Assembly (NCBI GenBank): GCA_030583925.1
Contig: CP129482.1
Location: forward strand, 3,224,001-3,288,000
Direction: 5' to 3'
DNA length: 64,000 nucleotides
DNA from: Anaerolineales bacterium
Lineage (GTDB): Bacteria; Chloroflexota; Anaerolineae; Anaerolineales; Villigracilaceae
Part shown: positions 1 to 64,000 of the stretch, in pieces
Position numbering within the stretch: position 1 is the stretch's first letter
How the letters are laid out: each line of letters begins with the position of its first letter
Made by a program: the position numbers and the translations under genes
The notes under the pieces: model-generated
Seen by the model: only the letters and a program-made list of their open reading frames with translations
What the model was told of the DNA's origin: nothing
Databases searched by the model: none

Positions 1-1
1 G

Positions 2-1075
2 CTGGATGCGCTTCTTATTCCGTTTCTCTCAATTTTAACTGCGGTCTTGTTGGGAGCCGTCATCATTATCAGCGTGGGTGGGAATCCCTTGGTGGCATAC
101 TACGGTCTGCTTCAAGGATCGTTCGGATCGGCAAGAGCCATTAGCGAAACAGCAGTCTGGGCAACCCCATACATCTTCGCCGGTCTAGCGGTCGCGCTGG
201 CGTTCAAGGGCGGCTTGTTCAATATCGGCGCGGAGGGACAACTAGCGGTTGGCGCGACCACAGCCGCGCTGATCGGTTACGCGCTTCCGGAATGGTTGGG
301 TTATAACTTGCCTCCAATCATTCACCTTCCACTGGTGATTTTGGTCGGCGCGGGTATGGGGGCATTGTGGGCGGCGATTGCCGGTTATCTAAAAGCGTAT
401 ACGGGCGGACACGAAGTGATCAACACCATCATGTTGAACTATATCGCGCTCAATACGATTTCATTTTTATTGAACGGTCCCATGAAGGACCCGAACCCGA
501 ACAATGTGATCGCGCGCACGCCTGAGATTGCCGACAGCGCCCGCTTCACGCCCATCTTCGACGGTCTGCGCGTGCATTGGGGCTTTATCCTCGCTTTGCT
601 TGCCGCGTTCCTGATCTGGTGGCTGCTCGGCAAAACCACGCTCGGGTTTGAAATAAAAACCGTTGGCTTAAACCCCGACGCGGCAAAATACGCGGGCATC
701 AACGTAAAACGCATCATCATCCTCACGATGGCGCTCTCCGGAATGTTGGCTGGGTTGGCTGGCACGATCGAAGTGACCGGGTTGAACTATCGCCACGAAC
801 TTGGGTTTTCCGTCGGCTACGGCTTCGATGCGATCGCCATCGCCCTGCTCGGAAAATCGCATCCGCTGGGGGTGGTGCTTGCCTCGCTCCTTTTTGCCGC
901 CATGCGTAACGGCGCGACGCGTATGCAGTTCCTCACACAAATGCCGGTGGACTTAATCTCGATGTTGCAGGCGTTAATCCTGCTCTTCGTCGCGGCGGAC
1001 GCGATCATCCGTTATATATATCGGATTAAATCTCAGGGCGAGCAAGTCGTGCTCACTCGCGGCTGGGGAGGCTAG
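2..1075 (+). CDS. BMP-type nucleoside/sugar ABC transporter permease 1 (5' truncated)
   Basis: Inner-membrane permease of the BPD_transp_2 family (YufP/NupP-like), which moves nucleosides or related solutes delivered by a BMP-family lipoprotein. The frame is open to the left edge of the window, and the codons before position 47 still read as plausible hydrophobic permease sequence (LDALLIPFLS), so the true start lies outside the window. Several hydrophobic segments are visible. The family-typical GLFNIGAEGQL stretch is near residues 55-66 counted from position 47, and GHEVINTIMLNY follows. The second permease gene follows after 7 bases and the ATPase gene after that, so this is one operon. 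The substrate-binding gene is probably just upstream. The exact substrate cannot be read from the sequence. Confidence 0.9.
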   Translation: MDALLIPFLSILTAVLLGAVIIISVGGNPLVAYYGLLQGSFGSARAISETAVWATPYIFAGLAVALAFKGGLFNIGAEGQLAVGATTAALIGYALPEWLGYNLPPIIHLPLVILVGAGMGALWAAIAGYLKAYTGGHEVINTIMLNYIALNTISFLLNGPMKDPNPNNVIARTPEIADSARFTPIFDGLRVHWGFILALLAAFLIWWLLGKTTLGFEIKTVGLNPDAAKYAGINVKRIIILTMALSGMLAGLAGTIEVTGLNYRHELGFSVGYGFDAIAIALLGKSHPLGVVLASLLFAAMRNGATRMQFLTQMPVDLISMLQALILLFVAADAIIRYIYRIKSQGEQVVLTRGWGG

Positions 1076-1082
1076 GAGCATC

Positions 1083-2195
1083 ATGGACTGGAGACGTTTC
1101 GGCTTCATCTTCCTCATCATAGTCGTTCTGTTTGGCGCCGTGGTTATGGTCGGCATCACTAAATCGTCGCCTATTCTGACGATCACAAGTATGTTGGCAA
1201 CCACGATCGCGGTCGCCACTCCGCTCACCTTGGGCGCGCTCTCCGGCGTATTTTGCGAGCGGGCGGGCGTGGTCAATATCGGAATCGAAGGGATGATGTT
1301 GACAGCCGCATTCTTTGGCTGGCTCGGCGCCATCTACGCGTATCATGCTTTCGGTCTTGAGAAATGGACCAGCATTTTCATCGGGCTTTTTTCCGCGATC
1401 CTCGCAGGCACGTTGATGGGCTTGCTCCACGCCGTTCTATCCATCACCTACAAAGTGGATCAAATTATCGGCGGAACGGTCATCAACATTCTGGCAGTCG
1501 GTCTAACCGGGTTTTTGAACCGGCAGTTATTCTTCGGTAAGGGAAGCGCCTTCGGCGGACAAATACCGAATTCGCCGGGCAACTTGTTGAACCTCAATCT
1601 ACCCATCGCAGACTTTTTCAGCCCCCTGTGCGCCGGAGGAAAAAACTGCCTCGATATTCTCGGCGCCATCGAATCGGTGATCGACCAGCGTCCCATCGCC
1701 ATTACCGCGATCGTTCTCGTTTTCGTTTCCCATTACGTGTTGTTCAACACGCGCTGGGGGCTGCGGACTCGGGCGGTGGGCGAATACCCCAAAGCCGCCG
1801 ATACTGTGGGTATCAATGTGATCAAAATGCGCTACATTAACGTTTTGATCGGCGGCGCGCTCGCCGGGCTGGCTGGCGCGTACTTCACGATCGAATCGGT
1901 CCCATCCTTCGAACCATTGCTCACCAACGGACGCGGCTTCATCTCGCTTGCCGCGATGATCTTCGGCAATTGGTCGCCGATCGGTTCGTGGGTGGCTTCG
2001 CTGTTGTTCGGCGCATCGCAGGCGCTCAACATCAAGATGCAATTGTTCCGCGATGTAATTCCGGCGCAATGGTCTTTTCTGCAAAATTCCTATGCGGTAG
2101 GCATGATACCCTACATCCTGACCATAATCATCCTCACCGGCATCATCGGCCGCACAACTCCGCCCGCGGCAGACGGCGTGCCTTACGAGAAATAA
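1083..2195 (+). CDS. BMP-type nucleoside/sugar ABC transporter permease 2
   Basis: Second membrane subunit (YufQ/NupQ-like, BPD_transp_2) of the importer. It has 370 residues, with an N-terminal signal-anchor-like segment and about eight further hydrophobic stretches. The family motif FCERAGVVNIGIEGMM lies near residues 57-72 and is the counterpart of the GLFNIGAEGQL motif in the first permease. A loop of about 40 residues (after GKGSAFGGQIP, including CAGGKNC) is longer than in many homologues. The stop codon is separated by a single base from the ATG of the ATPase gene, which implies translational coupling. Confidence 0.9.
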   Translation: MDWRRFGFIFLIIVVLFGAVVMVGITKSSPILTITSMLATTIAVATPLTLGALSGVFCERAGVVNIGIEGMMLTAAFFGWLGAIYAYHAFGLEKWTSIFIGLFSAILAGTLMGLLHAVLSITYKVDQIIGGTVINILAVGLTGFLNRQLFFGKGSAFGGQIPNSPGNLLNLNLPIADFFSPLCAGGKNCLDILGAIESVIDQRPIAITAIVLVFVSHYVLFNTRWGLRTRAVGEYPKAADTVGINVIKMRYINVLIGGALAGLAGAYFTIESVPSFEPLLTNGRGFISLAAMIFGNWSPIGSWVASLLFGASQALNIKMQLFRDVIPAQWSFLQNSYAVGMIPYILTIIILTGIIGRTTPPAADGVPYEK

Positions 2196-2196
2196 C

Positions 2197-3744
2197 ATGA
2201 CAAACAACGATATCGTTCTCGAAGCCAAGAGCATCACGAAAAAATTTCCCGGCGTGCTTGCCAACGATCAAGTGGATTTCGATCTTCACCGGGGCGAGAT
2301 TCATGCCCTGCTCGGCGAAAACGGCGCGGGCAAATCCACGTTGATGAATGTTCTGTACGGCTTGTACAAACCCGATTCCGGCGAGGTGACGGTCGAGGGC
2401 GTCCAGATGCAACTCAACTCATCGCGCGACGCGATCAAGCACGGCATCGGCATGGTGCATCAACACTTCATGCTCATCCCGGTCTTCACGGTGACGGAAA
2501 ATATCATGCTCGGCGCGGAAACAGACCACCGCGCCTCCCCTAACGAAGCCCCGCTCGTCAAACTGGATCGGGCGAAAGTGGCGCAAAAAGTTAGGGATCT
2601 ATCGCATCAATACGGATTGGACGTTGATCCCAACGCCGTGGTAGGCGATCTGCCTGTGGGCGTTCAACAACGCGTCGAGATCGTCAAAGCGCTGTATCGC
2701 AATGCGAATATCCTGATCCTCGACGAACCGACCGCCGTGTTGACCCCGCAGGAAGCGGAAGACCTCTTCCGAATTATGCACGACCTCACAGCAAAGGGCG
2801 TTTCTATCATTTTCATCACGCACAAGTTGAAGGAAGTGCTCGCGGTGGCAGACCGCATCACAGTCATGCGCGCGGGGCGCGTGGTCGGCGCTACGGTACC
2901 GGAGGAAAGTAACGAGCAGAAACTGGCTGAAATGATGGTGGGACGCGAAGTTATTCTCACCGTTCAGAAGAAACCCGCCCAACCCAAAGAAGAGGTTTTA
3001 GCCGTTCAAGATTTGCGAGTAAAAGACGTGCGCGGACTCGAAGCCGTACGGGGAGTTTCATTCGCCGTGCGCGAGGGTGAAGTGTTGGGCATCGCCGGCG
3101 TGCAAGGCAATGGGCAGACCGAACTGGCGGAGGCTTTGAGCGGCTTGCGCGCAACGGAAGGCGGTCACTTTTTGATCAACGGAAAGGATTTGACCGGCAA
3201 CCCCCCGCGCCCAATCACAGAGACCGGCTTGGCAAACATCCCCGAAGACCGCCAACGGCATGGGCTTGTATTGTCGTACTCCATCGCGGACAACCTCGTA
3301 TTGTGTGATTATTACCGCCCTCCGTTTGGAAAGCGCGGCATCATCCAGCAAAAAGAAGTTGATAAGAACGCAAGAAAATTGGTCGAGGAATTCGATGTGC
3401 GTACGCCGTCGCCATTCACCGCCGCCGGCAAGCTTTCCGGCGGGAATCAGCAGAAGGTGATCGTGGCTCGCGAACTCAGCCGCCCGGTCAAATTGTTGAT
3501 CGCATCTCAACCCACACGCGGGCTGGACGTCGGCTCGATCGAATATATCCACAAAGAGATCATCGCCATGCGCGACCGCGGCGTCGCGGTTCTTTTGGTT
3601 TCCGCTGAACTAGATGAGATCATGTCGCTGTCAGATCGCATCGCGGTGATGTATCGCGGTGAGATCGTGGCGACGATCGATCGCAAAGACGCGACGCGCG
3701 AACGCCTGGGCTTGTTGATGGCTGGGGTGTCTGAACCAGCCTGA
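2197..3744 (+). CDS. BMP-type ABC transporter, tandem ATP-binding protein
   Basis: Energy-coupling subunit with two ABC domains fused in one chain (515 residues), as in YufO/NupO and sugar transporters of the MglA type. The first domain (about 1-255) has a canonical Walker A, GENGAGKST, near residue 41, and Walker B LILDEPTAVL. The second domain (about 265-515) has the degenerate Walker A GVQGNGQTE, signature LSGGNQQK, and the Walker B region reads LLIASQPTRGLD, with SQ where DE is usual. That substitution is common in the second domain of this family. It forms one operon with the two permeases upstream. No terminator hairpin is obvious before the lipoprotein cluster. Confidence 0.93.
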   Translation: MTNNDIVLEAKSITKKFPGVLANDQVDFDLHRGEIHALLGENGAGKSTLMNVLYGLYKPDSGEVTVEGVQMQLNSSRDAIKHGIGMVHQHFMLIPVFTVTENIMLGAETDHRASPNEAPLVKLDRAKVAQKVRDLSHQYGLDVDPNAVVGDLPVGVQQRVEIVKALYRNANILILDEPTAVLTPQEAEDLFRIMHDLTAKGVSIIFITHKLKEVLAVADRITVMRAGRVVGATVPEESNEQKLAEMMVGREVILTVQKKPAQPKEEVLAVQDLRVKDVRGLEAVRGVSFAVREGEVLGIAGVQGNGQTELAEALSGLRATEGGHFLINGKDLTGNPPRPITETGLANIPEDRQRHGLVLSYSIADNLVLCDYYRPPFGKRGIIQQKEVDKNARKLVEEFDVRTPSPFTAAGKLSGGNQQKVIVARELSRPVKLLIASQPTRGLDVGSIEYIHKEIIAMRDRGVAVLLVSAELDEIMSLSDRIAVMYRGEIVATIDRKDATRERLGLLMAGVSEPA

Positions 3745-3831
3745 CCCGTCGGCTCGGACGCGGGAGGCAATCCGCTTACAAACAACAGAAGCGTAGGAAC
3801 AAAGGGGAGTTTATATCCGTCTGTATCCGTG

Positions 3832-3837
3832 TACAAT
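3832..3837 (+). promoter_or_regulatory. putative -10 box (TACAAT) of first lipoprotein gene
   Basis: TACAAT lies 24 bases before the ATG at 3861, and the Shine-Dalgarno GAGG is at 3850-3853. The upstream -35 is poor (TTTATA at about 3810). This suggests the lipoprotein gene is transcribed separately from the ABC importer. Confidence 0.4.
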
Positions 3838-3860
3838 TGACCCACAGATGAGGTAACGAT

Positions 3861-4778
3861 ATGCACAGAATTAAATTTTTCACCAGTCTTTTTTTTGCGG
3901 CGCTTCTGGCGCTTTCAGGTTGTAACCTGCCTTCGAACGCGCCTGCCACCGATGCGCCGGATGTGATCCAGACGAACGCGGCTCTCACCGTGGAGGCGCT
4001 GTTGAATCAACCGACTCCGTTCAACACGCCGACGCTTCCAGCCGCGCCGCCGACGAATACGGTTGCGCCTCCTCCGACCATTGCGCCTGCCACTTCCACT
4101 TTGTCTGCCTCTGCGACGCCAAATTGCGATCTGGCGCAATTCATCAAAGATGTGACGATACCGGACGGGTCGAGCGTTGACCCCGGCGATACGTTCACGA
4201 AGACCTGGCGTTTGAAGAATATCGGCGCTTGCACGTGGACCGGTTACGCGCTGGTCTTCGATAGCGGCGACGCGATGAGCGGCGCTTCGCCGATCTCGAT
4301 TGGAACCGTTAACCCGGGACAGGAAGTGGATGTTTCAGTGAACCTTACTGCTCCGTCTTCGAACGGCACGTATCGCGGGTACTGGCGTATTCGTAACGCG
4401 AGCGGCGTTCTGATTCCGGTTCAGGGAGGCTCGCAACAGGGTAAGTCGTTCTACGTGGAGGTTAAGGTTGGCGCGGTGTCTGGCGGTCCTTTTGCTGTGA
4501 CCAGCGTGTCCATGTCGGTTTCTGGAAGTTGTGGAAATTTCACCATCAAGGCAAATGTGACTGCAAATGGCGCGGGAAACGTAACGTACAAATGGATACG
4601 AAGTGATGGAGCGATTGACGGTGCAGCGCATCCGCCGATTGTGTTTACATCGGCCGGCGCCCAGCAGGTCAGCACAACCTGGTCGGTCTCAGCGCCGGCT
4701 TCATCTTTCTGGATGGATATCTATATTGACGATCCAAACCATCAGCAGTTTGGTCGGGCAAACTTCAGTTGTCCCTAG
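3861..4778 (+). CDS. lipoprotein with NBR1-like Ig domain (array member 1)
   Basis: Secreted, lipid-anchored protein of 305 residues with no known biochemical role. The signal peptide ends in lipobox ALSGC with Cys21. A short conserved motif follows (NAALTVEALL, 39-48), then a Thr/Pro/Ala-rich linker (50-87). The Ig-like domain of the NBR1/N_BRCA1_IG type spans about 90-203, with the hallmark TKTWRLKNIGACTW and YRGYWRIRNASG. The last ~95 residues (210-305) form another beta-rich domain ending in a Cys, which resembles the C-terminus of the next gene. The ATG has GAGG seven bases upstream. It is the first of five tandem paralogues, and a hairpin terminator follows the stop. The role is inferred to be surface adhesion or binding only. 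Confidence 0.85.
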   Translation: MHRIKFFTSLFFAALLALSGCNLPSNAPATDAPDVIQTNAALTVEALLNQPTPFNTPTLPAAPPTNTVAPPPTIAPATSTLSASATPNCDLAQFIKDVTIPDGSSVDPGDTFTKTWRLKNIGACTWTGYALVFDSGDAMSGASPISIGTVNPGQEVDVSVNLTAPSSNGTYRGYWRIRNASGVLIPVQGGSQQGKSFYVEVKVGAVSGGPFAVTSVSMSVSGSCGNFTIKANVTANGAGNVTYKWIRSDGAIDGAAHPPIVFTSAGAQQVSTTWSVSAPASSFWMDIYIDDPNHQQFGRANFSCP

Positions 4779-4794
4779 ATGAATGAAAGGTGAG

Positions 4795-4826
4795 AGCGCC
4801 CGGCACATTCTGTCGGGCGCTTTTTA
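4795..4826 (+). terminator. intrinsic terminator after lipoprotein 1
   Basis: An AGCGCCCG arm pairs with CGGGCGCT across a ~11-base loop and is followed by a run of five T. It lies 17 bases after the stop codon, so array member 1 is a separate transcription unit. Confidence 0.85.
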
Positions 4827-4833
4827 CAACAGG

Positions 4834-4840
4834 TATAATT
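4834..4840 (+). promoter_or_regulatory. putative -10 box (TATAAT) of lipoprotein 2
   Basis: A consensus TATAAT just downstream of the terminator, about 40 bases before the ATG at 4880. No good -35 is visible. The gene has its own Shine-Dalgarno (AAGGA) seven bases before the ATG. Confidence 0.5.
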
Positions 4841-4879
4841 CTTCCGTACGATGGAACAAAAAAAAGAAAGGATGTTTGA

Positions 4880-5815
4880 ATGTACGTGTTACGTTCATAT
4901 AAGATTTCGGTTGTGTTGCTCTGCCTTGCCTTGAGCATAGCGGCATGCGCTCCATCAACTGCACAGAGCGATGCGATCATCGCCACCTCGGTCGCGCTGA
5001 CGGTTGAAGCGGGCAAGCAAGCGTTAGCCACAAACACACCGGAACCTCCCCTGCCGACCCTCCCAGCTACATTAACGCCGGCAGTGGCAAATACACCCAC
5101 CGAGGCGCCAACCCTTAGCTCGGCGCCCTCCGACCCGGATTGTATTCACGCGGTTTTTGTCAGTGAATATCCACCGGATCAAGCCGTCTTCAAACCTGGC
5201 GCTGACTTTTCCAAAACATGGACGATCCGCAATGTGGGTACGTGCACATGGGATTACTCGTATAAGTTGATCTTCTGGAGCGGCGATGCGATGGGCGGCG
5301 CAACGTATTACAACTTGGCAGAGATCGTCCCGCCCGGTGACGATATCCCGATCACAGTTCAATTGAAAGCGCCGGAAGCGGAAGGGTTTTATACCGGTTA
5401 CTGGCGTCTGCAAACGCCATGGAACAAAAATTTCGGCGTCGGACAATATAGCCAGGCGTTTTATGCCACGATCCAGGTGGATAAAAGACCCCAGCAAGAG
5501 TCAACCGTGCTGAGTGTGACCTACAACATTGTCCGTGAACCGGCCACGGGCTGTCCCGCCAATGTGAAATACACGGTCTACGCGACCATTACAACGAACG
5601 GACCCTACGAGTTTAGTTATTACTGGGAGCAAAAGGATGGAAACGAAAGTGGGGTAAAGGGTTTAGATTTTGACGCTGCAGGTTCGCAAACTGTTTCTCG
5701 CGAATGGGTGGTAGGACGGGGAGACAGCCCCAACGACAGGTGGATGCAAATCATCGTCGTTGAGCCGGAACTGATCGAATTCGACAAAGCGGTCTTCTCC
5801 AACCCTTGTCCCTGA
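4880..5815 (+). CDS. lipoprotein with NBR1-like Ig domain (array member 2)
   Basis: Lipid-anchored surface protein of 311 residues. Signal peptide with lipobox SIAAC (Cys23), the short motif ATSVALTVEAG (35-45), a Pro/Thr linker (50-85), then an NBR1-like Ig domain (about 88-203) with SKTWTIRNVGTCTW and YTGYWRLQTPW. The C-terminal domain (about 206-311) aligns by eye with that of array member 1: a Cys near its start, a YxWxxxDG-like strand (SYYWEQKDG), a GSQTVSREW strand and a terminal Cys-Pro. The function is unknown. A terminator follows the stop. Confidence 0.85.
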   Translation: MYVLRSYKISVVLLCLALSIAACAPSTAQSDAIIATSVALTVEAGKQALATNTPEPPLPTLPATLTPAVANTPTEAPTLSSAPSDPDCIHAVFVSEYPPDQAVFKPGADFSKTWTIRNVGTCTWDYSYKLIFWSGDAMGGATYYNLAEIVPPGDDIPITVQLKAPEAEGFYTGYWRLQTPWNKNFGVGQYSQAFYATIQVDKRPQQESTVLSVTYNIVREPATGCPANVKYTVYATITTNGPYEFSYYWEQKDGNESGVKGLDFDAAGSQTVSREWVVGRGDSPNDRWMQIIVVEPELIEFDKAVFSNPCP

Positions 5816-5819
5816 TCAA

Positions 5820-5858
5820 CCGAAGCCGAGGCGGAAAATCCGCTTCGGCTTCTTTTTT
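5820..5858 (+). terminator. intrinsic terminator after lipoprotein 2
   Basis: The GAAGCCGA arm pairs with TTCGGCTTC, with an inner GCGGA/TCCGC pairing, followed by six T. It lies four bases after the stop codon. Confidence 0.9.
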
Positions 5859-5916
5859 GGGAACTCGCCAGCCTCCTTTGACGTTTAAAACCATGCCGAA
5901 TATCATGGAGGCATTT

Positions 5917-7200
5917 ATGAAACCTATTAATTTCAAGAAAGGCTTTTTGCTCGCTATCGCTTTGGCGACCATCCTAGCCTGCGGATCATTTTCAACGAGT
6001 TCTCCGCAACCAGCGGAGACTTTGAACGCGCTGTACACCTCTGCCGCGGAGACGCTGGGCGCCATGTCCACACAGGCGGCGAACACAGTCACGCCGGGGC
6101 AAACGGTTACGGTTACGCTTTCGATTCCTACCTCAAGCGTAACGCCTTTCAGCACGTTTACCAACGTGCCGCCTATTCAAATCACAAAATGCGACGCGGC
6201 GGCGTTTGTCACCGATGTAACCTTCCCAGATGGCGCGGTGGTCGGGCGCGGCAGCGCCTTCACAAAAATCTGGCGGTTCAAGAACGTCGGCACCTGCACG
6301 TGGACCAAATCCTATGCCATCGTGTACGTTAGCGGAGAAAAATTCGGGGCGTCGAATTCCGTTCCCATGCCGGTGCAGGTTGCCCCCGGTCAGACCGTGG
6401 ATATCCCACTCAACCTCACCGCGCCGGGCTCAGATGGACGCTATCGAGGCAATTGGAAATTACAGAACGCGTCGGGAGTCCTGTTTGGGGTTGGTACAAA
6501 TAGCGAATCCAACTTCTACGTGGATGTTACCGTCAGCGGATACACGCTGGCTGTGTACGATTTCTTCGCCAATTATTGCGATGCCGTTTGGAGAAGCGAA
6601 ACAAAGAACCTCGGTTGCCCCGGCACAGAAGGCGACAACAGAGGCTTCGTCCGCGCGCTGAACTCGCCAAAAATGGAGGACGGCGTCTCACGCGGCGACG
6701 CGCTGCTTACCTATCCCAATAAATCTGGAACGGGTTTTATCACCGGTAAATTCCCTAATTTCAATGTGAAGAACGGCGATCGTTTCCAGGCTTTGATCGG
6801 ATGTCAGCGCGGCGCCACCGATTGTAATGTGATCTTCCGCCTGCAATATCAGATCGGGAACGGCGATGTAAAAACGCTCGCCCAATGGCAGGAGGTCTAC
6901 GAAGGGTTGTACTATCCCGTCAGCGTTGACCTGAGCGCGCTGCGCGGTGAAAAGGTCAAATTTATCTTGACCGTCCTCGCGAACGGCACATCGCATGACG
7001 ACTTCGCAATGTGGGTATACCCACGCATCACGCGGCAAAGTTCCGACCCCGCCACTTCGACGTTCACCCCGACTCCTTCGCAGACGCTAACTGTCACGCC
7101 CACTTCGACCGTCACATCCACCCCATCGGAGACTCCCACTGTCACCGTAACGCCGACGGCTACCGAAACGCCCACCGAAACGCCTACTGCAACGCCGTAA
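5917..7200 (+). CDS. lipoprotein with NBR1-like Ig domain plus unnamed module (array member 3)
   Basis: 427-residue lipoprotein. The ATG at 5917 is chosen because GGAG lies six bases upstream and the signal peptide starts there (MKPINFKKGFLLAIA, lipobox ILAC, Cys22). A longer in-frame reading from 5806 would begin inside the preceding terminator. Conserved motif near 38-50, NBR1-like Ig domain at about 92-205 (TKIWRFKNVGTCTW). A further module of about 160 residues (208-370) follows, with CPGTEGDNRGFVR, GRFQ-like core and the DLSALRGEKVKFIL strand. The same module occurs twice in the 946-residue protein at 49203-52043. The chain ends in about 50 residues of Thr/Pro/Glu/Val repeats with nothing after them, which is odd for a linker. 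Confidence 0.83.
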   Translation: MKPINFKKGFLLAIALATILACGSFSTSSPQPAETLNALYTSAAETLGAMSTQAANTVTPGQTVTVTLSIPTSSVTPFSTFTNVPPIQITKCDAAAFVTDVTFPDGAVVGRGSAFTKIWRFKNVGTCTWTKSYAIVYVSGEKFGASNSVPMPVQVAPGQTVDIPLNLTAPGSDGRYRGNWKLQNASGVLFGVGTNSESNFYVDVTVSGYTLAVYDFFANYCDAVWRSETKNLGCPGTEGDNRGFVRALNSPKMEDGVSRGDALLTYPNKSGTGFITGKFPNFNVKNGDRFQALIGCQRGATDCNVIFRLQYQIGNGDVKTLAQWQEVYEGLYYPVSVDLSALRGEKVKFILTVLANGTSHDDFAMWVYPRITRQSSDPATSTFTPTPSQTLTVTPTSTVTSTPSETPTVTVTPTATETPTETPTATP

Positions 7201-7219
7201 CCCATAAAAACAATTGCGA

Positions 7220-7225
7220 TATAAT
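7220..7225 (+). promoter_or_regulatory. putative -10 box (TATAAT) of lipoprotein 4
   Basis: TATAAT preceded by TTGCGA, about 77 bases before the ATG at 7302. It sits directly upstream of a strong hairpin (7228-7267), so the expected transcript would begin within or at that hairpin. Confidence 0.45.
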
Positions 7226-7227
7226 GA

Positions 7228-7267
7228 TGCTGGAAGCGGCAACGATAAAACGATGTCGCTTCCAGCA
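7228..7267 (+). promoter_or_regulatory. leader hairpin upstream of lipoprotein 4
   Basis: Perfect 11-bp inverted repeat TGCTGGAAGCG / CGCTTCCAGCA with an 18-base loop containing two ACGAT words. No T run follows directly. It lies between the -10 box and the Shine-Dalgarno (GGAGG, 7290-7294). It could stabilise the mRNA, bind a regulator or act as a weak terminator for the preceding gene. Confidence 0.5.
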
Positions 7268-7301
7268 CACTCGTTTGACGGTTTTTCTCGGAGGTATTCA
7301 C

Positions 7302-8015
7302 ATGCGTGTTCGAAACACTTTTGGGCGTGCCGCGCCCATCCTGCTCGGTATCAGTTTGATCCTTGCAGGCTGTAATTTTGGCGCAACGCCCGTTCCTACA
7401 CAAGATCTCAATGCGATCAACACTTCGATCGTAGGCACTACGGTCGCGCAACTCTCCAGCCAGATGACCGGCACCGCGCTGGCTCTTCCTACATCAACGC
7501 CTGAACCGACCAATACGATTGCATCCATCGCCACAATCGCGCTAACCGCCAACAGCGCCTCCCCCACAGGCGGGATTCCCACAATTTCGTTTAATGCCAC
7601 GCCGCTTCCGGGTTTTACTCCTCTCGCCTCTCCTACCCAGGCCGGCGCAACCGCCGCCCTCGGAGACGAATGCAGCAATAGCGTTTTCGAAGGGGATATC
7701 ACCATTCCAGATGGATCTGTCTTGAAACCCGGACAAGATTTTACAAAGATATGGGCAATTCGGAATACTGGTTCATGCGCATGGGATGAGGGCTTTGCGC
7801 TTGTGTTTATTGGTGGAGACACGGCGATAGACCCTTACAATTATGAATTTAAGAAGACCAAAGATATAGTTTTAAGCGGAGAAGGTCTTAACATTGCCAT
7901 TAAATTGACCGCACCGCTCGCGCCCGGCGATTATCAAGGACACTGGCGCATGCGCAACGACAAGGGCTATTATTTCGGCACGATCCTCTCGGTGTACTTC
8001 ACCGTTAAAAAATAA
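7302..8015 (+). CDS. lipoprotein with NBR1-like Ig domain (array member 4)
   Basis: 237-residue lipoprotein. The ATG at 7302 has GGAGG seven bases upstream and begins a clear signal peptide with lipobox LAGC (Cys24). The motif INTSIVGTTVAQL (39-51) is the counterpart of the post-lipobox motif in the other members. A long Ser/Thr/Pro linker (50-120) leads to a single NBR1-like Ig domain at about 123-237 (TKIWAIRNTGSCAW, YQGHWRMRNDKG), which ends the protein. The next paralogue starts 22 bases later with no terminator between, so members 4 and 5 are probably co-transcribed. Confidence 0.84.
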   Translation: MRVRNTFGRAAPILLGISLILAGCNFGATPVPTQDLNAINTSIVGTTVAQLSSQMTGTALALPTSTPEPTNTIASIATIALTANSASPTGGIPTISFNATPLPGFTPLASPTQAGATAALGDECSNSVFEGDITIPDGSVLKPGQDFTKIWAIRNTGSCAWDEGFALVFIGGDTAIDPYNYEFKKTKDIVLSGEGLNIAIKLTAPLAPGDYQGHWRMRNDKGYYFGTILSVYFTVKK

Positions 8016-8037
8016 CTCTGCAATGAAAAGAGATGCT

Positions 8038-8652
8038 ATGAAACGCAAAATCATCTTCACCTCCTTTCTGGTAATCCTCCTACTCGCGGCGTGTGGCGGA
8101 CAAGCCACCCCCGCCGAACCAACGCCAGATGTAGCGGCAGTGCGCACATCCGCGGCAAGCACCGTCGTCTCTCAATTTACGTTGACGGCGGCAGTTTTCA
8201 CACCGACCGTACAAGCCGCCACCGAAACGCCCGAAGCGGAAGAGACGGTCGCGGCGACACAAGAGCCGTCGTCAGAATCCACAGCCGCATCTGGCACAGA
8301 AGAGGGACTCTGCGATCTGCTTTCCTATGATCCAGCTACTATTGATGTGAACATCCCCGATAACACCCTGATGACCCCCGGACAGGAATTTATAAAAACC
8401 TGGCGGGTGAAGAACGCCGGCACATGCCCTTGGGGCGCCGGCTACGCGCTGACCTTTACCGGCACCGGCGACAAGATGGCCGGTCAATTCATCGCCTTCA
8501 CCGAGGTCATTCAGCCGGGACAAGAAGTGGAAGTTTCGATTCAGTTCAAAGCGCCGAGCGCTGTCGGGCAATATGTCAGCACGTGGACAATGACAAATCC
8601 CAAAAATGTTACCTTCCCTGAAGCCATCTACGTAAAGATCATCGTGCAATAA
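8038..8652 (+). CDS. lipoprotein with NBR1-like Ig domain (array member 5)
   Basis: 204-residue lipoprotein. An in-frame ATG lies at 8023, but the one at 8038 has the AAAAGAGA purine stretch at a normal distance and gives a shorter, cleaner signal peptide (lipobox LLAAC, Cys19). The post-lipobox motif VRTSAASTVVSQ is at 35-46. A linker rich in Ala, Thr and Glu precedes the NBR1-like Ig domain at about 95-204 (IKTWRVKNAGTCPW). It is the most divergent member of the array: the YRGYW strand reads YVSTWTMTNP. queG starts three bases after the stop. Confidence 0.83.
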   Translation: MKRKIIFTSFLVILLLAACGGQATPAEPTPDVAAVRTSAASTVVSQFTLTAAVFTPTVQAATETPEAEETVAATQEPSSESTAASGTEEGLCDLLSYDPATIDVNIPDNTLMTPGQEFIKTWRVKNAGTCPWGAGYALTFTGTGDKMAGQFIAFTEVIQPGQEVEVSIQFKAPSAVGQYVSTWTMTNPKNVTFPEAIYVKIIVQ

Positions 8653-8655
8653 CTC

Positions 8656-9702
8656 GTGACGCAAGACCTAAAACAGATCATACAACACAAAGCGCGCCAG
8701 CTGGGATTCGTCCTCGCTGGCGTGACTCTTCCTGAGCCTCCTCCGCATTTCTCCACATTCGAACAATGGCTCGCGCAAGGTCACCATGGCAACATGAATT
8801 ACCTCGCCACCGAAAACGCCCGCACGCGACGCGCCGACCCCAAACAAATCCTCCCCGAATGTAAATCCATTTTAGTTTTGGCGACCGCATACCCCTCTCC
8901 CTCAGGGAGAGGGCAGGGTGAGGGTGAAATACAAATCGCCTCCTACGCGCGCGGCGAAGATTATCACAACATCCTCCCCCCGCGCATGGAAGAACTCGTT
9001 CAATTCATCGAGCGTCAAGTCGAACGTCCGATAAAGAACCGCTACTACACAGACACTGGTCCCATCCTCGAGCGCGACCTCGCCCAGCGCGCCGGCATCG
9101 GCTGGATCGGAAAAAATTCCTGCCTCATCAACCCCAAACAAGGCTCGTACTTTTTCATCTCCGAAATTTTTCTCGATCTCGAACTCGAACCCGACCCGCC
9201 GTTCGTCACCGACCATTGCGGCACATGCACACGCTGCATCACCGCCTGCCCCACCGATTGCATTTTGCCAAACCGCACCCTCGACGCGACCCGATGCATC
9301 TCCTATCTCACCATCGAACTCAAAGACGACATCCCAATCGAACTGCGCGACAAAATCGGCAACTGGGTTTTTGGATGCGACATCTGCCAGATGGTCTGCC
9401 CGTGGAATCGATTCGCGCCCGCAGGCGATTCTGCTTTTGTGGATGACGAACCGCTTCCCTCTCCAACGGGCGAGCTGACTCTCACTCCTGAGGCTTTTAA
9501 TCGCCGCTTCAAGCGGACTCCCATCTCGCGCGCCAAGCGACGCGGCTACCTGCGAAACATCGCCGTCGCCCTCGGCAACACCGCCGACATGCACGCCCTC
9601 CCCGTCCTCCAAACCGCCCTCAACCACGACGAGCCAATGGTACGCGAACACGCGCATTGGGCGATTGAACAAATTAACAAAAGAGAATCCTCCAATCTCT
9701 AG
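8656..9702 (+). CDS. queG: epoxyqueuosine reductase QueG
   Basis: Cytoplasmic iron-sulfur and cobalamin enzyme that makes the last step of queuosine synthesis in tRNA. It has 348 residues from a GTG start. Two 4Fe-4S motifs are visible: CGTCTRCITACPTDC near residue 188 and CDICQMVCPWN near 241. The motif TGPILERDLAQRAGIGWIGKN is typical of QueG, and a HEAT-like C-terminus (NTADMHALPVLQTAL) completes the family architecture. Residues of about 79-91 (PSPSGRGQGEG) are encoded by a GC-rich palindrome (8892-8927) that also occurs as an intergenic repeat at 49103. The last three codons and the stop lie in another word-like repeat (9693-9729). Confidence 0.95.
   Translation: MTQDLKQIIQHKARQLGFVLAGVTLPEPPPHFSTFEQWLAQGHHGNMNYLATENARTRRADPKQILPECKSILVLATAYPSPSGRGQGEGEIQIASYARGEDYHNILPPRMEELVQFIERQVERPIKNRYYTDTGPILERDLAQRAGIGWIGKNSCLINPKQGSYFFISEIFLDLELEPDPPFVTDHCGTCTRCITACPTDCILPNRTLDATRCISYLTIELKDDIPIELRDKIGNWVFGCDICQMVCPWNRFAPAGDSAFVDDEPLPSPTGELTLTPEAFNRRFKRTPISRAKRRGYLRNIAVALGNTADMHALPVLQTALNHDEPMVREHAHWAIEQINKRESSNL
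8892..8927 (+). repeat. palindromic REP-like repeat inside queG
   Basis: Perfect 10-bp arms CCCTCTCCCT / AGGGAGAGGG (8893-8902 and 8904-8913) around one base, followed by CAGGGTGAGGGTG. The reverse complement matches the intergenic element at 49103-49140 in overall order (CCCTCACCC..CCCTCTCCC..GGGAGAG). It is read through in frame and adds about 12 residues to QueG. Confidence 0.8.
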
Positions 9703-9768
9703 TCTCTAATCTCCAGTCTCAATTCTCTACTCCTTCAATTCTCAAATTACCAATTACTACTTACGGTT
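9693..9768 (+). repeat. word-like intergenic repeat (CTCTAGTCTCTAATCTCCAGTCTC)
   Basis: Tandem-like variation on the words AATCTC, TAGTCTC, CCAGTCTC, AATTCTC and AATTAC. The reverse-complement words (GAGACTGGAGA, GAGATTAGAGACTGG) recur inside the UroD-family gene at 14669-14735. The stop codon TAG of queG lies within this repeat. Confidence 0.65.
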
Positions 9769-9773
9769 TTCTT

Positions 9774-10376
9774 ATGCCCCTCCTCCTCGCCACCAACAAC
9801 CAAGACAAGATCGAAGAACTCCAAGACCTGTTGAAAGATACAGGCTTCGAACTCGTCACGCCCGCAGACCTCAACCTCGAACTCGAAGTGACCGAAGACG
9901 GACTCACCTACGCCGAGAACGCGGCGAAGAAAGCCGTCGCCTTTGCAAAAACCAGCGGACTACTCTCCCTCGCCGACGACTCCGGCTTGGAAGTGGACGC
10001 CCTCAATGGCGCACCCGGCTTATACTCCGCCCGCTACGGCTCGACAAATGGCAAAAAACTCACCTACGCCGAACGCCGCGCCTTCCTCATCAATAACCTG
10101 CAACCTTTCCCCCGCCCCTGGACCGCGCGCTTCAAAGCCACGATCGCGATCGCTGACACCAATTACAAATTACAAATTACCGAAGGCGTCTGCGAAGGCG
10201 AAATCATCCCCGAAGAACGCGGCGCGGGCGGATTTGGCTATGACCCCATCTTCCTCTTCCCCGAACTCGGCAAAACAATGGCAGAACTCTCCATGGACGA
10301 AAAAAACCGCCTCAGCCACAGGGCAAAGGCGGTGATGAAAGCAAAAGAGGCGTTGAAATCGTTGCTGGTCAGTTAA
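9774..10376 (+). CDS. rdgB: dITP/XTP pyrophosphatase (RdgB/HAM1 family)
   Basis: House-cleaning nucleotidase that hydrolyses non-canonical purine triphosphates (ITP, dITP, XTP) to monophosphates. It has 200 residues, normal for the family. Signature features are the N-terminal LLLATNNQDKIEEL, the ADDSGLEVDALNGAPGLYSARY stretch near 66-86, and FGYDPIF with MDEKNRLSHRAKA at the end. Residues of about 129-136 (NYKLQITE) come from the DNA AATTACAAATTACAAATTAC, a short direct repeat that resembles intergenic words just upstream (9740-9768). The neighbouring plsC-like gene converges on it. Confidence 0.94.
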   Translation: MPLLLATNNQDKIEELQDLLKDTGFELVTPADLNLELEVTEDGLTYAENAAKKAVAFAKTSGLLSLADDSGLEVDALNGAPGLYSARYGSTNGKKLTYAERRAFLINNLQPFPRPWTARFKATIAIADTNYKLQITEGVCEGEIIPEERGAGGFGYDPIFLFPELGKTMAELSMDEKNRLSHRAKAVMKAKEALKSLLVS

Positions 10377-10393
10377 GCTGAGACGAAGCAGAA

Positions 10394-11065
10394 TTACTTT
10401 GATTCACCACTTAACTCCCTCACCCTCGGATGTCCCGCATACACCCCGCGATACCTCTCCGGTAAAAGCGCCGCGATCTGGCACATGATCTCTTCGGTGG
10501 CATTTCTCAACGCGGCATCGCGGTCTTTGTTGGGAAGCGGAGGAACAATGAACGGCTTGCCGCCGGTCAACGTGATGGACGACTTTCTGAAGTGTTTCAA
10601 GTTATCGAGGACAACCTTATCCTCCGTCCCCGTGATTCCCACCGGAGTGACCGGGAACCCCGAACGCGCCGCAAGGTAAGCGACGCCCGGCTTCCCTTCG
10701 ATCAACGAACCGACGCGCGAGCGCGTCCCTTCGGGGGCGATGATCAGGCACTTGCCGTCCTCCATCAGCGCGATCATTTTGCGAATCGCTTTCAGGTCCG
10801 GGTTGAAGCGGTCTACGAACAATAAATTGAGGGGTTTGCTCAGCGCCCGAATCCACCAGATTTTTTCCCATTTTTCGGCGACCGGGATGAACAGGTCGGT
10901 GCGGTCGATCGCGTAATACACCAACACAATATCGAGGAAGCCGAGGTGGTTCGCGGCAAGGATCATGCCGCCGGTGGGCGGCGCGTTCTCCCTGCCGTGA
11001 ATTTCGACGCGGGCGATGAGTCGGATCAAAACGCGGATTACGAATCGAAGGATGCGAAGCGTCAT
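10394..11065 (-). CDS. 1-acyl-sn-glycerol-3-phosphate acyltransferase-like protein (second of a tandem pair)
   Basis: PlsC-family membrane-associated acyltransferase, likely acting in phospholipid synthesis (lysophosphatidate to phosphatidate). The catalytic HxxxxD box reads NHLGFLDI and the second block reads APEGTRSRVG. The start at 11065 is preferred because its ATG overlaps the stop of the upstream paralogue (ATGA) and begins with MTLRILRFVIRVLIRLIA, a typical N-terminal hydrophobic helix. The ORF can be read longer but only through the upstream gene. 223 residues. It is about half identical by eye with the preceding gene, so the pair arose by tandem duplication. Confidence 0.88.
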   Translation of the reverse strand: MTLRILRFVIRVLIRLIARVEIHGRENAPPTGGMILAANHLGFLDIVLVYYAIDRTDLFIPVAEKWEKIWWIRALSKPLNLLFVDRFNPDLKAIRKMIALMEDGKCLIIAPEGTRSRVGSLIEGKPGVAYLAARSGFPVTPVGITGTEDKVVLDNLKHFRKSSITLTGGKPFIVPPLPNKDRDAALRNATEEIMCQIAALLPERYRGVYAGHPRVRELSGESK

Positions 11066-11727
11066 GGCTGGTTGAGCAGTTCCTTTAAACGGGGATGATC
11101 TGCGTAAAAACCGCGATATTTTTCGGGCAACATGGCCGCGATACGGCACATGAGATCGTCGGTGGCTTCTCGCAACGCCTGTTCGCGTCCGACTCCCTTT
11201 GGAATTTCGATCTTGTACGGTTGACCCACGTGCACCACGATTCTTGACCGGCGCAACCGTTTCAGGTTTTCAACAATCAGGCGGTCTTCGGTGCCGGTCA
11301 CCGCGACAGGTACGACCGGGAATCCGCTTTTGCTGGCGAGGAACGCTACGCCGAGTTTCGCCTCCTGCAGGGCTTCGGTCTTCGAGCGCGTCCCTTCCGG
11401 CGCGATGACAAGCAACCCGCCTTCTTTTGTGCGCGCCAAAATTTCACGCAGCGCGGAAAAATCGGCTTCAAAGCGATTGAGCCAGATGGCATTGGTGGCG
11501 CGCCCGATCGGACCGAACAGCCAATGGTTCTTGTATTTCTCAGCCACCGGCATGATGATATCCTCGCGGTCTAGAACTGCCAGCAACACGGCAGTATCCA
11601 GCCGACCAAGATGGTTTGCCGCGCCGATCAGGTTCCCTTCGGGGATATTTTCCATCCCGTAGACTTTGATATCGGCGATCAGTTTCATCAACAAACGGAT
11701 AAAGGAACGAACAATTCGGAATGTCAT
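11062..11727 (-). CDS. 1-acyl-sn-glycerol-3-phosphate acyltransferase-like protein (first of a tandem pair)
   Basis: PlsC-family acyltransferase of 221 residues. HxxxxD box NHLGRLDT, second block APEGTRSKTE, and the PVAVTGTED substrate-block. The ATG at 11727 begins MTFRIVRSFIRLLMKLIAD, parallel to its paralogue. A TACAAT -10 box lies only six bases upstream of the ATG, so the mRNA is probably leaderless. An 11-bp palindrome surrounds the expected -35 (11745-11775). It is translationally coupled to the second copy by an ATGA overlap. The two enzymes may act on different acyl positions, but this cannot be told from the sequence. Confidence 0.88.
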   Translation of the reverse strand: MTFRIVRSFIRLLMKLIADIKVYGMENIPEGNLIGAANHLGRLDTAVLLAVLDREDIIMPVAEKYKNHWLFGPIGRATNAIWLNRFEADFSALREILARTKEGGLLVIAPEGTRSKTEALQEAKLGVAFLASKSGFPVVPVAVTGTEDRLIVENLKRLRRSRIVVHVGQPYKIEIPKGVGREQALREATDDLMCRIAAMLPEKYRGFYADHPRLKELLNQP

Positions 11728-11733
11728 GCGCCC

Positions 11734-11775
11734 ATTGTACAACAGTTGGCGCGGCAGTTGAACAGCCGCGCCAAC
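11734..11775 (-). promoter_or_regulatory. promoter and operator-like palindrome of the plsC pair
   Basis: On the minus strand the -10 is TACAAT (plus ATTGTA at 11734-11739) and TTCAAC lies 17 bases further upstream as a -35. The -35 falls in the loop of a perfect 11-bp inverted repeat GTTGGCGCGGC / GCCGCGCCAAC (11745-11755 and 11765-11775). An inverted repeat placed over a -35 is the expected arrangement for a repressor site, but it could also be a mobile palindrome. Confidence 0.5.
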
Positions 11776-11907
11776 ATAATAAACTTTATCCGAAATTAAA
11801 TTAGGACGCTCATTCACACTGACAAATACAGATTTTTCTTCTTGAATCAGCGATCAGCGTTCACACCGCACTTGCGTTCGGTGCAAGTGTCTGGGTTCCC
11901 AAGTCTA

Positions 11908-11936
11908 ATAAAAAAAACGGGCGGCATTGCCGCCCG
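11908..11936 (-). terminator. intrinsic terminator after the PilZ gene
   Basis: On the minus strand CGGGCGGC pairs with GCCGCCCG around a three-base loop, and a run of eight or more T follows. It lies 29 bases beyond the stop of the PilZ gene. Confidence 0.9.
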
Positions 11937-11964
11937 CCCTATGAAGGAAGATAGTATATTGAAG

Positions 11965-12348
11965 TTATCGCCACAAGTAGTCGTCTGAGCCTTTACGGTG
12001 CGTCTCCGAACCGTATTTCTCGAACATGCGCTGGAAGACGACCATATCGCTGGGCGCGATGTTGATGATCTCAAAGCCCACGTTATAGGTGTTGGGGTCA
12101 ACATAATCGGGATGCGACCACTTGCTGCGGGCGATGAACACCATCGCGGTTTGGTCTGCCGAAATATCGGGCGTGAGATCAATGTGCATCCGAAAATCTT
12201 GTCCCGGCGCGATGTTCTTCGGCGCATCCAATTTGAACCCGCCTGAACTGATATCGGAGAGATAGCCAATAACCTGTTTCGTCGCTTCGTCCTTCACCGG
12301 CATGTAGTAGGTGAATTCACGACGACCGAGTTTTCGTTTATCTGCCAT
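11965..12348 (-). CDS. PilZ-domain protein
   Basis: Small cytoplasmic protein of 127 residues consisting of one PilZ domain, a fold that commonly binds cyclic di-GMP. The c-di-GMP motifs are visible but partly unusual: the N-terminal RxxxR-like part reads KLGRREFTYY, and the D/NxSxxG motif reads DISSGG. The ATG at 12348 follows AGGAGG at 4 bases, which fixes the start. An earlier in-frame start at 12387 would add a hydrophobic stub with no ribosome site. It has its own terminator and is not in an operon with its neighbours. No GGDEF or EAL gene is seen in this window. Confidence 0.85.
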   Translation of the reverse strand: MADKRKLGRREFTYYMPVKDEATKQVIGYLSDISSGGFKLDAPKNIAPGQDFRMHIDLTPDISADQTAMVFIARSKWSHPDYVDPNTYNVGFEIINIAPSDMVVFQRMFEKYGSETHRKGSDDYLWR

Positions 12349-12428
12349 ACTGCCTCCTGACATGAACAAGTATATAACAAACGGCAAAATATTTCAAAAC
12401 AAAAAACGGGTTTTCGACATGAAATTTG

Positions 12429-13586
12429 TCATTCCGCTTTGAGGATGTGCGTGAGGATGGTCGCGCCCGAGCCGCCGATGTTCTGCGCCATGCCGACTCT
12501 CGCCCCATCCACTTGGGTCGCGCCACACTCGCCGCGTAATTGCTGGACAATTTCCACGATTTGATAGATTCCCGTCGCCCCAACCGGATGCCCCCGTGCT
12601 TTTAGCCCGCCCCTCGTGCAGACGGGTCTTTCTCCCTTCGGGCTGATTCGCCCATCCAAGCCGAGTCGCACCCCCTGCCCTCGCTCCGAAAAGCCGCACG
12701 CTTCGAGCGACAGCGCCGCCATGATCGAGAACGCGTCGTGCAGTTCGAACACGTCAATGTCCTCGGGCGAGACGTTCGCCATTTCATACGCGCGCTTCGA
12801 CGATTCATACGCGGCGGATAAAAACAGCGGGTCTTTGCGCGAGTGGACAGCGATTGTATCCGTTGCGGAGGCGGAACCAGCGATGACGATGCGCGGTTTG
12901 CCGCTCAACGAGGCGACCTTTTCGGCTGGGACGATCACAACTGCCGCCGCGCCGTCGCCTGTTGGAGAGGCGTCGAGCAAGTTGATCGGTGTGGCGACCA
13001 TCGCCGACTTCTCGAATTTTTCGACGGTGATTTTCTCGTGCAATCGCGCAAATGGATTATGCATCGCGTTGGCGTGCGCGTTGATCGAAAACGGCGCAAA
13101 GTCCTCATGTTTCCAGCCGAACTCGTGCATGTAGCGACGCATGATCAGCGCGTTCAACCCAACGAAGGAAATGCCTTGCTCCAACTCGTAGTCCGCGTCG
13201 GCGGCGGTGGCAAGCGCGGAGGTGACATCGTGCCCGGCTTTGTCGGTCATCTTTTCGACGCCGACCACAAGCGCCGAGTCAATGTCGCCTGCCGCGACAG
13301 CCATAAGGGCAGAGCGAAGCGCCGCCGCGCCCGAAGCGCACGCGGCTTCCAGTCTCACCGCTTCCTGTTTCCACAGCCCGATCCAATCCGCGAAGAACGC
13401 GCCGAGTTGGTTCTGCCCGCTGACGGTGGACGAGAGCATGTTGCCGACGAAGAGCGAGTCGACGTTGTCCACGCCTGCATTTTGCATGGCGGCGAAGGCG
13501 GCTTCACCGCCGATCTCGCGCAGGGATTTGTCCCAATGTTCGCCGATTTGTGTCTGTCCGATTCCCAAAATTGCCACTGGTCGCAT
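12429..13586 (-). CDS. thiolase-family acyl-CoA acetyltransferase (SCP-x/lipid-transfer type)
   Basis: Cytoplasmic thiolase-superfamily protein of 385 residues. The nucleophilic Cys is in EAACASGAAAL (near residue 83). The distal His/Cys region reads CTRGGLKARGHPVGATGIYQ, and FELHDAFS carries the His seen in the SCP-x-like subfamily. Such proteins cleave or form beta-ketoacyl-CoA, and in related phyla are often paired with a DUF35 (OB-fold) gene and an HMG-CoA synthase gene. Neither partner is present here; the gene stands alone. The substrate is uncertain. The upstream region is shared with the divergent gene at 13726 and holds an inverted-repeat element. Confidence 0.85.
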   Translation of the reverse strand: MRPVAILGIGQTQIGEHWDKSLREIGGEAAFAAMQNAGVDNVDSLFVGNMLSSTVSGQNQLGAFFADWIGLWKQEAVRLEAACASGAAALRSALMAVAAGDIDSALVVGVEKMTDKAGHDVTSALATAADADYELEQGISFVGLNALIMRRYMHEFGWKHEDFAPFSINAHANAMHNPFARLHEKITVEKFEKSAMVATPINLLDASPTGDGAAAVVIVPAEKVASLSGKPRIVIAGSASATDTIAVHSRKDPLFLSAAYESSKRAYEMANVSPEDIDVFELHDAFSIMAALSLEACGFSERGQGVRLGLDGRISPKGERPVCTRGGLKARGHPVGATGIYQIVEIVQQLRGECGATQVDGARVGMAQNIGGSGATILTHILKAE

Positions 13587-13613
13587 GTTTGCCTCAGATG
13601 ATTTATACTGGCG

Positions 13614-13673
13614 TTGAGGGTGCGTCGCACTTCCAGAAGCGGATTTGATTCCATCGTGTGGTGCGACGCACTG
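13614..13673. repeat. GTGCGTCGCAC inverted-repeat element, copy 1
   Basis: Arms GTGCGTCGCAC (13620-13630) and GTGCGACGCAC (13661-13671) are perfect reverse complements, 30 bases apart. The left flank TTGAGG and right flank are shared with copies at 15352-15442 and 36886-36907. It looks like a small non-autonomous element. Confidence 0.75.
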
Positions 13674-13725
13674 AATAACGCGAGACGATAATTGTAATCG
13701 GAGCGACTCTCACTTGCTATCAAAA

Positions 13726-14244
13726 ATGACGCGGGCGGCTTGGAGCCAGAACTTATTGCTTTCGCTGGAGCGCTTTGGCGAGGAGGGACAAAACGCCGCG
13801 TCGTTCTTGCGAAAGCGAAAGACGTACATCGGCTTTTGGAAAGCGCGGAAGAACGTCGGCGCGTTTTGGACGCCGTTGAAGACGATCCATCTCAACACGG
13901 TGTATTATTCGCTTGCGACAAATCCCGCCGACCCGAATCTGTTGACGATATTAATTCATGAAATAAAGCATCTACAACAAGGAATCGTCACCGCGCTTTC
14001 GGTGTACGGCGAGTTGGAGGCGTGGCAGTTGCAGTTCAGGTTGTATCACCAGAAGACGAATGTGAAGATGCATCCCGCCATCGAGAAGTTGTTGTCGCTT
14101 CCGTTCGGCTGGGACCGTGAGGTTTTGATGCAGGCGCGCACGTTGATGCAGGATTTCGCAGGCAAAGGCTATCGCGTCGATCTGCTTCCGCTGTATCCGC
14201 TGGGGAAGGAAATTCGATTCCGTCTTTTTGGAAAACAACCGTGA
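13726..14244 (+). CDS. small putative metallopeptidase-like protein (HExxH motif)
   Basis: Uncharacterised protein of 172 residues without a signal peptide. It contains LIHEIKHLQQG, with a zincin-type HExxH at His78, Glu79 and His82 (counting from the ATG at 13726), followed by acidic residues at 96 and 98 in YGELEAWQLQF that could be the third ligand. This spacing resembles minimal gluzincins. A TTG four codons earlier (13714) is an alternative start; no ribosome site is clear for either. Basic and aromatic residues are rich in the N-terminal third. Divergent from the thiolase gene. Enzymatic activity is inferred from the motif only. Confidence 0.6.
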   Translation: MTRAAWSQNLLLSLERFGEEGQNAASFLRKRKTYIGFWKARKNVGAFWTPLKTIHLNTVYYSLATNPADPNLLTILIHEIKHLQQGIVTALSVYGELEAWQLQFRLYHQKTNVKMHPAIEKLLSLPFGWDREVLMQARTLMQDFAGKGYRVDLLPLYPLGKEIRFRLFGKQP

Positions 14245-14257
14245 TGCACAAATTTGA

Positions 14258-14288
14258 GTTGTAGGGCGGGATGCCATCCCGCTCCACG
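14258..14288. repeat. short palindrome GCGGGATGCCATCCCGC
   Basis: Perfect inverted repeat GCGGGAT / ATCCCGC with a three-base centre, flanked by GTAGG. It lies between the HExxH gene and the UroD-family gene. It could be a weak transcription terminator or one of the small dispersed palindromes of this genome. Confidence 0.5.
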
Positions 14289-14330
14289 AAGTCTATCAGT
14301 TATTTTTGAGGTAAGCTTTGGAAGTTTCCG

Positions 14331-15371
14331 ATGAATTCTCGCACTGACATTCTTTCACTGTTGAACGGAAATAAACTTTCGGCGCCTCCCGCGTTCAGCG
14401 GGTTGATTCACGTCACGGAGAAGGGATTGGCAAGCGAAGGGTTAACTTTGCGCGAAGTCCATCACGACGCGGGGAAGATAGCGCGCGCCGCGGCGAGTAC
14501 GTTCAAGTCCACGGGGATACCGTCGGCGACGTTGCCGTTGGATTTGTGTTTGCCTGCCGAGTTGTTGGGCGCGGAGTTGGATTTCGCGAGCGAGGGGTTT
14601 CCGCAGGTGAAGAAGGCGGTGTTTGATTCGGTTAAAGATTTAGCCACAGAGAGCACAGAGAATTTGAGAATTGGGAGAATTGCGGGTGAGAGACTGGAGA
14701 CTGAGAGATTAGAGACTGGGAGGCTGGGGATTGGTCTTGAGGCGATTCGGTTGGTGAAACAGGATATTGGCGCGGAGGTTGTGATTTCGGGGATGATACC
14801 GGGTCCGTATACGTTGCTGTTGTATTTGTGCAACCCGAAGAATTTGTTTATCGAGATGAAGCGGGAGCCACAGGCTGTCCTCGATGCGCTCTTTCATCTC
14901 TCCTCTTTCCTCGCAAGGATTGGCAATGCCTGCCGCGAGGCTGGCGCAGACTTTATCACGATCCACGATATGGGCGGGTCGCCCGGGTTCATCGGACCGG
15001 CGAAGTATGAGCAGTTTGTCTTGCCGTCGGAGAAGGATTTGATAGAGAGGTTGCCGAGTCCGCGTGTGTTGTCGGTGTGCGGCAATGTGAGCAAGTCGCT
15101 GGGGTTGTTGAACCAGACCGGGGCGGAGGCGATCTCGCTCGATCAGACGGTGAATCTCGCCGAGGCGCGCGCCGCGTTGACCGATGCGATGCTGTTCGGG
15201 AATCTCGATCCTGTTGCGCTGTTGTCGAAGGGCGAAGAGGCTGAGGTGGGCGAGGCAGTTCAAAGGTCGAAAGAAGCGGGCGTGGACGCCGTCTGGCCTG
15301 GCTGTGATCTGGTCCCGTCCACGCCGCTTGGGAATATCCGTGCGATGGTCGAGGGTGCGTCGCACTTATAA
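14331..15371 (+). CDS. uroporphyrinogen decarboxylase / corrinoid methyltransferase family protein
   Basis: 346-residue (beta/alpha)8-barrel protein of the UroD superfamily, closest by eye to MtaA/MtbA-type methylcobamide:CoM methyltransferases and their relatives and not to heme-pathway HemE. Visible blocks are ITIHDMGGSPGFIGP, VLSVCGNVSKSL, AISLDQTV and WPGCDLVPSTPLGNIRAM. Methyltransferases of this family bind zinc with HxC..C; here the first ligand is Ser248, with Cys250 and Cys325 retained. Residues of about 103-135 are encoded by repeat-like DNA (words CACAGAGAGCACAGAG and GAGACTGGAGA). The C-terminal GASHL and the stop codon are encoded by the GTGCGTCGCAC repeat. Confidence 0.75.
   Translation: MNSRTDILSLLNGNKLSAPPAFSGLIHVTEKGLASEGLTLREVHHDAGKIARAAASTFKSTGIPSATLPLDLCLPAELLGAELDFASEGFPQVKKAVFDSVKDLATESTENLRIGRIAGERLETERLETGRLGIGLEAIRLVKQDIGAEVVISGMIPGPYTLLLYLCNPKNLFIEMKREPQAVLDALFHLSSFLARIGNACREAGADFITIHDMGGSPGFIGPAKYEQFVLPSEKDLIERLPSPRVLSVCGNVSKSLGLLNQTGAEAISLDQTVNLAEARAALTDAMLFGNLDPVALLSKGEEAEVGEAVQRSKEAGVDAVWPGCDLVPSTPLGNIRAMVEGASHL
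14640..14735 (+). repeat. word-like repeat insertion inside the UroD-family gene
   Basis: The segment begins with TAGCCACAGAGAGCACAGAG, then runs of GAGAATT and GAGACTGGAGACTGAGAGATTAGAGACTGGGAG. The latter is the reverse complement of the intergenic word repeat at 9693-9730. The reading frame stays open and encodes a Glu/Arg/Leu/Thr-rich stretch (ERLETERLETGRLG) not expected in the barrel fold. Confidence 0.65.
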
Positions 15372-15442
15372 AGGCGGGTCAAGTCTGAAAGGGAGGTTTG
15401 TCCGACTGTGCGGATGCGCCTGTCTGTGTGGTGCGACGCACT
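15352..15442. repeat. GTGCGTCGCAC inverted-repeat element, copy 2
   Basis: Arms GTGCGTCGCAC (15355-15365) and GTGCGACGCAC (15431-15441), 65 bases apart. The left arm overlaps the 3' end of the UroD-family gene and contributes its last codons and TAA stop. Confidence 0.8.
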
Positions 15443-15455
15443 GCCAAATTCTCCA

Positions 15456-15484
15456 TTGACTTTCATTTTGGCGGGTTGTATCAT
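15456..15484 (+). promoter_or_regulatory. promoter of the giant GAF kinase operon
   Basis: TTGACT (15456-15461), a 17-base spacer and TATCAT (15479-15484) form a good sigma-70-type promoter. It starts 14 bases after the repeat element, with Shine-Dalgarno GAGGAG just before the ATG at 15523. Confidence 0.7.
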
Positions 15485-15522
15485 CCAGACGTTGTCGGAC
15501 CGTTGGCTGAGGAGTAGATGGA

Positions 15523-18500
15523 ATGGCGCGGAAGTTGTCGGCGAAAAAGGCGACGAAGCCAAAGGGCGGAAGCAAGCCTGCGAGACAGGCTGTGAAGGCT
15601 GTTAAATCAAGACTAGCCAAGGCGCGGCGAACGGACGCGAGACAAACTATCGAACAACAGCTCGCCCAGCGCGTGGCTGAACTTGCCATCATCAACAGCG
15701 TGCAGGAGGGACTTGCTTCCAAGCTGGATATTCAAGGTATTTATGATCTTGTTGGTGACAAGTTATATGAAATTTTCAAGCCTGATATTCTGTATATCGC
15801 CATTTACCACCCGGAAAAAAATACAACTTCCTTCCCCTACGCAATTGCGCGGGGCAACAAGAGCAGCCTGTCCGAGTTGGAGGTTGGCGGGTTTTCGGGT
15901 GAAGCGATTCGCAAGCGCCAAACGATTGTTATCAGTGAAGATATTGAAAGCCGCAGTGTAGAGGTCAATTCGTATAAAATGGCGGGCGATGAAGATCCTC
16001 AATCGATGGTGTACGTTCCGATCATCGCAGGTGAAAATGTATTAGGGATTGTATCAATCCAATCGTATGAAAGCGGATATATCTTTCCTGAATCAGATAT
16101 ACGCTTGTTAGAAACACTCACCAACAGCATGAGTGTGGCGCTGCAAAACGCGCAGTCGTTCAAAGCCGAGCAGGAGCGCGTCGCCGAGTTGCAGATCATC
16201 AACTCCATCGGGCAAATCATTACAGGAGAGCTCGATCTGAATACCCTGATCGAACGTGTTGGCGATAAGTTGCGAAAAGTGTTCAACGTTGGGAATTTTC
16301 GTATTGCTGTTATTGATGAAAAAACGGGTTTGATGATCTCGCCATACGTATATCGTCATGGCAAGCGAGTCGAATTTGAGGATAACTGGCAGGTGAAGGC
16401 TGAGAGATACAAGCTTGCGATGAGAGCTTCAGCGAGAACTGGTCTCAAAACATGGGTGGTAAATACTAATGCCGAAAAAAGCTGGAGAAAATTTGCAACC
16501 GTGGTTGATAATGAGGATGTGCCGAAATCCTTTGTGATGCTCCCTCTATTGGCAGGTGGAGAAGTGATCGGCGGCATCACGATTCCGAATTACGAAAAGG
16601 AAAACGCGTTCACTGATTTTTCAATCGGTATGCTTGAAACCATTGCATCCAACATGGGCACAGCCATTCAAAACGTGCGTCTCTTCGATGAGACTCAGCG
16701 CCTCTTCAAAGCCGAGCAGGAACGCGTGGCGGAGTTGCAGATCATCAACTCCATTCAGCAGGGACTTGCTTCCAAGCTTGATTTTCAATCTATTATTGAT
16801 TTGGTTGGGGAAAAGGTGCGTGAGACGACCAAAGCAAAAAGCGTGTTTATTGCTTTATATGATAAACGAACTGATATTATAGTTTGGCCCTATTGGGTAA
16901 CTCTTGGTGAACGGGTTGAGAATCCTTCTGAACTGTTCAGTGAAAGAAAATCCATTACCCGCCGCATTTTATTTGCAACTGAACCTGTCAATCTTGGCAC
17001 TCAAGAAGAGATATTAGCTCACGATGCCGTTCCTCCAGAAGGGATGGATGTGGGCAAGTCATTTTTAGGAGTGCCATTTTCTGTGGGTGATGTCCTGATG
17101 GGAGCGCTTAGCATCCACGACCCAAACACTGAACACGCTTTCAATGAATCTGATGCAAGACTCTTACAAACATTAGCCAATTCCATGAGTGTTGCACTTG
17201 AAAATGCCCGTCTATTTAATGAAACGCAACGACTCTTCAAAGCCGAGCAGGAGCGCGTCGCCGAGTTGCAGATCATCAACTCCATCCAGCAGGGACTCGC
17301 CGCTGAGTTGGACTTCCAAGCCATTGTGGATCTGGTCGGGGACAAGATTAGGGAAATTTTCAACGCGCAAGTAGTGGTTTTAGCAACATTCGACTTTTCA
17401 AAGAATTTGATGTATCGCCATTACGTGATCGAAAAGGGACAGCGGTTGTATATTGAGCCGCGTCCTATTCCCAACGGATGGATGGATGTCGTTGAAAAAC
17501 GTCAGACTCTTCTCGTAAACACAAATTTCAAGGGTTGGTTGGAAGAACGAAAGTCATTCGAGGTTCCAGAGAACGAAATGCCAAAATCCGTTCTCTCGGT
17601 TCCGCTGATCGTGAGCACTCTTTACGGAGCGATCAGCCTGCAAAACCTCGACGTTGAGAATGCGTTCAGCGACTCGGATGTGCGTCTGCTCGAAACCCTC
17701 GCAAACTCATTGAGTGTGGCTCTGCAAAACGCGCAATCGTTCAAAGCCGAGCAGGAACGCGTCGCCGAGTTGCAGATCATCAACTCTATCCAGCAGGCGC
17801 TGGCGTCCAAGTTGGATATACAAGGTATTTATGATCTAATCGGCGATAAGCTTCGCGACATTTTCGATGCGCAAGTGGTGGATATCGGGCTTTATGATCG
17901 CGAAGAAAATTTGATTAGATTTCGATACAGCATCGAACGCGGCGTGCGCTATCCAATTGAATCCATCCCATTAATCGGCTATCGAAAGCATGTTATCGAG
18001 ACCCACCAATATTTACTGATTCATCAAGCCACGGATGAAACCGACGCCAGGTATGGAAATCCAAGAGTTATTACAGGTGAGCCATCCAAGTCGCTATTGT
18101 TTGTTCCCATGCTCGTTGGTGCTGAAGTCAAGGGAGTTATCTCGCTACAAAACCTTGACCGTGAACACGCATTCAGCGAATCGGATGTGCGCCTTCTGCA
18201 AACGCTTGTCAACAGCATGAGTGTCGCCCTCGAGAATGTCCGTCTCTTCGATGAAACGCAACGTCTCTTAAAAGTCACCGAAGAGCGCAATGCGGAACTC
18301 GCCATTATCAACAGCGTGCAGGAGGGTCTTGCTTCCAAACTGGACATCCAAGCGATCTACGATCTAGTCGGCGACAAGATCCGACAGATTTTCGACGATG
18401 TGCCAGGCGTTTTAATCTTTACATACAATCGTCAAGAGCAAATGGCTCAGGTCCGTTATGGAATGCAAGAGATTCGCAGCTACGACCTCTCGAAGATAAA

Positions 18501-21500
18501 GGATAAGAGATTCTTTGAATATTTTGACGAGACGAAACAAACTCTCTTGATCAATCAAAACCTGACGGAGGCGTCTGCCAGATACGGCATTTATGATTTG
18601 GATGAGTATAGTAACGAGACAGCCCAGACCTATGCTTCTGGAGGCTCGGCGCTTTTTGTGCCGCTTCTCGTAGGCTCGGAGGTCAAGGGATTCTTTTCCT
18701 TGCAGGATTCGAAACGCGAGAGTGTTTTCAGCGAATCGGATGTGCGCCTGCTCGAAACTCTTGCGAACTCAATGAGCGTCGCGCTCGAGAACGCGCGTCT
18801 CTTCGACGAGACCCAACGTCTGCTCAAGGAGACCGAGGAACGCAATGCCGAACTGGCGATCATCAACAGCGTGCAACAAGCCTTGGCTGCAAAGCTGGAT
18901 ATGCAAGGCATCTACACCACTGTCGGTGAAAAACTGCGCGAGATCTTCAGCGTGCAAGCTGTCATTATATATTCTGGAAATCTAAACACTCGCATGGAAA
19001 CGATGGAGTATGCTTTTGAAAAAGGGCAAAGGCTTGAACGGATTACTGAGCCGCTCAACTCCCTGTACGAATACATTCTCGGATTGAATAAAACCTTTGT
19101 GCGGAACAAAGACTTTCCGCAATTTGCGGCGCAATTCAAAGACTTCGTACTTCCACAGGGCGAAATGCCAATATCCGTAATGGATACTCCCGTGATTAGA
19201 AATGAAGGAGATGGTTTTTATCTCTATGTTTCAATCATGGATATGGATGGCGAAAAAATATTTGACGAATCCGATGTGCGCCTGCTCGAAACCCTCGCCA
19301 ACTCGATGAGCGTGGCGCTCGAGAACGCGCGTTTGTTTGACGAAACCCAACGCCTGCTCAAAGAGACCGAGGAACGGAATGCCGAACTGGCGGTCATCAA
19401 CAGCGTTCAGCAGGGGCTGGCATCCAAACTGGAGTTTCAGTCCATCATTGACCTCGTCGGCGACAAAGTGACGCAGATCTTCAACGCGCAGGCGACGTTG
19501 ATCTCATTGTATAACCCTGCCGCGAATGAAGTTGATCATCGCTATTTGATCGAACGCGGCGAACGGATTCACTTTGGTAAACCTGTCCCGATAGACAAGT
19601 TTCGTCAACGCGTGGTGGAAACGCACCAACCGTGGCTGATCAATCAGGATTATCGCAAGATCACCATTGAACTGGGGGAAGAACCTGTCCTCGAAGGCGA
19701 GGAACCGAAATCGCTTCTATTTACGCCGATGATCGTCGGCGACCAGGTGACGGGCATCATCAGCCTGCAAAATTTGGATGTGGAAAACGCGTTCACTGAC
19801 TCGGACGTGCGTTTGCTGACGACGATCGCCAACTCGATGAGCATCGCCCTCGAGAATGCGCGTCTCTTCAACGCTGAGCAGGAGCGCGTGGCGGAATTGG
19901 CGATCATCAACAGCGTCCAACAGGGACTGGCTTCCAAGCTGGAGATGCAAGCGATCTACGATCTGGTCGGCGACAAGATGCGCGAGATCTTCGACGCGCA
20001 AGGCGCGGGGATCGCCATCATTGACCGCGCGAAGAACCTCGTGCTTCTCAAGTACCTGTACGAAGACGATCAAGTCTTTCGCGATAAGTCTTTCCCGTTG
20101 GGGCAGGGCATGACCTCGTATGTCTTCGAAACCAAAGAGACGTTATTGCTTCAGTCGGATGAGGATAGAGCAAAATATCAGCACAAGTTCATCTATCCCG
20201 GGTCGCAGAAACTATCGAAATCATGGCTCACGGTGCCGATTCTGATCGGCGGCGAGGTGATCGGCGGATTGAACGTGCAGAATTTCGAGCGCGACTACGC
20301 ATTCTCCGATGCGGACGTGCGCCTGCTTCAAACGCTGGCTTCCAGTTTGGGCGTCGCGCTTGAGAACGCGCGCCTGTTCGACGAGGAACGCAAGCGCGCT
20401 TCGGAACTCGCCGCCATTAGTACGGTGAGTCAAGCGCTTGTGGCGGAGACCGATCTCGAGGCGATGATTCAACTCATCGGGAGTCAGACGCGGGAAATTT
20501 TCGAGGCGGATATCGTCTATGTGGCGCTGTTAGACAAACAGACGAACACCATCCGCTTCCCGTATCAGCACGGCGAAAATTTCACAACGTTCAAATTCGG
20601 CGAGGGACTCACGAGCAAGATCATTCAATCGGGTGAGCCGTTGCTGATCAACAAAGACATCAATGAACGCCGCAAGCAATTAGGCGCGACCCTCGTGGGA
20701 CGCGAGGCGCTTTCGTACCTCGGTGTGCCGATCAAATCGGGCAAAGAGACGATCGGCGTGTTGAGCGTGCAAAGCACAACCGAGGAAGGCGTATTCAACG
20801 ACGACGATTTGCGCCTGCTCATCACCATTGCATCCAATGCCGGCGCGGCGATCAACACCGCACAATTGCACGCCGAGACTCAACGCCGCGCGCGTGAGAC
20901 TTCTGCCTTGCTGGATATCAGCCGCGATATCTCCTCCAGCCTCGAAGCGCAGACCGTTTTGCAAAGTATCGCCACTCACGCCATGGAACTTCTCGGCGGC
21001 GACTTGAGCGCGGTCTTCCTCCCTGAAGGAGACGGCAGCGCTTTCCGCGCCATTGCCGCAGTCGGAGGCGAGGCGGAGGAACTTCGCAACGACACGATCA
21101 AACTGGGAGAAGGTTTGCTCGGCGACATCGCCCGCACGAAAGTCGGCGAGATCGTGAATAACTCAAACACCGACCCGCGCACGCTTCTGATTCAGGGGAC
21201 AGTGGAATCTCCCGACGAACACATGATCGCCGTGCCGATGCTCGTCAATGACGATTTGAAAGGCTTGATGTCGGTTTGGCGGCACGGCAAGGGAAATGAA
21301 TTCGTCGAAGCCGAGTTGGAATTCCTGAACGGTCTTGCGCGTCAGGCGGTGATCGCGGTGCAGAACGCGCAACTCTTCGCCGATACCACCGAGACCCTCG
21401 AACAACAAACCGCCACAAGCGAGATTTTGCGCGTGATCGCCAGTTCACCCACCGACATCCAGCCGGTGTTGGATGTAATCGCAGAGAATGCGACGCGTGT

Positions 21501-24500
21501 TTGCGGCGCGAACGATGCCTTGATCTTCCGATTGGAAGGCGATCATATGAGACACGCGGCGCACTTCGGGCCCATCCCCGTGCAACCCAATGAAATTGAT
21601 ATCCCTCTGGACTACGGCTCGGTAGGGGCGCGTTCCATCCTGCTTCGAAAAGCCATTCATATCCACGATATTCAAGCCGAGAGCGACGCTGAATTCCCAC
21701 TGAGTAAAAAAATTCATTCACAGGGGAATCGCCGGACCATCCTTAGCGCGCCTCTCTTGCGCGAAGGGAACGCCGTTGGCACGATTGTAATTCGGCGCAG
21801 CGAGGTGAAGCCATTTACGGAAAAGCAGATCGCTCTCTTGCAAACGTTTGCGAGTCAGGCGGTGATCGCCATCGAAAATGTGCGCCTGTTCAATGAACTT
21901 CAACAGCGGAACCATGAGATCACTGAATCACTAGAACAACAAACCGCCACAAGCGAGATTTTGCGCGTGATTGCCAGTTCGCCGACGGATATCCAGCCGG
22001 TGTTGGATGCAATTACTGAGAACGCGGTGAAATTACTGGGCGCGGCGTTTGGAAATTTATATCGGACCGACGGCAAGTACATTTACGAATCGGCGCAATA
22101 CAACTTCCCGTCGGAGGCTGTGGAGGAAGCGAAGCGTTCGTACCCCGCGCCGCTTATCCCAGACCGTTTGTCTTCGCGCACGGTGCTTGGCAAAGCCATC
22201 ATCCACATCCCTAACATGATGCAACAACCCGACTTGCCCGAGGTCACGCGCCGTTACACAAAATCGCTCAACATGCAGTGCATCGTCATGGTGCCTTTGA
22301 TGCGCGAAGGCGAAGCTATCGGGTGTATTGGCGTTGGGAAACACGAGCCCACTCCATTCACCGAGAAACAGATTGTCTTGCTCAAGACCTTCGCTAGCCA
22401 GGCTGTGATCGCCATCGAGAATGTTCGGTTGTTCACCGAAACTCAGCGCCTGCTCAAAGAAACCGAGCAACGCAATACGGAATTGGGCGCGCTCAACTCC
22501 GTCCAGCAGGCGTTGGTTTCCAATCTGGATGAAAAGGCGGTCTATCAATCGGTTGGCAGGAGGTTAACCGAACTGTTCGATGTGCAGTCGGTGGCGATCT
22601 ACACCATTGACTTGCAGACGCGCATGATGACGTATGAATACGCGTTCGAACAAGGAAAGGAATGGGAGATTGCGCCCAAACTGGCTACCAGCCTGCATAA
22701 CCATGTAGTTGACCATGTGGTGGACACAAAAAAGAGTTTCGTGGTCAACGACAACTTTGCCGAATTCGCCGCAAGATTTCCGGACTTTCACTCCTCGCGG
22801 ACGCGCCTGCCCAAATCGCTTTGCGCCGCGCCGATCGTCGTCCGCGAGAACTCGGTTACCGGCGTCTCGCTTCAAAGCCTGGATGTGGAAAACTTCTTCG
22901 CCGAATCAGCCCTGCGCCTGATAGAAACCATCGCCAACGCCACCGGCGTTGCGATCGAAAACGCCCGCCTCTTCGACGAGACCCAGCGTCTGCTGACCGA
23001 AACCGAACAACGCGCCGCCGAACTTGCCATCCTCAATAGTGTCGGCGATGCTATGGGGCAAAGCCTCGACGTCAAAAATGTGACGCACATCGTCGGCGAA
23101 AAAATACGCGGCATCTTCAAAGCCGATGTGGTAGACATCCTGTTCTACGATGCCGCCACCCGCGTGATCAATCTCGCCTACAGTTACTGCGACGGCGCAT
23201 ATTTCGAGAACGAACCGCCGTGGGAATTGGGCGAAGGACTAACCTCGCGCATCATCGAGTCGCGGCAGCCGTTATTGCTCCACTCGGCGCATGAAATGGA
23301 CGAACACGGCGCGGCGGCGTATGTTACCGCCCCCGCAGGAGAACAAGACCCCGAATCGTACATGGGCGTTCCGATCCTGGTCGGCGACAAAGTGTTCGGC
23401 GTGGTAGACGTGCAGAGTTATCGTCCGCGCGCGTTCAATGAAGATAACGTGCGCTTACTCTCCACGTTGGCGTCCAACATGGGTGTCGCCATCGAAAACG
23501 CGCGGCTCTTCGATGAAGCGCAGACCGCCAAAGCCGCCGCCGAACAAGCCAATGAAGCCAAGAGTTCCTTCCTCGCCACCATGAGTCACGAGATCCGCAC
23601 GCCGATGAACGCCGTCATCGGCATGAGCGGTTTGTTGCTCGATACGCAACTCAACGATGAACAAAAGGATTACGCCGACACGATCCGCAATTCGGGCGAC
23701 GCTCTGCTCACCATCATCAACGACATCCTCGACTTCAGCAAGATCGAAGCGGGCAAGATGGATATCGAATCCCAGCCGTTCGATCTGCGGGACTGCATCG
23801 AATCGGCGCTGGACCTTGTGACTGCGCGCGCCATAGAAAAAGGACTCGACACCGCCTACCTCTTCGAAGACGATGTGCCGCCTGTGATCTCCGGCGATGA
23901 GGCGCGCCTGCGGCAGATCCTGCTCAACCTGCTCAGCAACGCGGTGAAATTCACAGACCGCGGCGAAGTGGTTCTGAGCGTATCGCATATTCCGGTCGCA
24001 GATGTGAAAGCGCAAGCCGATTTAACGCCGGGAACCCTGCTGTTCACCGTCCGCGACACCGGCATTGGTCTCACCGAGGAAGGCATGAGCCGTATCTTTC
24101 AATCGTTCTCGCAAGCTGATTCATCTACCACGCGGAAATATGGCGGCACGGGGTTGGGACTCGCGATCAGCAAGCGACTCGTCGAATTGATGGGCGGTTC
24201 CATGTGGGCGGAAAGCGAAGGCTTGGGCTTGGGCGCCACATTCTCATTTACCATCCACGCGCCGACGGCGGAATTACCGAGAAATGCGCACCGCGAATTC
24301 ATCGGCGAACAAATAGAACTGAGCGGAAAGCGTATCCTCATCGTGGATGACAACGCCACCAACCGGCGCATCCTCAACGTGCAAACGTCTAAATGGGGCA
24401 TGGTCGCGCGCGAAACCGAATTCCCCGAACAAGCTCTCCAATGGATTCAGCAAGGCGAAAACTTCGACGTTGCCATCCTCGATATGCACATGCCCGAAAT

Positions 24501-25125
24501 GGACGGTGTGCAACTCGCCAAGCGCATCCGCTCGGGGCGCGCGGAACTTCCCATCGTATTGTTCAGTTCACTCGGTCGGCGTGAAGCGGGCGTGGATGAC
24601 GACCTATTTGCCGCCTACCTCACCAAACCGATCAAACAATCCCAATTATTCGATACGTTAGCGGGACTCTTCATAGGAACGAAAACGCCGGATGAAAGAC
24701 CGGTCACCGAACGCTTCAAGCTGGACCCTGAATTTGCCGCGCGGCATCCGCTCAAGATTCTCCTCGCCGAAGATAACGCAGTGAACCAGAAACTCGCGTT
24801 GAGACTGCTCGAACAAATGGGGTACCGCGCCGACGTGGCATCGAATGGAGTGGAAGCGATAGAATCGGTGGCGCGCCAAAAATACGATGTGATTCTGATG
24901 GATGTGCAAATGCCCGAAATGGACGGATTGGAAGCCACGCGGCAGATCGTCGCGAAGTGGTCGCAGAATCATCCGCGTATCATCGGTCTCACCGCCAACG
25001 CGCTCGAAGGCGACCGCGAACTTTGCCTCGCGGCGGGCATGGCAGATTACATCAGCAAACCCATCCGCGTGAATGAACTGGTGGATGCGTTAGCGCGGGC
25101 GGGGAGGAGACAGGTGAACAGGTAG
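15523..25125 (+). CDS. giant hybrid histidine kinase with 15 GAF domains and two receiver domains
   Basis: Soluble sensor kinase of 3,200 residues with no transmembrane segment or signal peptide. A Lys/Arg/Ala-rich N-terminus (1-45) precedes fifteen GAF domains beginning near residues 52, 221, 403, 580, 748, 925, 1109, 1287, 1458, 1628, 1792, 1967, 2145, 2320 and 2500. Most are joined by a helical linker with the words RLFDETQRL, ERxAEL and [14 protein letters not shown]. Then come HisKA with phospho-acceptor His2689 ([12 protein letters not shown]), HATPase ([30 protein letters not shown]), REC1 with Asp2987 and REC2 with Asp3127. GAF domains bind small molecules, bilins, haem or nucleotides; no bilin-type Cys motif is obvious. 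HPt and REC-cyclase genes follow, suggesting a phosphorelay. The stop codon lies within a repeat. Confidence 0.95.
15660..20460 (+). repeat. DNA-level direct repeats within the GAF kinase gene
   Basis: The linker-plus-GAF-start segment recurs about every 500-550 bases, with nearly identical stretches such as AAAGCCGAGCAGGAGCGCG and GAGTTGCAGATCATCAACTC near 16165-16205, 16709-16750, 17240-17285 and 17743-17790. Copies in GAFs 6-9 use a second variant (GACCGAGGAACG..). This is consistent with recent tandem duplication of GAF units, and makes the region prone to recombination and to assembly error. Confidence 0.85.
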
Positions 25126-25170
25126 ACGCGTAAACACGACAGACTTGTGTACCTGTGTACTTGTTCACCT
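25112..25170. repeat. imperfect palindrome spanning the end of the GAF kinase gene
   Basis: AGGTGAACA (25112-25120) pairs with TGTTCACCT (25162-25170), and inner words GTAGACGCGTAAACAC and GTGTACCTGTGTAC are partly complementary. It includes the kinase stop codon. Similar words (GGTACTTGTTTACTGTTC) recur at 44878-44898. It may also act as a weak terminator between kinase and HPt genes. Confidence 0.6.
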
Positions 25171-25175
25171 ATAAT
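25170..25175 (+). promoter_or_regulatory. possible -10 box (TATAAT) before the HPt gene
   Basis: TATAAT is formed at the right edge of the palindrome, 23 bases before the ATG at 25198. Only TTGTGT at 19 bases is available as a -35. It could allow expression of HPt and cyclase separately from the kinase. Confidence 0.35.
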
Positions 25176-25197
25176 CCCTTCCCAAAGGAAACTCACT

Positions 25198-25536
25198 ATG
25201 CCAAACATTGACCAAGCGACGTTCGACAATCTAAAACAAATGTCCGGGGAGGATTTTATCAACGAGTTGATAGACACTTGTCTCGAGGATGCGCCGAAAC
25301 TGGTGATGGAACTCCGCGCCGCGCTTGCCGCACAGGATTCCGATTCGTTCCGCCGCGCGGCGCATTCATTGAAATCGAACGCGGCGACATTTGGCGCGCT
25401 GGGCGTCGCGGAGTTGGCGAAAGAGTTGGAAACGCTGGGGAGGGAGAACCGGCTGACAGATGCCGGGAACAGGCTGACTGTCCTGGATGAAGCGGTAAAG
25501 TCCGCTTGCAGTGAACTTCGAGGCTTGAAGTCATGA
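25198..25536 (+). CDS. histidine phosphotransfer (HPt) protein
   Basis: Stand-alone phosphorelay protein of 112 residues that shuttles phosphate from a receiver domain to another response regulator. The HPt motif is RRAAHSLKSNAATFGA with phospho-acceptor His56. The rest is helical, as expected for the four-helix bundle. The ATG at 25198 follows AAAGGAA. An earlier in-frame start (25147) lies inside the palindrome and has no ribosome site. The stop codon overlaps the start of the REC-cyclase gene (ATGA), so translation is coupled. Its position after a hybrid kinase with two receivers makes kinase to HPt to REC-cyclase the likely path. Confidence 0.93.
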   Translation: MPNIDQATFDNLKQMSGEDFINELIDTCLEDAPKLVMELRAALAAQDSDSFRRAAHSLKSNAATFGALGVAELAKELETLGRENRLTDAGNRLTVLDEAVKSACSELRGLKS

Positions 25537-26570
25537 AGTCCTCGCATGAGCCCGGTCAGATGCTCGTCGTGGACGATAATCGCGTGAACCGTCTGCTGTT
25601 GACGCGCGCGCTCGAGCAGAATGGACACGTGGTGTTCACGGCGGAGCATGGCAAGATCGCAATGGAGATGCTACGCTCCCGCCCGTTCGATGTGATCTTG
25701 CTCGATATTGACATGCCGGAGATGAACGGTTTTGAAGTGCTGGAGGCGTTGCTAGATGACGATGACCTGCGCGACTTGCCGGTGATCATGACCTCCGCAT
25801 CAGACGAACTCGACCGCGTGGTGAAATGTATCGAAATGGGCGCGGAGGATTATCTCGTCAAGCCGCTGAACCCGGTGTTATTGCGAGCGCGCGTAAACGC
25901 CAGCCTTGAAAAGAAACGTTTACGCGACCAGCAGAGAAATTTATTCCGCACGTTTGCCACGCCCGAAGTGGCGGAACAGTTGTTGCGCGAGGGATTTTCG
26001 CTGGGCGGCAAGGATGTGATCGCCTCGGTCATGTTCGCGGATATCCGCTCGTTCACCACCTTGAGCGAAAATCAGGAGCCAGCCGCCACCATCGAAATGC
26101 TCAACGAATATTTTGCGTTGATGTTTGACCCGATCACCGGCAATCATGGAACCGTGAATCAAATGGAAGGCGACGGGCTCATGGCGATCTTCGGCGCGCC
26201 AGCCTTTCACGAGAACCACCGTGAACAGGCGGTGAGCGCCGCGTTGGAAATGATCGGCTTGTTGCGGATCTTTAACGAACAGAGAGCCGTGCAGGGCAGA
26301 GGGCGCATCGAGATCGGGATCGGGATCGCGACCGGCAAAGTGATCGCGGGATATACCGGCACACAACATCGCGCCACTTACACCTGCGTCGGCGATACGG
26401 TCAATGTGGCGGCGCGCATCGAAGATCACACCAAAGCGGCGGGGAAACCCATCTTGATTGACCAAGCTACGCGTGAGGGGCTGACAGATTCGATCCGAGT
26501 GGAGGATCTGGGCGAGGTTTTGTTCAAAGGTAAACAACATCCCATCCGGGTATTTTCGGTGCCGGTGTAA
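25533..26570 (+). CDS. response regulator with class III adenylate cyclase output (REC-CYCc)
   Basis: 345-residue cytoplasmic regulator. The N-terminal receiver (about 9-125) has acidic residues Asp14/Asp15, phospho-acceptor Asp58 (LLDIDMPEMNG) and Lys110 (LVKPL). A short helical linker leads to a class III nucleotidyl cyclase domain (about 160-345). Metal-binding Asp170 (FADIRSFT) and Asp214 (EGDGLMAIFG) are present, as are Asn291 and Arg295 for transition-state stabilisation (GDTVNVAARIE). Thr284 occupies the adenine-specifying position, as in class IIIb adenylate cyclases. The paired Lys usually in VNKFxGD is Gln210. Output is inferred to be cAMP under phosphorelay control. Confidence 0.9.
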   Translation: MKSSHEPGQMLVVDDNRVNRLLLTRALEQNGHVVFTAEHGKIAMEMLRSRPFDVILLDIDMPEMNGFEVLEALLDDDDLRDLPVIMTSASDELDRVVKCIEMGAEDYLVKPLNPVLLRARVNASLEKKRLRDQQRNLFRTFATPEVAEQLLREGFSLGGKDVIASVMFADIRSFTTLSENQEPAATIEMLNEYFALMFDPITGNHGTVNQMEGDGLMAIFGAPAFHENHREQAVSAALEMIGLLRIFNEQRAVQGRGRIEIGIGIATGKVIAGYTGTQHRATYTCVGDTVNVAARIEDHTKAAGKPILIDQATREGLTDSIRVEDLGEVLFKGKQHPIRVFSVPV

Positions 26571-26620
26571 AAGCCTCCCTGACAGGGTCGTTGCATCCAA
26601 CCAAATCACCATCCGCAAAC

Positions 26621-26649
26621 TTGACGCGCCTCTTTGGATGTGCTACCAT
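26621..26649 (+). promoter_or_regulatory. promoter of the LysM lipoprotein gene
   Basis: TTGACG (26621-26626), a 17-base spacer and TACCAT (26644-26649) preceded by TG at the extended position. The ATG at 26683 has GGAG about seven bases upstream. Confidence 0.7.
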
Positions 26650-26682
26650 CGTTGAAACTTTTGTTCTGTACACGGAGAAACT

Positions 26683-27405
26683 ATGGCAGGAATGAAACGA
26701 GGCACGTTAGTTGCCTCCACAATGATGCTGACGGCAATTCTACTTTCAGCGTGCAATCAACCCTATTCGACGCCGCCTGCGGTGACGAACACACCGATCA
26801 ACCCGGATAATTTTTTTGCCACGCCCGCCACAGAGGCAACCGGTTTGACCGACGTGGAGATCTTTGCGACACAGACCGCGCTAGGAATCAACCCAAGCCT
26901 ATTGAACACCACCACTCCCGATGGAACTACGCCGCAAAGCCCGACCTTCACCTCCACACCCTTCGTGCAACTGCCAACTACTCTGTCGCCAACCCCCACC
27001 TCCACACTTGCTCTTCCTAGCGGTGTGACCTCCACACCCGGCTCTGTGCCATCGGGTTCGCGTCCGCCCACGTATGTGCTTCAAAGTCAGGAATTTCCAT
27101 TCTGCATTGCGCGCCGCTACAACCTTGATCCCGATTCCCTGCTATCCGTCAATCAATTGGGCAGCGGCAATGTCTATTACGCGGGCTTCCAATTGAATCT
27201 GAGCAGTGTTGCCTCGCCGTTCCCCGGCGAACGAGCGTTGCGCGCGCATCCCACCACATACACCGTAACCGGTAACGCCGACACCACCGTCTATGGCGTG
27301 GCGTGTAAATTCGGCGACATCGAACCCTCCGCCATTGTGCAAGCCAACTCAGGCATTACGCTCGACTCCACATTTAACGTCGGACAAACGTTAAGCATCC
27401 CGTAA
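26683..27405 (+). CDS. lipoprotein with two LysM-like domains
   Basis: 240-residue envelope lipoprotein. Lipobox LLSAC with Cys24, then a linker of about 100 residues rich in Thr, Pro and Ser. Two LysM-like domains follow, at about 129-172 (TYVLQSQEFPFCIARRYNLDPDSLL) and 192-240 (TYTVTGNADTTVYGVACKFGDI..). LysM domains bind peptidoglycan or other N-acetylglucosamine polymers, so the protein probably tethers the wall to the membrane. Each LysM has a Cys (FCIARRY, GVACKFGD), which may form a disulfide. It has its own promoter and terminator and is therefore monocistronic. Confidence 0.85.
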   Translation: MAGMKRGTLVASTMMLTAILLSACNQPYSTPPAVTNTPINPDNFFATPATEATGLTDVEIFATQTALGINPSLLNTTTPDGTTPQSPTFTSTPFVQLPTTLSPTPTSTLALPSGVTSTPGSVPSGSRPPTYVLQSQEFPFCIARRYNLDPDSLLSVNQLGSGNVYYAGFQLNLSSVASPFPGERALRAHPTTYTVTGNADTTVYGVACKFGDIEPSAIVQANSGITLDSTFNVGQTLSIP

Positions 27406-27422
27406 TCTCAGCATGAAACTTC

Positions 27423-27453
27423 AAAAGCCCGGGCAGATCGCCTGGGCTTTTGT
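27423..27453 (+). terminator. intrinsic terminator after the LysM lipoprotein gene
   Basis: AAAAGCCCGGGC pairs with GCCTGGGCTTTT around AGATC, ending in TTTTG. Confidence 0.85.
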
Positions 27454-27455
27454 CT

Positions 27456-27461
27456 TATAAT
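27456..27461 (+). promoter_or_regulatory. putative -10 box (TATAAT) of the Nudix gene
   Basis: TATAAT right after the terminator, 32 bases upstream of the ATG at 27493; AGGAA is the ribosome site. Confidence 0.45.
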
Positions 27462-27492
27462 GCAAAACAGATCCCACCCATAGGAACTTACC

Positions 27493-28032
27493 ATGTCGTT
27501 TGAATTGCTCAAATCGGTCACCCTCATGCAAGGGCGCACATTCCGAATCCGCCGCGATTTTCTAAAAACTCCGGATGGGCGCGAAACGCACTTCGAGATC
27601 GTCGAACATGGCGGCTCGGTCATCATTATCCCTGTGGATGAAAATGGGAACATTTTGTTCGTACGGCAGTATCGCCACGCGGTAGGTATTAATCTTCTGG
27701 AATTACCGGCCGGGACGCGCGACGGCAACGAACCGTTCGACGCGTGCGCCGCGCGCGAGATCCGTGAAGAGACGGGCATGGCGGCGGGACAGCTGGTCCA
27801 AATTGGGGAATTTTATCTCGCCCCCGGCTACTCCACCGAATTCATGGGCATCTTCCTCGCCACCGAGTTAACGCACAACCCGCTCGCGCCCGACGCGGAT
27901 GAAATCCTGTCCGTGGAAAAAATCCCGGTGAAGCAAGCCTTTGAACTCGCCGAACGCGGCGAAATACCCGATGCCAAATCGCTGGCGGCGTTACTGCTGG
28001 CGCGTCCGCATCTGGAGAAATTTATCGGTTGA
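27493..28032 (+). CDS. Nudix hydrolase, ADP-ribose pyrophosphatase-like
   Basis: Cytoplasmic hydrolase of 179 residues in the NudF/ADPRase group, which splits ADP-ribose or similar nucleoside diphosphate sugars. The Nudix box fits perfectly: Gly74, five residues, Glu80, seven residues, Arg88-Glu89-Ile90, Glu92-Glu93, Gly95. The upstream strand IIIPVDENGNILFVRQYRH and the downstream PGYSTEFM segment are typical for ADP-ribose pyrophosphatases. It has a normal length for the group. The substrate is inferred from these motifs. Confidence 0.9.
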   Translation: MSFELLKSVTLMQGRTFRIRRDFLKTPDGRETHFEIVEHGGSVIIIPVDENGNILFVRQYRHAVGINLLELPAGTRDGNEPFDACAAREIREETGMAAGQLVQIGEFYLAPGYSTEFMGIFLATELTHNPLAPDADEILSVEKIPVKQAFELAERGEIPDAKSLAALLLARPHLEKFIG

Positions 28033-28104
28033 GGCTGAGGAGATTGCACTTTATATCAAACCGGGGGACTTTCGAGTGAAATCTATCCTAACTTCAGAAA
28101 CCTC

Positions 28105-28248
28105 ATGTCAAAAATCTTTACTCGGACCTTTCGTGTCCGTTGGGGAGAATTGAATCCTGGCGGCGCAGTCGGCGTGCGGATTGATAAGTTGACGGTGGAT
28201 CAGGAGTTCATTGCGCGGGAGATTTGGGAGAGGGAGAAAAACAAGTAA
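28105..28248 (+). CDS. small ORF of 47 residues upstream of the YjdF-like gene
   Basis: Too short for most gene callers. It reads MSKIFTRTFRVRWGELNPGG and ends IWEREKNK. The stop TAA is directly followed by the ATG of the next gene, which suggests coupling. The first 20 residues resemble the start of a hot-dog-fold acyl-CoA thioesterase (FxRxFxVRWxELN), while the rest does not, so it may be the remnant of a gene with a large internal deletion. No ribosome site is visible. No function is proposed. Confidence 0.45.
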   Translation: MSKIFTRTFRVRWGELNPGGAVGVRIDKLTVDQEFIAREIWEREKNK

Positions 28249-28659
28249 ATGCAAGGAAAGTTGACTGTGTATTTTGAAGATCCATTTTGGGTCGGCGTGT
28301 TCGAGCGCGAGGATGAAGGCGCTTATCAACTATCACGCGTGGTGTTTGGACCTGAGCCAACTGACGCTCAGTTGTATGAATATATCCGCAGTGAATATAA
28401 AAACCTGGATTTTGGCAAGCCGATCAAAGATCAGGTGAGGATTGTACGTAAAAAGAATTTCAAACGGATGCAACGGGAGGTCCGCAAGGAAGTTTACGAA
28501 AAAGGCGTTGGAACAAAAGCCCAGCAAGCGATGAAATTGCAAATTGAAGCAAACAAGAGGGAACGCCAATCGAAATCAAAGGAACGGCGGGAACGAGAGA
28601 AGATGGTGAAGTTTAAAATGAAGCAAGAGAAAAAGAAGGAGAAACATCGCGGGCATTGA
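28249..28659 (+). CDS. YjdF-family protein (DUF2992)
   Basis: 136-residue protein matching the YjdF/DUF2992 family: N-terminal KLTVYFEDPFWVGVFER, then VFGPEPTDAQLYEYI, and a very basic, highly charged C-terminal half (KKNFKRMQREVRKEV, KQEKKKEKHRGH). The family is found mainly in Firmicutes, where some members are controlled by the yjdF RNA motif; the protein function is unknown. No recognisable yjdF RNA structure was seen in the short upstream region. Lys/Arg/Glu-rich composition suggests nucleic acid binding. A terminator follows. Confidence 0.85.
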   Translation: MQGKLTVYFEDPFWVGVFEREDEGAYQLSRVVFGPEPTDAQLYEYIRSEYKNLDFGKPIKDQVRIVRKKNFKRMQREVRKEVYEKGVGTKAQQAMKLQIEANKRERQSKSKERREREKMVKFKMKQEKKKEKHRGH

Positions 28660-28662
28660 TTA

Positions 28663-28699
28663 ACGGACTTTCAAGGTTTCAAGCCTGAGAGTCCGTTTT
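28663..28699 (+). terminator. terminator after the YjdF-like gene
   Basis: ACGGACTTTC pairs with GAGAGTCCGT (one mismatch region) across a 14-base loop and is followed by TTTT. Confidence 0.75.
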
Positions 28700-28710
28700 G
28701 TATTTCGGTT

Positions 28711-28716
28711 ACAATC
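28711..28716 (+). promoter_or_regulatory. -10 box (TACAAT) giving a leaderless threonine synthase mRNA
   Basis: TACAAT ends five bases before the ATG at 28722, so transcription should begin at or very near the start codon. No Shine-Dalgarno is present. Confidence 0.5.
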
Positions 28717-28721
28717 AACCC

Positions 28722-29990
28722 ATGCCAAAATTCCTCGGCTATCGCTGTTCGCTGTGCGGGACGGAATATGCCCCCAACGAGGTCGCCTACACCTGCCCGA
28801 AAGACGGCGGCAATTTGGACGTGACGCTCGATATCGAGTCCATCAGAACCAAATATCAGCCCGAAGATATTCTCTCGCGCAACGACCCATCGCTGTGGAG
28901 GTATCTGCCGCTCCTGCCGGTGGACGAGCCTCAAGGCGATTCGACTCCATTGCACGCGGCGGGCGGAACTCCCGTCTTCAAGTTGACCTCCCTCGCAAAA
29001 AAACACGGCTTGCAAAACCTGTGGCTGAAGGACGAGTCGCGTAACCCGACGGCTTCGTTCAAAGACCGAGCCAGCGCCATCGTTGTGACTCGTGCTCACG
29101 AGATCGGCGCCGAGATCGTCGTCACCGCTTCGACCGGGAACGCCGGCGCGGCTCTCGCAGGGATGTCTGCCGCGGCTGGGCAGAAAGCCATCATCTTTGC
29201 GCCGAAGTCCGCGCCGCCGGCGAAGGTGGTGCAACTGCTCATCTTCGGCGCGAAAGTGATCCTCGTGGACGGAACCTACGACGACGCGTTCGACCTCACC
29301 GTGAAATGCGCGGACGAGTTCGGCTGGTATTGCCGCAACACGGGCTACAACCCGTTCACGGCGGAGGGGAAGAAGACCGCCGCCTTCGAGATTTGGGAAT
29401 GGTGGCAGGACGCGCACGCGAAATGGCACGATGAATTCGGCGAAGGACACGAGCATCCGCCGTTGACCGTTTTCGTTTCGGTCGGCGACGGCAACATCAT
29501 TTCGGGAATCCACAAGGGATTCAAAGACCTCGTCGAACTCGGCTGGATGCAGCGTATGCCGCGTCTGATCGGCGTGCAGGCGGAAGGCTCGGCGGCGATC
29601 TCGAACGCGTTCCACGCGGAGACCGAAACGATTCAACCCGTGAAAGCGCAGACGATTGCCGATTCGATTTCCGTTGATCTGCCGCGTGACGGCGTACGAG
29701 CGGTGCGCGCCGCGCGGGAAACCGGCGGGACGTACATGACCGTTTCCGACGAAGAGATTCTCAAAGCCATCGCCGAACTCGGTAGTGTCGGCGTTTTTGC
29801 CGAACCGGCTGGGGCGGCGGCGTATGCCGGGGTCGTGCGGGCAGTTTCCACCGGGGAGATCGGAAGCGAGGATCCCATCCTGGCGTTGAATACCGGTAGT
29901 GGACTCAAAGACATCCGCGCCGCGATGAACGCGGTCGCGTCCGCGCCGGTCATCGAGCCGACGCTGGATGCCGTCAAAAAAATATTGTGA
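28722..29990 (+). CDS. thrC: threonine synthase with N-terminal zinc ribbon
   Basis: PLP enzyme that converts O-phosphohomoserine to threonine. 422 residues. An N-terminal zinc-ribbon-like stretch (CSLCG near residue 9, CPKDGG near 25) precedes the fold-type II PLP domain. The PLP lysine is Lys114 in TASFKDRAS; the phosphate-binding loop reads TASTGNAGAALAG. The ATG at 28722 is chosen because a TACAAT box sits just before it, although the frame is open further upstream into the terminator. It is longer than short threonine synthases because of a WEWWQDAHAKWHDEF insertion. No other threonine pathway genes are adjacent. Confidence 0.92.
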   Translation: MPKFLGYRCSLCGTEYAPNEVAYTCPKDGGNLDVTLDIESIRTKYQPEDILSRNDPSLWRYLPLLPVDEPQGDSTPLHAAGGTPVFKLTSLAKKHGLQNLWLKDESRNPTASFKDRASAIVVTRAHEIGAEIVVTASTGNAGAALAGMSAAAGQKAIIFAPKSAPPAKVVQLLIFGAKVILVDGTYDDAFDLTVKCADEFGWYCRNTGYNPFTAEGKKTAAFEIWEWWQDAHAKWHDEFGEGHEHPPLTVFVSVGDGNIISGIHKGFKDLVELGWMQRMPRLIGVQAEGSAAISNAFHAETETIQPVKAQTIADSISVDLPRDGVRAVRAARETGGTYMTVSDEEILKAIAELGSVGVFAEPAGAAAYAGVVRAVSTGEIGSEDPILALNTGSGLKDIRAAMNAVASAPVIEPTLDAVKKIL

Positions 29991-29999
29991 AAAGAAAAA

Positions 30000-30929
30000 A
30001 TGAAAATTACTTATTCGATCGTCGCCCCCATCTTCAATGAAAAAGAAAACCTGCCCGAGTTGTATCGCCGCGTTTCAGAGGTGATGGAGCAAACGCGCAA
30101 GCCGTGGGAACTTGTGCTTGTGGACGACGGTTCCTCCGATGGGTCGAGTGACATCATCCGCGCGCTTGCAAAGAAAGACAAACGCGTGCGCCCGGTCATC
30201 TTCGCGCGGAATTTTGGTCACCAAGTGGCGGTAACCGCCGGGCTGGATTATTCGCGCGGCGAAGCGGTCGTCATCATCGATTCCGATTTGCAAGATCCGC
30301 CTGAATTGATTCTTGAAATGGCGAAGAAATGGCAGGAGGGCTACGAGGTGGTTTTTGCTGTGCGCGCTGAACGCGAGGGCGAGTCGTGGTTCAAGTTGTG
30401 GACTGCTTCACTGTTCTATCGCCTGATCTATCGCATCACCGACGTGAAGATTCCGCTCGACACCGGCGATTTCCGTTTGATGGACCGCAAGGTGGTGGAT
30501 GTGATGAACAAGATGCGCGAGCGCCATCGTTTTCTGCGCGGCATGAGCGCCTGGGTGGGCTTCAAACAGATCGGCGTGGAATACAAACGCGCGGCGCGCA
30601 CCGCGGGCGAGACCAAGTACCCCTTCAAGAAAATGCTCCGCCTCGCCATCAACGCGGTGACCGGGTTTTCGTATTTCCCGTTGCAGGTCGCCACGTTCTT
30701 CGGCTTTTTCTCGGCGGGCATCGCCATCCTTGCCATGCCGATTGTCATTTACTTGCGCGCCAGCGGCTCGCAAGCGTTCTTTGGTCAGGCTTCAACATTG
30801 CTGGCTGTTTTATTTTTGGGCGGCGTGCAATTGATCTCGCTCGGAATTTTGGGTGAATACATCGGGCGGTTGTACGATGAAGCCAAGGGCAGGCCGCTGT
30901 ACATCGTGCGCGAAGCGCCGGAAGAGTAG
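30000..30929 (+). CDS. family 2 glycosyltransferase (polyprenyl-phosphate glycosyltransferase type)
   Basis: Membrane glycosyltransferase of 309 residues, similar in layout to GtrB/DPM-like enzymes that load sugars on a polyprenyl phosphate. The GT-A domain has IVAPIFNEKENLPEL, LVDDGSSDGS and the DxD-containing IIDSDLQDPPELI. Two hydrophobic C-terminal segments (about 230-255 and 265-290) anchor it. The start follows the threonine synthase stop by nine bases. The following MATE gene starts 25 bases after its stop, so the three may be co-transcribed. The sugar and lipid substrates are not evident. Confidence 0.9.
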   Translation: MKITYSIVAPIFNEKENLPELYRRVSEVMEQTRKPWELVLVDDGSSDGSSDIIRALAKKDKRVRPVIFARNFGHQVAVTAGLDYSRGEAVVIIDSDLQDPPELILEMAKKWQEGYEVVFAVRAEREGESWFKLWTASLFYRLIYRITDVKIPLDTGDFRLMDRKVVDVMNKMRERHRFLRGMSAWVGFKQIGVEYKRAARTAGETKYPFKKMLRLAINAVTGFSYFPLQVATFFGFFSAGIAILAMPIVIYLRASGSQAFFGQASTLLAVLFLGGVQLISLGILGEYIGRLYDEAKGRPLYIVREAPEE

Positions 30930-30954
30930 ATCGTCTCCATCGTTCCCCCTCAAC

Positions 30955-32364
30955 ATGTCGTTATCCTTTTTCAAAGATAAGGTCTTCTTCCGTGCCATGC
31001 TCGCGCTGGCGGCGCCGGTCGCGTTCCAACAATTGATCACCGCCGGGCTCAACATGATCGACGTGATCATGGTCGGGCAGTTGGGAGAGACGGCGGTCGC
31101 CGCGCTGGGGCTGGCAAACCAAATTTTCTTTTTGTTAATCCTGTTCCTGTTCGGCGTCACCAGCGGCATGGCGATCTTCACCGCGCAATATTGGGGCAAG
31201 GGCGATGTTGAAAATATCCGCAAGGTGTTGGGCATTTGCCTGACCCTCGCCATTTTCGTCGCGGTTCTATTTTCGCTTGCCGCCGTGTTCATCCCTGAAA
31301 AGTTGATGAGCTTCTACACGGAAGACGCGGCGGTCATCGAACTGGGAAGCGATTACCTGCGCATCGTTGGCTTGAGTTACGTGTTGATGGCGGTCTCGGT
31401 TGCTTATATTTCCATTCTGCGGAGTATCACCCTGGTGACCATGACCGTGATCGTGTCGGTCGTTTCGTTGGGGTTGAAGACCGCCGTCGGTTACACGTTG
31501 ATCTTTGGACATTTTGGATTCCCTGCGCTCGGCGTTCGAGGCGCGGCGATCGGCACGGTGTTCGGATGGACGTTCGAATGTGTTTTCCTGCTCATCCTCG
31601 TGTACGCGTTCAAGACCCCGTTGGCGGCAAATCCGTTCCGTCTCTTCCATTTCAGCCGTCCGTTTTTATTGACCGTCCTGCGCACCTCCCTGCCTGCCGC
31701 GATCAACGAAGTTGTGTGGTCGTTCGGCATTACCACGTACAACGCGGTCTATGCCCGCATCGGAACCGATTCGATTGCCGCCATCAACATCAACGCCACA
31801 GTCGAGGAACTCATGTTCGTTTTGTTCATCGGTTTGGGCAATGCGTGTTCTGTGCTGGTTGGCAACAAGATCGGCGAAAAGGATAAAGACACTGCCTTTG
31901 AATACAGCCGCCGCGCTACGATCATCGCCGTCATGCTTTCGATCCTCGGCGGCGCGGTCGTTTTTCTCATGCGCGACCGGGTCGCGGCGCTCTATCAACT
32001 ATCGCCCGCCGCCATTTACGACTTGCGGCAGATCATGCTCGTCTATTCGCTTTCGGTGTGGCTGCGCGTTTTCAACTTCATGCTCTTCATCGGCGCGTTA
32101 CGCGCGGGCGGCGACACCAAATACGCCATGTTCACCGAACTCTTTTCCATCTGGCTGATCGGCGTGCCCGCCGCGCTGATCGGCGGATTTGTCCTGCATC
32201 TGCCGGTCTACTACGTGTACGCGCTGGTCTTGTTGGAAGAAGTTATCAAAGCCGTGATCATCACCCGGCGCTACCTCTCTCGGAAATGGATCCACGACCT
32301 CGTCAACGCGAGCGGGGATGAAATGCCCGCTTCACCTTCCAACCACAACATTCCTCAATCGTAA
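30955..32364 (+). CDS. MATE-family efflux transporter
   Basis: Inner-membrane multidrug/cation antiporter of 469 residues with about twelve hydrophobic segments. The ATG at 30955 begins MSLSFFKDKVFFRAMLALAAP. The family-typical N-terminal block reads NMIDVIMVGQLGETAVAALGLANQ. The mirror block in the second half reads GTDSIAAININATVEELMFV. The frame extends upstream into the glycosyltransferase gene, but that part is not MATE-like. A perfect hairpin (32405-32430) follows the stop. Confidence 0.92.
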   Translation: MSLSFFKDKVFFRAMLALAAPVAFQQLITAGLNMIDVIMVGQLGETAVAALGLANQIFFLLILFLFGVTSGMAIFTAQYWGKGDVENIRKVLGICLTLAIFVAVLFSLAAVFIPEKLMSFYTEDAAVIELGSDYLRIVGLSYVLMAVSVAYISILRSITLVTMTVIVSVVSLGLKTAVGYTLIFGHFGFPALGVRGAAIGTVFGWTFECVFLLILVYAFKTPLAANPFRLFHFSRPFLLTVLRTSLPAAINEVVWSFGITTYNAVYARIGTDSIAAININATVEELMFVLFIGLGNACSVLVGNKIGEKDKDTAFEYSRRATIIAVMLSILGGAVVFLMRDRVAALYQLSPAAIYDLRQIMLVYSLSVWLRVFNFMLFIGALRAGGDTKYAMFTELFSIWLIGVPAALIGGFVLHLPVYYVYALVLLEEVIKAVIITRRYLSRKWIHDLVNASGDEMPASPSNHNIPQS

Positions 32365-32404
32365 TCCCTCCACGCAAATCCTCAAACCCTGTTAGAATGG
32401 AAAC

Positions 32405-32430
32405 GAAGAAGCCCCTTCACGGGCTTCTTC
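32405..32430 (+). terminator. strong hairpin between MATE and sulfotransferase genes
   Basis: Perfect 10-bp arms GAAGAAGCCC / GGGCTTCTTC with a six-base loop. No T run follows. It may terminate the MATE transcript or sequester the upstream ATG (32432) of the next gene. Confidence 0.6.
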
Positions 32431-32458
32431 CATGTCAACCCAAGGAATCGCCTCGTCA

Positions 32459-33649
32459 ATGCACTACAACTTCCGCCTGTTCTGGCGCACGTTCTATCGC
32501 TCATTTTTCAACTCCAAAAACACACCCGCCCCCCTCACTCGAAGACGACTTATTTTCCTCATCTTCTTCTACGCGGTCTGGCCCCTCGGTTCGTTATTCC
32601 ATTGGTTCTGTTTCTGGCTCGACGATATTTTCTTCCCCGCGCACAAAACCCAACCCATTGAAAAACCGCTCTTCATCATCGGAAATTTGCGGAGCGGCTC
32701 CACCTTCCTCCATCGCCTGCTCTCGCGCGACGCAGAAACCTTCACCAGCCTCACCACCTGGGACATCTATCTCACCCCTTCCGTTATTCAAAAGAAATTT
32801 ACGCAGTTCGTCTCGCGGCTCGACAAAAAACTGGGCGGACATCTGCATCGCCTGCTCTACGCCTTTGACCGCCGCACGCTGGGACAATTCAAGATCCATC
32901 CCATCTCGTTCTTCCAACCCGAAGAGGATGAGAACATCCTCATGCACGCCTGGGATTCGTTCTGGGGCACATTCCTCTTCCCTTTCATGGACGAATTCCC
33001 GAACTACCAGCATTTCGATGAGGCGCTGCCGCCCGAACGCAAACGCAAGATCATGTTGTTTTACAAGTCCATGCTGCAACGGCACCTCTACGCGACAGGC
33101 AAAAAATATTACGTTGCAAAAGCGCCCGCCTTCAGCGCCAAGATCGAATCGCTCATCGAGTTCTTCCCCGACGCGCGCATCATCTGTCTCGTGCGCAACC
33201 CGCTGGACATGCTCCCCTCCACCGTATCGTGGATCAACTACTCACGCGGAGTTTTCACCGGGCAACCCAAAACCTACATTTATCTGGATGAAATTTTAGA
33301 CCTGACTCAATACTGGTATCGCCACCCGCTTCAATACATTGACACGCATCCTTCCCCCAGATACCTGATTCTCAACTACGACGATCTGGTCCAACGCCCG
33401 GAGCGGGTCATCCGCGGCTTCTACGAGCAGTTCGGCTACCCGGATAAACCCGGCTTACCCATCATCATTGACCAAGCCGTGAAAGAAACGCTCGCCTTCA
33501 AAAGCGACCATACGTATTCCTACGCGGAAATGGGTTTCACCCGCGAAAAAATCGTGGAAATATTTTCCGACATTTTCGAACGCTTTGGCTTCGACAAACG
33601 CGAGCATGAAGCGACAGGGGTACAGATAAGAGTGTCCACGTTCGATTAA
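32459..33649 (+). CDS. sulfotransferase-family protein
   Basis: 396-residue protein of the PAPS-dependent sulfotransferase superfamily, which transfers sulfate to sugars, lipids or proteins. The 5'-phosphosulfate loop reads GNLRSGSTFLHRLL, and the 3'-phosphate motif reads RIICLVRNPLDMLPS. An N-terminal hydrophobic segment (IFLIFFYAVWPLGSLFHWF) suggests membrane attachment. Two starts are possible: ATG 32432 immediately after a hairpin, or ATG 32459 with AAGGAA about 12 bases upstream; the latter is chosen with low certainty. Standing after a glycosyltransferase and MATE exporter, it may modify an exported glycolipid (inference). Confidence 0.83.
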   Translation: MHYNFRLFWRTFYRSFFNSKNTPAPLTRRRLIFLIFFYAVWPLGSLFHWFCFWLDDIFFPAHKTQPIEKPLFIIGNLRSGSTFLHRLLSRDAETFTSLTTWDIYLTPSVIQKKFTQFVSRLDKKLGGHLHRLLYAFDRRTLGQFKIHPISFFQPEEDENILMHAWDSFWGTFLFPFMDEFPNYQHFDEALPPERKRKIMLFYKSMLQRHLYATGKKYYVAKAPAFSAKIESLIEFFPDARIICLVRNPLDMLPSTVSWINYSRGVFTGQPKTYIYLDEILDLTQYWYRHPLQYIDTHPSPRYLILNYDDLVQRPERVIRGFYEQFGYPDKPGLPIIIDQAVKETLAFKSDHTYSYAEMGFTREKIVEIFSDIFERFGFDKREHEATGVQIRVSTFD

Positions 33650-33654
33650 AAACT

Positions 33655-33691
33655 ACAGGTCAGGCATCGCAACCTGACCTGTTACATTTTT
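33655..33691. terminator. bidirectional terminator between sulfotransferase and lgt genes
   Basis: ACAGGTCAGG pairs with CCTGACCTGT around CATCGCAA. A T-rich tract follows on the plus side (CATTTTTTA) and on the minus side (GTTTTTAATCG). The two genes converge here. Confidence 0.85.
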
Positions 33692-34692
33692 TACGATGTA
33701 GATTTTTTCGTTCGCTTGCTGGTTTTACCAGTCTTACGAGGCGACAACTTGGCTTTTGGTTTCCGCGTAGCGGTTTTTCTCTTCGGTCTCGCAATAACTG
33801 GTTCGTCAACTACCGGCTGCGACACGACAGGAACAAGGGGAGGTGTAATTTTGTATTCCTCTTCCCAATTCTCGGTAAACGAAAAACTGATTCCCTTGTA
33901 GCGCGCCATTAAGATGACCGCGCCGGTCACCGCCATCAACGAAGCGAACACCGCCGAGTAACTGATCCCCAGTTCGGGAATCTTCGGCTGGTCGGGACGG
34001 AAGAACTCGATCCACGTCCGTCCGATACCGGCAAGGATTAACCAGCCCGCGAACAAGGTTCCAGGCTTGAGTTCCTTTTCATACCGGCGAGACAGCCACA
34101 ATAGGAGTCCCGCCGCGGCGAAATTCCAGAGCATCTCGTAGGCAAATGTCGGATGAAAACGCGTGGCTTCCGGGAATCCCTGAAACTGAGGGAGCCGATT
34201 CTCCGCGGCGATGTGTATCCCCCACGGGAGCGTAGTCGGCGGTCCGTAGAGTTCCTGATTGACGAAGTTGCCGAGCCGCCCGATCGCCTGTCCGATCAAC
34301 AAGCCGGGTCCCGCCATATCCAGATACAACCACGGGTCGAGTTTGTTCTTGCGGATGAACCACAACAAGACGATGCCGCCGATCAGGAAACCGCCGAAAA
34401 TATGTAGTCCGCCCTGACGGAGATTGATGATCTGCGCGGGGTTTTCGATAAAGGTGCGATTGCCGCCCAGCGTGGCGTTGACGATATACCACAGCCGCGC
34501 GCCGAGGATGCCGAACAATACCACCCAGATCAGCGCGTCCCAAAATTTTTCGCTGTCTTCACCGCGCCGTTTAAGACTGCGCTCCACGATCATCGAACCG
34601 ACCAGCACGCCGGTCATGACGATCAGCCCATACCAATAGACGGGAAATTCATAACCGAACAAGCGGATTGTAAATATCACAGGATTAATCAT
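33691..34692 (-). CDS. lgt: prolipoprotein diacylglyceryl transferase
   Basis: Inner-membrane enzyme that attaches diacylglycerol to the lipobox Cys of lipoproteins, so it should act on the seven lipoproteins in this window. 333 residues from ATG 34692, which follows GAGG by five bases; the GTG two codons upstream leaves no room for that site. The Lgt signature reads GRLGNFVNQELYG, preceded by GARLWYIV and GGLHIFGGFLIGG. Seven hydrophobic segments are visible. A Lys/Arg/Thr-rich tail of about 60 residues (KRKTATRKPKAKLSPRKTGK) extends beyond the usual family end. Confidence 0.95.
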   Translation of the reverse strand: MINPVIFTIRLFGYEFPVYWYGLIVMTGVLVGSMIVERSLKRRGEDSEKFWDALIWVVLFGILGARLWYIVNATLGGNRTFIENPAQIINLRQGGLHIFGGFLIGGIVLLWFIRKNKLDPWLYLDMAGPGLLIGQAIGRLGNFVNQELYGPPTTLPWGIHIAAENRLPQFQGFPEATRFHPTFAYEMLWNFAAAGLLLWLSRRYEKELKPGTLFAGWLILAGIGRTWIEFFRPDQPKIPELGISYSAVFASLMAVTGAVILMARYKGISFSFTENWEEEYKITPPLVPVVSQPVVDEPVIARPKRKTATRKPKAKLSPRKTGKTSKRTKKSTS

Positions 34693-34719
34693 GTACACCT
34701 CGTTTGAGACTATGAGATA

Positions 34720-34810
34720 ATTCGTGGATCACGAAAACAAGTTCTCGACGCAGTTGCACTACGTCGAGACAAGCGACATGGTTTGTCTGGCAAATCGAAC
34801 GGTCGCTTGA
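34720..34810. repeat. intergenic palindromes between lgt and the SRPBCC gene
   Basis: CGTGGATCACG, then CTCGACG / CGTCGAG around CAGTTGCACTA (34744-34766), then CAAGCGAC / GTCGCTTG (34770-34809) with a 24-base loop. Together they suggest a folded element or regulator sites. No ORF is present. Confidence 0.5.
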
Positions 34811-34889
34811 ACTTTGGTGAAGCGCCGACAATTATAACATTGCAATATTTCAGGCTTGTCATCTTATCAATCGGGATTAAAATTGGCTC

Positions 34890-35348
34890 ATGCGCTCTTT
34901 CGAACTGAATATCTTTATTGACCGTCCCCGCAATGAAGTCTACGACCATCTGTCTGAGCCGATCAACATGATCGGACTACAACCGTACCTCACCACGATT
35001 GATATCTTGAAAGAACAAAAAGACACCAACGGAGTCCTGCTCCGCCCGTTTTATATGCTGGAGACCCATCGCTGGGCGGGGCTTCCCATCTTTAGAAGCA
35101 AAGTGTATACGGTGATTTCTCTGACCGATCCGAAAAAACAATTGACGATCCGGCGCTACACCCGGGGCGGGACCCAGATCGCCTATCATTATGAATTCCA
35201 CCAGATCGAAGAGGGACGCACCCACCTCATCCAGAAAACCGATTTTGAAAAGGTCAACAAAGTATTCGAGAATATCGTTTTCAACAGAGCCAACCAGTCA
35301 CAGCGGGGCTTGCTCACAAACTTGAAAGTCCGGCTCGAAAAGCAATAA
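34890..35348 (+). CDS. SRPBCC/START-like protein
   Basis: 152-residue soluble protein with the feel of the SRPBCC (polyketide cyclase/START-like) fold: an opening strand MRSFELNIFIDRPRNEVYDHLSEP, as in ligand-binding SRPBCC proteins, central beta strands (YTVISLTDPKKQLTIRRY, QIAYHYEFHQIEEGRT), and a C-terminal long helix. A TAAAAT box lies about eight bases before the ATG, consistent with a leaderless transcript. The ligand is unknown. It precedes rho with a separate promoter between. Confidence 0.7.
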   Translation: MRSFELNIFIDRPRNEVYDHLSEPINMIGLQPYLTTIDILKEQKDTNGVLLRPFYMLETHRWAGLPIFRSKVYTVISLTDPKKQLTIRRYTRGGTQIAYHYEFHQIEEGRTHLIQKTDFEKVNKVFENIVFNRANQSQRGLLTNLKVRLEKQ

Positions 35349-35354
35349 TCCCGC

Positions 35355-35383
35355 TTGCATCGCCTGAGTGAGAGCGCTATAAT
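35355..35383 (+). promoter_or_regulatory. promoter of rho
   Basis: TTGCAT (35355-35360), a 17-base spacer and consensus TATAAT (35378-35383). It gives an mRNA leader of roughly 210 bases before the rho ATG. Confidence 0.75.
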
Positions 35384-35389
35384 ATTGGC

Positions 35390-35602
35390 AATTCCCCAGT
35401 TGCTTTACAGACCCATTCATTGTGTAATCCGAATGCACGGCGATTCCCACCTGCACGGGTTCCACGCAAGACGACTTTGACCGAAGAACATCCACACCCA
35501 TCCACAAATTAAGGGAGATTCCCGACCCTGCGCCTTTTCAAGGCGTTGCTTTGGCTTGCAAGGCAGTCTCCGTAAAAATCCAACCCAGCAGAGAATAGAC
35601 AA
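35390..35602 (+). promoter_or_regulatory. long untranslated leader of rho
   Basis: Stretch with no convincing ORF. It is rich in C and poor in G in the middle part (ATCCACACCCATCCACAAATT near 35490-35510), the kind of sequence bound by Rho. A pair of complementary words GCCTTTTCAAGGC lies near 35531. Autoregulation of rho by early termination in its leader is known in other bacteria and is inferred here. Confidence 0.5.
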
Positions 35603-36880
35603 ATGAAAATACTTGAACTAGAGAACGAACCCCTTTCCAAACTTCGCACAATGGGAAAGGCTTTGAACATTCCCAACTCGAACCGCCTGAAAAAGGAAAT
35701 GCTCGCGATGATGATCCGCGAGGCGGAGGCGCAAAAGGAAGGCATCGAACTGCGCGGCGGCGTGCTAGAGATCATGAGCGAGGGGATCGGTTTCCTGCGG
35801 TCTACCAATTACCGCATCAGCGATCAAGATGTGTACGTTTCGCAAGCGCAATTGCGGCGGCACGACCTGCGAGCAGGCGATCTGGTCATTGGGCAGGTGC
35901 GCCCACCCCGCGAAAGCGAACGTCACTTCGGGCTTCTCAAAGTGGAATCCATTAACGGACTCGACCCCGAAGAAGCCTCCCGCAGACCTGTATTCGAGAG
36001 CCTAACCCCGATCTTCCCAGACAAACGCTTCGACCTTGAAACCGACCACGACACGCTCGCTCCCCGGCTAATCAACTTGATCGCACCTATCGGCAGGGGT
36101 CAACGCGGACTTATTGTTTCACCTCCCAAGGCAGGGAAAACAACCATCCTCAAGCAAATTGCGAATTCGATTTCAACCAAATATCCCGATGTGCATTTAC
36201 TGGTCGCTCTCATCGGCGAACGCCCGGAAGAAGTGACCGACATGGATCGCTCGGTAGACGCCGAAGTGGTCGCTTCGACCTTCGACGAACCGGTCACTTC
36301 GCACGTCCGCACGGCGGAACTCGCCTTAGAGCGCGCTAAGCGTCTCGTGGAGATCGGGCGGCACGTGGTAATCTTAATGGACTCGATCACACGCCTCGCG
36401 CGCGCCTACAACTTGGTCGTCAACCCAAGCGGACGCACGCTCTCCGGCGGTATGGATCCTTCGGCGTTGTACCCGCCCAAACGCTTCTTCGGCGCGGCGC
36501 GTAACATCGAAGAAGGCGGCTCGCTGACTATCATCGCGACCTGTCTCGTAGACACCGGCTCCCGCCTCGACGACGTTGTGTATGAAGAGTTCAAAGGCAC
36601 CGGCAACATGGAATTGCACCTCTCGCGCAAACTTCAAGAACGACGCATCTACCCTGCAGTGGATATCGAACGCTCATCCACGCGTCGCGAGGACCTTCTG
36701 CTTGGTCCAGATATCCTTCAACGGGTCTGGCTCATGCGGCGCATGTACATTCAAATGATCACCCAACAGCCGCAGGGCGCCGGCATGGATAACGCGGTCG
36801 CGACCGAAGCCATCATCACCCGCCTCGACCGGGCGCGCAATAACCAGGAATTCCTCGAAAACCTCGGCAAAGACGCTTAA
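35603..36880 (+). CDS. rho: transcription termination factor Rho
   Basis: Hexameric RNA helicase that ends transcription. 425 residues, family-typical. The N-terminal Rho domain ([23 protein letters not shown]) precedes the cold-shock-like RNA-binding domain with [17 protein letters not shown]. The ATPase domain has Walker A in SPPKAGKTT and Walker B in [17 protein letters not shown], the primary RNA-binding and R-loop regions being intact ([25 protein letters not shown]). No large insertion. The gene has its own promoter and a long leader. The M23 peptidase gene follows after a short repeat copy. Confidence 0.97.
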
Positions 36881-36885
36881 TCCCG

Positions 36886-36907
36886 TACGAAGTGCGACGC
36901 ACCCTCA
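36886..36907. repeat. GTGCGACGCAC repeat, single arm (copy 3)
   Basis: CGAAGTGCGACGCACCCTCAAA matches the reverse complement of the left end of copy 1 (13614-13632) over about 17 bases. Only one arm is present, between rho and the peptidase gene. Confidence 0.7.
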
Positions 36908-36917
36908 AATTTGAAAA

Positions 36918-37982
36918 ATGTCCAAGTTGATTTCGCTGTTAAAGACCAATTCAGTTTCCATCGTCAGTTGGGCGGTCACGCTCGCGCTGGCGGTGGGTAT
37001 GGTCGCGGGCGCGCTGGTATGGAGGAGTTCCAAATCTACGGTGCAGGCGATGGCGCCACTGCCGACCGCCGTGTCGGTGGATGAACCGGCTGAAGTGGCG
37101 CTGCCAGCCATCCCTGGGTCTGAAGCGTTGGTGTCCATCTCGCGCAAGATCCAGATCAAGACCAACGTCCCGGCGGATAAGCCGCGCTACCAGCCCGTCG
37201 AATATCGCGTGAAGCGCGGCGATTCGATCTTCGCCATCGCGCAATCCTATAAACTGACTCCTGAAACGGTCTTGTGGGCAAATTACGATGTTTTGCAGGA
37301 CGATCCGCACAGCCTCAAGCCGGGGCAAGTGTTGAGCATTCCTCCTGCGGACGGCATTTATTATCAGGTGAAGGAAAACGATACCATCAATTCGGTTGCC
37401 GATGAATTTGACGCCAGCGTGGACGATATTGTCAATTTTCCCGGCAACTCGATTGACCTCTCCGACCCCAAGGTTGTCTCCGGTTCATGGTTGATGATCC
37501 CGGGCGGCACGCGTGAATTTGTGCAATGGCTCGTCCCGACGATCGGTACGGGCAACTCCGGCACTGGCACTTCACCGACCAGCCAAAGCGCGTGTCCCGG
37601 CGGAGCGGTGGGAAGCGGCGGTTTTATTTGGCCCGCCGATTCGCACTCGCTTTCCGGTAACGATTATTGGAGCGGGCATCTCGGTATTGATATCGCGGCT
37701 GGCGAAGGGGCGCCAGTCTACGCGGCGGATAGCGGCGTTGTGACCATGGCGCAGGGCGGTTACAATTATGGTTACGGTAACGTGATCCAGATTGATCACG
37801 GCAACGGGTTTTCAACTGTGTATGCCCACTTAAGCGTAATCGGCGTTTCGCAATGCCAGAGCGTGAGCGCCGGTCAATGGATCGGCGCGGCGGGCAACAC
37901 CGGCAACTCGCAAGGCGCGCACTTGCACTTCGAGGTGCGTCAAGGCGGCGGCTCGATCAGCCCGTGGTTCGTCCTCCCTTAG
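36918..37982 (+). CDS. LysM and M23 metallopeptidase (cell wall hydrolase or activator)
   Basis: 354-residue secreted or membrane-anchored protein. One N-terminal transmembrane segment (about 15-36) precedes two LysM-like domains: YRVKRGDSIFAIAQSYKL (about 94-141) and YYQVKENDTINSVADEFDA (about 149-194). The C-terminal M23/LytM domain (about 235-354) keeps the zinc motifs HLGIDIA (HxxxD) and HLHFEV (HxH), plus a loop QIDHGNGFSTVYAHL. It likely cleaves peptidoglycan cross-bridges. It ends eight bases before birA, whose ribosome site overlaps its stop. The start at 36918 lacks a Shine-Dalgarno. Confidence 0.92.
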   Translation: MSKLISLLKTNSVSIVSWAVTLALAVGMVAGALVWRSSKSTVQAMAPLPTAVSVDEPAEVALPAIPGSEALVSISRKIQIKTNVPADKPRYQPVEYRVKRGDSIFAIAQSYKLTPETVLWANYDVLQDDPHSLKPGQVLSIPPADGIYYQVKENDTINSVADEFDASVDDIVNFPGNSIDLSDPKVVSGSWLMIPGGTREFVQWLVPTIGTGNSGTGTSPTSQSACPGGAVGSGGFIWPADSHSLSGNDYWSGHLGIDIAAGEGAPVYAADSGVVTMAQGGYNYGYGNVIQIDHGNGFSTVYAHLSVIGVSQCQSVSAGQWIGAAGNTGNSQGAHLHFEVRQGGGSISPWFVLP

Positions 37983-37990
37983 GATTTTCG

Positions 37991-38800
37991 ATGAATCAAG
38001 AAACCCTCACTGAATTGTCATCACAACTGCCCCTCGGTGAGATCCGTTATTTCGATTCGACCGGCTCCACCAACGACGAAGCGTTGAAGTGGGCGCAGTC
38101 CGGCGCACGCGACATGTCCATTATTGTGGCGGATGAACAGACAATGGGACGCGGCAGAATGGATCGTCCGTGGTTCACGCCGCCGGGGACTGCCCTTGCT
38201 TTCAGTTTGATCCTCCGCCCCACTTTGACGGAAAAACCGCATCTTTCCAGACTGGTGGGACTCGCCGCGCTTTCCATCGTGAAGCCGCTTCAAGCCTTCG
38301 GCCTCTCTCCGCAGATCAAATGGCCCAACGACATTTTGTTGGATCAGCGTAAAGTAGCGGGCGTGTTGATCGAACTGGTCTGGTCCGGCGAGGATGTGGT
38401 CTGCGTGGTGATCGGCGTTGGGATCAATGTGTCAAAGCGCGCCGTTCCGGGCACCGATATCCTTCGTTTCCCCGGCACGAGTTTGGAAGACGCGCTTGGC
38501 AACATCGTCGAACGGGAAAAATTGCTCAAAGACATTCTCTCTGCTTTCATCGCATTACGCCCACAACTCGGCTCGGATGGATTTATGAACCAATGGGGCG
38601 AAGTTCTTGCGTATCGCGGCAGGCAGGTGCGAGTGGAGATGGGCGGTGATCAAACCGTCGTCGGCAAGTTGGAAGGCATCCTTTCAGACGGAAGTCTGCG
38701 TATACGCGATGACAATGGCAAATCCGTAACAGTCCATTTTGGCGACGTTCGCCTGCGTCCATTCACTGATATACTCAAGAACAAGGCAACCCATGTTTGA
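37991..38800 (+). CDS. birA: biotin--[acetyl-CoA-carboxylase] ligase
   Basis: Enzyme that attaches biotin to the carrier domain of carboxylases. 269 residues, starting at ATG 37991 with AGGA at 37981-37984. The biotinyl-AMP loop reads GRGRMDRPWFTPPGTALAFSL and the biotin site includes KWPNDILLDQRKVAGVLIE, with the C-terminal SH3-like domain (EGILSDGSLRIRDDNGKSV). The N-terminal DNA-binding domain of bifunctional BirA is absent, so it should not act as a repressor. It overlaps the following small membrane protein gene by eight bases. Confidence 0.95.
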   Translation: MNQETLTELSSQLPLGEIRYFDSTGSTNDEALKWAQSGARDMSIIVADEQTMGRGRMDRPWFTPPGTALAFSLILRPTLTEKPHLSRLVGLAALSIVKPLQAFGLSPQIKWPNDILLDQRKVAGVLIELVWSGEDVVCVVIGVGINVSKRAVPGTDILRFPGTSLEDALGNIVEREKLLKDILSAFIALRPQLGSDGFMNQWGEVLAYRGRQVRVEMGGDQTVVGKLEGILSDGSLRIRDDNGKSVTVHFGDVRLRPFTDILKNKATHV

Positions 38801-39032
38801 TAACCTGCGTGAATCCGCTTCTTCTTCCTCGTTTTATGAGGAAGAAGCGAACGAACTCTATCGCGAGCCAGAGTCGAAACCGCTCGTGGCGCCTGCCAAA
38901 AGACGGGGAGCTCCGCGCTTTCTCGGCATGACGGCGCAACAGCGGTTCCTGCTTTCGCTTATGCTATTATTTACCGTTTGCGCCCTCGGAACGCTGGCGA
39001 TGTTCCTTTTGGGGAAGATGTCATTGTTCTAA
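38793..39032 (+). CDS. small single-pass membrane protein
   Basis: 79-residue protein of unknown function. ATG 38793 overlaps the end of birA. The N-terminal half is polar and acidic, with a Ser run (RESASSSSFYEEEANELY), the middle has a basic patch (PAKRRGAP), and one transmembrane segment lies near 52-73 (FLLSLMLLFTVCALGTLAMFLL). It is the last gene before a bidirectional terminator. The coupling to birA suggests co-expression only. Confidence 0.7.
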   Translation: MFDNLRESASSSSFYEEEANELYREPESKPLVAPAKRRGAPRFLGMTAQQRFLLSLMLLFTVCALGTLAMFLLGKMSLF

Positions 39033-39052
39033 CCAAAGTGAGACGAAAAAAT

Positions 39053-39085
39053 AAAATCCCGAAAGTTTAACTTTCGGGATTTTTG
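39053..39085. terminator. bidirectional terminator between the small membrane protein and gyrA
   Basis: ATCCCGAAAGTT pairs with AACTTTCGGGAT around a one- or two-base loop; A and T runs flank it on both sides. The two genes converge here. Confidence 0.92.
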
Positions 39086-39089
39086 ATTC

Positions 39090-41609
39090 TTAGATCAACT
39101 GCGGTTGCGGCTCGGAGTTTTCCTCCTCCATCATCGCCGCCCCAGCCTTCTTCAAATCCTCCGCCGAGATGCGCGCCACAGACGCCACGTAGTCGCCGTC
39201 TTGCGGCTTGATGAGGTGGACGCCTTTGGTGGCGCGTCCTGCAGTTTTCACAGTTTTGTTTTTGATTCGGATGGTCTGTCCGTTGGCGGTCATGATAGTG
39301 AGGTCATCGTCCTTTTGCACAACGCGGGCGGAGACGATCTTGCCAATCTCTTTCGTTGCCTTCTGGTCAATGGTTGCGACGCCATAGGTCGCGCGTCCTT
39401 TGGGCGAATACTCTTTCAATGGAGTTTGCTTACCAAAGCCGCCGCTGGTGACGACAAGCAGAGACGCGTCCTTCTCGACAACATCCATGCTTGTGACTTC
39501 GTCGCCCTTCTTGAGTTTGATCGCGGTGACGCCCGCGGCTTGCCGTCCCATAGCGCGGATCTTGGTTTCGTTGTAGCGCAGAGCTTGTCCGTTTTGCGTG
39601 ACGAAGATCAAATCATCTTTGCCGCTGGTGACGCGCGCCCAGCCCAACTGGTCGCCGTCGCTCAGGTTAAGCGCGATCAAGCCCGAAGGTCGGACTGAAG
39701 CGAATTCTTCCATGACGACTCGCTTGGTCTTGCCGCGCGCGGTCGCCATGACGCAAAATCCATGCGCGGAGAAATCAGAAACCGCGATGGCGGCGGTGAC
39801 GCGTTCGTCCGCGCCCAACGCCAACACGTTGACGAGCGGGATGCCTTTCGCGGTTCGATCCGCATCGGGGATTTGATAGACCTTCTCGCTGTAGACTTTT
39901 CCTTTGTCGGAGAAGAACAGCATCGTGTCGAGACTGCGCGCGGGGATGAGCGCGACAACTTCATCCTCTTCTTTTGTTTCAAAACCCTTCACGCCGCGTC
40001 CACCACGACTCTGCGAGCGGAACGCCGACGCCGCGACGCGTTTGATGTAGCCGCGTTCGGTGAGGCTGATGAGAACGGCCTCATCTTGAACGAGGTCGGC
40101 TTCGCTGAGTTCCTCTTTGGCGTCTGAAGCGATGCGCGTGCGACGGTCGTCGCCGTATTTTTCCGCAAGTTCGTTCAAGTCGCTTTGAATAAGCGCGAGA
40201 ACCTTTTTGGGATGAGCAAGCAGATCTTCGAGATAGGCGATCTGCTCGGCGACTTGTTTGTGTTCCTCTTCGATCTTCCAGCGTTCGAGAGCGGCGAGGC
40301 GGCGCAATTGCATATCGAGAATCGCCTGCGCCTGCAGGTCGCTTAACTTGAAACGCTTCATCAAGTTTTGCTTGGCTACGTCGGCGTCTTCCGATTCACG
40401 GATGGTCTTGATGACCTTGTCGAGATTAGCAAGGGCGATTAAATATCCGTCAAGGATGTGTTGTCGTGCGCGGGCTTTCGCTAACTCAAAATTCGTGCGG
40501 CGGACAATGACCACCTGCCGATGTTCGATGAAGATTTGCAAAGCGCGCTTGAGCGGAAGCGTGCGCGGCTCGCCATCCACGAGCGCCAGCATCTGCGCGC
40601 CGAACGTGGTTTGCAGGGAGGTGTACTTGTAAAGTTGGTTCAACACTTTCTTCGGTTGCGCGCCGCGTTTGAGTTCGATGACGATGCTCATGCCGCGCTG
40701 GTCGGATTCGTCGCGCAGGTCGGCAATCTGGTCGATTTTGTCGTCGCGCACTAGTTCGGCGATGCGTTCGATCAATGTCGTTTTGTTGACCTGATACGGA
40801 ATCTCGGTGATGACGATCTCGTGCTTGCCGCCCTTCCCCTCTTCAATATGAGCCATGCCACGCACGACGATGCGTCCCTTGCCCGTGCCGTAGGTGGATT
40901 CGATTCCTTCGCGCCCGACGATGATGCCGCCAGTCGGGAAGTCGGGTCCTTTCACAAACTTCATCAAGTCTTCGACTGGGATGTCATCCATCTTGTCGTG
41001 GTTGTCAATCAAATAATTGATGGCATCCACGAGTTCGCGCAGGTTATGCGGCGGGATGTTCGTCGCCATACCGACTGCGATGCCCGACGTGCCGTTGAGG
41101 AGCATGTTCGGCACACGGGCAGGCAAAACAAGCGGCTCTTCGAGCGAATCGTCGAAGTTGGGACCGAAGTCCACGGTGTCTTTGTCGAGGTCGGCGAGCA
41201 GTTCTTCCGCCAGTTTTTGGAGGCGGGCTTCGGTGTAACGCATGGCGGCGGGCGCGTCTCCGTCAATTGAACCGAAGTTGCCCTGTCCATCCACGAGCAG
41301 GTAGCGCATGGAGAAATCCTGTGCCATGCGCGCCATCGTTTCGTAGACCGCCGAGTCGCCGTGCGGATGGAATTTACCTAGAACTTCGCCCACGATACGC
41401 GCGGATTTCTTGTAGGCTGAATTTGAACGAATTCCCAGTTCTTGCATGGCGAATAAAATACGCCGATGGACGGGTTTCAGCCCATCGCGGGCATCGGGAA
41501 GGGCGCGCGCCACGATCACGCTCATGGCGTAATCGAGGTATGCCGAGCGCATCTGGGCGTCAATATCAACGGATTCGATGTTTCCAGCTTGGGTGGTTTC
41601 GTCTGCCAT
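39090..41609 (-). CDS. gyrA: DNA gyrase subunit A
   Basis: Catalytic DNA cleavage/rejoining subunit of gyrase. 839 residues from ATG 41609 ([14 protein letters not shown] nine bases upstream). The active-site Tyr125 is in [10 protein letters not shown]. The quinolone-resistance region reads [15 protein letters not shown]: the Ser is retained, and Glu stands at the position that is Asp87 in E. coli, as in many Gram-positives. The C-terminal wrapping domain has the GyrA-box-like [10 protein letters not shown] near residue 537, which distinguishes it from ParC. gyrB is not in the window. The C-terminal tail is acidic ([12 protein letters not shown]). A terminator-like hairpin stands in its leader. 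Confidence 0.95.
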
Positions 41610-41637
41610 ATTTCTCTCAATTTTTGGGGTTTCGGCA

Positions 41638-41677
41638 TAAAAAAGACACGGGGACAATGTCTGTGACTCCGCGTCTT
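41638..41677 (-). promoter_or_regulatory. terminator-like hairpin (attenuator) in the gyrA leader
   Basis: On the minus strand AAGACGCGGAG pairs with CCCCGTGTCTT (nine Watson-Crick pairs, one GT, one mismatch) across about 13 bases, and is followed by TTTTTTAT. It lies between the predicted promoter at 41711 and the gyrA ATG. It could attenuate gyrA. Confidence 0.55.
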
Positions 41678-41710
41678 AACTAATGAAGGGTCTTTGCCTT
41701 ATTTCCCCTA

Positions 41711-41719
41711 ATTATACCA
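41711..41719 (-). promoter_or_regulatory. extended -10 promoter of gyrA
   Basis: On the minus strand TGGTATAAT, a TGn-extended -10. No -35 is clear. The leader to the gyrA ATG would be about 95 bases. Confidence 0.5.
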
Positions 41720-41733
41720 CTCCTCCGCCTATA

Positions 41734-41797
41734 AATTTCACCGCAAAGAACGCGAAGTTTTTTAGCGATCTTAGCGGACTTGGCGGTTCAAAAATTG
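41734..41797. repeat. dispersed-repeat-like element (CACCGCAAAGAACGCGAAG...CTTGGCGGTTCA)
   Basis: AATTTCACCGC and GGCGGTTCAAAAATT are imperfect inverted ends around AAAGAACGCGAAG and TTAGCGATCTTAGCGGAC. Words of this kind are common intergenic repeats in related genomes (from general knowledge, not searched). Confidence 0.5.
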
Positions 41798-41813
41798 GGG
41801 CGGGAGGGATAAT

Positions 41814-41837
41814 AAAAAACCCGCCTCTCAGCGGATT
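41814..41837 (-). terminator. terminator after tRNA-Leu
   Basis: On the minus strand AATCCGC pairs with GCGGGTT around TGAGAG and is followed by TTTT. It lies 16 bases past the tRNA 3' end. Confidence 0.75.
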
Positions 41838-41852
41838 TTCGACCTGACTCTG

Positions 41853-41936
41853 TGCCGAAGGAGGGATTTGAACCCTCAAGAGATTGCTCTCACCACGCCC
41901 TGAACGTGGCGCGTCTGCCAATTCCGCCACTTCGGC
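41853..41936 (-). tRNA. tRNA-Leu (anticodon CAG)
   Basis: The 84-base sequence on the minus strand folds as a class II tRNA. The acceptor stem is GCCGAAG/CTTCGGC with discriminator A. The anticodon arm CCACG-TTCAGGG-CGTGG gives anticodon CAG. A long variable arm (TGAGAGCAATCTCTTG) follows, and the T arm reads GAGGGTTCAAATCCCTC. CCA is not encoded. It reads CUG codons. Confidence 0.95.
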
Positions 41937-42102
41937 TCAAGTGCGTGTGAATTTTATCTCAAAGAAGAGTTTTGTCAACCAAAGGCAAGAAACTTCGCTT
42001 TCAAAATCTCGTATGAAATCTTGGAACAATATCTCACTCGCGCCGTCTTGGATATGGCATTGCCTATTTGTAGTGCAATTCCATTTCAGTACTGTTAGGG
42101 GA

Positions 42103-42108
42103 TATAAC
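42103..42108 (+). promoter_or_regulatory. possible -10 box of the 40-residue membrane peptide gene
   Basis: TATAAC with TTCCAT 18 bases upstream, about 48 bases before the ATG at 42157. Weak. Confidence 0.3.
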
Positions 42109-42156
42109 TTTTCAAACCAAAAGAGGTTTAATCAGGCACACAGAAAGGAGTAAACC

Positions 42157-42279
42157 ATGTTCGCCATTGCCGTCGTTATCTGTTTGCTTTTGTTTGCGGC
42201 TCTCGTAGTCGCGGACCTGCTCGTCTCGAACATCAATTCGGATGAGTTGAGCAACATGGGCGTCGAGAAAAAGTTATGA
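42157..42279 (+). CDS. 40-residue single-pass membrane peptide
   Basis: Very small gene, missed by length cut-offs. A near-ideal ribosome site AGAAAGGAG (42142-42150) stands six bases before the ATG, and a strong terminator follows 23 bases after the stop. The product begins MFAIAVVICLLLFAALVVADL, a transmembrane helix, and continues with a short polar tail ending VEKKL. The isolated unit with its own signals is good evidence that it is expressed. No family is recognised. Confidence 0.7.
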   Translation: MFAIAVVICLLLFAALVVADLLVSNINSDELSNMGVEKKL

Positions 42280-42301
42280 AAGAAGACGCCCACACCCCCT
42301 A

Positions 42302-42341
42302 GCCCGATGCGGATTCAAAAGCGCATCGGGCATTTTCTTTT
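42302..42341 (+). terminator. terminator after the 40-residue membrane peptide
   Basis: GCCCGATGCG pairs with CGCATCGGGC around GATTCAAAAG, then ATTTTCTTTTT. Confidence 0.88.
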
Positions 42342-42360
42342 TAATGGCTATGACGCAAGG

Positions 42361-42366
42361 TATAAT
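42361..42366 (+). promoter_or_regulatory. -10 box (TATAAT) of the two-gene hypothetical unit
   Basis: Consensus TATAAT 24 bases before the ATG at 42391; GAGG serves as ribosome site. Confidence 0.5.
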
Positions 42367-42390
42367 TACGGAAAACTCACGAGGACGGCA

Positions 42391-42681
42391 ATGGACATCC
42401 AACCTCTGCACACGAAAATAGACAAAACCATTCAGGTGAACGCGGGGGTGATCGTGCTGGAAAGCCCGAGCGGCTTTCCACGCAACGACTCAAATCTGTA
42501 TCTCATCGGGTCGGATCAAAGGATCGTCTGGAAGGCTGAAAAGCCCGACGTCAGCACCTACTTTTCACGCGTCAGGCTAAATGAAGACGGCGAGACTTTC
42601 TCCGCTTACACGGTTCACGGTCACGCCTGCGAGTTGGTGTTGAAAACGGGAAAACTCATCAGTTTCACGAGTATTCAATGA
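42391..42681 (+). CDS. hypothetical small beta-rich protein
   Basis: 96 residues, cytoplasmic, no family recognised. The ATG at 42391 follows GAGG and a TATAAT box; the longer frame to 42307 would start inside the preceding terminator. The sequence alternates strands and turns (GVIVLESPSGFPRNDSNLYLI, QRIVWKAEKPDVSTYFSRV), with WKAE and GHACELVLKTGK near the end, suggesting a small beta-propeller-blade-like or beta-sandwich fold. The stop overlaps the next ATG (ATGA), so the two are coupled. Confidence 0.65.
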   Translation: MDIQPLHTKIDKTIQVNAGVIVLESPSGFPRNDSNLYLIGSDQRIVWKAEKPDVSTYFSRVRLNEDGETFSAYTVHGHACELVLKTGKLISFTSIQ

Positions 42682-42962
42682 TAAAAGGCTTCCTTGATGT
42701 ACCGTGGTTCGTCTGGGCGGCGCTTGCCCTACTCCTTGCAATCGTTTGGATCTATGTTGGACCTCACACAAAAATTCCCGCCACATCGGGCTTTCGCTAT
42801 TTCATCATCCGCTGGGGACACTCGCTAACGTGGGTTTTGTTGGCTGTGAGTTTCTTCTTGCGAGGGATTAACCCATCGTTGAATGGAATAGCAAATCTAA
42901 TCGCCGCGGCTGGCGGGATTACGTATCTGACGTTTATCGTGATGATATTTGTCATAAAATAA
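42678..42962 (+). CDS. hypothetical membrane protein, three transmembrane segments
   Basis: 94 residues with hydrophobic segments near 9-27, 45-62 and 70-92. The loop between the first two reads VGPHTKIPATSGFRYFIIRWGHS. Unknown family. Coupled to the gene upstream by ATGA. etfB starts 22 bases after its stop with its own ribosome site. Confidence 0.65.
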   Translation: MIKGFLDVPWFVWAALALLLAIVWIYVGPHTKIPATSGFRYFIIRWGHSLTWVLLAVSFFLRGINPSLNGIANLIAAAGGITYLTFIVMIFVIK

Positions 42963-42984
42963 ATTAATCGTTAGGAGACCCACT

Positions 42985-43758
42985 TTGAAAATCATCGCAT
43001 GTATCAAACAAGTCCCAGACTCGGAAGCGAAAGTTAAAGCCGAGGGCGGGCAAGTCGACACGGGAGGCGCGACGCTGGTCATCAACCCGTTCGACGAGTA
43101 CGCGGTCGAAGGCGCGCTTCAGCAGAGAGAAGCCGTGAACGGCTCGACGGTCACCGCGTTGTGCATCGGACCCGAATCTGCGAAGGAAGCGTTGAAACAC
43201 GCGCTCGCCATGGGCGCAGACGATGCCATCCTCGTCTCAGACCCCGCGCTGAACAATTTGGATACGGCGGGCGCGGCGCGCGTCCTTGCCGCGGCGATTC
43301 AAAAAATCGGCGGCGTGGATATGGTCGTGTTCGGACGACAGACTCTCGACAACGGCTCAGGCATGACGCCCGCGCAAACCGCGCGCCTGCTGGGGTGGTC
43401 ACTGCTGGGGTTGGCGGGGCAGATCAAAATCGAGGAAAGAAGCGTGAACGTTGAACGAGTCATCGAAGAAGGCAGGCAATCCGTCAAAGCGAATCTGCCC
43501 GTCGTCATCAGCGTTGTGCAAAGCATCGGCGAGCCGCGCTACCCATCATTCATGGGCATCCGCAAAGCGTCAAAAGCCGAAATCCCCGTGTGGTCGTTGA
43601 GCGATTTAGGTATCGCCGCGCCCGACGCGCTCGTCAAACGCAGCGATTTGATGAACCCGCCCGCGCGCGACACGTCTGTTGAAATTATCGCGGGCGAAAG
43701 TCCTGCCGAGATCGCCGATAAACTCGCCGACAAACTCATCGCGGAGAAAGTGCTATGA
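42985..43758 (+). CDS. etfB: electron transfer flavoprotein, beta subunit
   Basis: Half of the soluble ETF heterodimer that carries electrons from acyl-CoA dehydrogenases and similar flavoenzymes. 257 residues from a TTG start, chosen because AGGAG lies seven bases upstream. The start MKIIACIKQVPDSEAKVK, the NPFDEYAVEGAL block and the ETF-beta signature region (VERVIEEGRQSVKANLPVVISVVQ) identify it. The etfA start overlaps its stop (ATGA). Confidence 0.95.
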   Translation: MKIIACIKQVPDSEAKVKAEGGQVDTGGATLVINPFDEYAVEGALQQREAVNGSTVTALCIGPESAKEALKHALAMGADDAILVSDPALNNLDTAGAARVLAAAIQKIGGVDMVVFGRQTLDNGSGMTPAQTARLLGWSLLGLAGQIKIEERSVNVERVIEEGRQSVKANLPVVISVVQSIGEPRYPSFMGIRKASKAEIPVWSLSDLGIAAPDALVKRSDLMNPPARDTSVEIIAGESPAEIADKLADKLIAEKVL

Positions 43759-44807
43759 AAATTTTTGTTTACATTGATCATTTCAAAGGCGAAGCGCTTG
43801 CCACGTCATGGGAGGCGCTCGGTCTCGCAAAAAGTTTGGGTGGTTCGTCTCCGCTCACCACGACCGCGCTCGTTTTCGGTTCTGGCGTGGACGCGCTGGC
43901 AAACACCGCGTTGGAATACGGCGCGGATGACGTTCTGCTGGCAGACGACCCCGCGCTTTTGGATTATCGCGCCGAGCCATACGCTTCGACTCTTTCCGCG
44001 CTCGTCCTTCGACAAGCTCAGGACAACGCTTCTTCTTCGACCCCCAACCTGATTCTGTTTCCTTCAACGACGCGCACACGTGAACTGACCGCCATGGCTG
44101 GCGTTGACTTGAACTGCGGCGTGATCTCCGATGCGACAGCGATCGAAGCGAGCGGCGATTCGATCGTGGTCACGCGTCCGATCTACGAAGGAAAGTTATT
44201 CGAAAAAGTAACGTGTTCATCCGCGTTGCAACTCGTCACCTTGCGCGGACGCGCGTTCCCGAAACCCGAAAGGCAGGCGGGCAAAACGGGAACGATCACA
44301 AAAGTTGAAGCGAAAACCGATTCGCTCACAACGGTCGAAGGCTACAGCGTTGCCGACATCGGCGTGAGCCTGAACGACGCGGGTGTCATCGTCTCAGGTG
44401 GGCGCGGCGTCTCGAATAATCCGTCCTTGCAACCGCCCGCAGGACTTGACGATAAGCAAGCCGAAATTTGGCGCGCTCATCAAGGATTCAAACTCGTCGG
44501 TGAACTTGCTTCCGTCTTGGGCGGCGCGGTCGGCGCCTCACGCGCGGCAGTGGACGGCGGCTACATTCCCTACTCGAATCAAGTCGGGCAGACGGGCAAA
44601 GTCGTCGCCCCTGATTTGTACATCGCTTGCGGAATCTCTGGTGCGATCCAACACTTGGCGGGCATCCGCTCGGCGAAGATGGTCGTCGCCATCAACAAAG
44701 ACCCCGACGCGCCGATCTTCAAAGTGGCGCGCTACGGCGTGGTCGGCGACCTGTTCCAAATCGTCCCCGCGTTGACGGAGGCGTTCAAGAAGAAGTTGGG
44801 AAAATAA
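43755..44807 (+). CDS. etfA: electron transfer flavoprotein, alpha subunit
   Basis: FAD-binding partner of EtfB, 350 residues. The C-terminal FAD domain has [31 protein letters not shown] and [14 protein letters not shown]. It feeds electrons to ETF dehydrogenase or is used in bifurcation; nearby genes do not show which. Residues of about 83-95 ([12 protein letters not shown]) are encoded by a repeat (44004-44040, CCTTCGACAAGCTCAGGAC) that is not expected in the protein family. A long perfect hairpin follows. Confidence 0.94.
44004..44040 (+). repeat. CCTTCGACAAGCTCAGGAC repeat inside etfA
   Basis: GTCCTTCGACAAGCTCAGGAC has short inverted ends (GTCCT/AGGAC) and is followed by AACGCTTCTTCTTCGA. 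This word is a well-known dispersed repeat of many bacteria (general knowledge). It is in frame here. Confidence 0.7.
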
Positions 44808-44820
44808 CGATTGCTCTAAA

Positions 44821-44860
44821 CCGCCCCTCATTTTCAATGAAAATGAGGGGCGGCGTTTAA
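44821..44860 (+). terminator. long perfect hairpin after etfA
   Basis: 15-bp arms CCGCCCCTCATTTTC / GAAAATGAGGGGCGG with loop AAT, 13 bases after the stop. The T tract is short (CGTTTAA). Confidence 0.85.
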
Positions 44861-44894
44861 AGGCAGTTACGAGGACAGGGGTACTTGTTTACTG

Positions 44895-44922
44895 TTCAAT
44901 AATTCCCAAATATTCGTACAAT
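44895..44922 (+). promoter_or_regulatory. promoter of the 385-residue lipoprotein gene
   Basis: TTCAAT, a 16-base spacer and TACAAT (44917-44922), 35 bases before the ATG at 44957. AGGAGG precedes the ATG. Confidence 0.5.
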
Positions 44923-44956
44923 TGGAATATCGAAATCCTTTTCTCAGGAGGAAGCT

Positions 44957-46114
44957 ATGAAGCAACGAAACGCGCGGATCAATTTCGCATGGATTGCCGT
45001 CATTCTGACTATCCTAGCATGTAATATCCCCAGCAGTTCAACCGAAGTCCCTGCAACTCAGTTGCCAGCAACTGAATTAGTGACTGTCGCTGACACTGCA
45101 ACCTCGCCGCCTCCGACCGAAATTCCGATTCAACATCAAGTTTTCCCCGTCAATCTGCCAGAGAATCGGAGCGGTCATGCGGGCGATTACAATTCATCCT
45201 TCACAGCAAATCAGAAAAAATCAAACGGCGGAGACCGTTTCACTCTTGAGCAATTCGAACGCCCATTCAACGCGAACGCGATGGACGTGTACTACCCCAA
45301 CCTCGATATCGTCGACACCTTCGTCTATCAGGATGACACCTGGCTCTATGGCACAATTCAGGTGGTGGATCGCTCCGCTGTCAGCGCGTCGCCGTATCGC
45401 TTCGCCATGCAGTTGGATACGGATGCAAACGGCAAAGGCGATTATCTTGTTATTGCCTCCAATCCCTCGTCAACTGATTGGACAACCGCAGGCGTGCAGG
45501 TGTTTTTCGACGCCAACAGAGATGTCGGGAACTTGACCGCTATGTTCACGGATAAAGACGCAGCCTCAGGCGACGGTTTTGAAAAGTTGATCTTCGATCA
45601 GGGAAAAGGCGACGATCCCGACGTTGCATGGATCAGGGTCGCCCCTGAAGACCCGAATGTAGTTCAGTTCGCGATCAAGCGTTCTACCCTGAACAACACT
45701 TCCATTTATATGATCAATATGTGGACCGGACACGGCAACCTTGACCCCGCCATTTTCGATTTCAGCGATCACTTCACGCACGAACAAGCCGGAGCAGCGG
45801 ACCCGGGTTTTCCAAATTTCTATCCCATAAAATCCGTATTCGAACTCGACAATTCGTGCCGCATGGCTGTTGGTTTCAATCCTACCGGTAATGAACCCGG
45901 CTTGTGTGCCACGCTATCTCCTGTGGCGCCCGAAAACGCTCCACCAGGCTGCCAATTGAACGATGCGATTTGTGCACAAATGGGACCAGGCTATTATTTT
46001 GACGCCGCAACCTGCTCGTGTTTCTACTTCGGCTTTAATAACAGTCCGATCCGCGCCATATCGCCTGTTATAGAATACCAATGCAATGTTGGTGCAATAA
46101 TTTCCTCGCAATGA
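44957..46114 (+). CDS. uncharacterised lipoprotein with Cys-rich C-terminus
   Basis: 385 residues. Lipobox LTILAC with Cys22, then a short Thr/Pro/Glu linker. The central part (about 80-290) is a beta-rich domain with Asp/Gly-rich loops (QLDTDANGKGDYLV, FFDANRDVGNLTA), which may bind calcium. The C-terminal ~85 residues hold about seven Cys (NSCRMAVG, GLCATLS, PGCQLNDAICAQMG, ATCSCFYFG), suggesting disulfide cross-linking. AGGAGG lies eight bases before the ATG. It is unlike the five-gene array: no NBR1-like Ig domain. The function is unknown. Confidence 0.8.
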   Translation: MKQRNARINFAWIAVILTILACNIPSSSTEVPATQLPATELVTVADTATSPPPTEIPIQHQVFPVNLPENRSGHAGDYNSSFTANQKKSNGGDRFTLEQFERPFNANAMDVYYPNLDIVDTFVYQDDTWLYGTIQVVDRSAVSASPYRFAMQLDTDANGKGDYLVIASNPSSTDWTTAGVQVFFDANRDVGNLTAMFTDKDAASGDGFEKLIFDQGKGDDPDVAWIRVAPEDPNVVQFAIKRSTLNNTSIYMINMWTGHGNLDPAIFDFSDHFTHEQAGAADPGFPNFYPIKSVFELDNSCRMAVGFNPTGNEPGLCATLSPVAPENAPPGCQLNDAICAQMGPGYYFDAATCSCFYFGFNNSPIRAISPVIEYQCNVGAIISSQ

Positions 46115-46135
46115 GCGCGGAAGATTTTGATTTTC

Positions 46136-46543
46136 TTATTCCTTGGGCTTCACCAACCGCCCGCCGATGATCGCCGCGAGGATGGCGAGCACTAAAATCA
46201 CCGCTCCAGAACAGACTCCTGCCGCCATACCCGCCGCGCCCAACCCTTTTATTGCAATTTCTTCGTTCGGTACAACTTTTTGAGAGCCGTCTTCAAACGT
46301 GCAGGTCCATTCTTCCTGATGACCGGTCGGTCCGCTGGGACTTGTCGTCACCGGTCCGTGATTGTATTCATGCTGGTCAATCGAAACTGCGCCAGGGCAG
46401 ACCGCCCAAGCGGTTAGTTTGTCGAACACCGGCGGGATGCCCACCAGCATCGCGCCGCCGACAGGCACGATGAAAAACAGCGACGAGCCGCCAATCAACA
46501 AAACAAGCAGCGCTCCGATACACGATCCGTGCCAGCGTTTCAT
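46136..46543 (-). CDS. hypothetical membrane protein, two transmembrane segments
   Basis: 135 residues. Hydrophobic segments near 10-37 (CIGALLVLLIGGSSLFFIVPVGG) and 102-127 bracket an extracytoplasmic loop with two Cys (AVCPGAVS, EEWTCTFED) that could form a disulfide. AAGGAG precedes the ATG by six bases. No family recognised. It is last in a run of minus-strand genes, separated from the sigma factor gene by a terminator. Confidence 0.65.
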   Translation of the reverse strand: MKRWHGSCIGALLVLLIGGSSLFFIVPVGGAMLVGIPPVFDKLTAWAVCPGAVSIDQHEYNHGPVTTSPSGPTGHQEEWTCTFEDGSQKVVPNEEIAIKGLGAAGMAAGVCSGAVILVLAILAAIIGGRLVKPKE

Positions 46544-46586
46544 GGATTCTCCTTGAGCGAGGGATGTGAAGCGCTCGAATTATAGC

Positions 46587-46625
46587 AACAAAAAACGCGT
46601 GAAGCGAAAATGCTGCACGCGTTTT
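46587..46625 (-). terminator. terminator after the ECF sigma factor gene
   Basis: On the minus strand AAAACGCGTG pairs with CACGCGTTTT across a 14-base loop, then TTGTTGC. Directly downstream of the sigma gene stop. Confidence 0.85.
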
Positions 46626-46640
46626 TGCGGGAATTTCAAC

Positions 46641-47270
46641 TTACGCATACACTGAGGCGGGCAACTCAACCTGATATGCAGACGGCAGCAGGTTCTCGAA
46701 TCGTTTCAATGCCGAGCGTAATTGCATCCGGGCTCGCGCCAAACGACTTTTCACCGTCCCGACCGGCACGCGCGCCGCGTGAGCGGCTTCCTCGTAGGAC
46801 ATGCCCTCGATATCAACCAGAATCACCATCAACCGATAATCGGGAATCAACGCGCGGATGCAATCTTGCATCGCCCGTTGTAGTTCTCGTGATTCCGCCA
46901 ACTCCTGCGGACCGGCGGAGAGGTCGGTCATCCACACTGGAGATTCGATCTCCTCCCCTTCCTGGTTGAACTGCTCGAGCGGCGTCGAAATGTGACGCTT
47001 TGTGCGGCGCAACTCATCGTAACTCGCGTTGACCGCCACGCGCGCCAGCCAACTCTTGAATGATCCACCGCGAAACGAGCGGATATTTTGAAACGCTTGA
47101 ATGAAGGCGTTCTGCACGGCGTCTTCCGCGCCGCATTCATCCTGAACGATACGCAGAGAAATCCGATACAGCAAGTCTTGATACTTCAACACCAACAAGT
47201 TAAACGCGTCGGGGTCGCCGCGCTTGGCTGTTTCGATAAGCATGGTTTCGGTATCGGCGATGGGTTTCAT
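46641..47270 (-). CDS. ECF-type RNA polymerase sigma factor
   Basis: 209-residue extracytoplasmic-function sigma factor. Region 2 is visible at about 20-90 (FNLLVLKYQDLLYRI, CGAEDAVQNAFIQAFQNI, FKSWLARVAVNASYDELRR), and region 4 at about 135-190 (DYRLMVILVDIEGMSYEEAAHAARVPVGTVKSRLARAR). A linker of about 30 residues joins them. No anti-sigma gene is adjacent, and the C-terminal tail (SAYQVELPASVYA) shows no regulatory domain. Its target genes cannot be inferred. Confidence 0.93.
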   Translation of the reverse strand: MKPIADTETMLIETAKRGDPDAFNLLVLKYQDLLYRISLRIVQDECGAEDAVQNAFIQAFQNIRSFRGGSFKSWLARVAVNASYDELRRTKRHISTPLEQFNQEGEEIESPVWMTDLSAGPQELAESRELQRAMQDCIRALIPDYRLMVILVDIEGMSYEEAAHAARVPVGTVKSRLARARMQLRSALKRFENLLPSAYQVELPASVYA

Positions 47271-47338
47271 ACATCCATGATAAGCCCCCGTTGTTACAAG
47301 CCTGTCGCAAAGATGTCACAGTTTTGTAACATCCAACG

Positions 47339-47390
47339 AATCCGCTAATCTTCGCTAATTTTTCAATCCATTCGCGGAGATCAGCGGATT
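47339..47390. repeat. imperfect palindrome (AATCCGCTAATCTTCGC...GCGGAGATCAGCGGATT)
   Basis: Arms of 17 bases match in 15 positions across an 18-base centre. It lies just after the stop of the sensor kinase gene on the minus strand and may double as its terminator. Similar words occur as dispersed repeats in other bacteria (general knowledge). Confidence 0.6.
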
Positions 47391-47395
47391 GATAT

Positions 47396-48367
47396 TCATC
47401 GCCTCGGTAAACGCAGAGTGATCACCGTTCCGCGCGGCTCATTCTGGCTGGAGCGGACGCCGACGCCGCCTCCGTGTAAGATGGCTATACGATTGACGAG
47501 GGCGAGCCCCAGCCCACTCCCCTCCGTGCTGCGTGCATTCGATCCCCGATACAACTCTTCGAAGATCTTCGATAGATCCTCGCTTGGGATTCCCACACCC
47601 GAATCCGCCACCTCGATGACGACAGACCGGCCATCTTCGAGCGCGCGCACCTCCACCGAGTCATTCGCGGACGTGAACTTGAGCGCATTTTCGACGAGGT
47701 TATACACCGCCAGCACAAGCAGATCGCGGTCGCCCGTGATCATGGGGAACGGCGAGGGAATCTTCGGAATCAACAAGCTGATGTTGCGCCCTTCGTAGGC
47801 AGGGATGGCACGCGCGGCTTCGACAACGTCGTCGAGCAACTCGGGCACGCTGACCGCGTAGCGTTCGATGGGACGCTCATCGAGGTCGGCTAATTTTCGC
47901 AGATCGGTAAGCAAGCGCGTCAAGCGTTCCACTGCTTTGCCGGCGTTTTGTCCCGCTTGCCAGCGTTCGTCCGCCGCCTGCGCTTCTTGCAGATTGACCA
48001 ACGCGGCGCGCAATCCGGTCAACGGATTCTTGATCTCGTGATCTAGTCGCCTCAAAAATTGACGACGCTTCTGCTCCGTTGATTGGACATAATCGGCGTA
48101 TAAAGTCTGCGCTTCCGAAACGTGACGCCGGTCCCAGCGGCGGGCAAGGATGACGATCGCGGTGATCACAAAACCAAAAAGGAAGGCAACGATTCCGACG
48201 TTGCGTATGGATATGCCAAGCACAAACCCCGCGATGCCCAAGTCAGCCGTGGAAATGACGGGCGATACGGTGGGCATGAAAATTTGCGCCGCGATGAACA
48301 GCAACAATCCCACCAACACAGGCAGAAGGAATGGGACTAGTTTCTTCCATGCAAACTTTTTGAGCAT
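47396..48367 (-). CDS. sensor histidine kinase
   Basis: 323-residue membrane kinase. Two or three hydrophobic segments in the first 76 residues, no sizeable external domain between them, so it probably senses within or near the membrane. HisKA has phospho-acceptor His110 (RLDHEIKNPLTGL). The ATPase domain has the N box (VYNLVENALKF), G1 (VADSGVGI), F box (FEELYRG) and G2 (GSGLGLALV). It follows its response regulator after six bases on the same strand. Confidence 0.93.
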   Translation of the reverse strand: MLKKFAWKKLVPFLLPVLVGLLLFIAAQIFMPTVSPVISTADLGIAGFVLGISIRNVGIVAFLFGFVITAIVILARRWDRRHVSEAQTLYADYVQSTEQKRRQFLRRLDHEIKNPLTGLRAALVNLQEAQAADERWQAGQNAGKAVERLTRLLTDLRKLADLDERPIERYAVSVPELLDDVVEAARAIPAYEGRNISLLIPKIPSPFPMITGDRDLLVLAVYNLVENALKFTSANDSVEVRALEDGRSVVIEVADSGVGIPSEDLSKIFEELYRGSNARSTEGSGLGLALVNRIAILHGGGVGVRSSQNEPRGTVITLRLPRR

Positions 48368-48373
48368 GAGCTT

Positions 48374-49093
48374 TTACCCCTCTCCGTGAACGGACGCGAT
48401 AAAACGATAGCCCTCGCTAGGAATCGTTTCGATGAAGCGCGGCTCGGCGGGATCGTCGTCAAGCGCGCGGCGGAGTTCAGCCATGCGCGTGTCTACGGTG
48501 CGCGTACCGGCGGGATATTCCCAGCCCCATACGGCATTGAGCAATCGTTCGCGCGAGATCGCTTCGTCGGGATGGGTCATCAAATATTCCAATACGGAGA
48601 ATGCCTTGGGAGTTAGTTCAAGCGTTTCGCCGGAAAGAGTCGCACGGCGAGCGCGGCGGTCTAGGGAAAGGTCGTCCGCGGTGAGAAGCCATGCCATCGA
48701 AAGCGAGCGCTCGCCAGGACGCGCCCTCCGCAGCACCGCGCGGATACGCGCCAGCAATTCATGCGGATCGAACGGCTTGTTGAGATAATCGTCCGCGCCT
48801 TCTTCGAGGGCGAGCGCGCGCTCGGAGGCTTCGCCGACTTGTGTGAGCAGGATGGTGGGAGTCCAGATGTTCAACTTGCGCAAGCGGCGCAAGGTTTCTC
48901 GTCCGTCCATGCGCGGCATCAGCACATCGAGGATGATCAATTCGGGGTGATGCGCTTGCGCTTTGTCGAGCGCGGTCATGCCATCGGAAACGACCAGCAC
49001 GTGAAAGCCGGCGCGCTCTAAGAATGGCGCGAGGCTATCCGCAATCGTGGGATCGTCGTCGGCAAGGAGGATGGTGGAGCGATCGAGGGACAT
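48374..49093 (-). CDS. OmpR/PhoB-type response regulator
   Basis: 239-residue transcription factor. Receiver domain with Asp11-Asp13, phospho-acceptor Asp56 (LIILDVLMPRMDG) and the Lys of LNKPF. A winged-helix DNA-binding domain follows (about 140-235: LTPKAFSVLEYLMTHPDEAISRERLL, RTVDTRMAELRRAL). The pair with the kinase gene downstream is typical. The GAGGG before its ATG is part of the REP-like repeat at 49103, so a mobile palindrome appears to supply part of its leader. Confidence 0.95.
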   Translation of the reverse strand: MSLDRSTILLADDDPTIADSLAPFLERAGFHVLVVSDGMTALDKAQAHHPELIILDVLMPRMDGRETLRRLRKLNIWTPTILLTQVGEASERALALEEGADDYLNKPFDPHELLARIRAVLRRARPGERSLSMAWLLTADDLSLDRRARRATLSGETLELTPKAFSVLEYLMTHPDEAISRERLLNAVWGWEYPAGTRTVDTRMAELRRALDDDPAEPRFIETIPSEGYRFIASVHGEG

Positions 49094-49102
49094 GGAGATT
49101 TT

Positions 49103-49140
49103 CCCTCACCCCTACCCCCTCTCCCGCTGGGAGAGAGGGA
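49103..49140. repeat. REP-like palindrome (CCCTCACCC...CCCTCTCCC...GGGAGAGAGGGA)
   Basis: Same family, opposite orientation, as the insertion in queG (8892-8927). CCCTCTCCC pairs with GGGAGAGAGGG. It occupies the leader of the response regulator gene. Confidence 0.75.
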
Positions 49141-49149
49141 ACGGGCTAG

Positions 49150-49178
49150 AGAAAAGCCCGGTCGGGCGGACCGGGCTT
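49150..49178 (-). terminator. terminator after the 946-residue Ig protein gene
   Basis: On the minus strand AAGCCCGGTC pairs with GACCGGGCTT around CGCCC, then TTCTC. Confidence 0.85.
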
Positions 49179-49202
49179 CCCGTCGGAAAGAGGCGAAGCG
49201 TC

Positions 49203-52043
49203 CTATGGAGTGATCGCAAAGGAGTTGATGATCTGGTTGAAGACCACAGACTCGGCGACCTTGTCAAAGATCGGCGGAGGCGTGGGCAGATTGCCGGGAT
49301 TCACCGATTTGAGGACGAAGGCAAGGTTGATGCAGGCATTGTTTTGCATCGTCGAATAACTGAGCCAATCGTAGAAACTGCCCGCCGCGCCTTCAGAGCC
49401 TTCCTCTTTTAGGAATTGAACGCTATTGATGGTGACGTTGCTCGAAGAGGTCGCGGCGCCGCTCGCGTACTTGCAGGTCGCAAGCCCTTCGGTCACTGTG
49501 ATCGCCAAGTATTTTTCACGCAGGTTTGTGCCGGCGGCAAATGGGAAATCGGCGCGCCCGGAATTATCGGACATGCCAGCCGCCGCATCGGGCGGGATCT
49601 TGACGCCGAACTTGTATTTGGAATTTTGGAACAAATTCCAGCCGCTGAGCGGATCGGGCGTGGCGGTCAGCGTTGGAGTGGATGGCGACATGGAAGTGGA
49701 TGTCGGCGTTGGGCTTAAGCAAGGCAACGGAGGCGTTGGGACCGGCAGGTTTTCGTTACGCGAGTTGTTGGATTCGTTGCTCTCGGCGACCGCCCCGCCC
49801 GGATCAACAACAACCGAGACCGGGTTAGTATAGCCGCTGAAGAAAACGATTTTCGTTTCGCCTACTGCCAACCCGCTGACGGTTTGCTGTGCAGTTCCAA
49901 CTTGCACGGCAAAACTACCGGCAGAAGCCTGTCCGCTATTGGTGACGCGCACGCGTACGCCCAACGTTTCGCCGGGGTTGAAACACGACTCGTTGGGGAA
50001 ACTGATACTCAAAGAGTTGATCGTGAGATCGGGCAGACTGCCTCCGCCGCCTCCGGTGGCGCGATAAATGTGCGGACCCACCCAAAGGGCGCGGTCGCCG
50101 GTGGCTGGACCAACCGCAAGCGCGGTCAGAACGAATTTCACATCCTTGCCAGCCAGCGGCGAGAGGTCAATATCTACATTGAACGATTGTCCTTCGTAGC
50201 GCTCGAGGAACGGACCCCAAAACGTCGCGACCGGGTCGGAGCCGATTTGGTAATCGAGACGAAAAGCCACATAGCAGAGATTCGAGCCATACTCGCATCC
50301 GATGGTCGAACGGAAGCGGTCTCCGGCTTGCACGCGGAACGGCGGGTAGGAACCTTGGATGTATCCGCTCGAAACATTTTGCGGGAAGGTGAGGACGGTC
50401 TGGCGCGGGTCGGTTGATCCATTTTCAAGTTTGGCGCTGTTCAATTTCAGCGCGAAGCCGCGCGCATCGCCGTCCGTGCCGGGGCAAGGCAATTGACCCG
50501 CGCCGCTGGTCCATGTGGCAGAGCAAGCGCCGGTGGCAAAATCGAGAACAGAACCGGGCTGAGGAGTGACGGTCGGGCCGGTGGTGGCGGTAGGTGTGGG
50601 CGTTTTGGTCGGTCCGCTTGGGGTGAGAGTAGGACCAGACACTTTGATATCCACCCACCACGGTTTGTTCGCTTGCGAGCCAATGCCGAACAGCGCGCCA
50701 CTGGCATTCTTGAACATCCAATAGCCGCGATACGAGCCCGCCGCGGCAGGCGCGGTCATCGGCACGGTGATGTCAATCGTCTGACCAACCGCCACATCGC
50801 GCGGGAATGTGGCAGAGGCGGGCGCGCTCATTTGTTCGCCGCTGAAGAACGCGAGTTGGTACGAAGTTGTCCACGTGCACGAGCCGACGTTCTTCAAACG
50901 CCATGTTTTGGTAAACGTCGCGCCGGGCGCGAACGTCGAGCCGTCCGGCACGGTGACATCCGCGATGAATTGAACGCGGTCGCACGCGGATGGCGGAACA
51001 GTCGGAGTGATGGGACCCGGCGTTTGGGTCGGGGTGGAGGTTGGCGGAGTGCCTGTCGCCGTAGGAGGAGGAGCGCTTCCTTTCCGGACGACGACCGGGT
51101 TACCCCATAGGGCGCGGTCTCCAACGGGTGAGCCATACGCGGACACGTACAAGATGAATCGGACTTCCTGCCCCGCGAGCGGAGAGAGATCAATGTTGGC
51201 GTCGTACGTCAAGCCTTCGTAACGTTCGCGGAAGGTCCAGAATGTGCGGATGGAGTTGCCGACTTCGTAATCGAGGCGATAAGCGGTGTAACAACTTGTC
51301 GCGCCGAACTCGCAACCTACGCGGGTCTGGAACTTATCGCCGCTTTCGACGCGGAACGGCGGGAAACGTCCCTGAATGAAACCGTTGGTGATGTTTTGAG
51401 GAACGAAGAGGAAGCCGGGTTTGGCAAGTTCAACGCCGCTTTCAAATTTTGGTTTGTCGAGTTTAAGCGCAAAACCTTTCGCATCGCCGTTCGGGCCCGG
51501 GAACGAAAGTCCGCCCGCGCCGCTCGACCAGGTGGCTTCACCGGCTTTGGCGATAAAGTCGAAAGCGACGTTCGTGGTGGACGTTCCAACAACGTTGATC
51601 TCCACCCACCAGGCTTTGTTCGCGTTTACGCCGATGCCGAAGAGCGCGCCTTGCGCGTTCTTGAATTTCCAATAGCCGATGTAGTGACCCGCCGCGCTGG
51701 GCGCGGTCATGTTGATCGTGATGTCAATGATTTGACCGGGAGCGATGTTGTTGGCGAAATTGCTAGAGGCTACCGCGCCCATCTTCTCGCCGGTGTCGAA
51801 CACGAGCGAGTAGGAGGTTGTCCAGGTGCAGGTGCCTACGTTTCGCAATCTCCAATCTTTGGTGAACGGCGCACCAGGTTCAAAACGAGTGCCGTCTGGC
51901 ACAGTAACATCGGCGATGAACTGCGCCTTATCGGTGCATGTTTGCGCGGCGGAAACGCTCGTTGGCGCTGTCGCGGCGGGCGTCAGCGACAAGATCAGCG
52001 CGACCAGCATCATGAAAGATAGTACGTTAAATCGGGGCTTCAT
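49203..52043 (-). CDS. large secreted protein with NBR1-like Ig, unnamed module and CARDB domains
   Basis: 946-residue secreted protein with an N-terminal signal peptide but no lipobox (the first Cys after it, in AAQTC, starts the Ig domain). Order of parts, approximate residues: NBR1-like Ig 1 (36-150), unnamed module A1 (159-318), Thr/Pro linker, Ig 2 (353-470), Pro/Thr linker, module A2 (501-658), CARDB-like adhesion domain (669-765; LPDLTINSLSISFPN), linker, and a C-terminal domain (799-946) with two or three Cys. The modules match residues 208-370 of lipoprotein 3 at 5917. AGGAG precedes the ATG. The domain set implies carbohydrate or cell-surface binding, which is inference. Confidence 0.88.
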   Translation of the reverse strand: MKPRFNVLSFMMLVALILSLTPAATAPTSVSAAQTCTDKAQFIADVTVPDGTRFEPGAPFTKDWRLRNVGTCTWTTSYSLVFDTGEKMGAVASSNFANNIAPGQIIDITINMTAPSAAGHYIGYWKFKNAQGALFGIGVNANKAWWVEINVVGTSTTNVAFDFIAKAGEATWSSGAGGLSFPGPNGDAKGFALKLDKPKFESGVELAKPGFLFVPQNITNGFIQGRFPPFRVESGDKFQTRVGCEFGATSCYTAYRLDYEVGNSIRTFWTFRERYEGLTYDANIDLSPLAGQEVRFILYVSAYGSPVGDRALWGNPVVVRKGSAPPPTATGTPPTSTPTQTPGPITPTVPPSACDRVQFIADVTVPDGSTFAPGATFTKTWRLKNVGSCTWTTSYQLAFFSGEQMSAPASATFPRDVAVGQTIDITVPMTAPAAAGSYRGYWMFKNASGALFGIGSQANKPWWVDIKVSGPTLTPSGPTKTPTPTATTGPTVTPQPGSVLDFATGACSATWTSGAGQLPCPGTDGDARGFALKLNSAKLENGSTDPRQTVLTFPQNVSSGYIQGSYPPFRVQAGDRFRSTIGCEYGSNLCYVAFRLDYQIGSDPVATFWGPFLERYEGQSFNVDIDLSPLAGKDVKFVLTALAVGPATGDRALWVGPHIYRATGGGGGSLPDLTINSLSISFPNESCFNPGETLGVRVRVTNSGQASAGSFAVQVGTAQQTVSGLAVGETKIVFFSGYTNPVSVVVDPGGAVAESNESNNSRNENLPVPTPPLPCLSPTPTSTSMSPSTPTLTATPDPLSGWNLFQNSKYKFGVKIPPDAAAGMSDNSGRADFPFAAGTNLREKYLAITVTEGLATCKYASGAATSSSNVTINSVQFLKEEGSEGAAGSFYDWLSYSTMQNNACINLAFVLKSVNPGNLPTPPPIFDKVAESVVFNQIINSFAITP

Positions 52044-52160
52044 GGGTCTTCTCCTCTTTTATGCCAATTACCGTTATTACGACGATACAAGGACTGGAAA
52101 GTTCCTTAATGACTATACGCCTCTAGTATATCTTTTCTTAAACAAATGTTCAATATCCCT

Positions 52161-52187
52161 TTGGTGACTCTTTTCTCCTCTTATAAT
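52161..52187 (+). promoter_or_regulatory. promoter of dinB, probably leaderless
   Basis: TATAAT (52182-52187) ends six bases before the ATG at 52194, with TTGGTG 15 bases upstream. The expected mRNA starts at the initiation codon. Confidence 0.5.
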
Positions 52188-52193
52188 GGAACC

Positions 52194-53390
52194 ATGCCGA
52201 GAACGATTCTGCACCTCGACCTCGACGCCTTCTTCTGCGCGGTGGAGGAAACCCGCGATCCTTCCCTGCGCGGCAAAGCCTTCGCCGTAGGCGGCAGACC
52301 CGAAGAGCGCGGCGTGGTCGCTTCGTGTTCATACGCCGCGCGGCGCAACGGCGTGCGAAGCGCGATGCCGATGAGTCAGGCGCTTCGGCTCTGCCCGGGG
52401 CTGATCATCGTCTCTGGGCGGCACCGCGCCTATCGCGAAGTGTCGAAGCAGGTGATGCAGAGATTGCACGACCTCACCGCGCTGGTGGAACAGGTCTCGA
52501 TTGACGAAGCCTTTCTCGACATTTCAGACATTCAGGATGACCCCCAACGCGTCGCGCGCGGACTTCAAGCGCGCATCCGCGACGAGTTGCATCTCCCCTG
52601 CTCGATCGGGATCGCATCGAACAAACTCATGGCGAAGATCGCCACCGAGGTAGGCAAAGCCGCGGCGTTGAAGCGGATCAAGTCGCAGGGGCGAGCTGAG
52701 CCTCCCAACGCGGTGACAGTTGTCCCGTCGGGAGAAGAAGCGGCGTTTTTGAGTCCACTGCCAGCGGATATGCTGTGGGGAGTCGGACCGAAAACATCCA
52801 AACGGCTCGCCGAGTTGGGCATCCACACGATCGGCGATATTGCGAAGTGGCCCGAGAGCGAGTTGATCCGTTTGTTCGGCGAGAACGGGCGCGACCTTGC
52901 GCATCATGCAAAAGGGATTGACAATCGTCCCGTCGTTACCGAGCGCGAGACGAAATCCATTAGTCAGGAGATCACGTTTTCGCGCGATGTGCGCGACGAC
53001 AAAGTGTTGGAAAAAACTGTGCGCGAGCAAGCGGCGGAGGTGGCGCGGCAGTTGCGAAAAAATGAACTGGCTGGTTCGACGATCAAATTGAAGATCCGTT
53101 GGCCCGATTTCACGACAGCGACGCGGCAAAAGTCGTTGGGGCATCGCACCGATCAGGATGATGAGATCGCCAAAGCCGCGCTGGAGTTGTTGAAGGTTGT
53201 TCGCAAGTCAAATCAATTTGTGCGGCTGATCGGAGTCGGTGTGAGCGGAATCGGCGCGCCCGTGCGGCAGTTGGGCTTGTGGGACGTAGATACTGAAAAG
53301 TCGCGCAAGTTGCAACAGGCGGTGGACGCGTTGCATGAGAAATTTGGAAGCGATGTGATTTACAAAGGAGAGCAAAATGAAAACGCTTGA
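52194..53390 (+). CDS. dinB: DNA polymerase IV
   Basis: Y-family translesion polymerase, 398 residues. Catalytic acidic residues are in LHLDLDAFFCAVEE (near 6-15) and SIDEAFLDI (near 102-110). The finger motif AFAVGGRPEERGVVASCSYAARRNGV and the helix-hairpin-helix region MLWGVGPKTSKRLAELGIHTIGDIAKW are typical of DinB. The ATG at 52194 follows a -10 box directly; an in-frame start at 52146 has no support. The C-terminus does not show a clear beta-clamp-binding peptide beyond RQLGLWD, which may serve. It overlaps the next gene by 14 bases. Confidence 0.95.
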   Translation: MPRTILHLDLDAFFCAVEETRDPSLRGKAFAVGGRPEERGVVASCSYAARRNGVRSAMPMSQALRLCPGLIIVSGRHRAYREVSKQVMQRLHDLTALVEQVSIDEAFLDISDIQDDPQRVARGLQARIRDELHLPCSIGIASNKLMAKIATEVGKAAALKRIKSQGRAEPPNAVTVVPSGEEAAFLSPLPADMLWGVGPKTSKRLAELGIHTIGDIAKWPESELIRLFGENGRDLAHHAKGIDNRPVVTERETKSISQEITFSRDVRDDKVLEKTVREQAAEVARQLRKNELAGSTIKLKIRWPDFTTATRQKSLGHRTDQDDEIAKAALELLKVVRKSNQFVRLIGVGVSGIGAPVRQLGLWDVDTEKSRKLQQAVDALHEKFGSDVIYKGEQNENA

Positions 53391-54021
53391 CCTGAAAAAG
53401 GAATTGAAATATTTGTACGCGCCATCCGCGAAGAAGCCTGAGATTTTGAAAGTTCCAAAGTTGCAATTCGCCATGATCGACGGCAAGATCGAAAAAGGGA
53501 AAGAGCCAGGCAACTCGCCCGCCTTTGCGGAAGCGACACAAGCCTTGTACAGCGTTTCATACACGCTGAAGTTCATGTTCAAGAAGCGCAAGACGAACGC
53601 GGTGGATTATCCCGTGATGGCGCTGGAGGGATTGTGGGGCATTCAGGATGTGATGGTGGATGTAGCAAAGAAGGATAACTGGTCGTATACGCTGATGATT
53701 CTTCAGCCCGACATCGTCACAAAAGATATTTTTGCGGAGGGATTGGAACAAGTCCGCAAGAAGAAAGGAGCTTCGCCCGCGTTGTCTCAGGTGCGGCTGG
53801 CTCATTTTGAAGAAGGTCCGTGCGTGCAAATGATGCACATCGGACCGTACGCCACCGAGCCTGCCACCATCGAGGTGATGCGCCTCTTCGCACAGGAAAA
53901 CAGCTACCGCGATAATGTCGGACCGAACGGGATGCACCATGAAATCTATCTCAGCGATCCGCGCAAGGCGAAGCCTGAGAAGATGAAAACTGGGTTGAGG
54001 CATCCGGTGAAGAAGAAGTAA
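53377..54021 (+). CDS. GyrI-like small-molecule-binding domain protein
   Basis: 214-residue soluble protein of the GyrI-like family (SHOCT-free, stand-alone). Visible blocks are KLQFAMIDGKIEKGKEPG near 29-46, the YPVMALEGLWGIQD region, and the conserved C-terminal GPCVQMMHIGPYATEPATI, followed by HHEIYLSDPRKAKPEKMKT, as in many GyrI-like hydrolase-annotated proteins. Such proteins bind or hydrolyse small organic molecules. It overlaps the end of dinB and has its own ribosome site (AAAGGAG), so it is co-transcribed with it. Confidence 0.85.
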   Translation: MKTLDLKKELKYLYAPSAKKPEILKVPKLQFAMIDGKIEKGKEPGNSPAFAEATQALYSVSYTLKFMFKKRKTNAVDYPVMALEGLWGIQDVMVDVAKKDNWSYTLMILQPDIVTKDIFAEGLEQVRKKKGASPALSQVRLAHFEEGPCVQMMHIGPYATEPATIEVMRLFAQENSYRDNVGPNGMHHEIYLSDPRKAKPEKMKTGLRHPVKKK

Positions 54022-54124
54022 ACCAACCGTCGCGACCCATAGATGGATCTACCCACCAAAGCACGGGAACTTGACCCGCGCCTCTCTTGCCTCATCAATC
54101 TTTCGTTAACCTCCCCCTTCATCC

Positions 54125-54229
54125 AGTTGACCGATTTAGTCTTATGGTCGTATAGTCGGATTGTCTGATGGTCAAAATCTAGCCAGCCCACGACTATGAG
54201 ACTAAGCGACTAACTGACAAGGAGACTAG
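54125..54229. repeat. GACTA/TAGTC word repeat before the ABC exporter gene
   Basis: TTAGTCTTATGGTCGTATAGTCGG on the left is roughly complementary to CGACTATGAGACTAAGCGACTAAC on the right, around a 40-base centre. The ribosome site AAGGAG of the exporter gene is inside it. Confidence 0.6.
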
Positions 54230-54231
54230 AA

Positions 54232-56178
54232 ATGTATCACGGCGGCTGGTGGATGTCCATGCGGCAAGGGGATGAAAAGCCCAAAGTTACCAAAGAACTT
54301 TTATTGCGTGTCCTCACCTACGCGCGCGGATATTGGTGGCACATCGGCGGGATGCTCGTGACGATTCTGCTCACGACGGGATTGTCTTTGCTCACACCGC
54401 TCATCTTCCGCAACATGATTGACGTGGTGATTCCCGCCAAGGATACAAACAAACTCGTCCTCCTCGGCTTGGCGTTGCTGGCGATTCCCGCGTTGACGGG
54501 AGCTGTCAACGTCCTCCAACGCCGCCTGAACTCGACCGTCGGCGAAGGCGTGATCTACGATCTGCGCTCGACCCTCTTCTCGCGCTTGCAACACATGTCG
54601 TTACGCTTTTTCACCAACACTAAATCGGGCGAATTGATGTCCCGCCTCAACAACGACGTGGTCGGCGCGCAGAACGCCATCAGCAACACGATCGTCAACA
54701 TTGTCACGAATCTCATCGAAGCGATCGCTTTGTTCATCGTCATGTTCACGCTCGAATGGCGGCTGACGTTGATCAGCATCGTGATCCTTCCGTTATTCAT
54801 CGTCGTCGCGCGGCGTCTCGGCAACACGTTGCGCGATATCGCCCGTGAAGCTATGGACACCAACGCCCAAATGAACGCGCACATGAACGAGACTCTCAAC
54901 ATTGGCGGCGCGCTTCTCGTCAAACTCTTCGGTCGCACGCGTGAGGAAGAGAATCGTTTCCGTCAACGCGCCGCCAGCGTGCGCGACATCGGCATCCGCC
55001 GCGCAGTCGTCGGCTCGACATTCTTCGTCATCTTCGGTCTCATCACGGCGGTCGGCACCGCCCTCGTCTATGGTCTCGGCGGCTGGTATGTCATCGCGGG
55101 TTCGTTCACTGTCGGCACCATCGTCGCGTTCGGTTCGTATCTCGGTCAACTCTACGGCACACTGCAAGGGCTCGCGGGCGCGCCAGTCGAATTTTCCACG
55201 AGCATGGTTTCGTTCGAGCGCGTGTTCGAAGTCATCGACCTCCCGCAAGACATCGTCGAAAAAGAAAACGCAACGCCTCTGCGCGATGTCAAAGGCGAAC
55301 TCGAATTCGAAAACGTCTCGTTCAACTATCACATTGACCCGTCCAAATTATTGAAGGATGTCAAACGCTACGGGCGACATGAAGACGTTGGCGCGGTCTT
55401 GTCATTGGCGAACAAAAATAACGGGGAGAAGAAGATGAAGAGCGCCGCGTCAGACGTAAGTGAGGCTGACTCGCCCTCTCAAGCGCGCGACGTCGCCCTA
55501 ACGGGAATCGCCTTCGTCGCCCGCCCTGGACAGTTGATCGCCCTCGTCGGTCCCTCAGGCGCAGGCAAAACCACGCTGACGTATCTCATCCCGCGCCTCT
55601 ACGATCCCACCAGCGGAGTCATCCGCATTGATGGACATGATCTGAAAGACGTCACGCTCGATTCGCTTTCGTCTGCTATCGGCATGGTCACGCAAGAGAC
55701 GTATCTCTTCCACGACACCATCCGCACCAACCTGACGTATGCGAAGATCGACGCGGCGCAATCCGAAATTGAAACTGCCGCTCGTGCCGCCAACATCCAC
55801 AACTTCATCATGGACCTGCCCGACGGCTACGACACCATCGTCGGCGAACGCGGCTACCGTCTCAGCGGCGGCGAAAAACAACGCATCGCCCTAGCCCGCG
55901 TCATTCTCAAAGACCCGCGTATCCTCGTTCTCGACGAAGCGACTAGCCACCTCGATTCCGAATCCGAATCGCTGATTCAAGAAGCTCTCAAGCGCGTCAT
56001 GGCAGGACGGACAAGTATCGTCATCGCCCATCGCTTGTCAACAATCCTTGCGGCGGATTTGATTCTCGTGATGGATCGTGGACAAATCGTCGAAAGAGGA
56101 ACTCACGAACAATTGCTCGCGTTGAATGGGTTGTACGCTCAACTGTATGAAACGCAGTTCAATCGGGAGAGGGTATAA
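54232..56178 (+). CDS. ABC exporter, fused permease and ATPase (with NBD insertion)
   Basis: 648-residue half-transporter that works as a dimer to export lipids, drugs or peptides. Six transmembrane segments lie in about 35-320. The ATPase domain (about 355-648) has Walker A GPSGAGKTT near 440, Q-loop VTQETYLF, signature LSGGEKQRIAL and Walker B RILVLDEATSHLD. The first strand (LEFENVSFNYHID) is separated from the next (ALTGIAFVARPGQL) by an extra ~55 charged residues (366-420), where most exporters have about 10. The substrate is unknown. The ATG has AAGGAG upstream, within a repeat. Confidence 0.92.
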   Translation: MYHGGWWMSMRQGDEKPKVTKELLLRVLTYARGYWWHIGGMLVTILLTTGLSLLTPLIFRNMIDVVIPAKDTNKLVLLGLALLAIPALTGAVNVLQRRLNSTVGEGVIYDLRSTLFSRLQHMSLRFFTNTKSGELMSRLNNDVVGAQNAISNTIVNIVTNLIEAIALFIVMFTLEWRLTLISIVILPLFIVVARRLGNTLRDIAREAMDTNAQMNAHMNETLNIGGALLVKLFGRTREEENRFRQRAASVRDIGIRRAVVGSTFFVIFGLITAVGTALVYGLGGWYVIAGSFTVGTIVAFGSYLGQLYGTLQGLAGAPVEFSTSMVSFERVFEVIDLPQDIVEKENATPLRDVKGELEFENVSFNYHIDPSKLLKDVKRYGRHEDVGAVLSLANKNNGEKKMKSAASDVSEADSPSQARDVALTGIAFVARPGQLIALVGPSGAGKTTLTYLIPRLYDPTSGVIRIDGHDLKDVTLDSLSSAIGMVTQETYLFHDTIRTNLTYAKIDAAQSEIETAARAANIHNFIMDLPDGYDTIVGERGYRLSGGEKQRIALARVILKDPRILVLDEATSHLDSESESLIQEALKRVMAGRTSIVIAHRLSTILAADLILVMDRGQIVERGTHEQLLALNGLYAQLYETQFNRERV

Positions 56179-56186
56179 AATATTTC

Positions 56187-56274
56187 GTCATTGCGAGGAG
56201 GATGCTCTGTCCGACGAAGCAATCTCCTCGCATTGTTGGGGATTGCTTCGGACCATGATCGCCCTTGCAATGAC
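56187..56274. repeat. MITE-like palindrome (CGTCATTGCGAGG...CTTGCAATGAC)
   Basis: Ends GTCATTGC and GCAATGAC are inverted. Inside, GACGAAGCAATCTCCTCG and GGGGATTGCTTCGGAC form a second inverted pair. About 88 bases, between the exporter gene and the DUF2442 gene. This word pattern is a widespread small repeat (general knowledge). Confidence 0.75.
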
Positions 56275-56285
56275 TGAGTGCAGAA

Positions 56286-56588
56286 CTAGACTTGCTTTCG
56301 ACTATCCAGCCACTTCTTGAACGATTTCTGACTTTCGCCCGATGGTTTACCGAGGATCAGGTTTTCAACGCTGATATCTTCGTCCAGATCGTGCCAATGA
56401 ATCCCTTCCCCGTCGCCGATTAGCCGCCAATTCTTGCGTTCTTCGGGGGTCCCGTGCAAGAGGCGCGGAAACCATGTAAGCGGCACGGAAACCGTGCGCC
56501 CGTCGCTCAAATCTACAGTGAGCGAATCCTCGGTGACGGTCACATTTTGCACCGAAGCCATCCGAATATCAATCGCTAAAGTAGTCAT
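56286..56588 (-). CDS. DUF2442 protein (possible antitoxin-like partner)
   Basis: 100 residues. The DUF2442 pattern is visible: VTVTEDSLTVDLSDGRTVSVPLTWFPRL then W-x-L-I-G-x-GEGIHWHDLDEDISVENLILGK. Proteins of this family are commonly encoded next to DUF4160 proteins in small two-gene modules thought to be toxin-antitoxin systems. It overlaps the upstream DUF4160 gene by 20 bases. It lacks a visible DNA-binding domain. Confidence 0.85.
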   Translation of the reverse strand: MTTLAIDIRMASVQNVTVTEDSLTVDLSDGRTVSVPLTWFPRLLHGTPEERKNWRLIGDGEGIHWHDLDEDISVENLILGKPSGESQKSFKKWLDSRKQV

Positions 56589-56805
56589 CCCATTTCTCCA
56601 ACAGCATTGCCTGATTCGCCTGAATGATTTTTTGTATGCGGTTCAGTTCACTTCGATTGAACCTGCCGCTATTTTGCAGGCGGACAGGGTCTAGCCAGAA
56701 TTTTGCCTTGTTCTTTTCATGCTCGACATGAACATACGGCGGTTCTTCGCGGTCGCCAGAGTAGAAAAAGAATCGATAGGGTCCTTCTTCCCAAATGGTG
56801 GGCAT
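56569..56805 (-). CDS. DUF4160 protein (possible toxin-like partner)
   Basis: 78 residues with the DUF4160 signature: MPTIWEEGPYRFFFYSGDREEPPYVHVEHEKNKAKFWLDPV. It overlaps the DUF2442 gene, so the two are coupled. A TATAAT box on the minus strand (56817-56822) lies 11 bases before the ATG. Function is unproven; the pairing is usually taken as a toxin-antitoxin-like module. Confidence 0.85.
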   Translation of the reverse strand: MPTIWEEGPYRFFFYSGDREEPPYVHVEHEKNKAKFWLDPVRLQNSGRFNRSELNRIQKIIQANQAMLLEKWDDYFSD

Positions 56806-56946
56806 AGATAATCAAATTATACACCCTGACAAACCCTGAGCGAGGATGGCTGGGGGCTTCCCTTCTACTTCTACAATTAACGCATGATCTGAATTGACCT
56901 CAAATGATTCACAGCATCTTCGAGAGACTGTTTCATCACGGCGGAG

Positions 56947-56952
56947 TAAAAT
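56947..56952 (+). promoter_or_regulatory. -10 box (TAAAAT) of the SMR gene, probably leaderless
   Basis: TAAAAT ends seven bases before the ATG at 56960 and there is no ribosome site. Confidence 0.4.
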
Positions 56953-56959
56953 ACACGAT

Positions 56960-57292
56960 ATGCAAACCTACCTCCTCCTCTTCTTCGCCATCCTCGCCGA
57001 GGTGATCGGCACCGTCTCCTTGAAACTCTCGAACGGATTCACCAAATTGATTCCCAGCGCCGTCGTGGTGATCGGATATGGCGCCTCGTTCTACCTGTTG
57101 TCGCTGGCGTTGAAAGCGATGCCCATCGGCGTGGCGTATGCGATCTGGTCGGGCGTGGGGCTGATTCTCACGGTCATCGCAGGGATGATCGTCTGGCGCG
57201 AGACGTTGGATTGGGCGCGCGTCATCGGGATTGTCCTGATTCTTGTGGGAATCGTTTTCATCAACGTAATCTCAAAATCCCCCGCGCATTGA
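56960..57292 (+). CDS. small multidrug resistance (SMR) family efflux protein
   Basis: 110-residue inner-membrane antiporter of the EmrE/QacE family with four transmembrane segments. The essential Glu14 is in FAILAEVIGTVSLKLS, and the signature VAYAIWSGVGLI stands in the third segment. Likely exports quaternary ammonium compounds or guanidinium in exchange for protons. The ATG at 56960 is preferred over an upstream in-frame start (56894) because the protein then matches the family N-terminus exactly. Convergent with the monooxygenase gene. Confidence 0.93.
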   Translation: MQTYLLLFFAILAEVIGTVSLKLSNGFTKLIPSAVVVIGYGASFYLLSLALKAMPIGVAYAIWSGVGLILTVIAGMIVWRETLDWARVIGIVLILVGIVFINVISKSPAH

Positions 57293-57332
57293 TCTTTCAA
57301 AGCTTTGAGTTGCCCCCCGCATCTTGGTCACA

Positions 57333-58508
57333 TTACTTGATAATGCTCCTCGAGCCGATCTGCTTCTTGAACAGCGAACTGAAGCCTGGCAGGAACGCGG
57401 CGTTCAAAAAGAAGTGACTCAAACCGATCTCGAATTTATTCCTTGGCACAAACGACCCAGCCAATCCGCGTGCCTCTTTTTGCCTTTTCTCGATCTCTGG
57501 CTTGAGTTTGGTTTGGTACGCGGGGAAAGCGGTTCTGTAGTCGCCGTTCGCTTTGTGTAATTCGTCTGCAAGCAGGTACGCGCCTGCCATGCCCATCGAG
57601 GCGCCTTGTCCCGCGAGAAGCGTTAGACATTGGCAGGCGTCTCCCACGAGGGCGACGCGTCCCTTGTGCCATTCATCCAATTGAATCTGCGCGACCGCGT
57701 CGAAGAAGAAATCATTGGAACGTTTTGTAGCATCCAGCAATTGAGGGACGATCCAGCCTGAATGTTCAAGCCTTTCGGCAAGCATTTCGATTTGCTCCTC
57801 GCGCCCGCCGATCTTTCGCTTCTCGGCTCTGAATGCAAAGAAAACCGTTAATTGATCTTTGCCAAACGAGAAGATCGTAGCCTGCATATTCGGCTCGAAA
57901 TGCCCATAGAATGTATCCTGCCTTCCCAGAAAATTATCAATGACGCTGCAAGACACATAAAACCCGAGAAAGTGATTGAACTGGCTTTCGTCTCCCCAGA
58001 GCAGTTTACGCACATTGGAATGAATCCCATCCGCGCCGATGACCAGATCGTACGTTTCTTTCTGCCCATTATCAAACGTCACGTCAACGTTATTCTCGTG
58101 AATGGTCAAATCGGAGATGCTCAACCCAAAGCGGACAGGCACAGTCTCCTTCATTGATTCGTAAATAACCGTTTCCAAATCCCCCCGCAAGAGAGGGGCA
58201 TATCGGTGATCCAGAAGTTCTCTGAACTTATCGATGTTGAGCGAGGCGCGGGGTTTTCCTTGGTTGTCCACAAACTCCAATTTTTTCACGGGGTATTGAC
58301 TCGACTTTTCGACAAGCTGGTCTAGCAAGCCCATCTTTTCGGCAACGTCGTAGCCCGACCCGTAGAAGTCAATCATGTAGCCTTTGTTGTTCAAGTTGGG
58401 TCGCTTCTCGACGACGGTCGGTGAGAAGCCATGTTTCTTCAACCAATATGCCAGCGTCAACCCCGAGATGCCTGCCCCGCTGATTAAGATTTTTTTGTTC
58501 GATGTCAT
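57333..58508 (-). CDS. FAD-dependent monooxygenase (PHBH/TetX-like)
   Basis: 391-residue class A flavoprotein monooxygenase. The dinucleotide fold motif is GAGISGLTLAYWLKKHG, the DG motif reads DLVIGADGIHSNVRK, and the GD motif reads GRVALVGDACQ. Its composition is like TetX/PgaE-type aromatic hydroxylases, but no substrate can be named; tetracycline inactivation is possible but unproven. The C-terminal ~60 residues (NAAFLPGFSSLFKKQIGS) are basic. Next on the strand is the HAD gene, 13 bases upstream. Confidence 0.88.
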   Translation of the reverse strand: MTSNKKILISGAGISGLTLAYWLKKHGFSPTVVEKRPNLNNKGYMIDFYGSGYDVAEKMGLLDQLVEKSSQYPVKKLEFVDNQGKPRASLNIDKFRELLDHRYAPLLRGDLETVIYESMKETVPVRFGLSISDLTIHENNVDVTFDNGQKETYDLVIGADGIHSNVRKLLWGDESQFNHFLGFYVSCSVIDNFLGRQDTFYGHFEPNMQATIFSFGKDQLTVFFAFRAEKRKIGGREEQIEMLAERLEHSGWIVPQLLDATKRSNDFFFDAVAQIQLDEWHKGRVALVGDACQCLTLLAGQGASMGMAGAYLLADELHKANGDYRTAFPAYQTKLKPEIEKRQKEARGLAGSFVPRNKFEIGLSHFFLNAAFLPGFSSLFKKQIGSRSIIK

Positions 58509-58521
58509 TTAAAACTCCAAG

Positions 58522-59175
58522 TTAATATTTCGGCGTATCTCCGATGATCTCCCAGCCGCGTTCGAGGGCGACGGCTTTCAATTTCTTATCGGGATACACC
58601 GCCACAGGATGATCCGCATGTTCGAGCAGAGGGATGTCCTGTTCGGTGTCGCCGTAGGCGAAGTCGACGCGTTCGACGGCGAGACGGCTCAAGACTTGTT
58701 CGATCTTTTTCCTACTGGCGACCAGCTCTCCCGCAAGGATGACGCGTCCGTCCACGATTTTGACGGGAGTCCCGATCACGTCCGCGCCGATCCGCTGGGC
58801 GAACGGCTTGACGAACGGCTCGACCGAACTGCTGGCGATGTAGACCCGCGCGCCGTCCGCGCGATGTTTGACGAGCCGCGCCACTGAATCTTCGCGGCGT
58901 TTCTTCCACAGGTTGTGCTCCACGACCCATTCCGAGGCGTGCGCCAGTTTTGCCTCGTCGGCGTTTTTGATGTAGGCGAGACTCTCGACCATCAACTTTT
59001 GTCCCCACTCCTGCCAATCGATCAGACCCGCTTTAGCCAGCATGTACGCGGGCATGGCTTTAGCGAAATAAAATCTCGCGCGCGTTTTGCTCTGATTATG
59101 TTTGACCCAATCCACCAACCCCAAAAACGGCGAGCCAGTGGTCAACGTCCCCATCATGTCTGAAATGACGATCAT
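58522..59175 (-). CDS. HAD-superfamily phosphatase-like protein (HAD-IB type) with unusual motif I
   Basis: 217 residues, cytoplasmic. HAD motifs: I is SDMMGTLT (nucleophile Asp6), II is IASSS, and IV is YGDTEQDIPLLE. The second Asp of the usual DxD in motif I is replaced by Met8. That Asp is the general acid/base of classical HAD phosphatases, so the activity may differ or be weak. A helical cap of about 90 residues (ARFYFAKAMPAYMLAK..) resembles the SerB/HAD-IB group. Divergent from rsmI. Confidence 0.82.
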   Translation of the reverse strand: MIVISDMMGTLTTGSPFLGLVDWVKHNQSKTRARFYFAKAMPAYMLAKAGLIDWQEWGQKLMVESLAYIKNADEAKLAHASEWVVEHNLWKKRREDSVARLVKHRADGARVYIASSSVEPFVKPFAQRIGADVIGTPVKIVDGRVILAGELVASRKKIEQVLSRLAVERVDFAYGDTEQDIPLLEHADHPVAVYPDKKLKAVALERGWEIIGDTPKY

Positions 59176-59214
59176 GTTTGCTCCTCTAAATTCATTATAG
59201 CGCTCACAGAATGA

Positions 59215-59220
59215 TACAAT
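59215..59220 (+). promoter_or_regulatory. -10 box (TACAAT) of rsmI, probably leaderless
   Basis: TACAAT ends six bases before the ATG at 59227; TTCATT stands 18 bases upstream. No Shine-Dalgarno is present. Confidence 0.5.
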
Positions 59221-59226
59221 CGTCGC

Positions 59227-60066
59227 ATGGGTACGTTGTATCTCGTCGCCACACCGATCGGCAATCTCGAAGACATGTCGCCGCGCGCGCTACGCATTTT
59301 GCATGAGGCGAGTCTCATCGCGGCGGAGGACACGCGTCACACGGGTCAACTGCTCAAGCATTTCGAGATCGTCACGCCGCTCACGAGTTATTTTGAACAC
59401 AACAAAATCGGCAAATTGGATTTCATCCTCGACAAACTTTCCAGCGGGGATGTGGCGCTGGTTTCGGATGCGGGTATGCCCGCGATCAACGACCCTGGCT
59501 ACGAACTCGTCCGTGCCGCGCTCGCTTCAGGCTTTGACGTTCGACCTGTCCCAGGACCCTCAGCCCCCGTCGCCGCCCTAGCAGTTTCAGGCTTGCCGAC
59601 AGATTCGTTCCTCTATCTCGGTTATCTTCCGCACAAAAAAACAGAGCGACGTAAATTTGTAGGACAAATTGGCAATTTGTCCTACACGTTGATTCTTCTT
59701 GAATCGCCCCACCGCATTGTCGAATCGCTCGAAGATATTTTGTCCACGCTCGGCAACCGTCGCATCTGTGTAGCGCGTGAAATGACCAAGATGTTCGAGG
59801 AATATTGGCGCGGCACGGTCAGCGGGGCGGTGGAGCATTTCAAATCGAAAGAGGCGAGGGGCGAGTTTACGTTGGTGGTGGAAGGAAAAACGAACGAGGA
59901 AAGAAGCGTGTGGTCGGAAGAGGAAATGTTGAAAGCGATTCGAAAAGAGTCGAAGGGCGAGAAATCTGCCAAGGAGATATCAGCCGCACTGTCGGAGCGA
60001 AGCGGGTGGAATAAAAAGGAAGTCTATCGACTCGTCAGTCAAAAAGGAAAAAGCCATGTCGCTTGA
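59227..60066 (+). CDS. rsmI: 16S rRNA (cytidine(1402)-2'-O)-methyltransferase RsmI
   Basis: SAM-dependent methyltransferase of the tetrapyrrole-methylase fold that modifies C1402 in the ribosomal decoding site. 279 residues. Diagnostic blocks are GTLYLVATPIGNLEDMSPRAL at the start, AEDTRHTGQLLKHF, LVSDAGMPAINDPGYELV and VPGPSA, and ESPHRIVESLEDI. Residues of about 144-153 (VGQIGNLSYT) are encoded by a perfect 29-base palindrome and replace an ordinary stretch of the family. It overlaps the next gene by 11 bases. Confidence 0.95.
   Translation: MGTLYLVATPIGNLEDMSPRALRILHEASLIAAEDTRHTGQLLKHFEIVTPLTSYFEHNKIGKLDFILDKLSSGDVALVSDAGMPAINDPGYELVRAALASGFDVRPVPGPSAPVAALAVSGLPTDSFLYLGYLPHKKTERRKFVGQIGNLSYTLILLESPHRIVESLEDILSTLGNRRICVAREMTKMFEEYWRGTVSGAVEHFKSKEARGEFTLVVEGKTNEERSVWSEEEMLKAIRKESKGEKSAKEISAALSERSGWNKKEVYRLVSQKGKSHVA
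59658..59686 (+). repeat. perfect palindrome inside rsmI (TGTAGGACAAATT / AATTTGTCCTACA)
   Basis: 13-bp perfect arms with a three-base centre GGC. Both the symmetry and the sequence look foreign to the gene. The frame is kept. Confidence 0.85.
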
Positions 60067-61144
60067 ATCCGCAAAGAATCCAATGACGGCTCCCTCGACA
60101 GATTTCCCCGTACGCGGCTGGTGGAAAGTTTTTTACGCGGCGTTTTTGATCGTCATCCCGTCGTTCTCGTTTTTTGCGGTGGAGGCGCTCAAGCCCGAAT
60201 GGCAATCGGGCGACCTTGAGGCATATATTCCGTTGCTCATGCACCCTGAAGCGGCGGTCTTTTTTCTGTTCCTGATCGCCTATTCTATTCTTTCATATAT
60301 TCTGCTTCTGTTCAATGCCGAGCGCTTTGCGGGCAGCTTTGCTGTTCGGCTTGGAATTTACACGGGCGTTTTGCTGGCTTTGCAATATTCGATCCTGCTG
60401 GGTTTGTACTTGTTCAAAACGCCTTCTTCGTTTGGGATTCTCCTTGTTTGGTTTTTGCCGTTGTATTTTCCGAAATTTTATCGTTGGGCATTGGCAAAAT
60501 GGGTCGCGCGTTATATCAGCCTATGGATAGTCGCTTTCGTTTTGATTGCGTATTTGGTCATTGCTTCTTTTGTCAGGGAACAGGCGTTCTTGCCCGTATT
60601 CCTCGTCCTGCTCGGCATCTTTGCCTCGGGACCGTTCTGGTCCTTTCTGATCGCTTTGCAGGCTTCATTCTGGTTGCTCAAATATCACGAAACGGAATTC
60701 ATCCTCCCGCGCGGACTCGGCGTCACGGCATGGGTCGCGTCCTACATCGCCGCGTGGCGATATGACATCCTCAAGATGCATGAGATGTACGCCGCGCTGC
60801 CGCCCGTGCCTCCCGATTGTTACATCGCTACCGCCGCCGCGCATGGACATCCCGCCATCGTCGGTTCGTGGAAAGTAAATCTCGCAAATGGAAAATCCTT
60901 GCAAGTCAACCGCCAATTGCAAATTTTCAAATCAGCCGAACTTGCGTTGATCGCCGTCACGCCGCGCTTGCATAAGTTGTTACGAAAATTGTACGATGCG
61001 ATCGGTAAACCGCTGGCGCGTACGATTCGCCATCCGCTGACGGCAGACGCCGCGTACCTGCTCCTCAAACCGTTCGAGTGGACAGCGGGTTTTATTTTGA
61101 GGAGATTTGTGCCTGAATACGAATCAATATCAATTTATAATTAG
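60056..61144 (+). CDS. polytopic membrane protein with CYIATAA motif (DUF6688-like)
   Basis: 362 residues. About six hydrophobic segments in the first 235 residues. The C-terminal cytoplasmic part (about 255-362) has PPDCYIATAAAHGHPAIVGSW, a motif seen in a poorly characterised family (annotated from memory as DUF6688) and in other CFIATAAYG-type proteins. The remainder (LQIFKSAELALIAVTPRLHKLLRKLYD) is helical. The Cys is conserved in that motif and its role is unknown. It overlaps rsmI at its start. Confidence 0.65.
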   Translation: MSLESAKNPMTAPSTDFPVRGWWKVFYAAFLIVIPSFSFFAVEALKPEWQSGDLEAYIPLLMHPEAAVFFLFLIAYSILSYILLLFNAERFAGSFAVRLGIYTGVLLALQYSILLGLYLFKTPSSFGILLVWFLPLYFPKFYRWALAKWVARYISLWIVAFVLIAYLVIASFVREQAFLPVFLVLLGIFASGPFWSFLIALQASFWLLKYHETEFILPRGLGVTAWVASYIAAWRYDILKMHEMYAALPPVPPDCYIATAAAHGHPAIVGSWKVNLANGKSLQVNRQLQIFKSAELALIAVTPRLHKLLRKLYDAIGKPLARTIRHPLTADAAYLLLKPFEWTAGFILRRFVPEYESISIYN

Positions 61145-61189
61145 CCCAATCTCATGCAGTCGCGTAAGAGGTGTTGCGGGTTCGTTTTT

Positions 61190-61216
61190 TTGCAGGGCGA
61201 CATGAATGTCGCGTTA
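61190..61216. repeat. short palindrome GCGACATGAATGTCGC
   Basis: Arms GCGACAT / ATGTCGC with a two-base centre, preceded by GCAGG and followed by GTTACG. This is a further small palindrome of REP type, between two membrane protein genes. Confidence 0.55.
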
Positions 61217-61253
61217 CGATAGTAATTATCCCATCCCACTCTTGGAGGTTCAA

Positions 61254-61751
61254 ATGCTCGCTTTAGTCCCTTGGCTGGTTTTTCTCCACACTTTGTCGGC
61301 GCTTTTTTTCTTCCTTGCGCATGGAACGGCGGTTGCGATGACGTTCCAAATCCGAAATGAAAAAGACTTCGCCCGCATCGGCGCGATGCTCGACCTTTCC
61401 GCTACGACCTTTAAGTACATGATTTTTTCCTTTCTCGCCCTGGGTTTGACGGGGCTCGCCATGCCGTTCATCCTTCACATTTGGAACAAAGGCTGGGTAC
61501 ACACTTCGATCATATTAATGGTCATCGTGTTCGCCCGCATGGTGATGATGAATGACAAACGCTACAAACACCTGCGGCGGATGATCGGTCAGCCGTACAT
61601 GATCGGCGGGAAATGGTTCCCAGCGGAGCCGCCAGCCAGCCAGTCCGAGGTGGAAGCGCATATCAAGACGTTGCGAGTCGAAGAGTTGGTCGTCGTCGGG
61701 ATCGTGATTCCCGTCATCGTGTTGTGGTTGATGGTGTTCAAGCCGTTCTAG
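61254..61751 (+). CDS. hypothetical membrane protein, four transmembrane segments
   Basis: 165 residues from ATG 61254, which follows GGAGG by five bases. Segments near 6-28, 49-71, 75-96 and 143-163. The loop after the third segment is polar and basic (MMNDKRYKHLRRMIGQPYMIGGKW). It may belong to the DUF2269-like integral membrane proteins, but this is a guess from layout. The longer frame from 61206 begins inside the palindrome. Confidence 0.65.
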   Translation: MLALVPWLVFLHTLSALFFFLAHGTAVAMTFQIRNEKDFARIGAMLDLSATTFKYMIFSFLALGLTGLAMPFILHIWNKGWVHTSIILMVIVFARMVMMNDKRYKHLRRMIGQPYMIGGKWFPAEPPASQSEVEAHIKTLRVEELVVVGIVIPVIVLWLMVFKPF

Positions 61752-61767
61752 CCGTTACGAAGGATTT

Positions 61768-61775
61768 GCTATAAT
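61768..61775 (+). promoter_or_regulatory. extended -10 promoter of the MNT/HEPN pair, probably leaderless
   Basis: TGCTATAAT, an extended -10, ends six bases before the ATG at 61782. No ribosome site. Confidence 0.55.
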
Positions 61776-61781
61776 TGCCGT

Positions 61782-62093
61782 ATGGACAAGATCAAGATAC
61801 GGGTTCCACGAGAGCAGTTGAGGGAGTTCTGCCGAAAAAACCATATCAAGAAACTGGCGTTTTTTGGTTCGGTTTTACGCGACGATTTCGGTCCACACAG
61901 CGATGTGGATGTGCTGATTGAATTCGAAACAGGCAAAACGCCTGGTTTTGCTTTCTACGACCTTCAGGAAGAGTTGAAGGAATTGTTCGATCGGGACGTA
62001 GATTTGCATACATTCAAAGGCGTTGAGACAAGCAGGAATCCCTACCGCCGTAAGGCAATCCTTGAATCTGCTCAGGTTTATTATGTCGCGTGA
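61782..62093 (+). CDS. MntA-type minimal nucleotidyltransferase (antitoxin)
   Basis: 103-residue MNT-fold protein. Motif FFGSVLRDDFGPHSDVDVLIEF supplies Gly29-Ser30 and the metal-binding Asp41 and Asp43. In MntA/HepT modules the nucleotidyltransferase neutralises its partner by transferring AMP groups to it. The stop overlaps the HEPN gene by 11 bases. It is one of two such small modules in this region. Confidence 0.92.
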   Translation: MDKIKIRVPREQLREFCRKNHIKKLAFFGSVLRDDFGPHSDVDVLIEFETGKTPGFAFYDLQEELKELFDRDVDLHTFKGVETSRNPYRRKAILESAQVYYVA

Positions 62094-62418
62094 CGATGCT
62101 TACGTGTATGATATGCTGGAATCGGCGCAAGCCATCCTTGGCTATATGGCGGGGAAAACATGGGAGGAGTTTTCAAAGGATGCCCTTTTGCAAGACGCGG
62201 TTGTTCGACGGCTTGAAATTATTGGAGAAGCGGCAGGCAGGGTCTCTGCTGAAACCCAGAAAAAATATTCCTATATTCCCTGGATGGCTATGAGGGGCAC
62301 TCGGAATCGAGTTATTCATGGATACGATAACGTCCAGTTGGATATTATTTGGGATATCGTTCAGGATGACTTGCCAGGCCTGATAAACGAATTGCAAAAA
62401 ATCATTCCCGCTTCCTAA
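62083..62418 (+). CDS. HepT-type HEPN ribonuclease (toxin)
   Basis: 111-residue HEPN-domain protein (DUF86). The catalytic Rx4-6H motif is RNRVIHGY, with Arg74 and His79, and the Tyr two residues later is the site adenylated by MntA in studied systems. ATG 62083 lies inside the MntA gene. The module is likely a toxin-antitoxin or defence-type pair. A terminator follows. Confidence 0.92.
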   Translation: MSRDDAYVYDMLESAQAILGYMAGKTWEEFSKDALLQDAVVRRLEIIGEAAGRVSAETQKKYSYIPWMAMRGTRNRVIHGYDNVQLDIIWDIVQDDLPGLINELQKIIPAS

Positions 62419-62426
62419 CCAACACT

Positions 62427-62458
62427 TTTTGGCGACAGAACGCTGTCGCCAATTTTTA
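62427..62458 (+). terminator. terminator after the MNT/HEPN pair
   Basis: TTGGCGACAG pairs with CTGTCGCCAA around AACG, then TTTTT. Confidence 0.92.
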
Positions 62459-62470
62459 TCGGAGGATTTC

Positions 62471-63934
62471 ATGGCAGAAGAGAAAAAAGAAGAAAAGAAA
62501 GAAGTCAAAGCCGTCGACAATCTCGTCACGACGAAACATTCCATTCGCATCGGCGGCAAGGCGGTGAAGTATTCCGTCACGGCGGGGACGATGGTGCTGA
62601 AAGAGGAATCAGCCGACCGTGAGAAAGAAGCGGAGGGCGAAAAGCCGAAGGCGCAGATCTTCTTCGTCGCGTACACAAAAGATGGAGTCGGCGACACGGC
62701 GAAGCGTCCGCTGACGTTTTCGTTCAACGGTGGACCTGGCTCGTCGTCCGTGTGGCTGCATCTCGGCGTGTTGGGTCCGCGCCGCGTGTTGATGACGAAC
62801 GACGGCGAATTGCCGAAGCCGCCGTTTCAATTAAAGGACAACGAATACTCGATCCTCGATGAGACCGATCTGGTTTTCATTGACCCGATGAACACGGGAT
62901 ACAGCCGACCTGTGACGGGCGAGAAGGCGAAAGAGTGGCACGGATTCAAAAAGGATATCGAATCGGTCGGCGATTTTATTCGGCTGTACACCACGCGTTA
63001 TAACCGATGGCTCTCGCCGAAATTTTTGATCGGTGAAAGTTATGGCACGACGCGCGCTTCGGGTCTTTCGGGATACTTGCAGGAACGGCATGGCATGTAC
63101 TTGAATGGACTGATGCTAGTCTCTGCCGTGCTCGATTTCACGACGATTGACTTCAACGTGAACAACGACTTGCCGTACATCATGTTCTTGCCTGGCTACA
63201 CCGCGACGGCTTGGTATCACGACGCGCTCAAACCGCACAAGCCATTGCAGGATTGGTTGAAGGAAGCTGAAGAGTTTACCCTCGGCGATTACGCCAAAGC
63301 CCTGCTCAAAGGCGCCTCGTTGACAAAAGAAGAACGCGCCGAGATCGTGAAGAAGGTTTCGTATTTCACGGGTATCTCGGAACAATTCATCGAACGCTCG
63401 AATCTGCGAATCAACGACCAGCATTACTTCAAGGAACTCCTGCGCGAGCGTGGACTCACCGTCGGTCGGCTCGACTCACGCTTGATCGGGCGCGATAGGC
63501 TCGGCGTCACTGAAAATGCCGAATACGATCCGTTGCTGACGAACATCATGGGTCCGTACACTGCCGCGTTCTACGATTACATCCGCCGCGAGTTGAAATT
63601 TGAATCCGATCTGCCGTATGAAATTCTGAGCGGCTTCGTGCATCCGTGGTCGTACAAAGAATTCGAGAATGCGTATGTCAACGTCGCTGAAACATTGCGC
63701 GCCGCGATGACCTACAACCCGTTTCTCAAAGTCTATGTGGCGAACGGCTATTACGATCTCGGCACGCCCTACTTCGCCACCGAATACACATTCGATCATC
63801 TCGGTCTCGACGAGTCGCTGCGCGGCAACATCACGATGGGCTACTACGAAGCGGGTCACATGATGTACATTCACATCCCGTCGTTGAAACAGATGAAGAA
63901 AGATCTGGCGGAATTCATTCGGAATTCTCGCTAA
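62471..63934 (+). CDS. S10-family serine carboxypeptidase-like protein
   Basis: 487 residues from ATG 62471, preceded by GGAGG. Alpha/beta-hydrolase of the S10 family: oxyanion region FSFNGGPGSSSVWLHLG, nucleophile Ser190 in GESYGTTRASG, and probable Asp429 (NGYYDLGTPY) and His463 (YYEAGHMMYIH) completing the triad. There is no signal peptide; a Lys/Glu-rich N-terminus (MAEEKKEEKKEVK) precedes the domain, so it is probably cytoplasmic. It should remove residues from peptide C-termini, presumably in peptide recycling. Confidence 0.92.
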   Translation: MAEEKKEEKKEVKAVDNLVTTKHSIRIGGKAVKYSVTAGTMVLKEESADREKEAEGEKPKAQIFFVAYTKDGVGDTAKRPLTFSFNGGPGSSSVWLHLGVLGPRRVLMTNDGELPKPPFQLKDNEYSILDETDLVFIDPMNTGYSRPVTGEKAKEWHGFKKDIESVGDFIRLYTTRYNRWLSPKFLIGESYGTTRASGLSGYLQERHGMYLNGLMLVSAVLDFTTIDFNVNNDLPYIMFLPGYTATAWYHDALKPHKPLQDWLKEAEEFTLGDYAKALLKGASLTKEERAEIVKKVSYFTGISEQFIERSNLRINDQHYFKELLRERGLTVGRLDSRLIGRDRLGVTENAEYDPLLTNIMGPYTAAFYDYIRRELKFESDLPYEILSGFVHPWSYKEFENAYVNVAETLRAAMTYNPFLKVYVANGYYDLGTPYFATEYTFDHLGLDESLRGNITMGYYEAGHMMYIHIPSLKQMKKDLAEFIRNSR

Positions 63935-63955
63935 ACTATTTCGAGTGGAGTTACC

Positions 63956-64000
63956 ATGGATTACGGACTGATCCTCACGCCTCTCTTGTTTCGCTTGCCG
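63956..64000 (+). CDS. start of a gene cut by the window edge
   Basis: ATG 63956 with GGAG nine bases upstream opens MDYGLILTPLLFRLP and remains open to the end of the window. 15 codons are too few to name the product. Confidence 0.5.
   Translation, partial: MDYGLILTPLLFRLP

Follow-up and report, generated by a model that had tools for sequence, protein, structure and literature searches.

Five adjacent FW-domain lipoprotein genes with alternating promoter types in Anaerolineales

The array of five FW-domain lipoprotein genes noted earlier in this genome of an uncultured Anaerolineales bacterium is real, and its promoters alternate between two types, ECF-sigma-type at genes 1 and 3 and TATAAT at genes 2 and 4, a pattern newly seen here. 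The FW domain is best known from the autophagy receptor NBR1 of animals, plants, and fungi. All five genes lie on the forward strand at 3861-8652 of the window, by which we mean the whole 64,000-nucleotide stretch of DNA analysed, and the product of each is a lipoprotein that carries a single FW domain (Pfam N_BRCA1_IG, PF16158). In our reading, these are probably envelope lipoproteins that bind a putative ligand, encoded in an old array in which genes 1 and 3 are under ECF control.

The domain assignment rests on profile score and fold. When searched against PF16158, as the preliminary description had suggested, all five domains match at 78-90 bits against a Pfam gathering cut-off of 28 bits, with E-values from gene 1 to gene 5 of 1.2e-23, 7.7e-22, 1.6e-22, 2.4e-24, and 1.5e-25; among solved structures, the FW profile matches ILRUN, NBR1, and CtNbr1 only. 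The FW half of an AF2 model of gene 1 (mean pLDDT 85.7, pTM 0.57) is an Ig-like beta-sandwich that superposes on ILRUN 6vhi with a TM of 0.91 by target length and an rmsd of 1.7. We therefore file the array domains as FW, with their fourth tryptophan as a departing feature.

The shared plan attributed to the five lipoproteins, namely a lipobox, a short motif, a Thr/Pro linker, and one FW domain, is present in all of them at the place described, with starts corrected to 3861, 4880, 5917, 7302, and 8038. By sequence pattern, each carries a signal peptide and a lipobox cysteine followed by a Thr/Pro-rich linker. The N-terminal motif lies within 45 residues of the cysteine in 180 of 225 FW lipoproteins and in 2 of 25 other lipobox frames, so it is real and typical of the FW lipoprotein family. 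The C-termini differ, as had been observed: gene 1 (3861-4778, FW at about 4128-4475) and gene 2 (4880-5815, FW at 5144-5485) continue into an Ig-like module A at 4476-4775 and 5495-5812, respectively; gene 3 (5917-7200, FW at about 6193-6540) has a jelly-roll module B at 6532-7044 and a Thr/Pro tail; and gene 4 (7302-8015, with a long linker and a C-terminal FW at 7674-8012) and gene 5 (8038-8652, C-terminal FW at 8326-8649) stop after the FW domain, their only named domain.

The ECF-sigma-type promoter of gene 1 (GGAAC-N17-CGTC, 3796-3821) lies 65 nt ahead of the ATG and is found in 10 of 13 position-1 orthologues, its hexamers conserved among relatives and its spacer diverged. That of gene 3 (GGAAC-N17-CGTT, 5860-5885), 57 nt ahead of the ATG, recurs in 14 of 15 position-3 orthologues. 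A sigma-70-like match at 5878-5906 was rejected as the gene 3 promoter because it leaves no space for a Shine-Dalgarno sequence and the conserved ECF site fits. Gene 2 has a TATAAT -10 box (GGTATAAT, 4834-4839) that all 13 position-2 orthologues share, and by alignment the TATAAT of gene 4 (7220-7225) is present in 15 of 17 position-4 orthologues. Gene 5, which starts 22 nt past gene 4, is without a promoter motif of its own, and neither the ECF motif nor TATAAT occurs in any of 15 position-5 orthologues. Pooled by position, GGAAC-N16/17-CGTY stands ahead of 24 of the 28 genes in positions 1 and 3 and of none of the 45 in positions 2, 4, and 5. Intrinsic terminators follow gene 1 (4794-4827, -21.8 kcal/mol) and gene 2 (5822-5858, a 14-pair stem and T run, -26.6 kcal/mol), each with a z of -6.1 and with hairpins conserved in relatives. 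Separate transcription units in the array, as had been proposed for members 1 and 2, are supported; of the terminators and -10 boxes ascribed to members 1 and 2, both terminators and the TATAAT of gene 2 stand, whereas the gene 1 site is of the ECF type.

The sites at genes 1 and 3 agree with the published ECF promoter signature of AAC at -35 and CGT at -10 (PMC3426412), and similar sites accompany FW genes elsewhere. Across all FW loci gathered, the site lies upstream of 122 of 404 FW genes versus 3 of 480 control ORFs, and in a reduced set it precedes 91 of 105 genes with FW and module B versus 22 of 223 other FW genes (controls: backward pattern 4/328, wrong strand 1/328); such counts run over orthologues and are not independent, so their p-values are overstated. 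Counted genome-wide, the bare pattern shows no real excess over its backward control (42 versus 36). An isolated site therefore carries little weight unless it is conserved, and we rejected the pattern as a genome-wide predictor. The site also occurs within an ECF gene, at its 3' end and directly ahead of a putative anti-sigma gene; 27 of 28 relatives use CGT for the Arg codon there, whereas elsewhere in those genes 66 of 472 Arg codons are CGT. META, SIMPL, and DUF4349 genes are likewise preceded by the pattern. The cultured relative Anaerolinea thermolimosa also has a gene with FW and module B that carries the ECF site.

A second FW gene on the reverse strand (49203-52043) encodes a 946-residue protein with two FW domains, two copies of module B, and CARDB (PF16158 E 3.4e-52, CARDB E 6.2e-12), and has an ECF-sigma-type promoter (GGAAC-N16-CGTC, 52081-52105) 62 nt ahead of its ATG. 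Downstream on the same strand, at 46641-49093, Pfam identifies a response regulator (48374-49093), a histidine kinase (47396-48367), and an ECF sigma factor (46641-47270). This sigma factor has an ECF paralogue at genome positions 2284945-2285562. This FW-RR-HK-ECF order, also newly seen here, is kept in 8 of 8 relatives, another genus among them, and most of these have an ECF-type promoter upstream of the two-FW gene. The first place of the two-FW gene in so constant a cassette, and the promoter ahead of it, would fit FW proteins that are sensors rather than targets of an ECF/two-component envelope system, relaying ligand occupancy to kinase or sigma. We consider this improbable, however, because the five-gene array is without a regulator gene and the extramembrane part of the kinase is, by sequence, a short loop. 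It is likewise a speculative idea that the FW domain serves Anaerolineales as the standard ligand-binding head of an ECF and two-component envelope response, with the lipoproteins as its products and, through the cassette, also as its sensor. If that were true, NBR1 would have adopted its domain from bacteria, where the recognition of exposed protein N-termini was already in place.

Sequence comparisons indicate that the array is old and conserved in order, not a recent or phase-variable expansion. Its five positions adjoin queG in relatives too, including two of other genera, and orthology by position extends through the genus to two genera beyond it. In the FW tree, domains cluster by position and not by genome (12 label changes versus 60.5 in shuffles). 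AU tests (p 0.12 and 0.24) neither support nor reject a single clade for the five array domains, as the preliminary description supposed. The array belongs to a larger set, this genome holding 14 FW domains in 12 genes, and FW genes occur in each of the 40 relatives searched, which span its genus, family, and order.

These results bear directly on the earlier view of the array as surface-lipoprotein paralogues with an NBR1-type domain that diversified after duplication, which holds, and as possibly phase- or niche-specific, which is not supported. Recent duplication into a surface-protein family that varies by phase or niche would account for five adjacent paralogues, for an FW copy number that ranges from 1 to 21 among genomes, and for a position-1 C-terminal module that differs between relatives, swapping among three types while the FW type is constant, which is likewise newly seen here. 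Yet grouping is by position across genera, the promoters are position-specific, and we found neither a tandem array nor, within these five genes, any long near-identical repeat, direct or inverted, by which they could be switched. Orthology by position and the absence of switching repeats leave this reading unsupported, and we give it very little credence. Modules A of genes 1 and 2 are homologous (36% identity), and we dropped recent gene conversion between them because the copies from position 1 and those from position 2 each fall into a clade of their own.

Across 35 members, module B matched no credible Pfam family, nor did it have a sequence match in the PDB. Its AF2 model (mean pLDDT 93.7) resembles, by Foldseek, CBM22/CBM4/CBM61/MAM-type beta-sandwiches; with both sequence searches empty and the likeness one of fold only, we withheld the name of a known CBM.

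The FW groove of CtNbr1 takes a free protein N-terminus, with D654, D658, F651, and W763 as pocket residues. As far as residue alignments can tell, the acidic end of such a pocket is kept in the array and its aromatic walls vary by position, a further new observation. The D654 equivalent is Asp or Glu and the D658 equivalent Asp in array genes, except at the first site of one truncated position-1 sequence. The conserved Asp residues could also be structural. The first three conserved tryptophans are present in all five array domains. The fourth, equivalent to W763 and one wall of the pocket, is mostly Tyr, Phe, or Ser across the orthologues and in this array is Ser in gene 4 and Tyr in the other four genes; among the other FW domains in relatives, 25 of 43 keep the Trp. 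The F651 equivalent is Phe at positions 1, 3, and 4, mostly Leu at position 2, and unsure at position 5. These changes at both walls make peptide binding uncertain. Other aromatics in place of an FW tryptophan have been noted before (PMC3357945).

Loss of the fourth-Trp wall could also mean that the lipoproteins play a passive structural or adhesive part, bound to the wall, with FW as no more than a stable Ig-like spacer, and that the attached modules (module B, CARDB, CAP) do the binding or nothing does. Module B has a fold like carbohydrate-binding jelly rolls, and CARDB and CAP both partner FW in this genome. We nevertheless find this account doubtful, since every complete array seen includes positions 4 and 5, whose proteins have FW at the end and no other named domain, and since the acidic pocket residues are kept.

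Our preferred interpretation, that these are ligand-binding envelope lipoproteins, builds on computed homology, gene order, orthology, promoter conservation, and module change. A lipid anchor and Thr/Pro stalk would hold the FW head outside the membrane. The head would stand alone in genes 4 and 5 and be joined by another binding module in the rest, Ig-like A for genes 1 and 2 and jelly-roll B for gene 3. Because the acidic end is kept at all five positions, we infer that the head may bind through the groove described for CtNbr1; extracytoplasmic proteins or peptides are our guess at the ligand type. Position-specific aromatic walls may select different ligands, and module B might add a glycan-type contact. 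Genes 1 and 3 and the 946-residue FW gene, with their ECF-type promoters, would probably be raised together on envelope stress, and genes 2 and 4-5, with TATAAT-type promoters, would probably be made constantly. The five lipoproteins would be stable paralogues with separate roles and not a changing repertoire.

For bacterial FW domains, described in 2012, eukaryotic work points to free-N-terminus binding as a possible role. The promoters of genes 1 and 3 may offer a first clue to the bacterial function, pointing to a regulator of the envelope-stress type. Together, the array, its promoter split, and the ECF and kinase genes linked to FW lead to two predictions: an ECF sigma should act on genes 1 and 3 but not on genes 2, 4, and 5, and FW heads with differing pocket walls should bind differing ligands. 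Array order and promoter pattern could also aid annotation of a large, mostly uncultured group.

Set against known systems, the array proteins share with NBR1 and ILRUN their domain family (PF16158 above cut-off), the Ig-like fold, the first three tryptophans, and the D654/D658 equivalents. They differ in being predicted secreted lipoproteins where NBR1 and ILRUN are cytosolic, in having Tyr or Ser as the fourth Trp, and in a Cys pair common to the five array domains and absent from the aligned NBR1/ILRUN stretches; Pfam scans found no PB1, ZZ, or UBA domain in the FW proteins here. The preliminary description had taken the bacterial role of the domain to be undescribed. Bacterial FW domains, those of Chloroflexi included, were already reported by Marchbank et al. 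in 2012 (PMC3357945), in XRE-FW and other architectures, and that paper did not establish their function; our literature search for FW/N_BRCA1_IG in Anaerolineae found nothing further. Like those proteins, ours are bacterial, from a phylum already listed, and have varied partner domains; unlike them, they are paralogues with a predicted membrane anchor, encoded in an array that is conserved and has ECF-type promoters. Module B shares its fold with CBM22/CBM4/CBM61 and MAM beta-sandwiches, at TM values mostly of 0.4-0.65 by query length and 8-19% identity. With ECF regulons that include an anti-sigma, the system has in common the AAC/CGT signature, a 16-17 nt spacer, adjacent sigma and putative anti-sigma genes, and a site before the anti-sigma gene. 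Here, however, that site sits within the 3' end of the sigma gene, and the predicted targets include FW lipoproteins, which are not described as such in the literature searched.

The five adjacent plus-strand genes that the preliminary description had singled out as an array of lipoproteins with NBR1-type Ig (FW) domains each encode a lipoprotein with one such domain (gene 1, 3861-4778; gene 2, 4880-5815; gene 3, 5917-7200; gene 4, 7302-8015; gene 5, 8038-8652), and we confirmed that all five match Pfam N_BRCA1_IG (PF16158; E 7.7e-22 to 1.5e-25). Its reading of a surface-protein family diversified by duplication, possibly phase- or niche-specific, holds in part. The array comprises envelope lipoproteins that share a known domain as their base, are conserved as a set, and differ in regulation. 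The same genome (one 3.97 Mb contig of a Chloroflexota lineage, with Anaerolineales MAGs as the nearest named contigs) carries 12 genes with 14 FW domains, and the domain was found in 40 of 40 genomes in a search of relatives (1 to 21 copies), in 94 of 301 genomes across Chloroflexota, and in 0 of 14 model genomes searched. A TSxAxTVxA-type segment lies about 12-25 residues past the lipidated Cys in each gene (3861-8652), and in 180 of 225 FW lipoproteins versus 2 of 25 other lipobox frames.

In relatives, too, the array lies upstream of queG, with identical order and comparable gene sizes, and in the closest of them the ABC transporter ATPase gene that precedes it in the window is likewise found ahead of it; more distant relatives have one or two FW genes adjoining queG. 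In a phylogeny of 90 FW domains, groups defined by position and origin need 12 label changes (minimum possible 7, shuffled mean 60.5), and positions 2, 3, and 5 each form one side of a branch. This grouping indicates that the duplications are older than the divergence of the genera sampled. Monophyly of the five domains against the genome's other FW genes gave AU p values of 0.12 and 0.24, and a search of the array locus for tandem arrays or near-identical repeats found none.

C-terminal of FW, genes 1 and 2 carry an Ig-like module A, gene 3 carries a jelly-roll module B, and genes 4 and 5 have no module. Position-1 FW domains are close kin throughout despite differing modules. Members of the window's clade and of another genus have A at this position, seven relatives have B, and one has a third type, with at least three changes on a queG tree. 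The third type, in the position-1 orthologue at locus L064 (5783-6919), has no Pfam match. In the window's own genome, a CAP (cysteine-rich secretory protein) domain is fused to FW (L014, 4317-5291). Module B has no credible Pfam match among 35 members and no sequence relative in the PDB, and its confident model (mean pLDDT 93.7) resembles beta-sandwiches of the CBM22, CBM4, CBM61, MAM, and cleaved-adhesin type. At locus L011 (1083-7130), FW and module B terminate a 2015-aa protein consisting mostly of Thr/Pro repeats.

In regard to regulation, upstream alignments show GGAAC, 16-17 diverged bases, and CGTC or CGTT at genes 1 and 3, and TATAAT at genes 2 and 4. Across 15 loci, the first motif occurs at positions 1 to 5 in 10/13, 0/13, 14/15, 0/17, and 0/15 cases, and TATAAT in 1/13, 13/13, 0/15, 15/17, and 0/15. 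AAC/CGT is the published signature of ECF promoters (PMC3426412). Within 150 nt upstream, the ECF motif precedes 122 of 404 FW genes across all loci collected versus 3 of 480 control ORFs. With repeated loci removed, it precedes 113 of 328, with 4 for the backward pattern and 1 for the wrong strand, and tracks module B (91/105). These counts come from related sequences that are not independent, and the p values for them serve as a rough guide. The bare pattern is found 7 times in the window versus 3.6 expected, and genome-wide it is no commoner than its backward control; the case for ECF promoters rests on position and conservation. Directly past TATAAT, the gene 4 leader contains a strong hairpin (7225-7270; z -4.7) that is not clearly conserved in relatives. 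A further GGAAC-N16-CGTC site lies at 42023-42047 (+), about 135 nt upstream of a possible start.

A minus-strand cassette (46136-52105) encodes a 946-aa protein (49203-52043) with two FW domains, two modules B, CARDB, and a predicted ECF-type promoter, followed by an OmpR-type response regulator, a histidine kinase, and an ECF sigma factor (46641-47270). All 8 relatives examined share this order, and several genomes have a gene for a small membrane protein after the ECF gene. A paralogue of this sigma factor (51% identical; genome 2284945-2285562, within L213, 2282800-2287300) contains a GGAAC/CGT-type site inside its own 3' coding end, 42-69 nt upstream, in the relatives seen, of the next gene's start, a putative anti-sigma. 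Within the site, 27 of 28 relatives use CGT as the Arg codon, and elsewhere in those ECF genes CGT makes up 66 of 472 Arg codons, a bias by which the 3' end appears constrained as DNA and not only as the peptide ELLPxxYR. Both sigma factors are candidates for serving the array. Elsewhere in this genome, sites at promoter distance lie ahead of genes for a SIMPL lipoprotein, a DUF4349 protein, and two META-domain lipoproteins. Two META-domain lipoprotein genes form a tandem pair at L214 (1887-2862; L214 is genome 1516800-1523000), each with GGAAC-N16-CGTC 46-51 nt upstream of its start. We found no description of the array's regulatory context in the literature searched; this context is testable.

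Among solved structures, the five-domain profile matched ILRUN (6vhi), human NBR1 (4ole), the CtNbr1-Ams1 complex (7vqo), and no others, and the ILRUN FW domain superimposes on the gene 1 AF2 model with TM 0.91 by target length. In the CtNbr1 FW domain, F651, D654, D658, W672, and W763 form a pocket that receives the Gly-Gly at the N-terminus of Ams1, a binding mode that the authors of that study expect to be general (PMC9233695). Across the array, the equivalent of D654 is Asp or Glu, D658 is Asp, and W672 is Trp. F651 is matched by Phe at positions 1, 3, and 4 and mostly by Leu at 2, with an uncertain match at 5. In place of W763, positions 1, 2, and 5 have Tyr or Phe, position 3 has mostly Tyr, and position 4 has mostly Ser. 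This pattern fits an amine-binding end that is retained and walls that are specific to position, and the conserved Asp residues may alternatively be structural in role. Weighing a kept acidic end and varied walls against that structural role, we consider it somewhat probable that the array FW heads bind a ligand of any kind, and a rather doubtful, if plausible, prospect that they bind N-terminal peptides as CtNbr1 binds Ams1.
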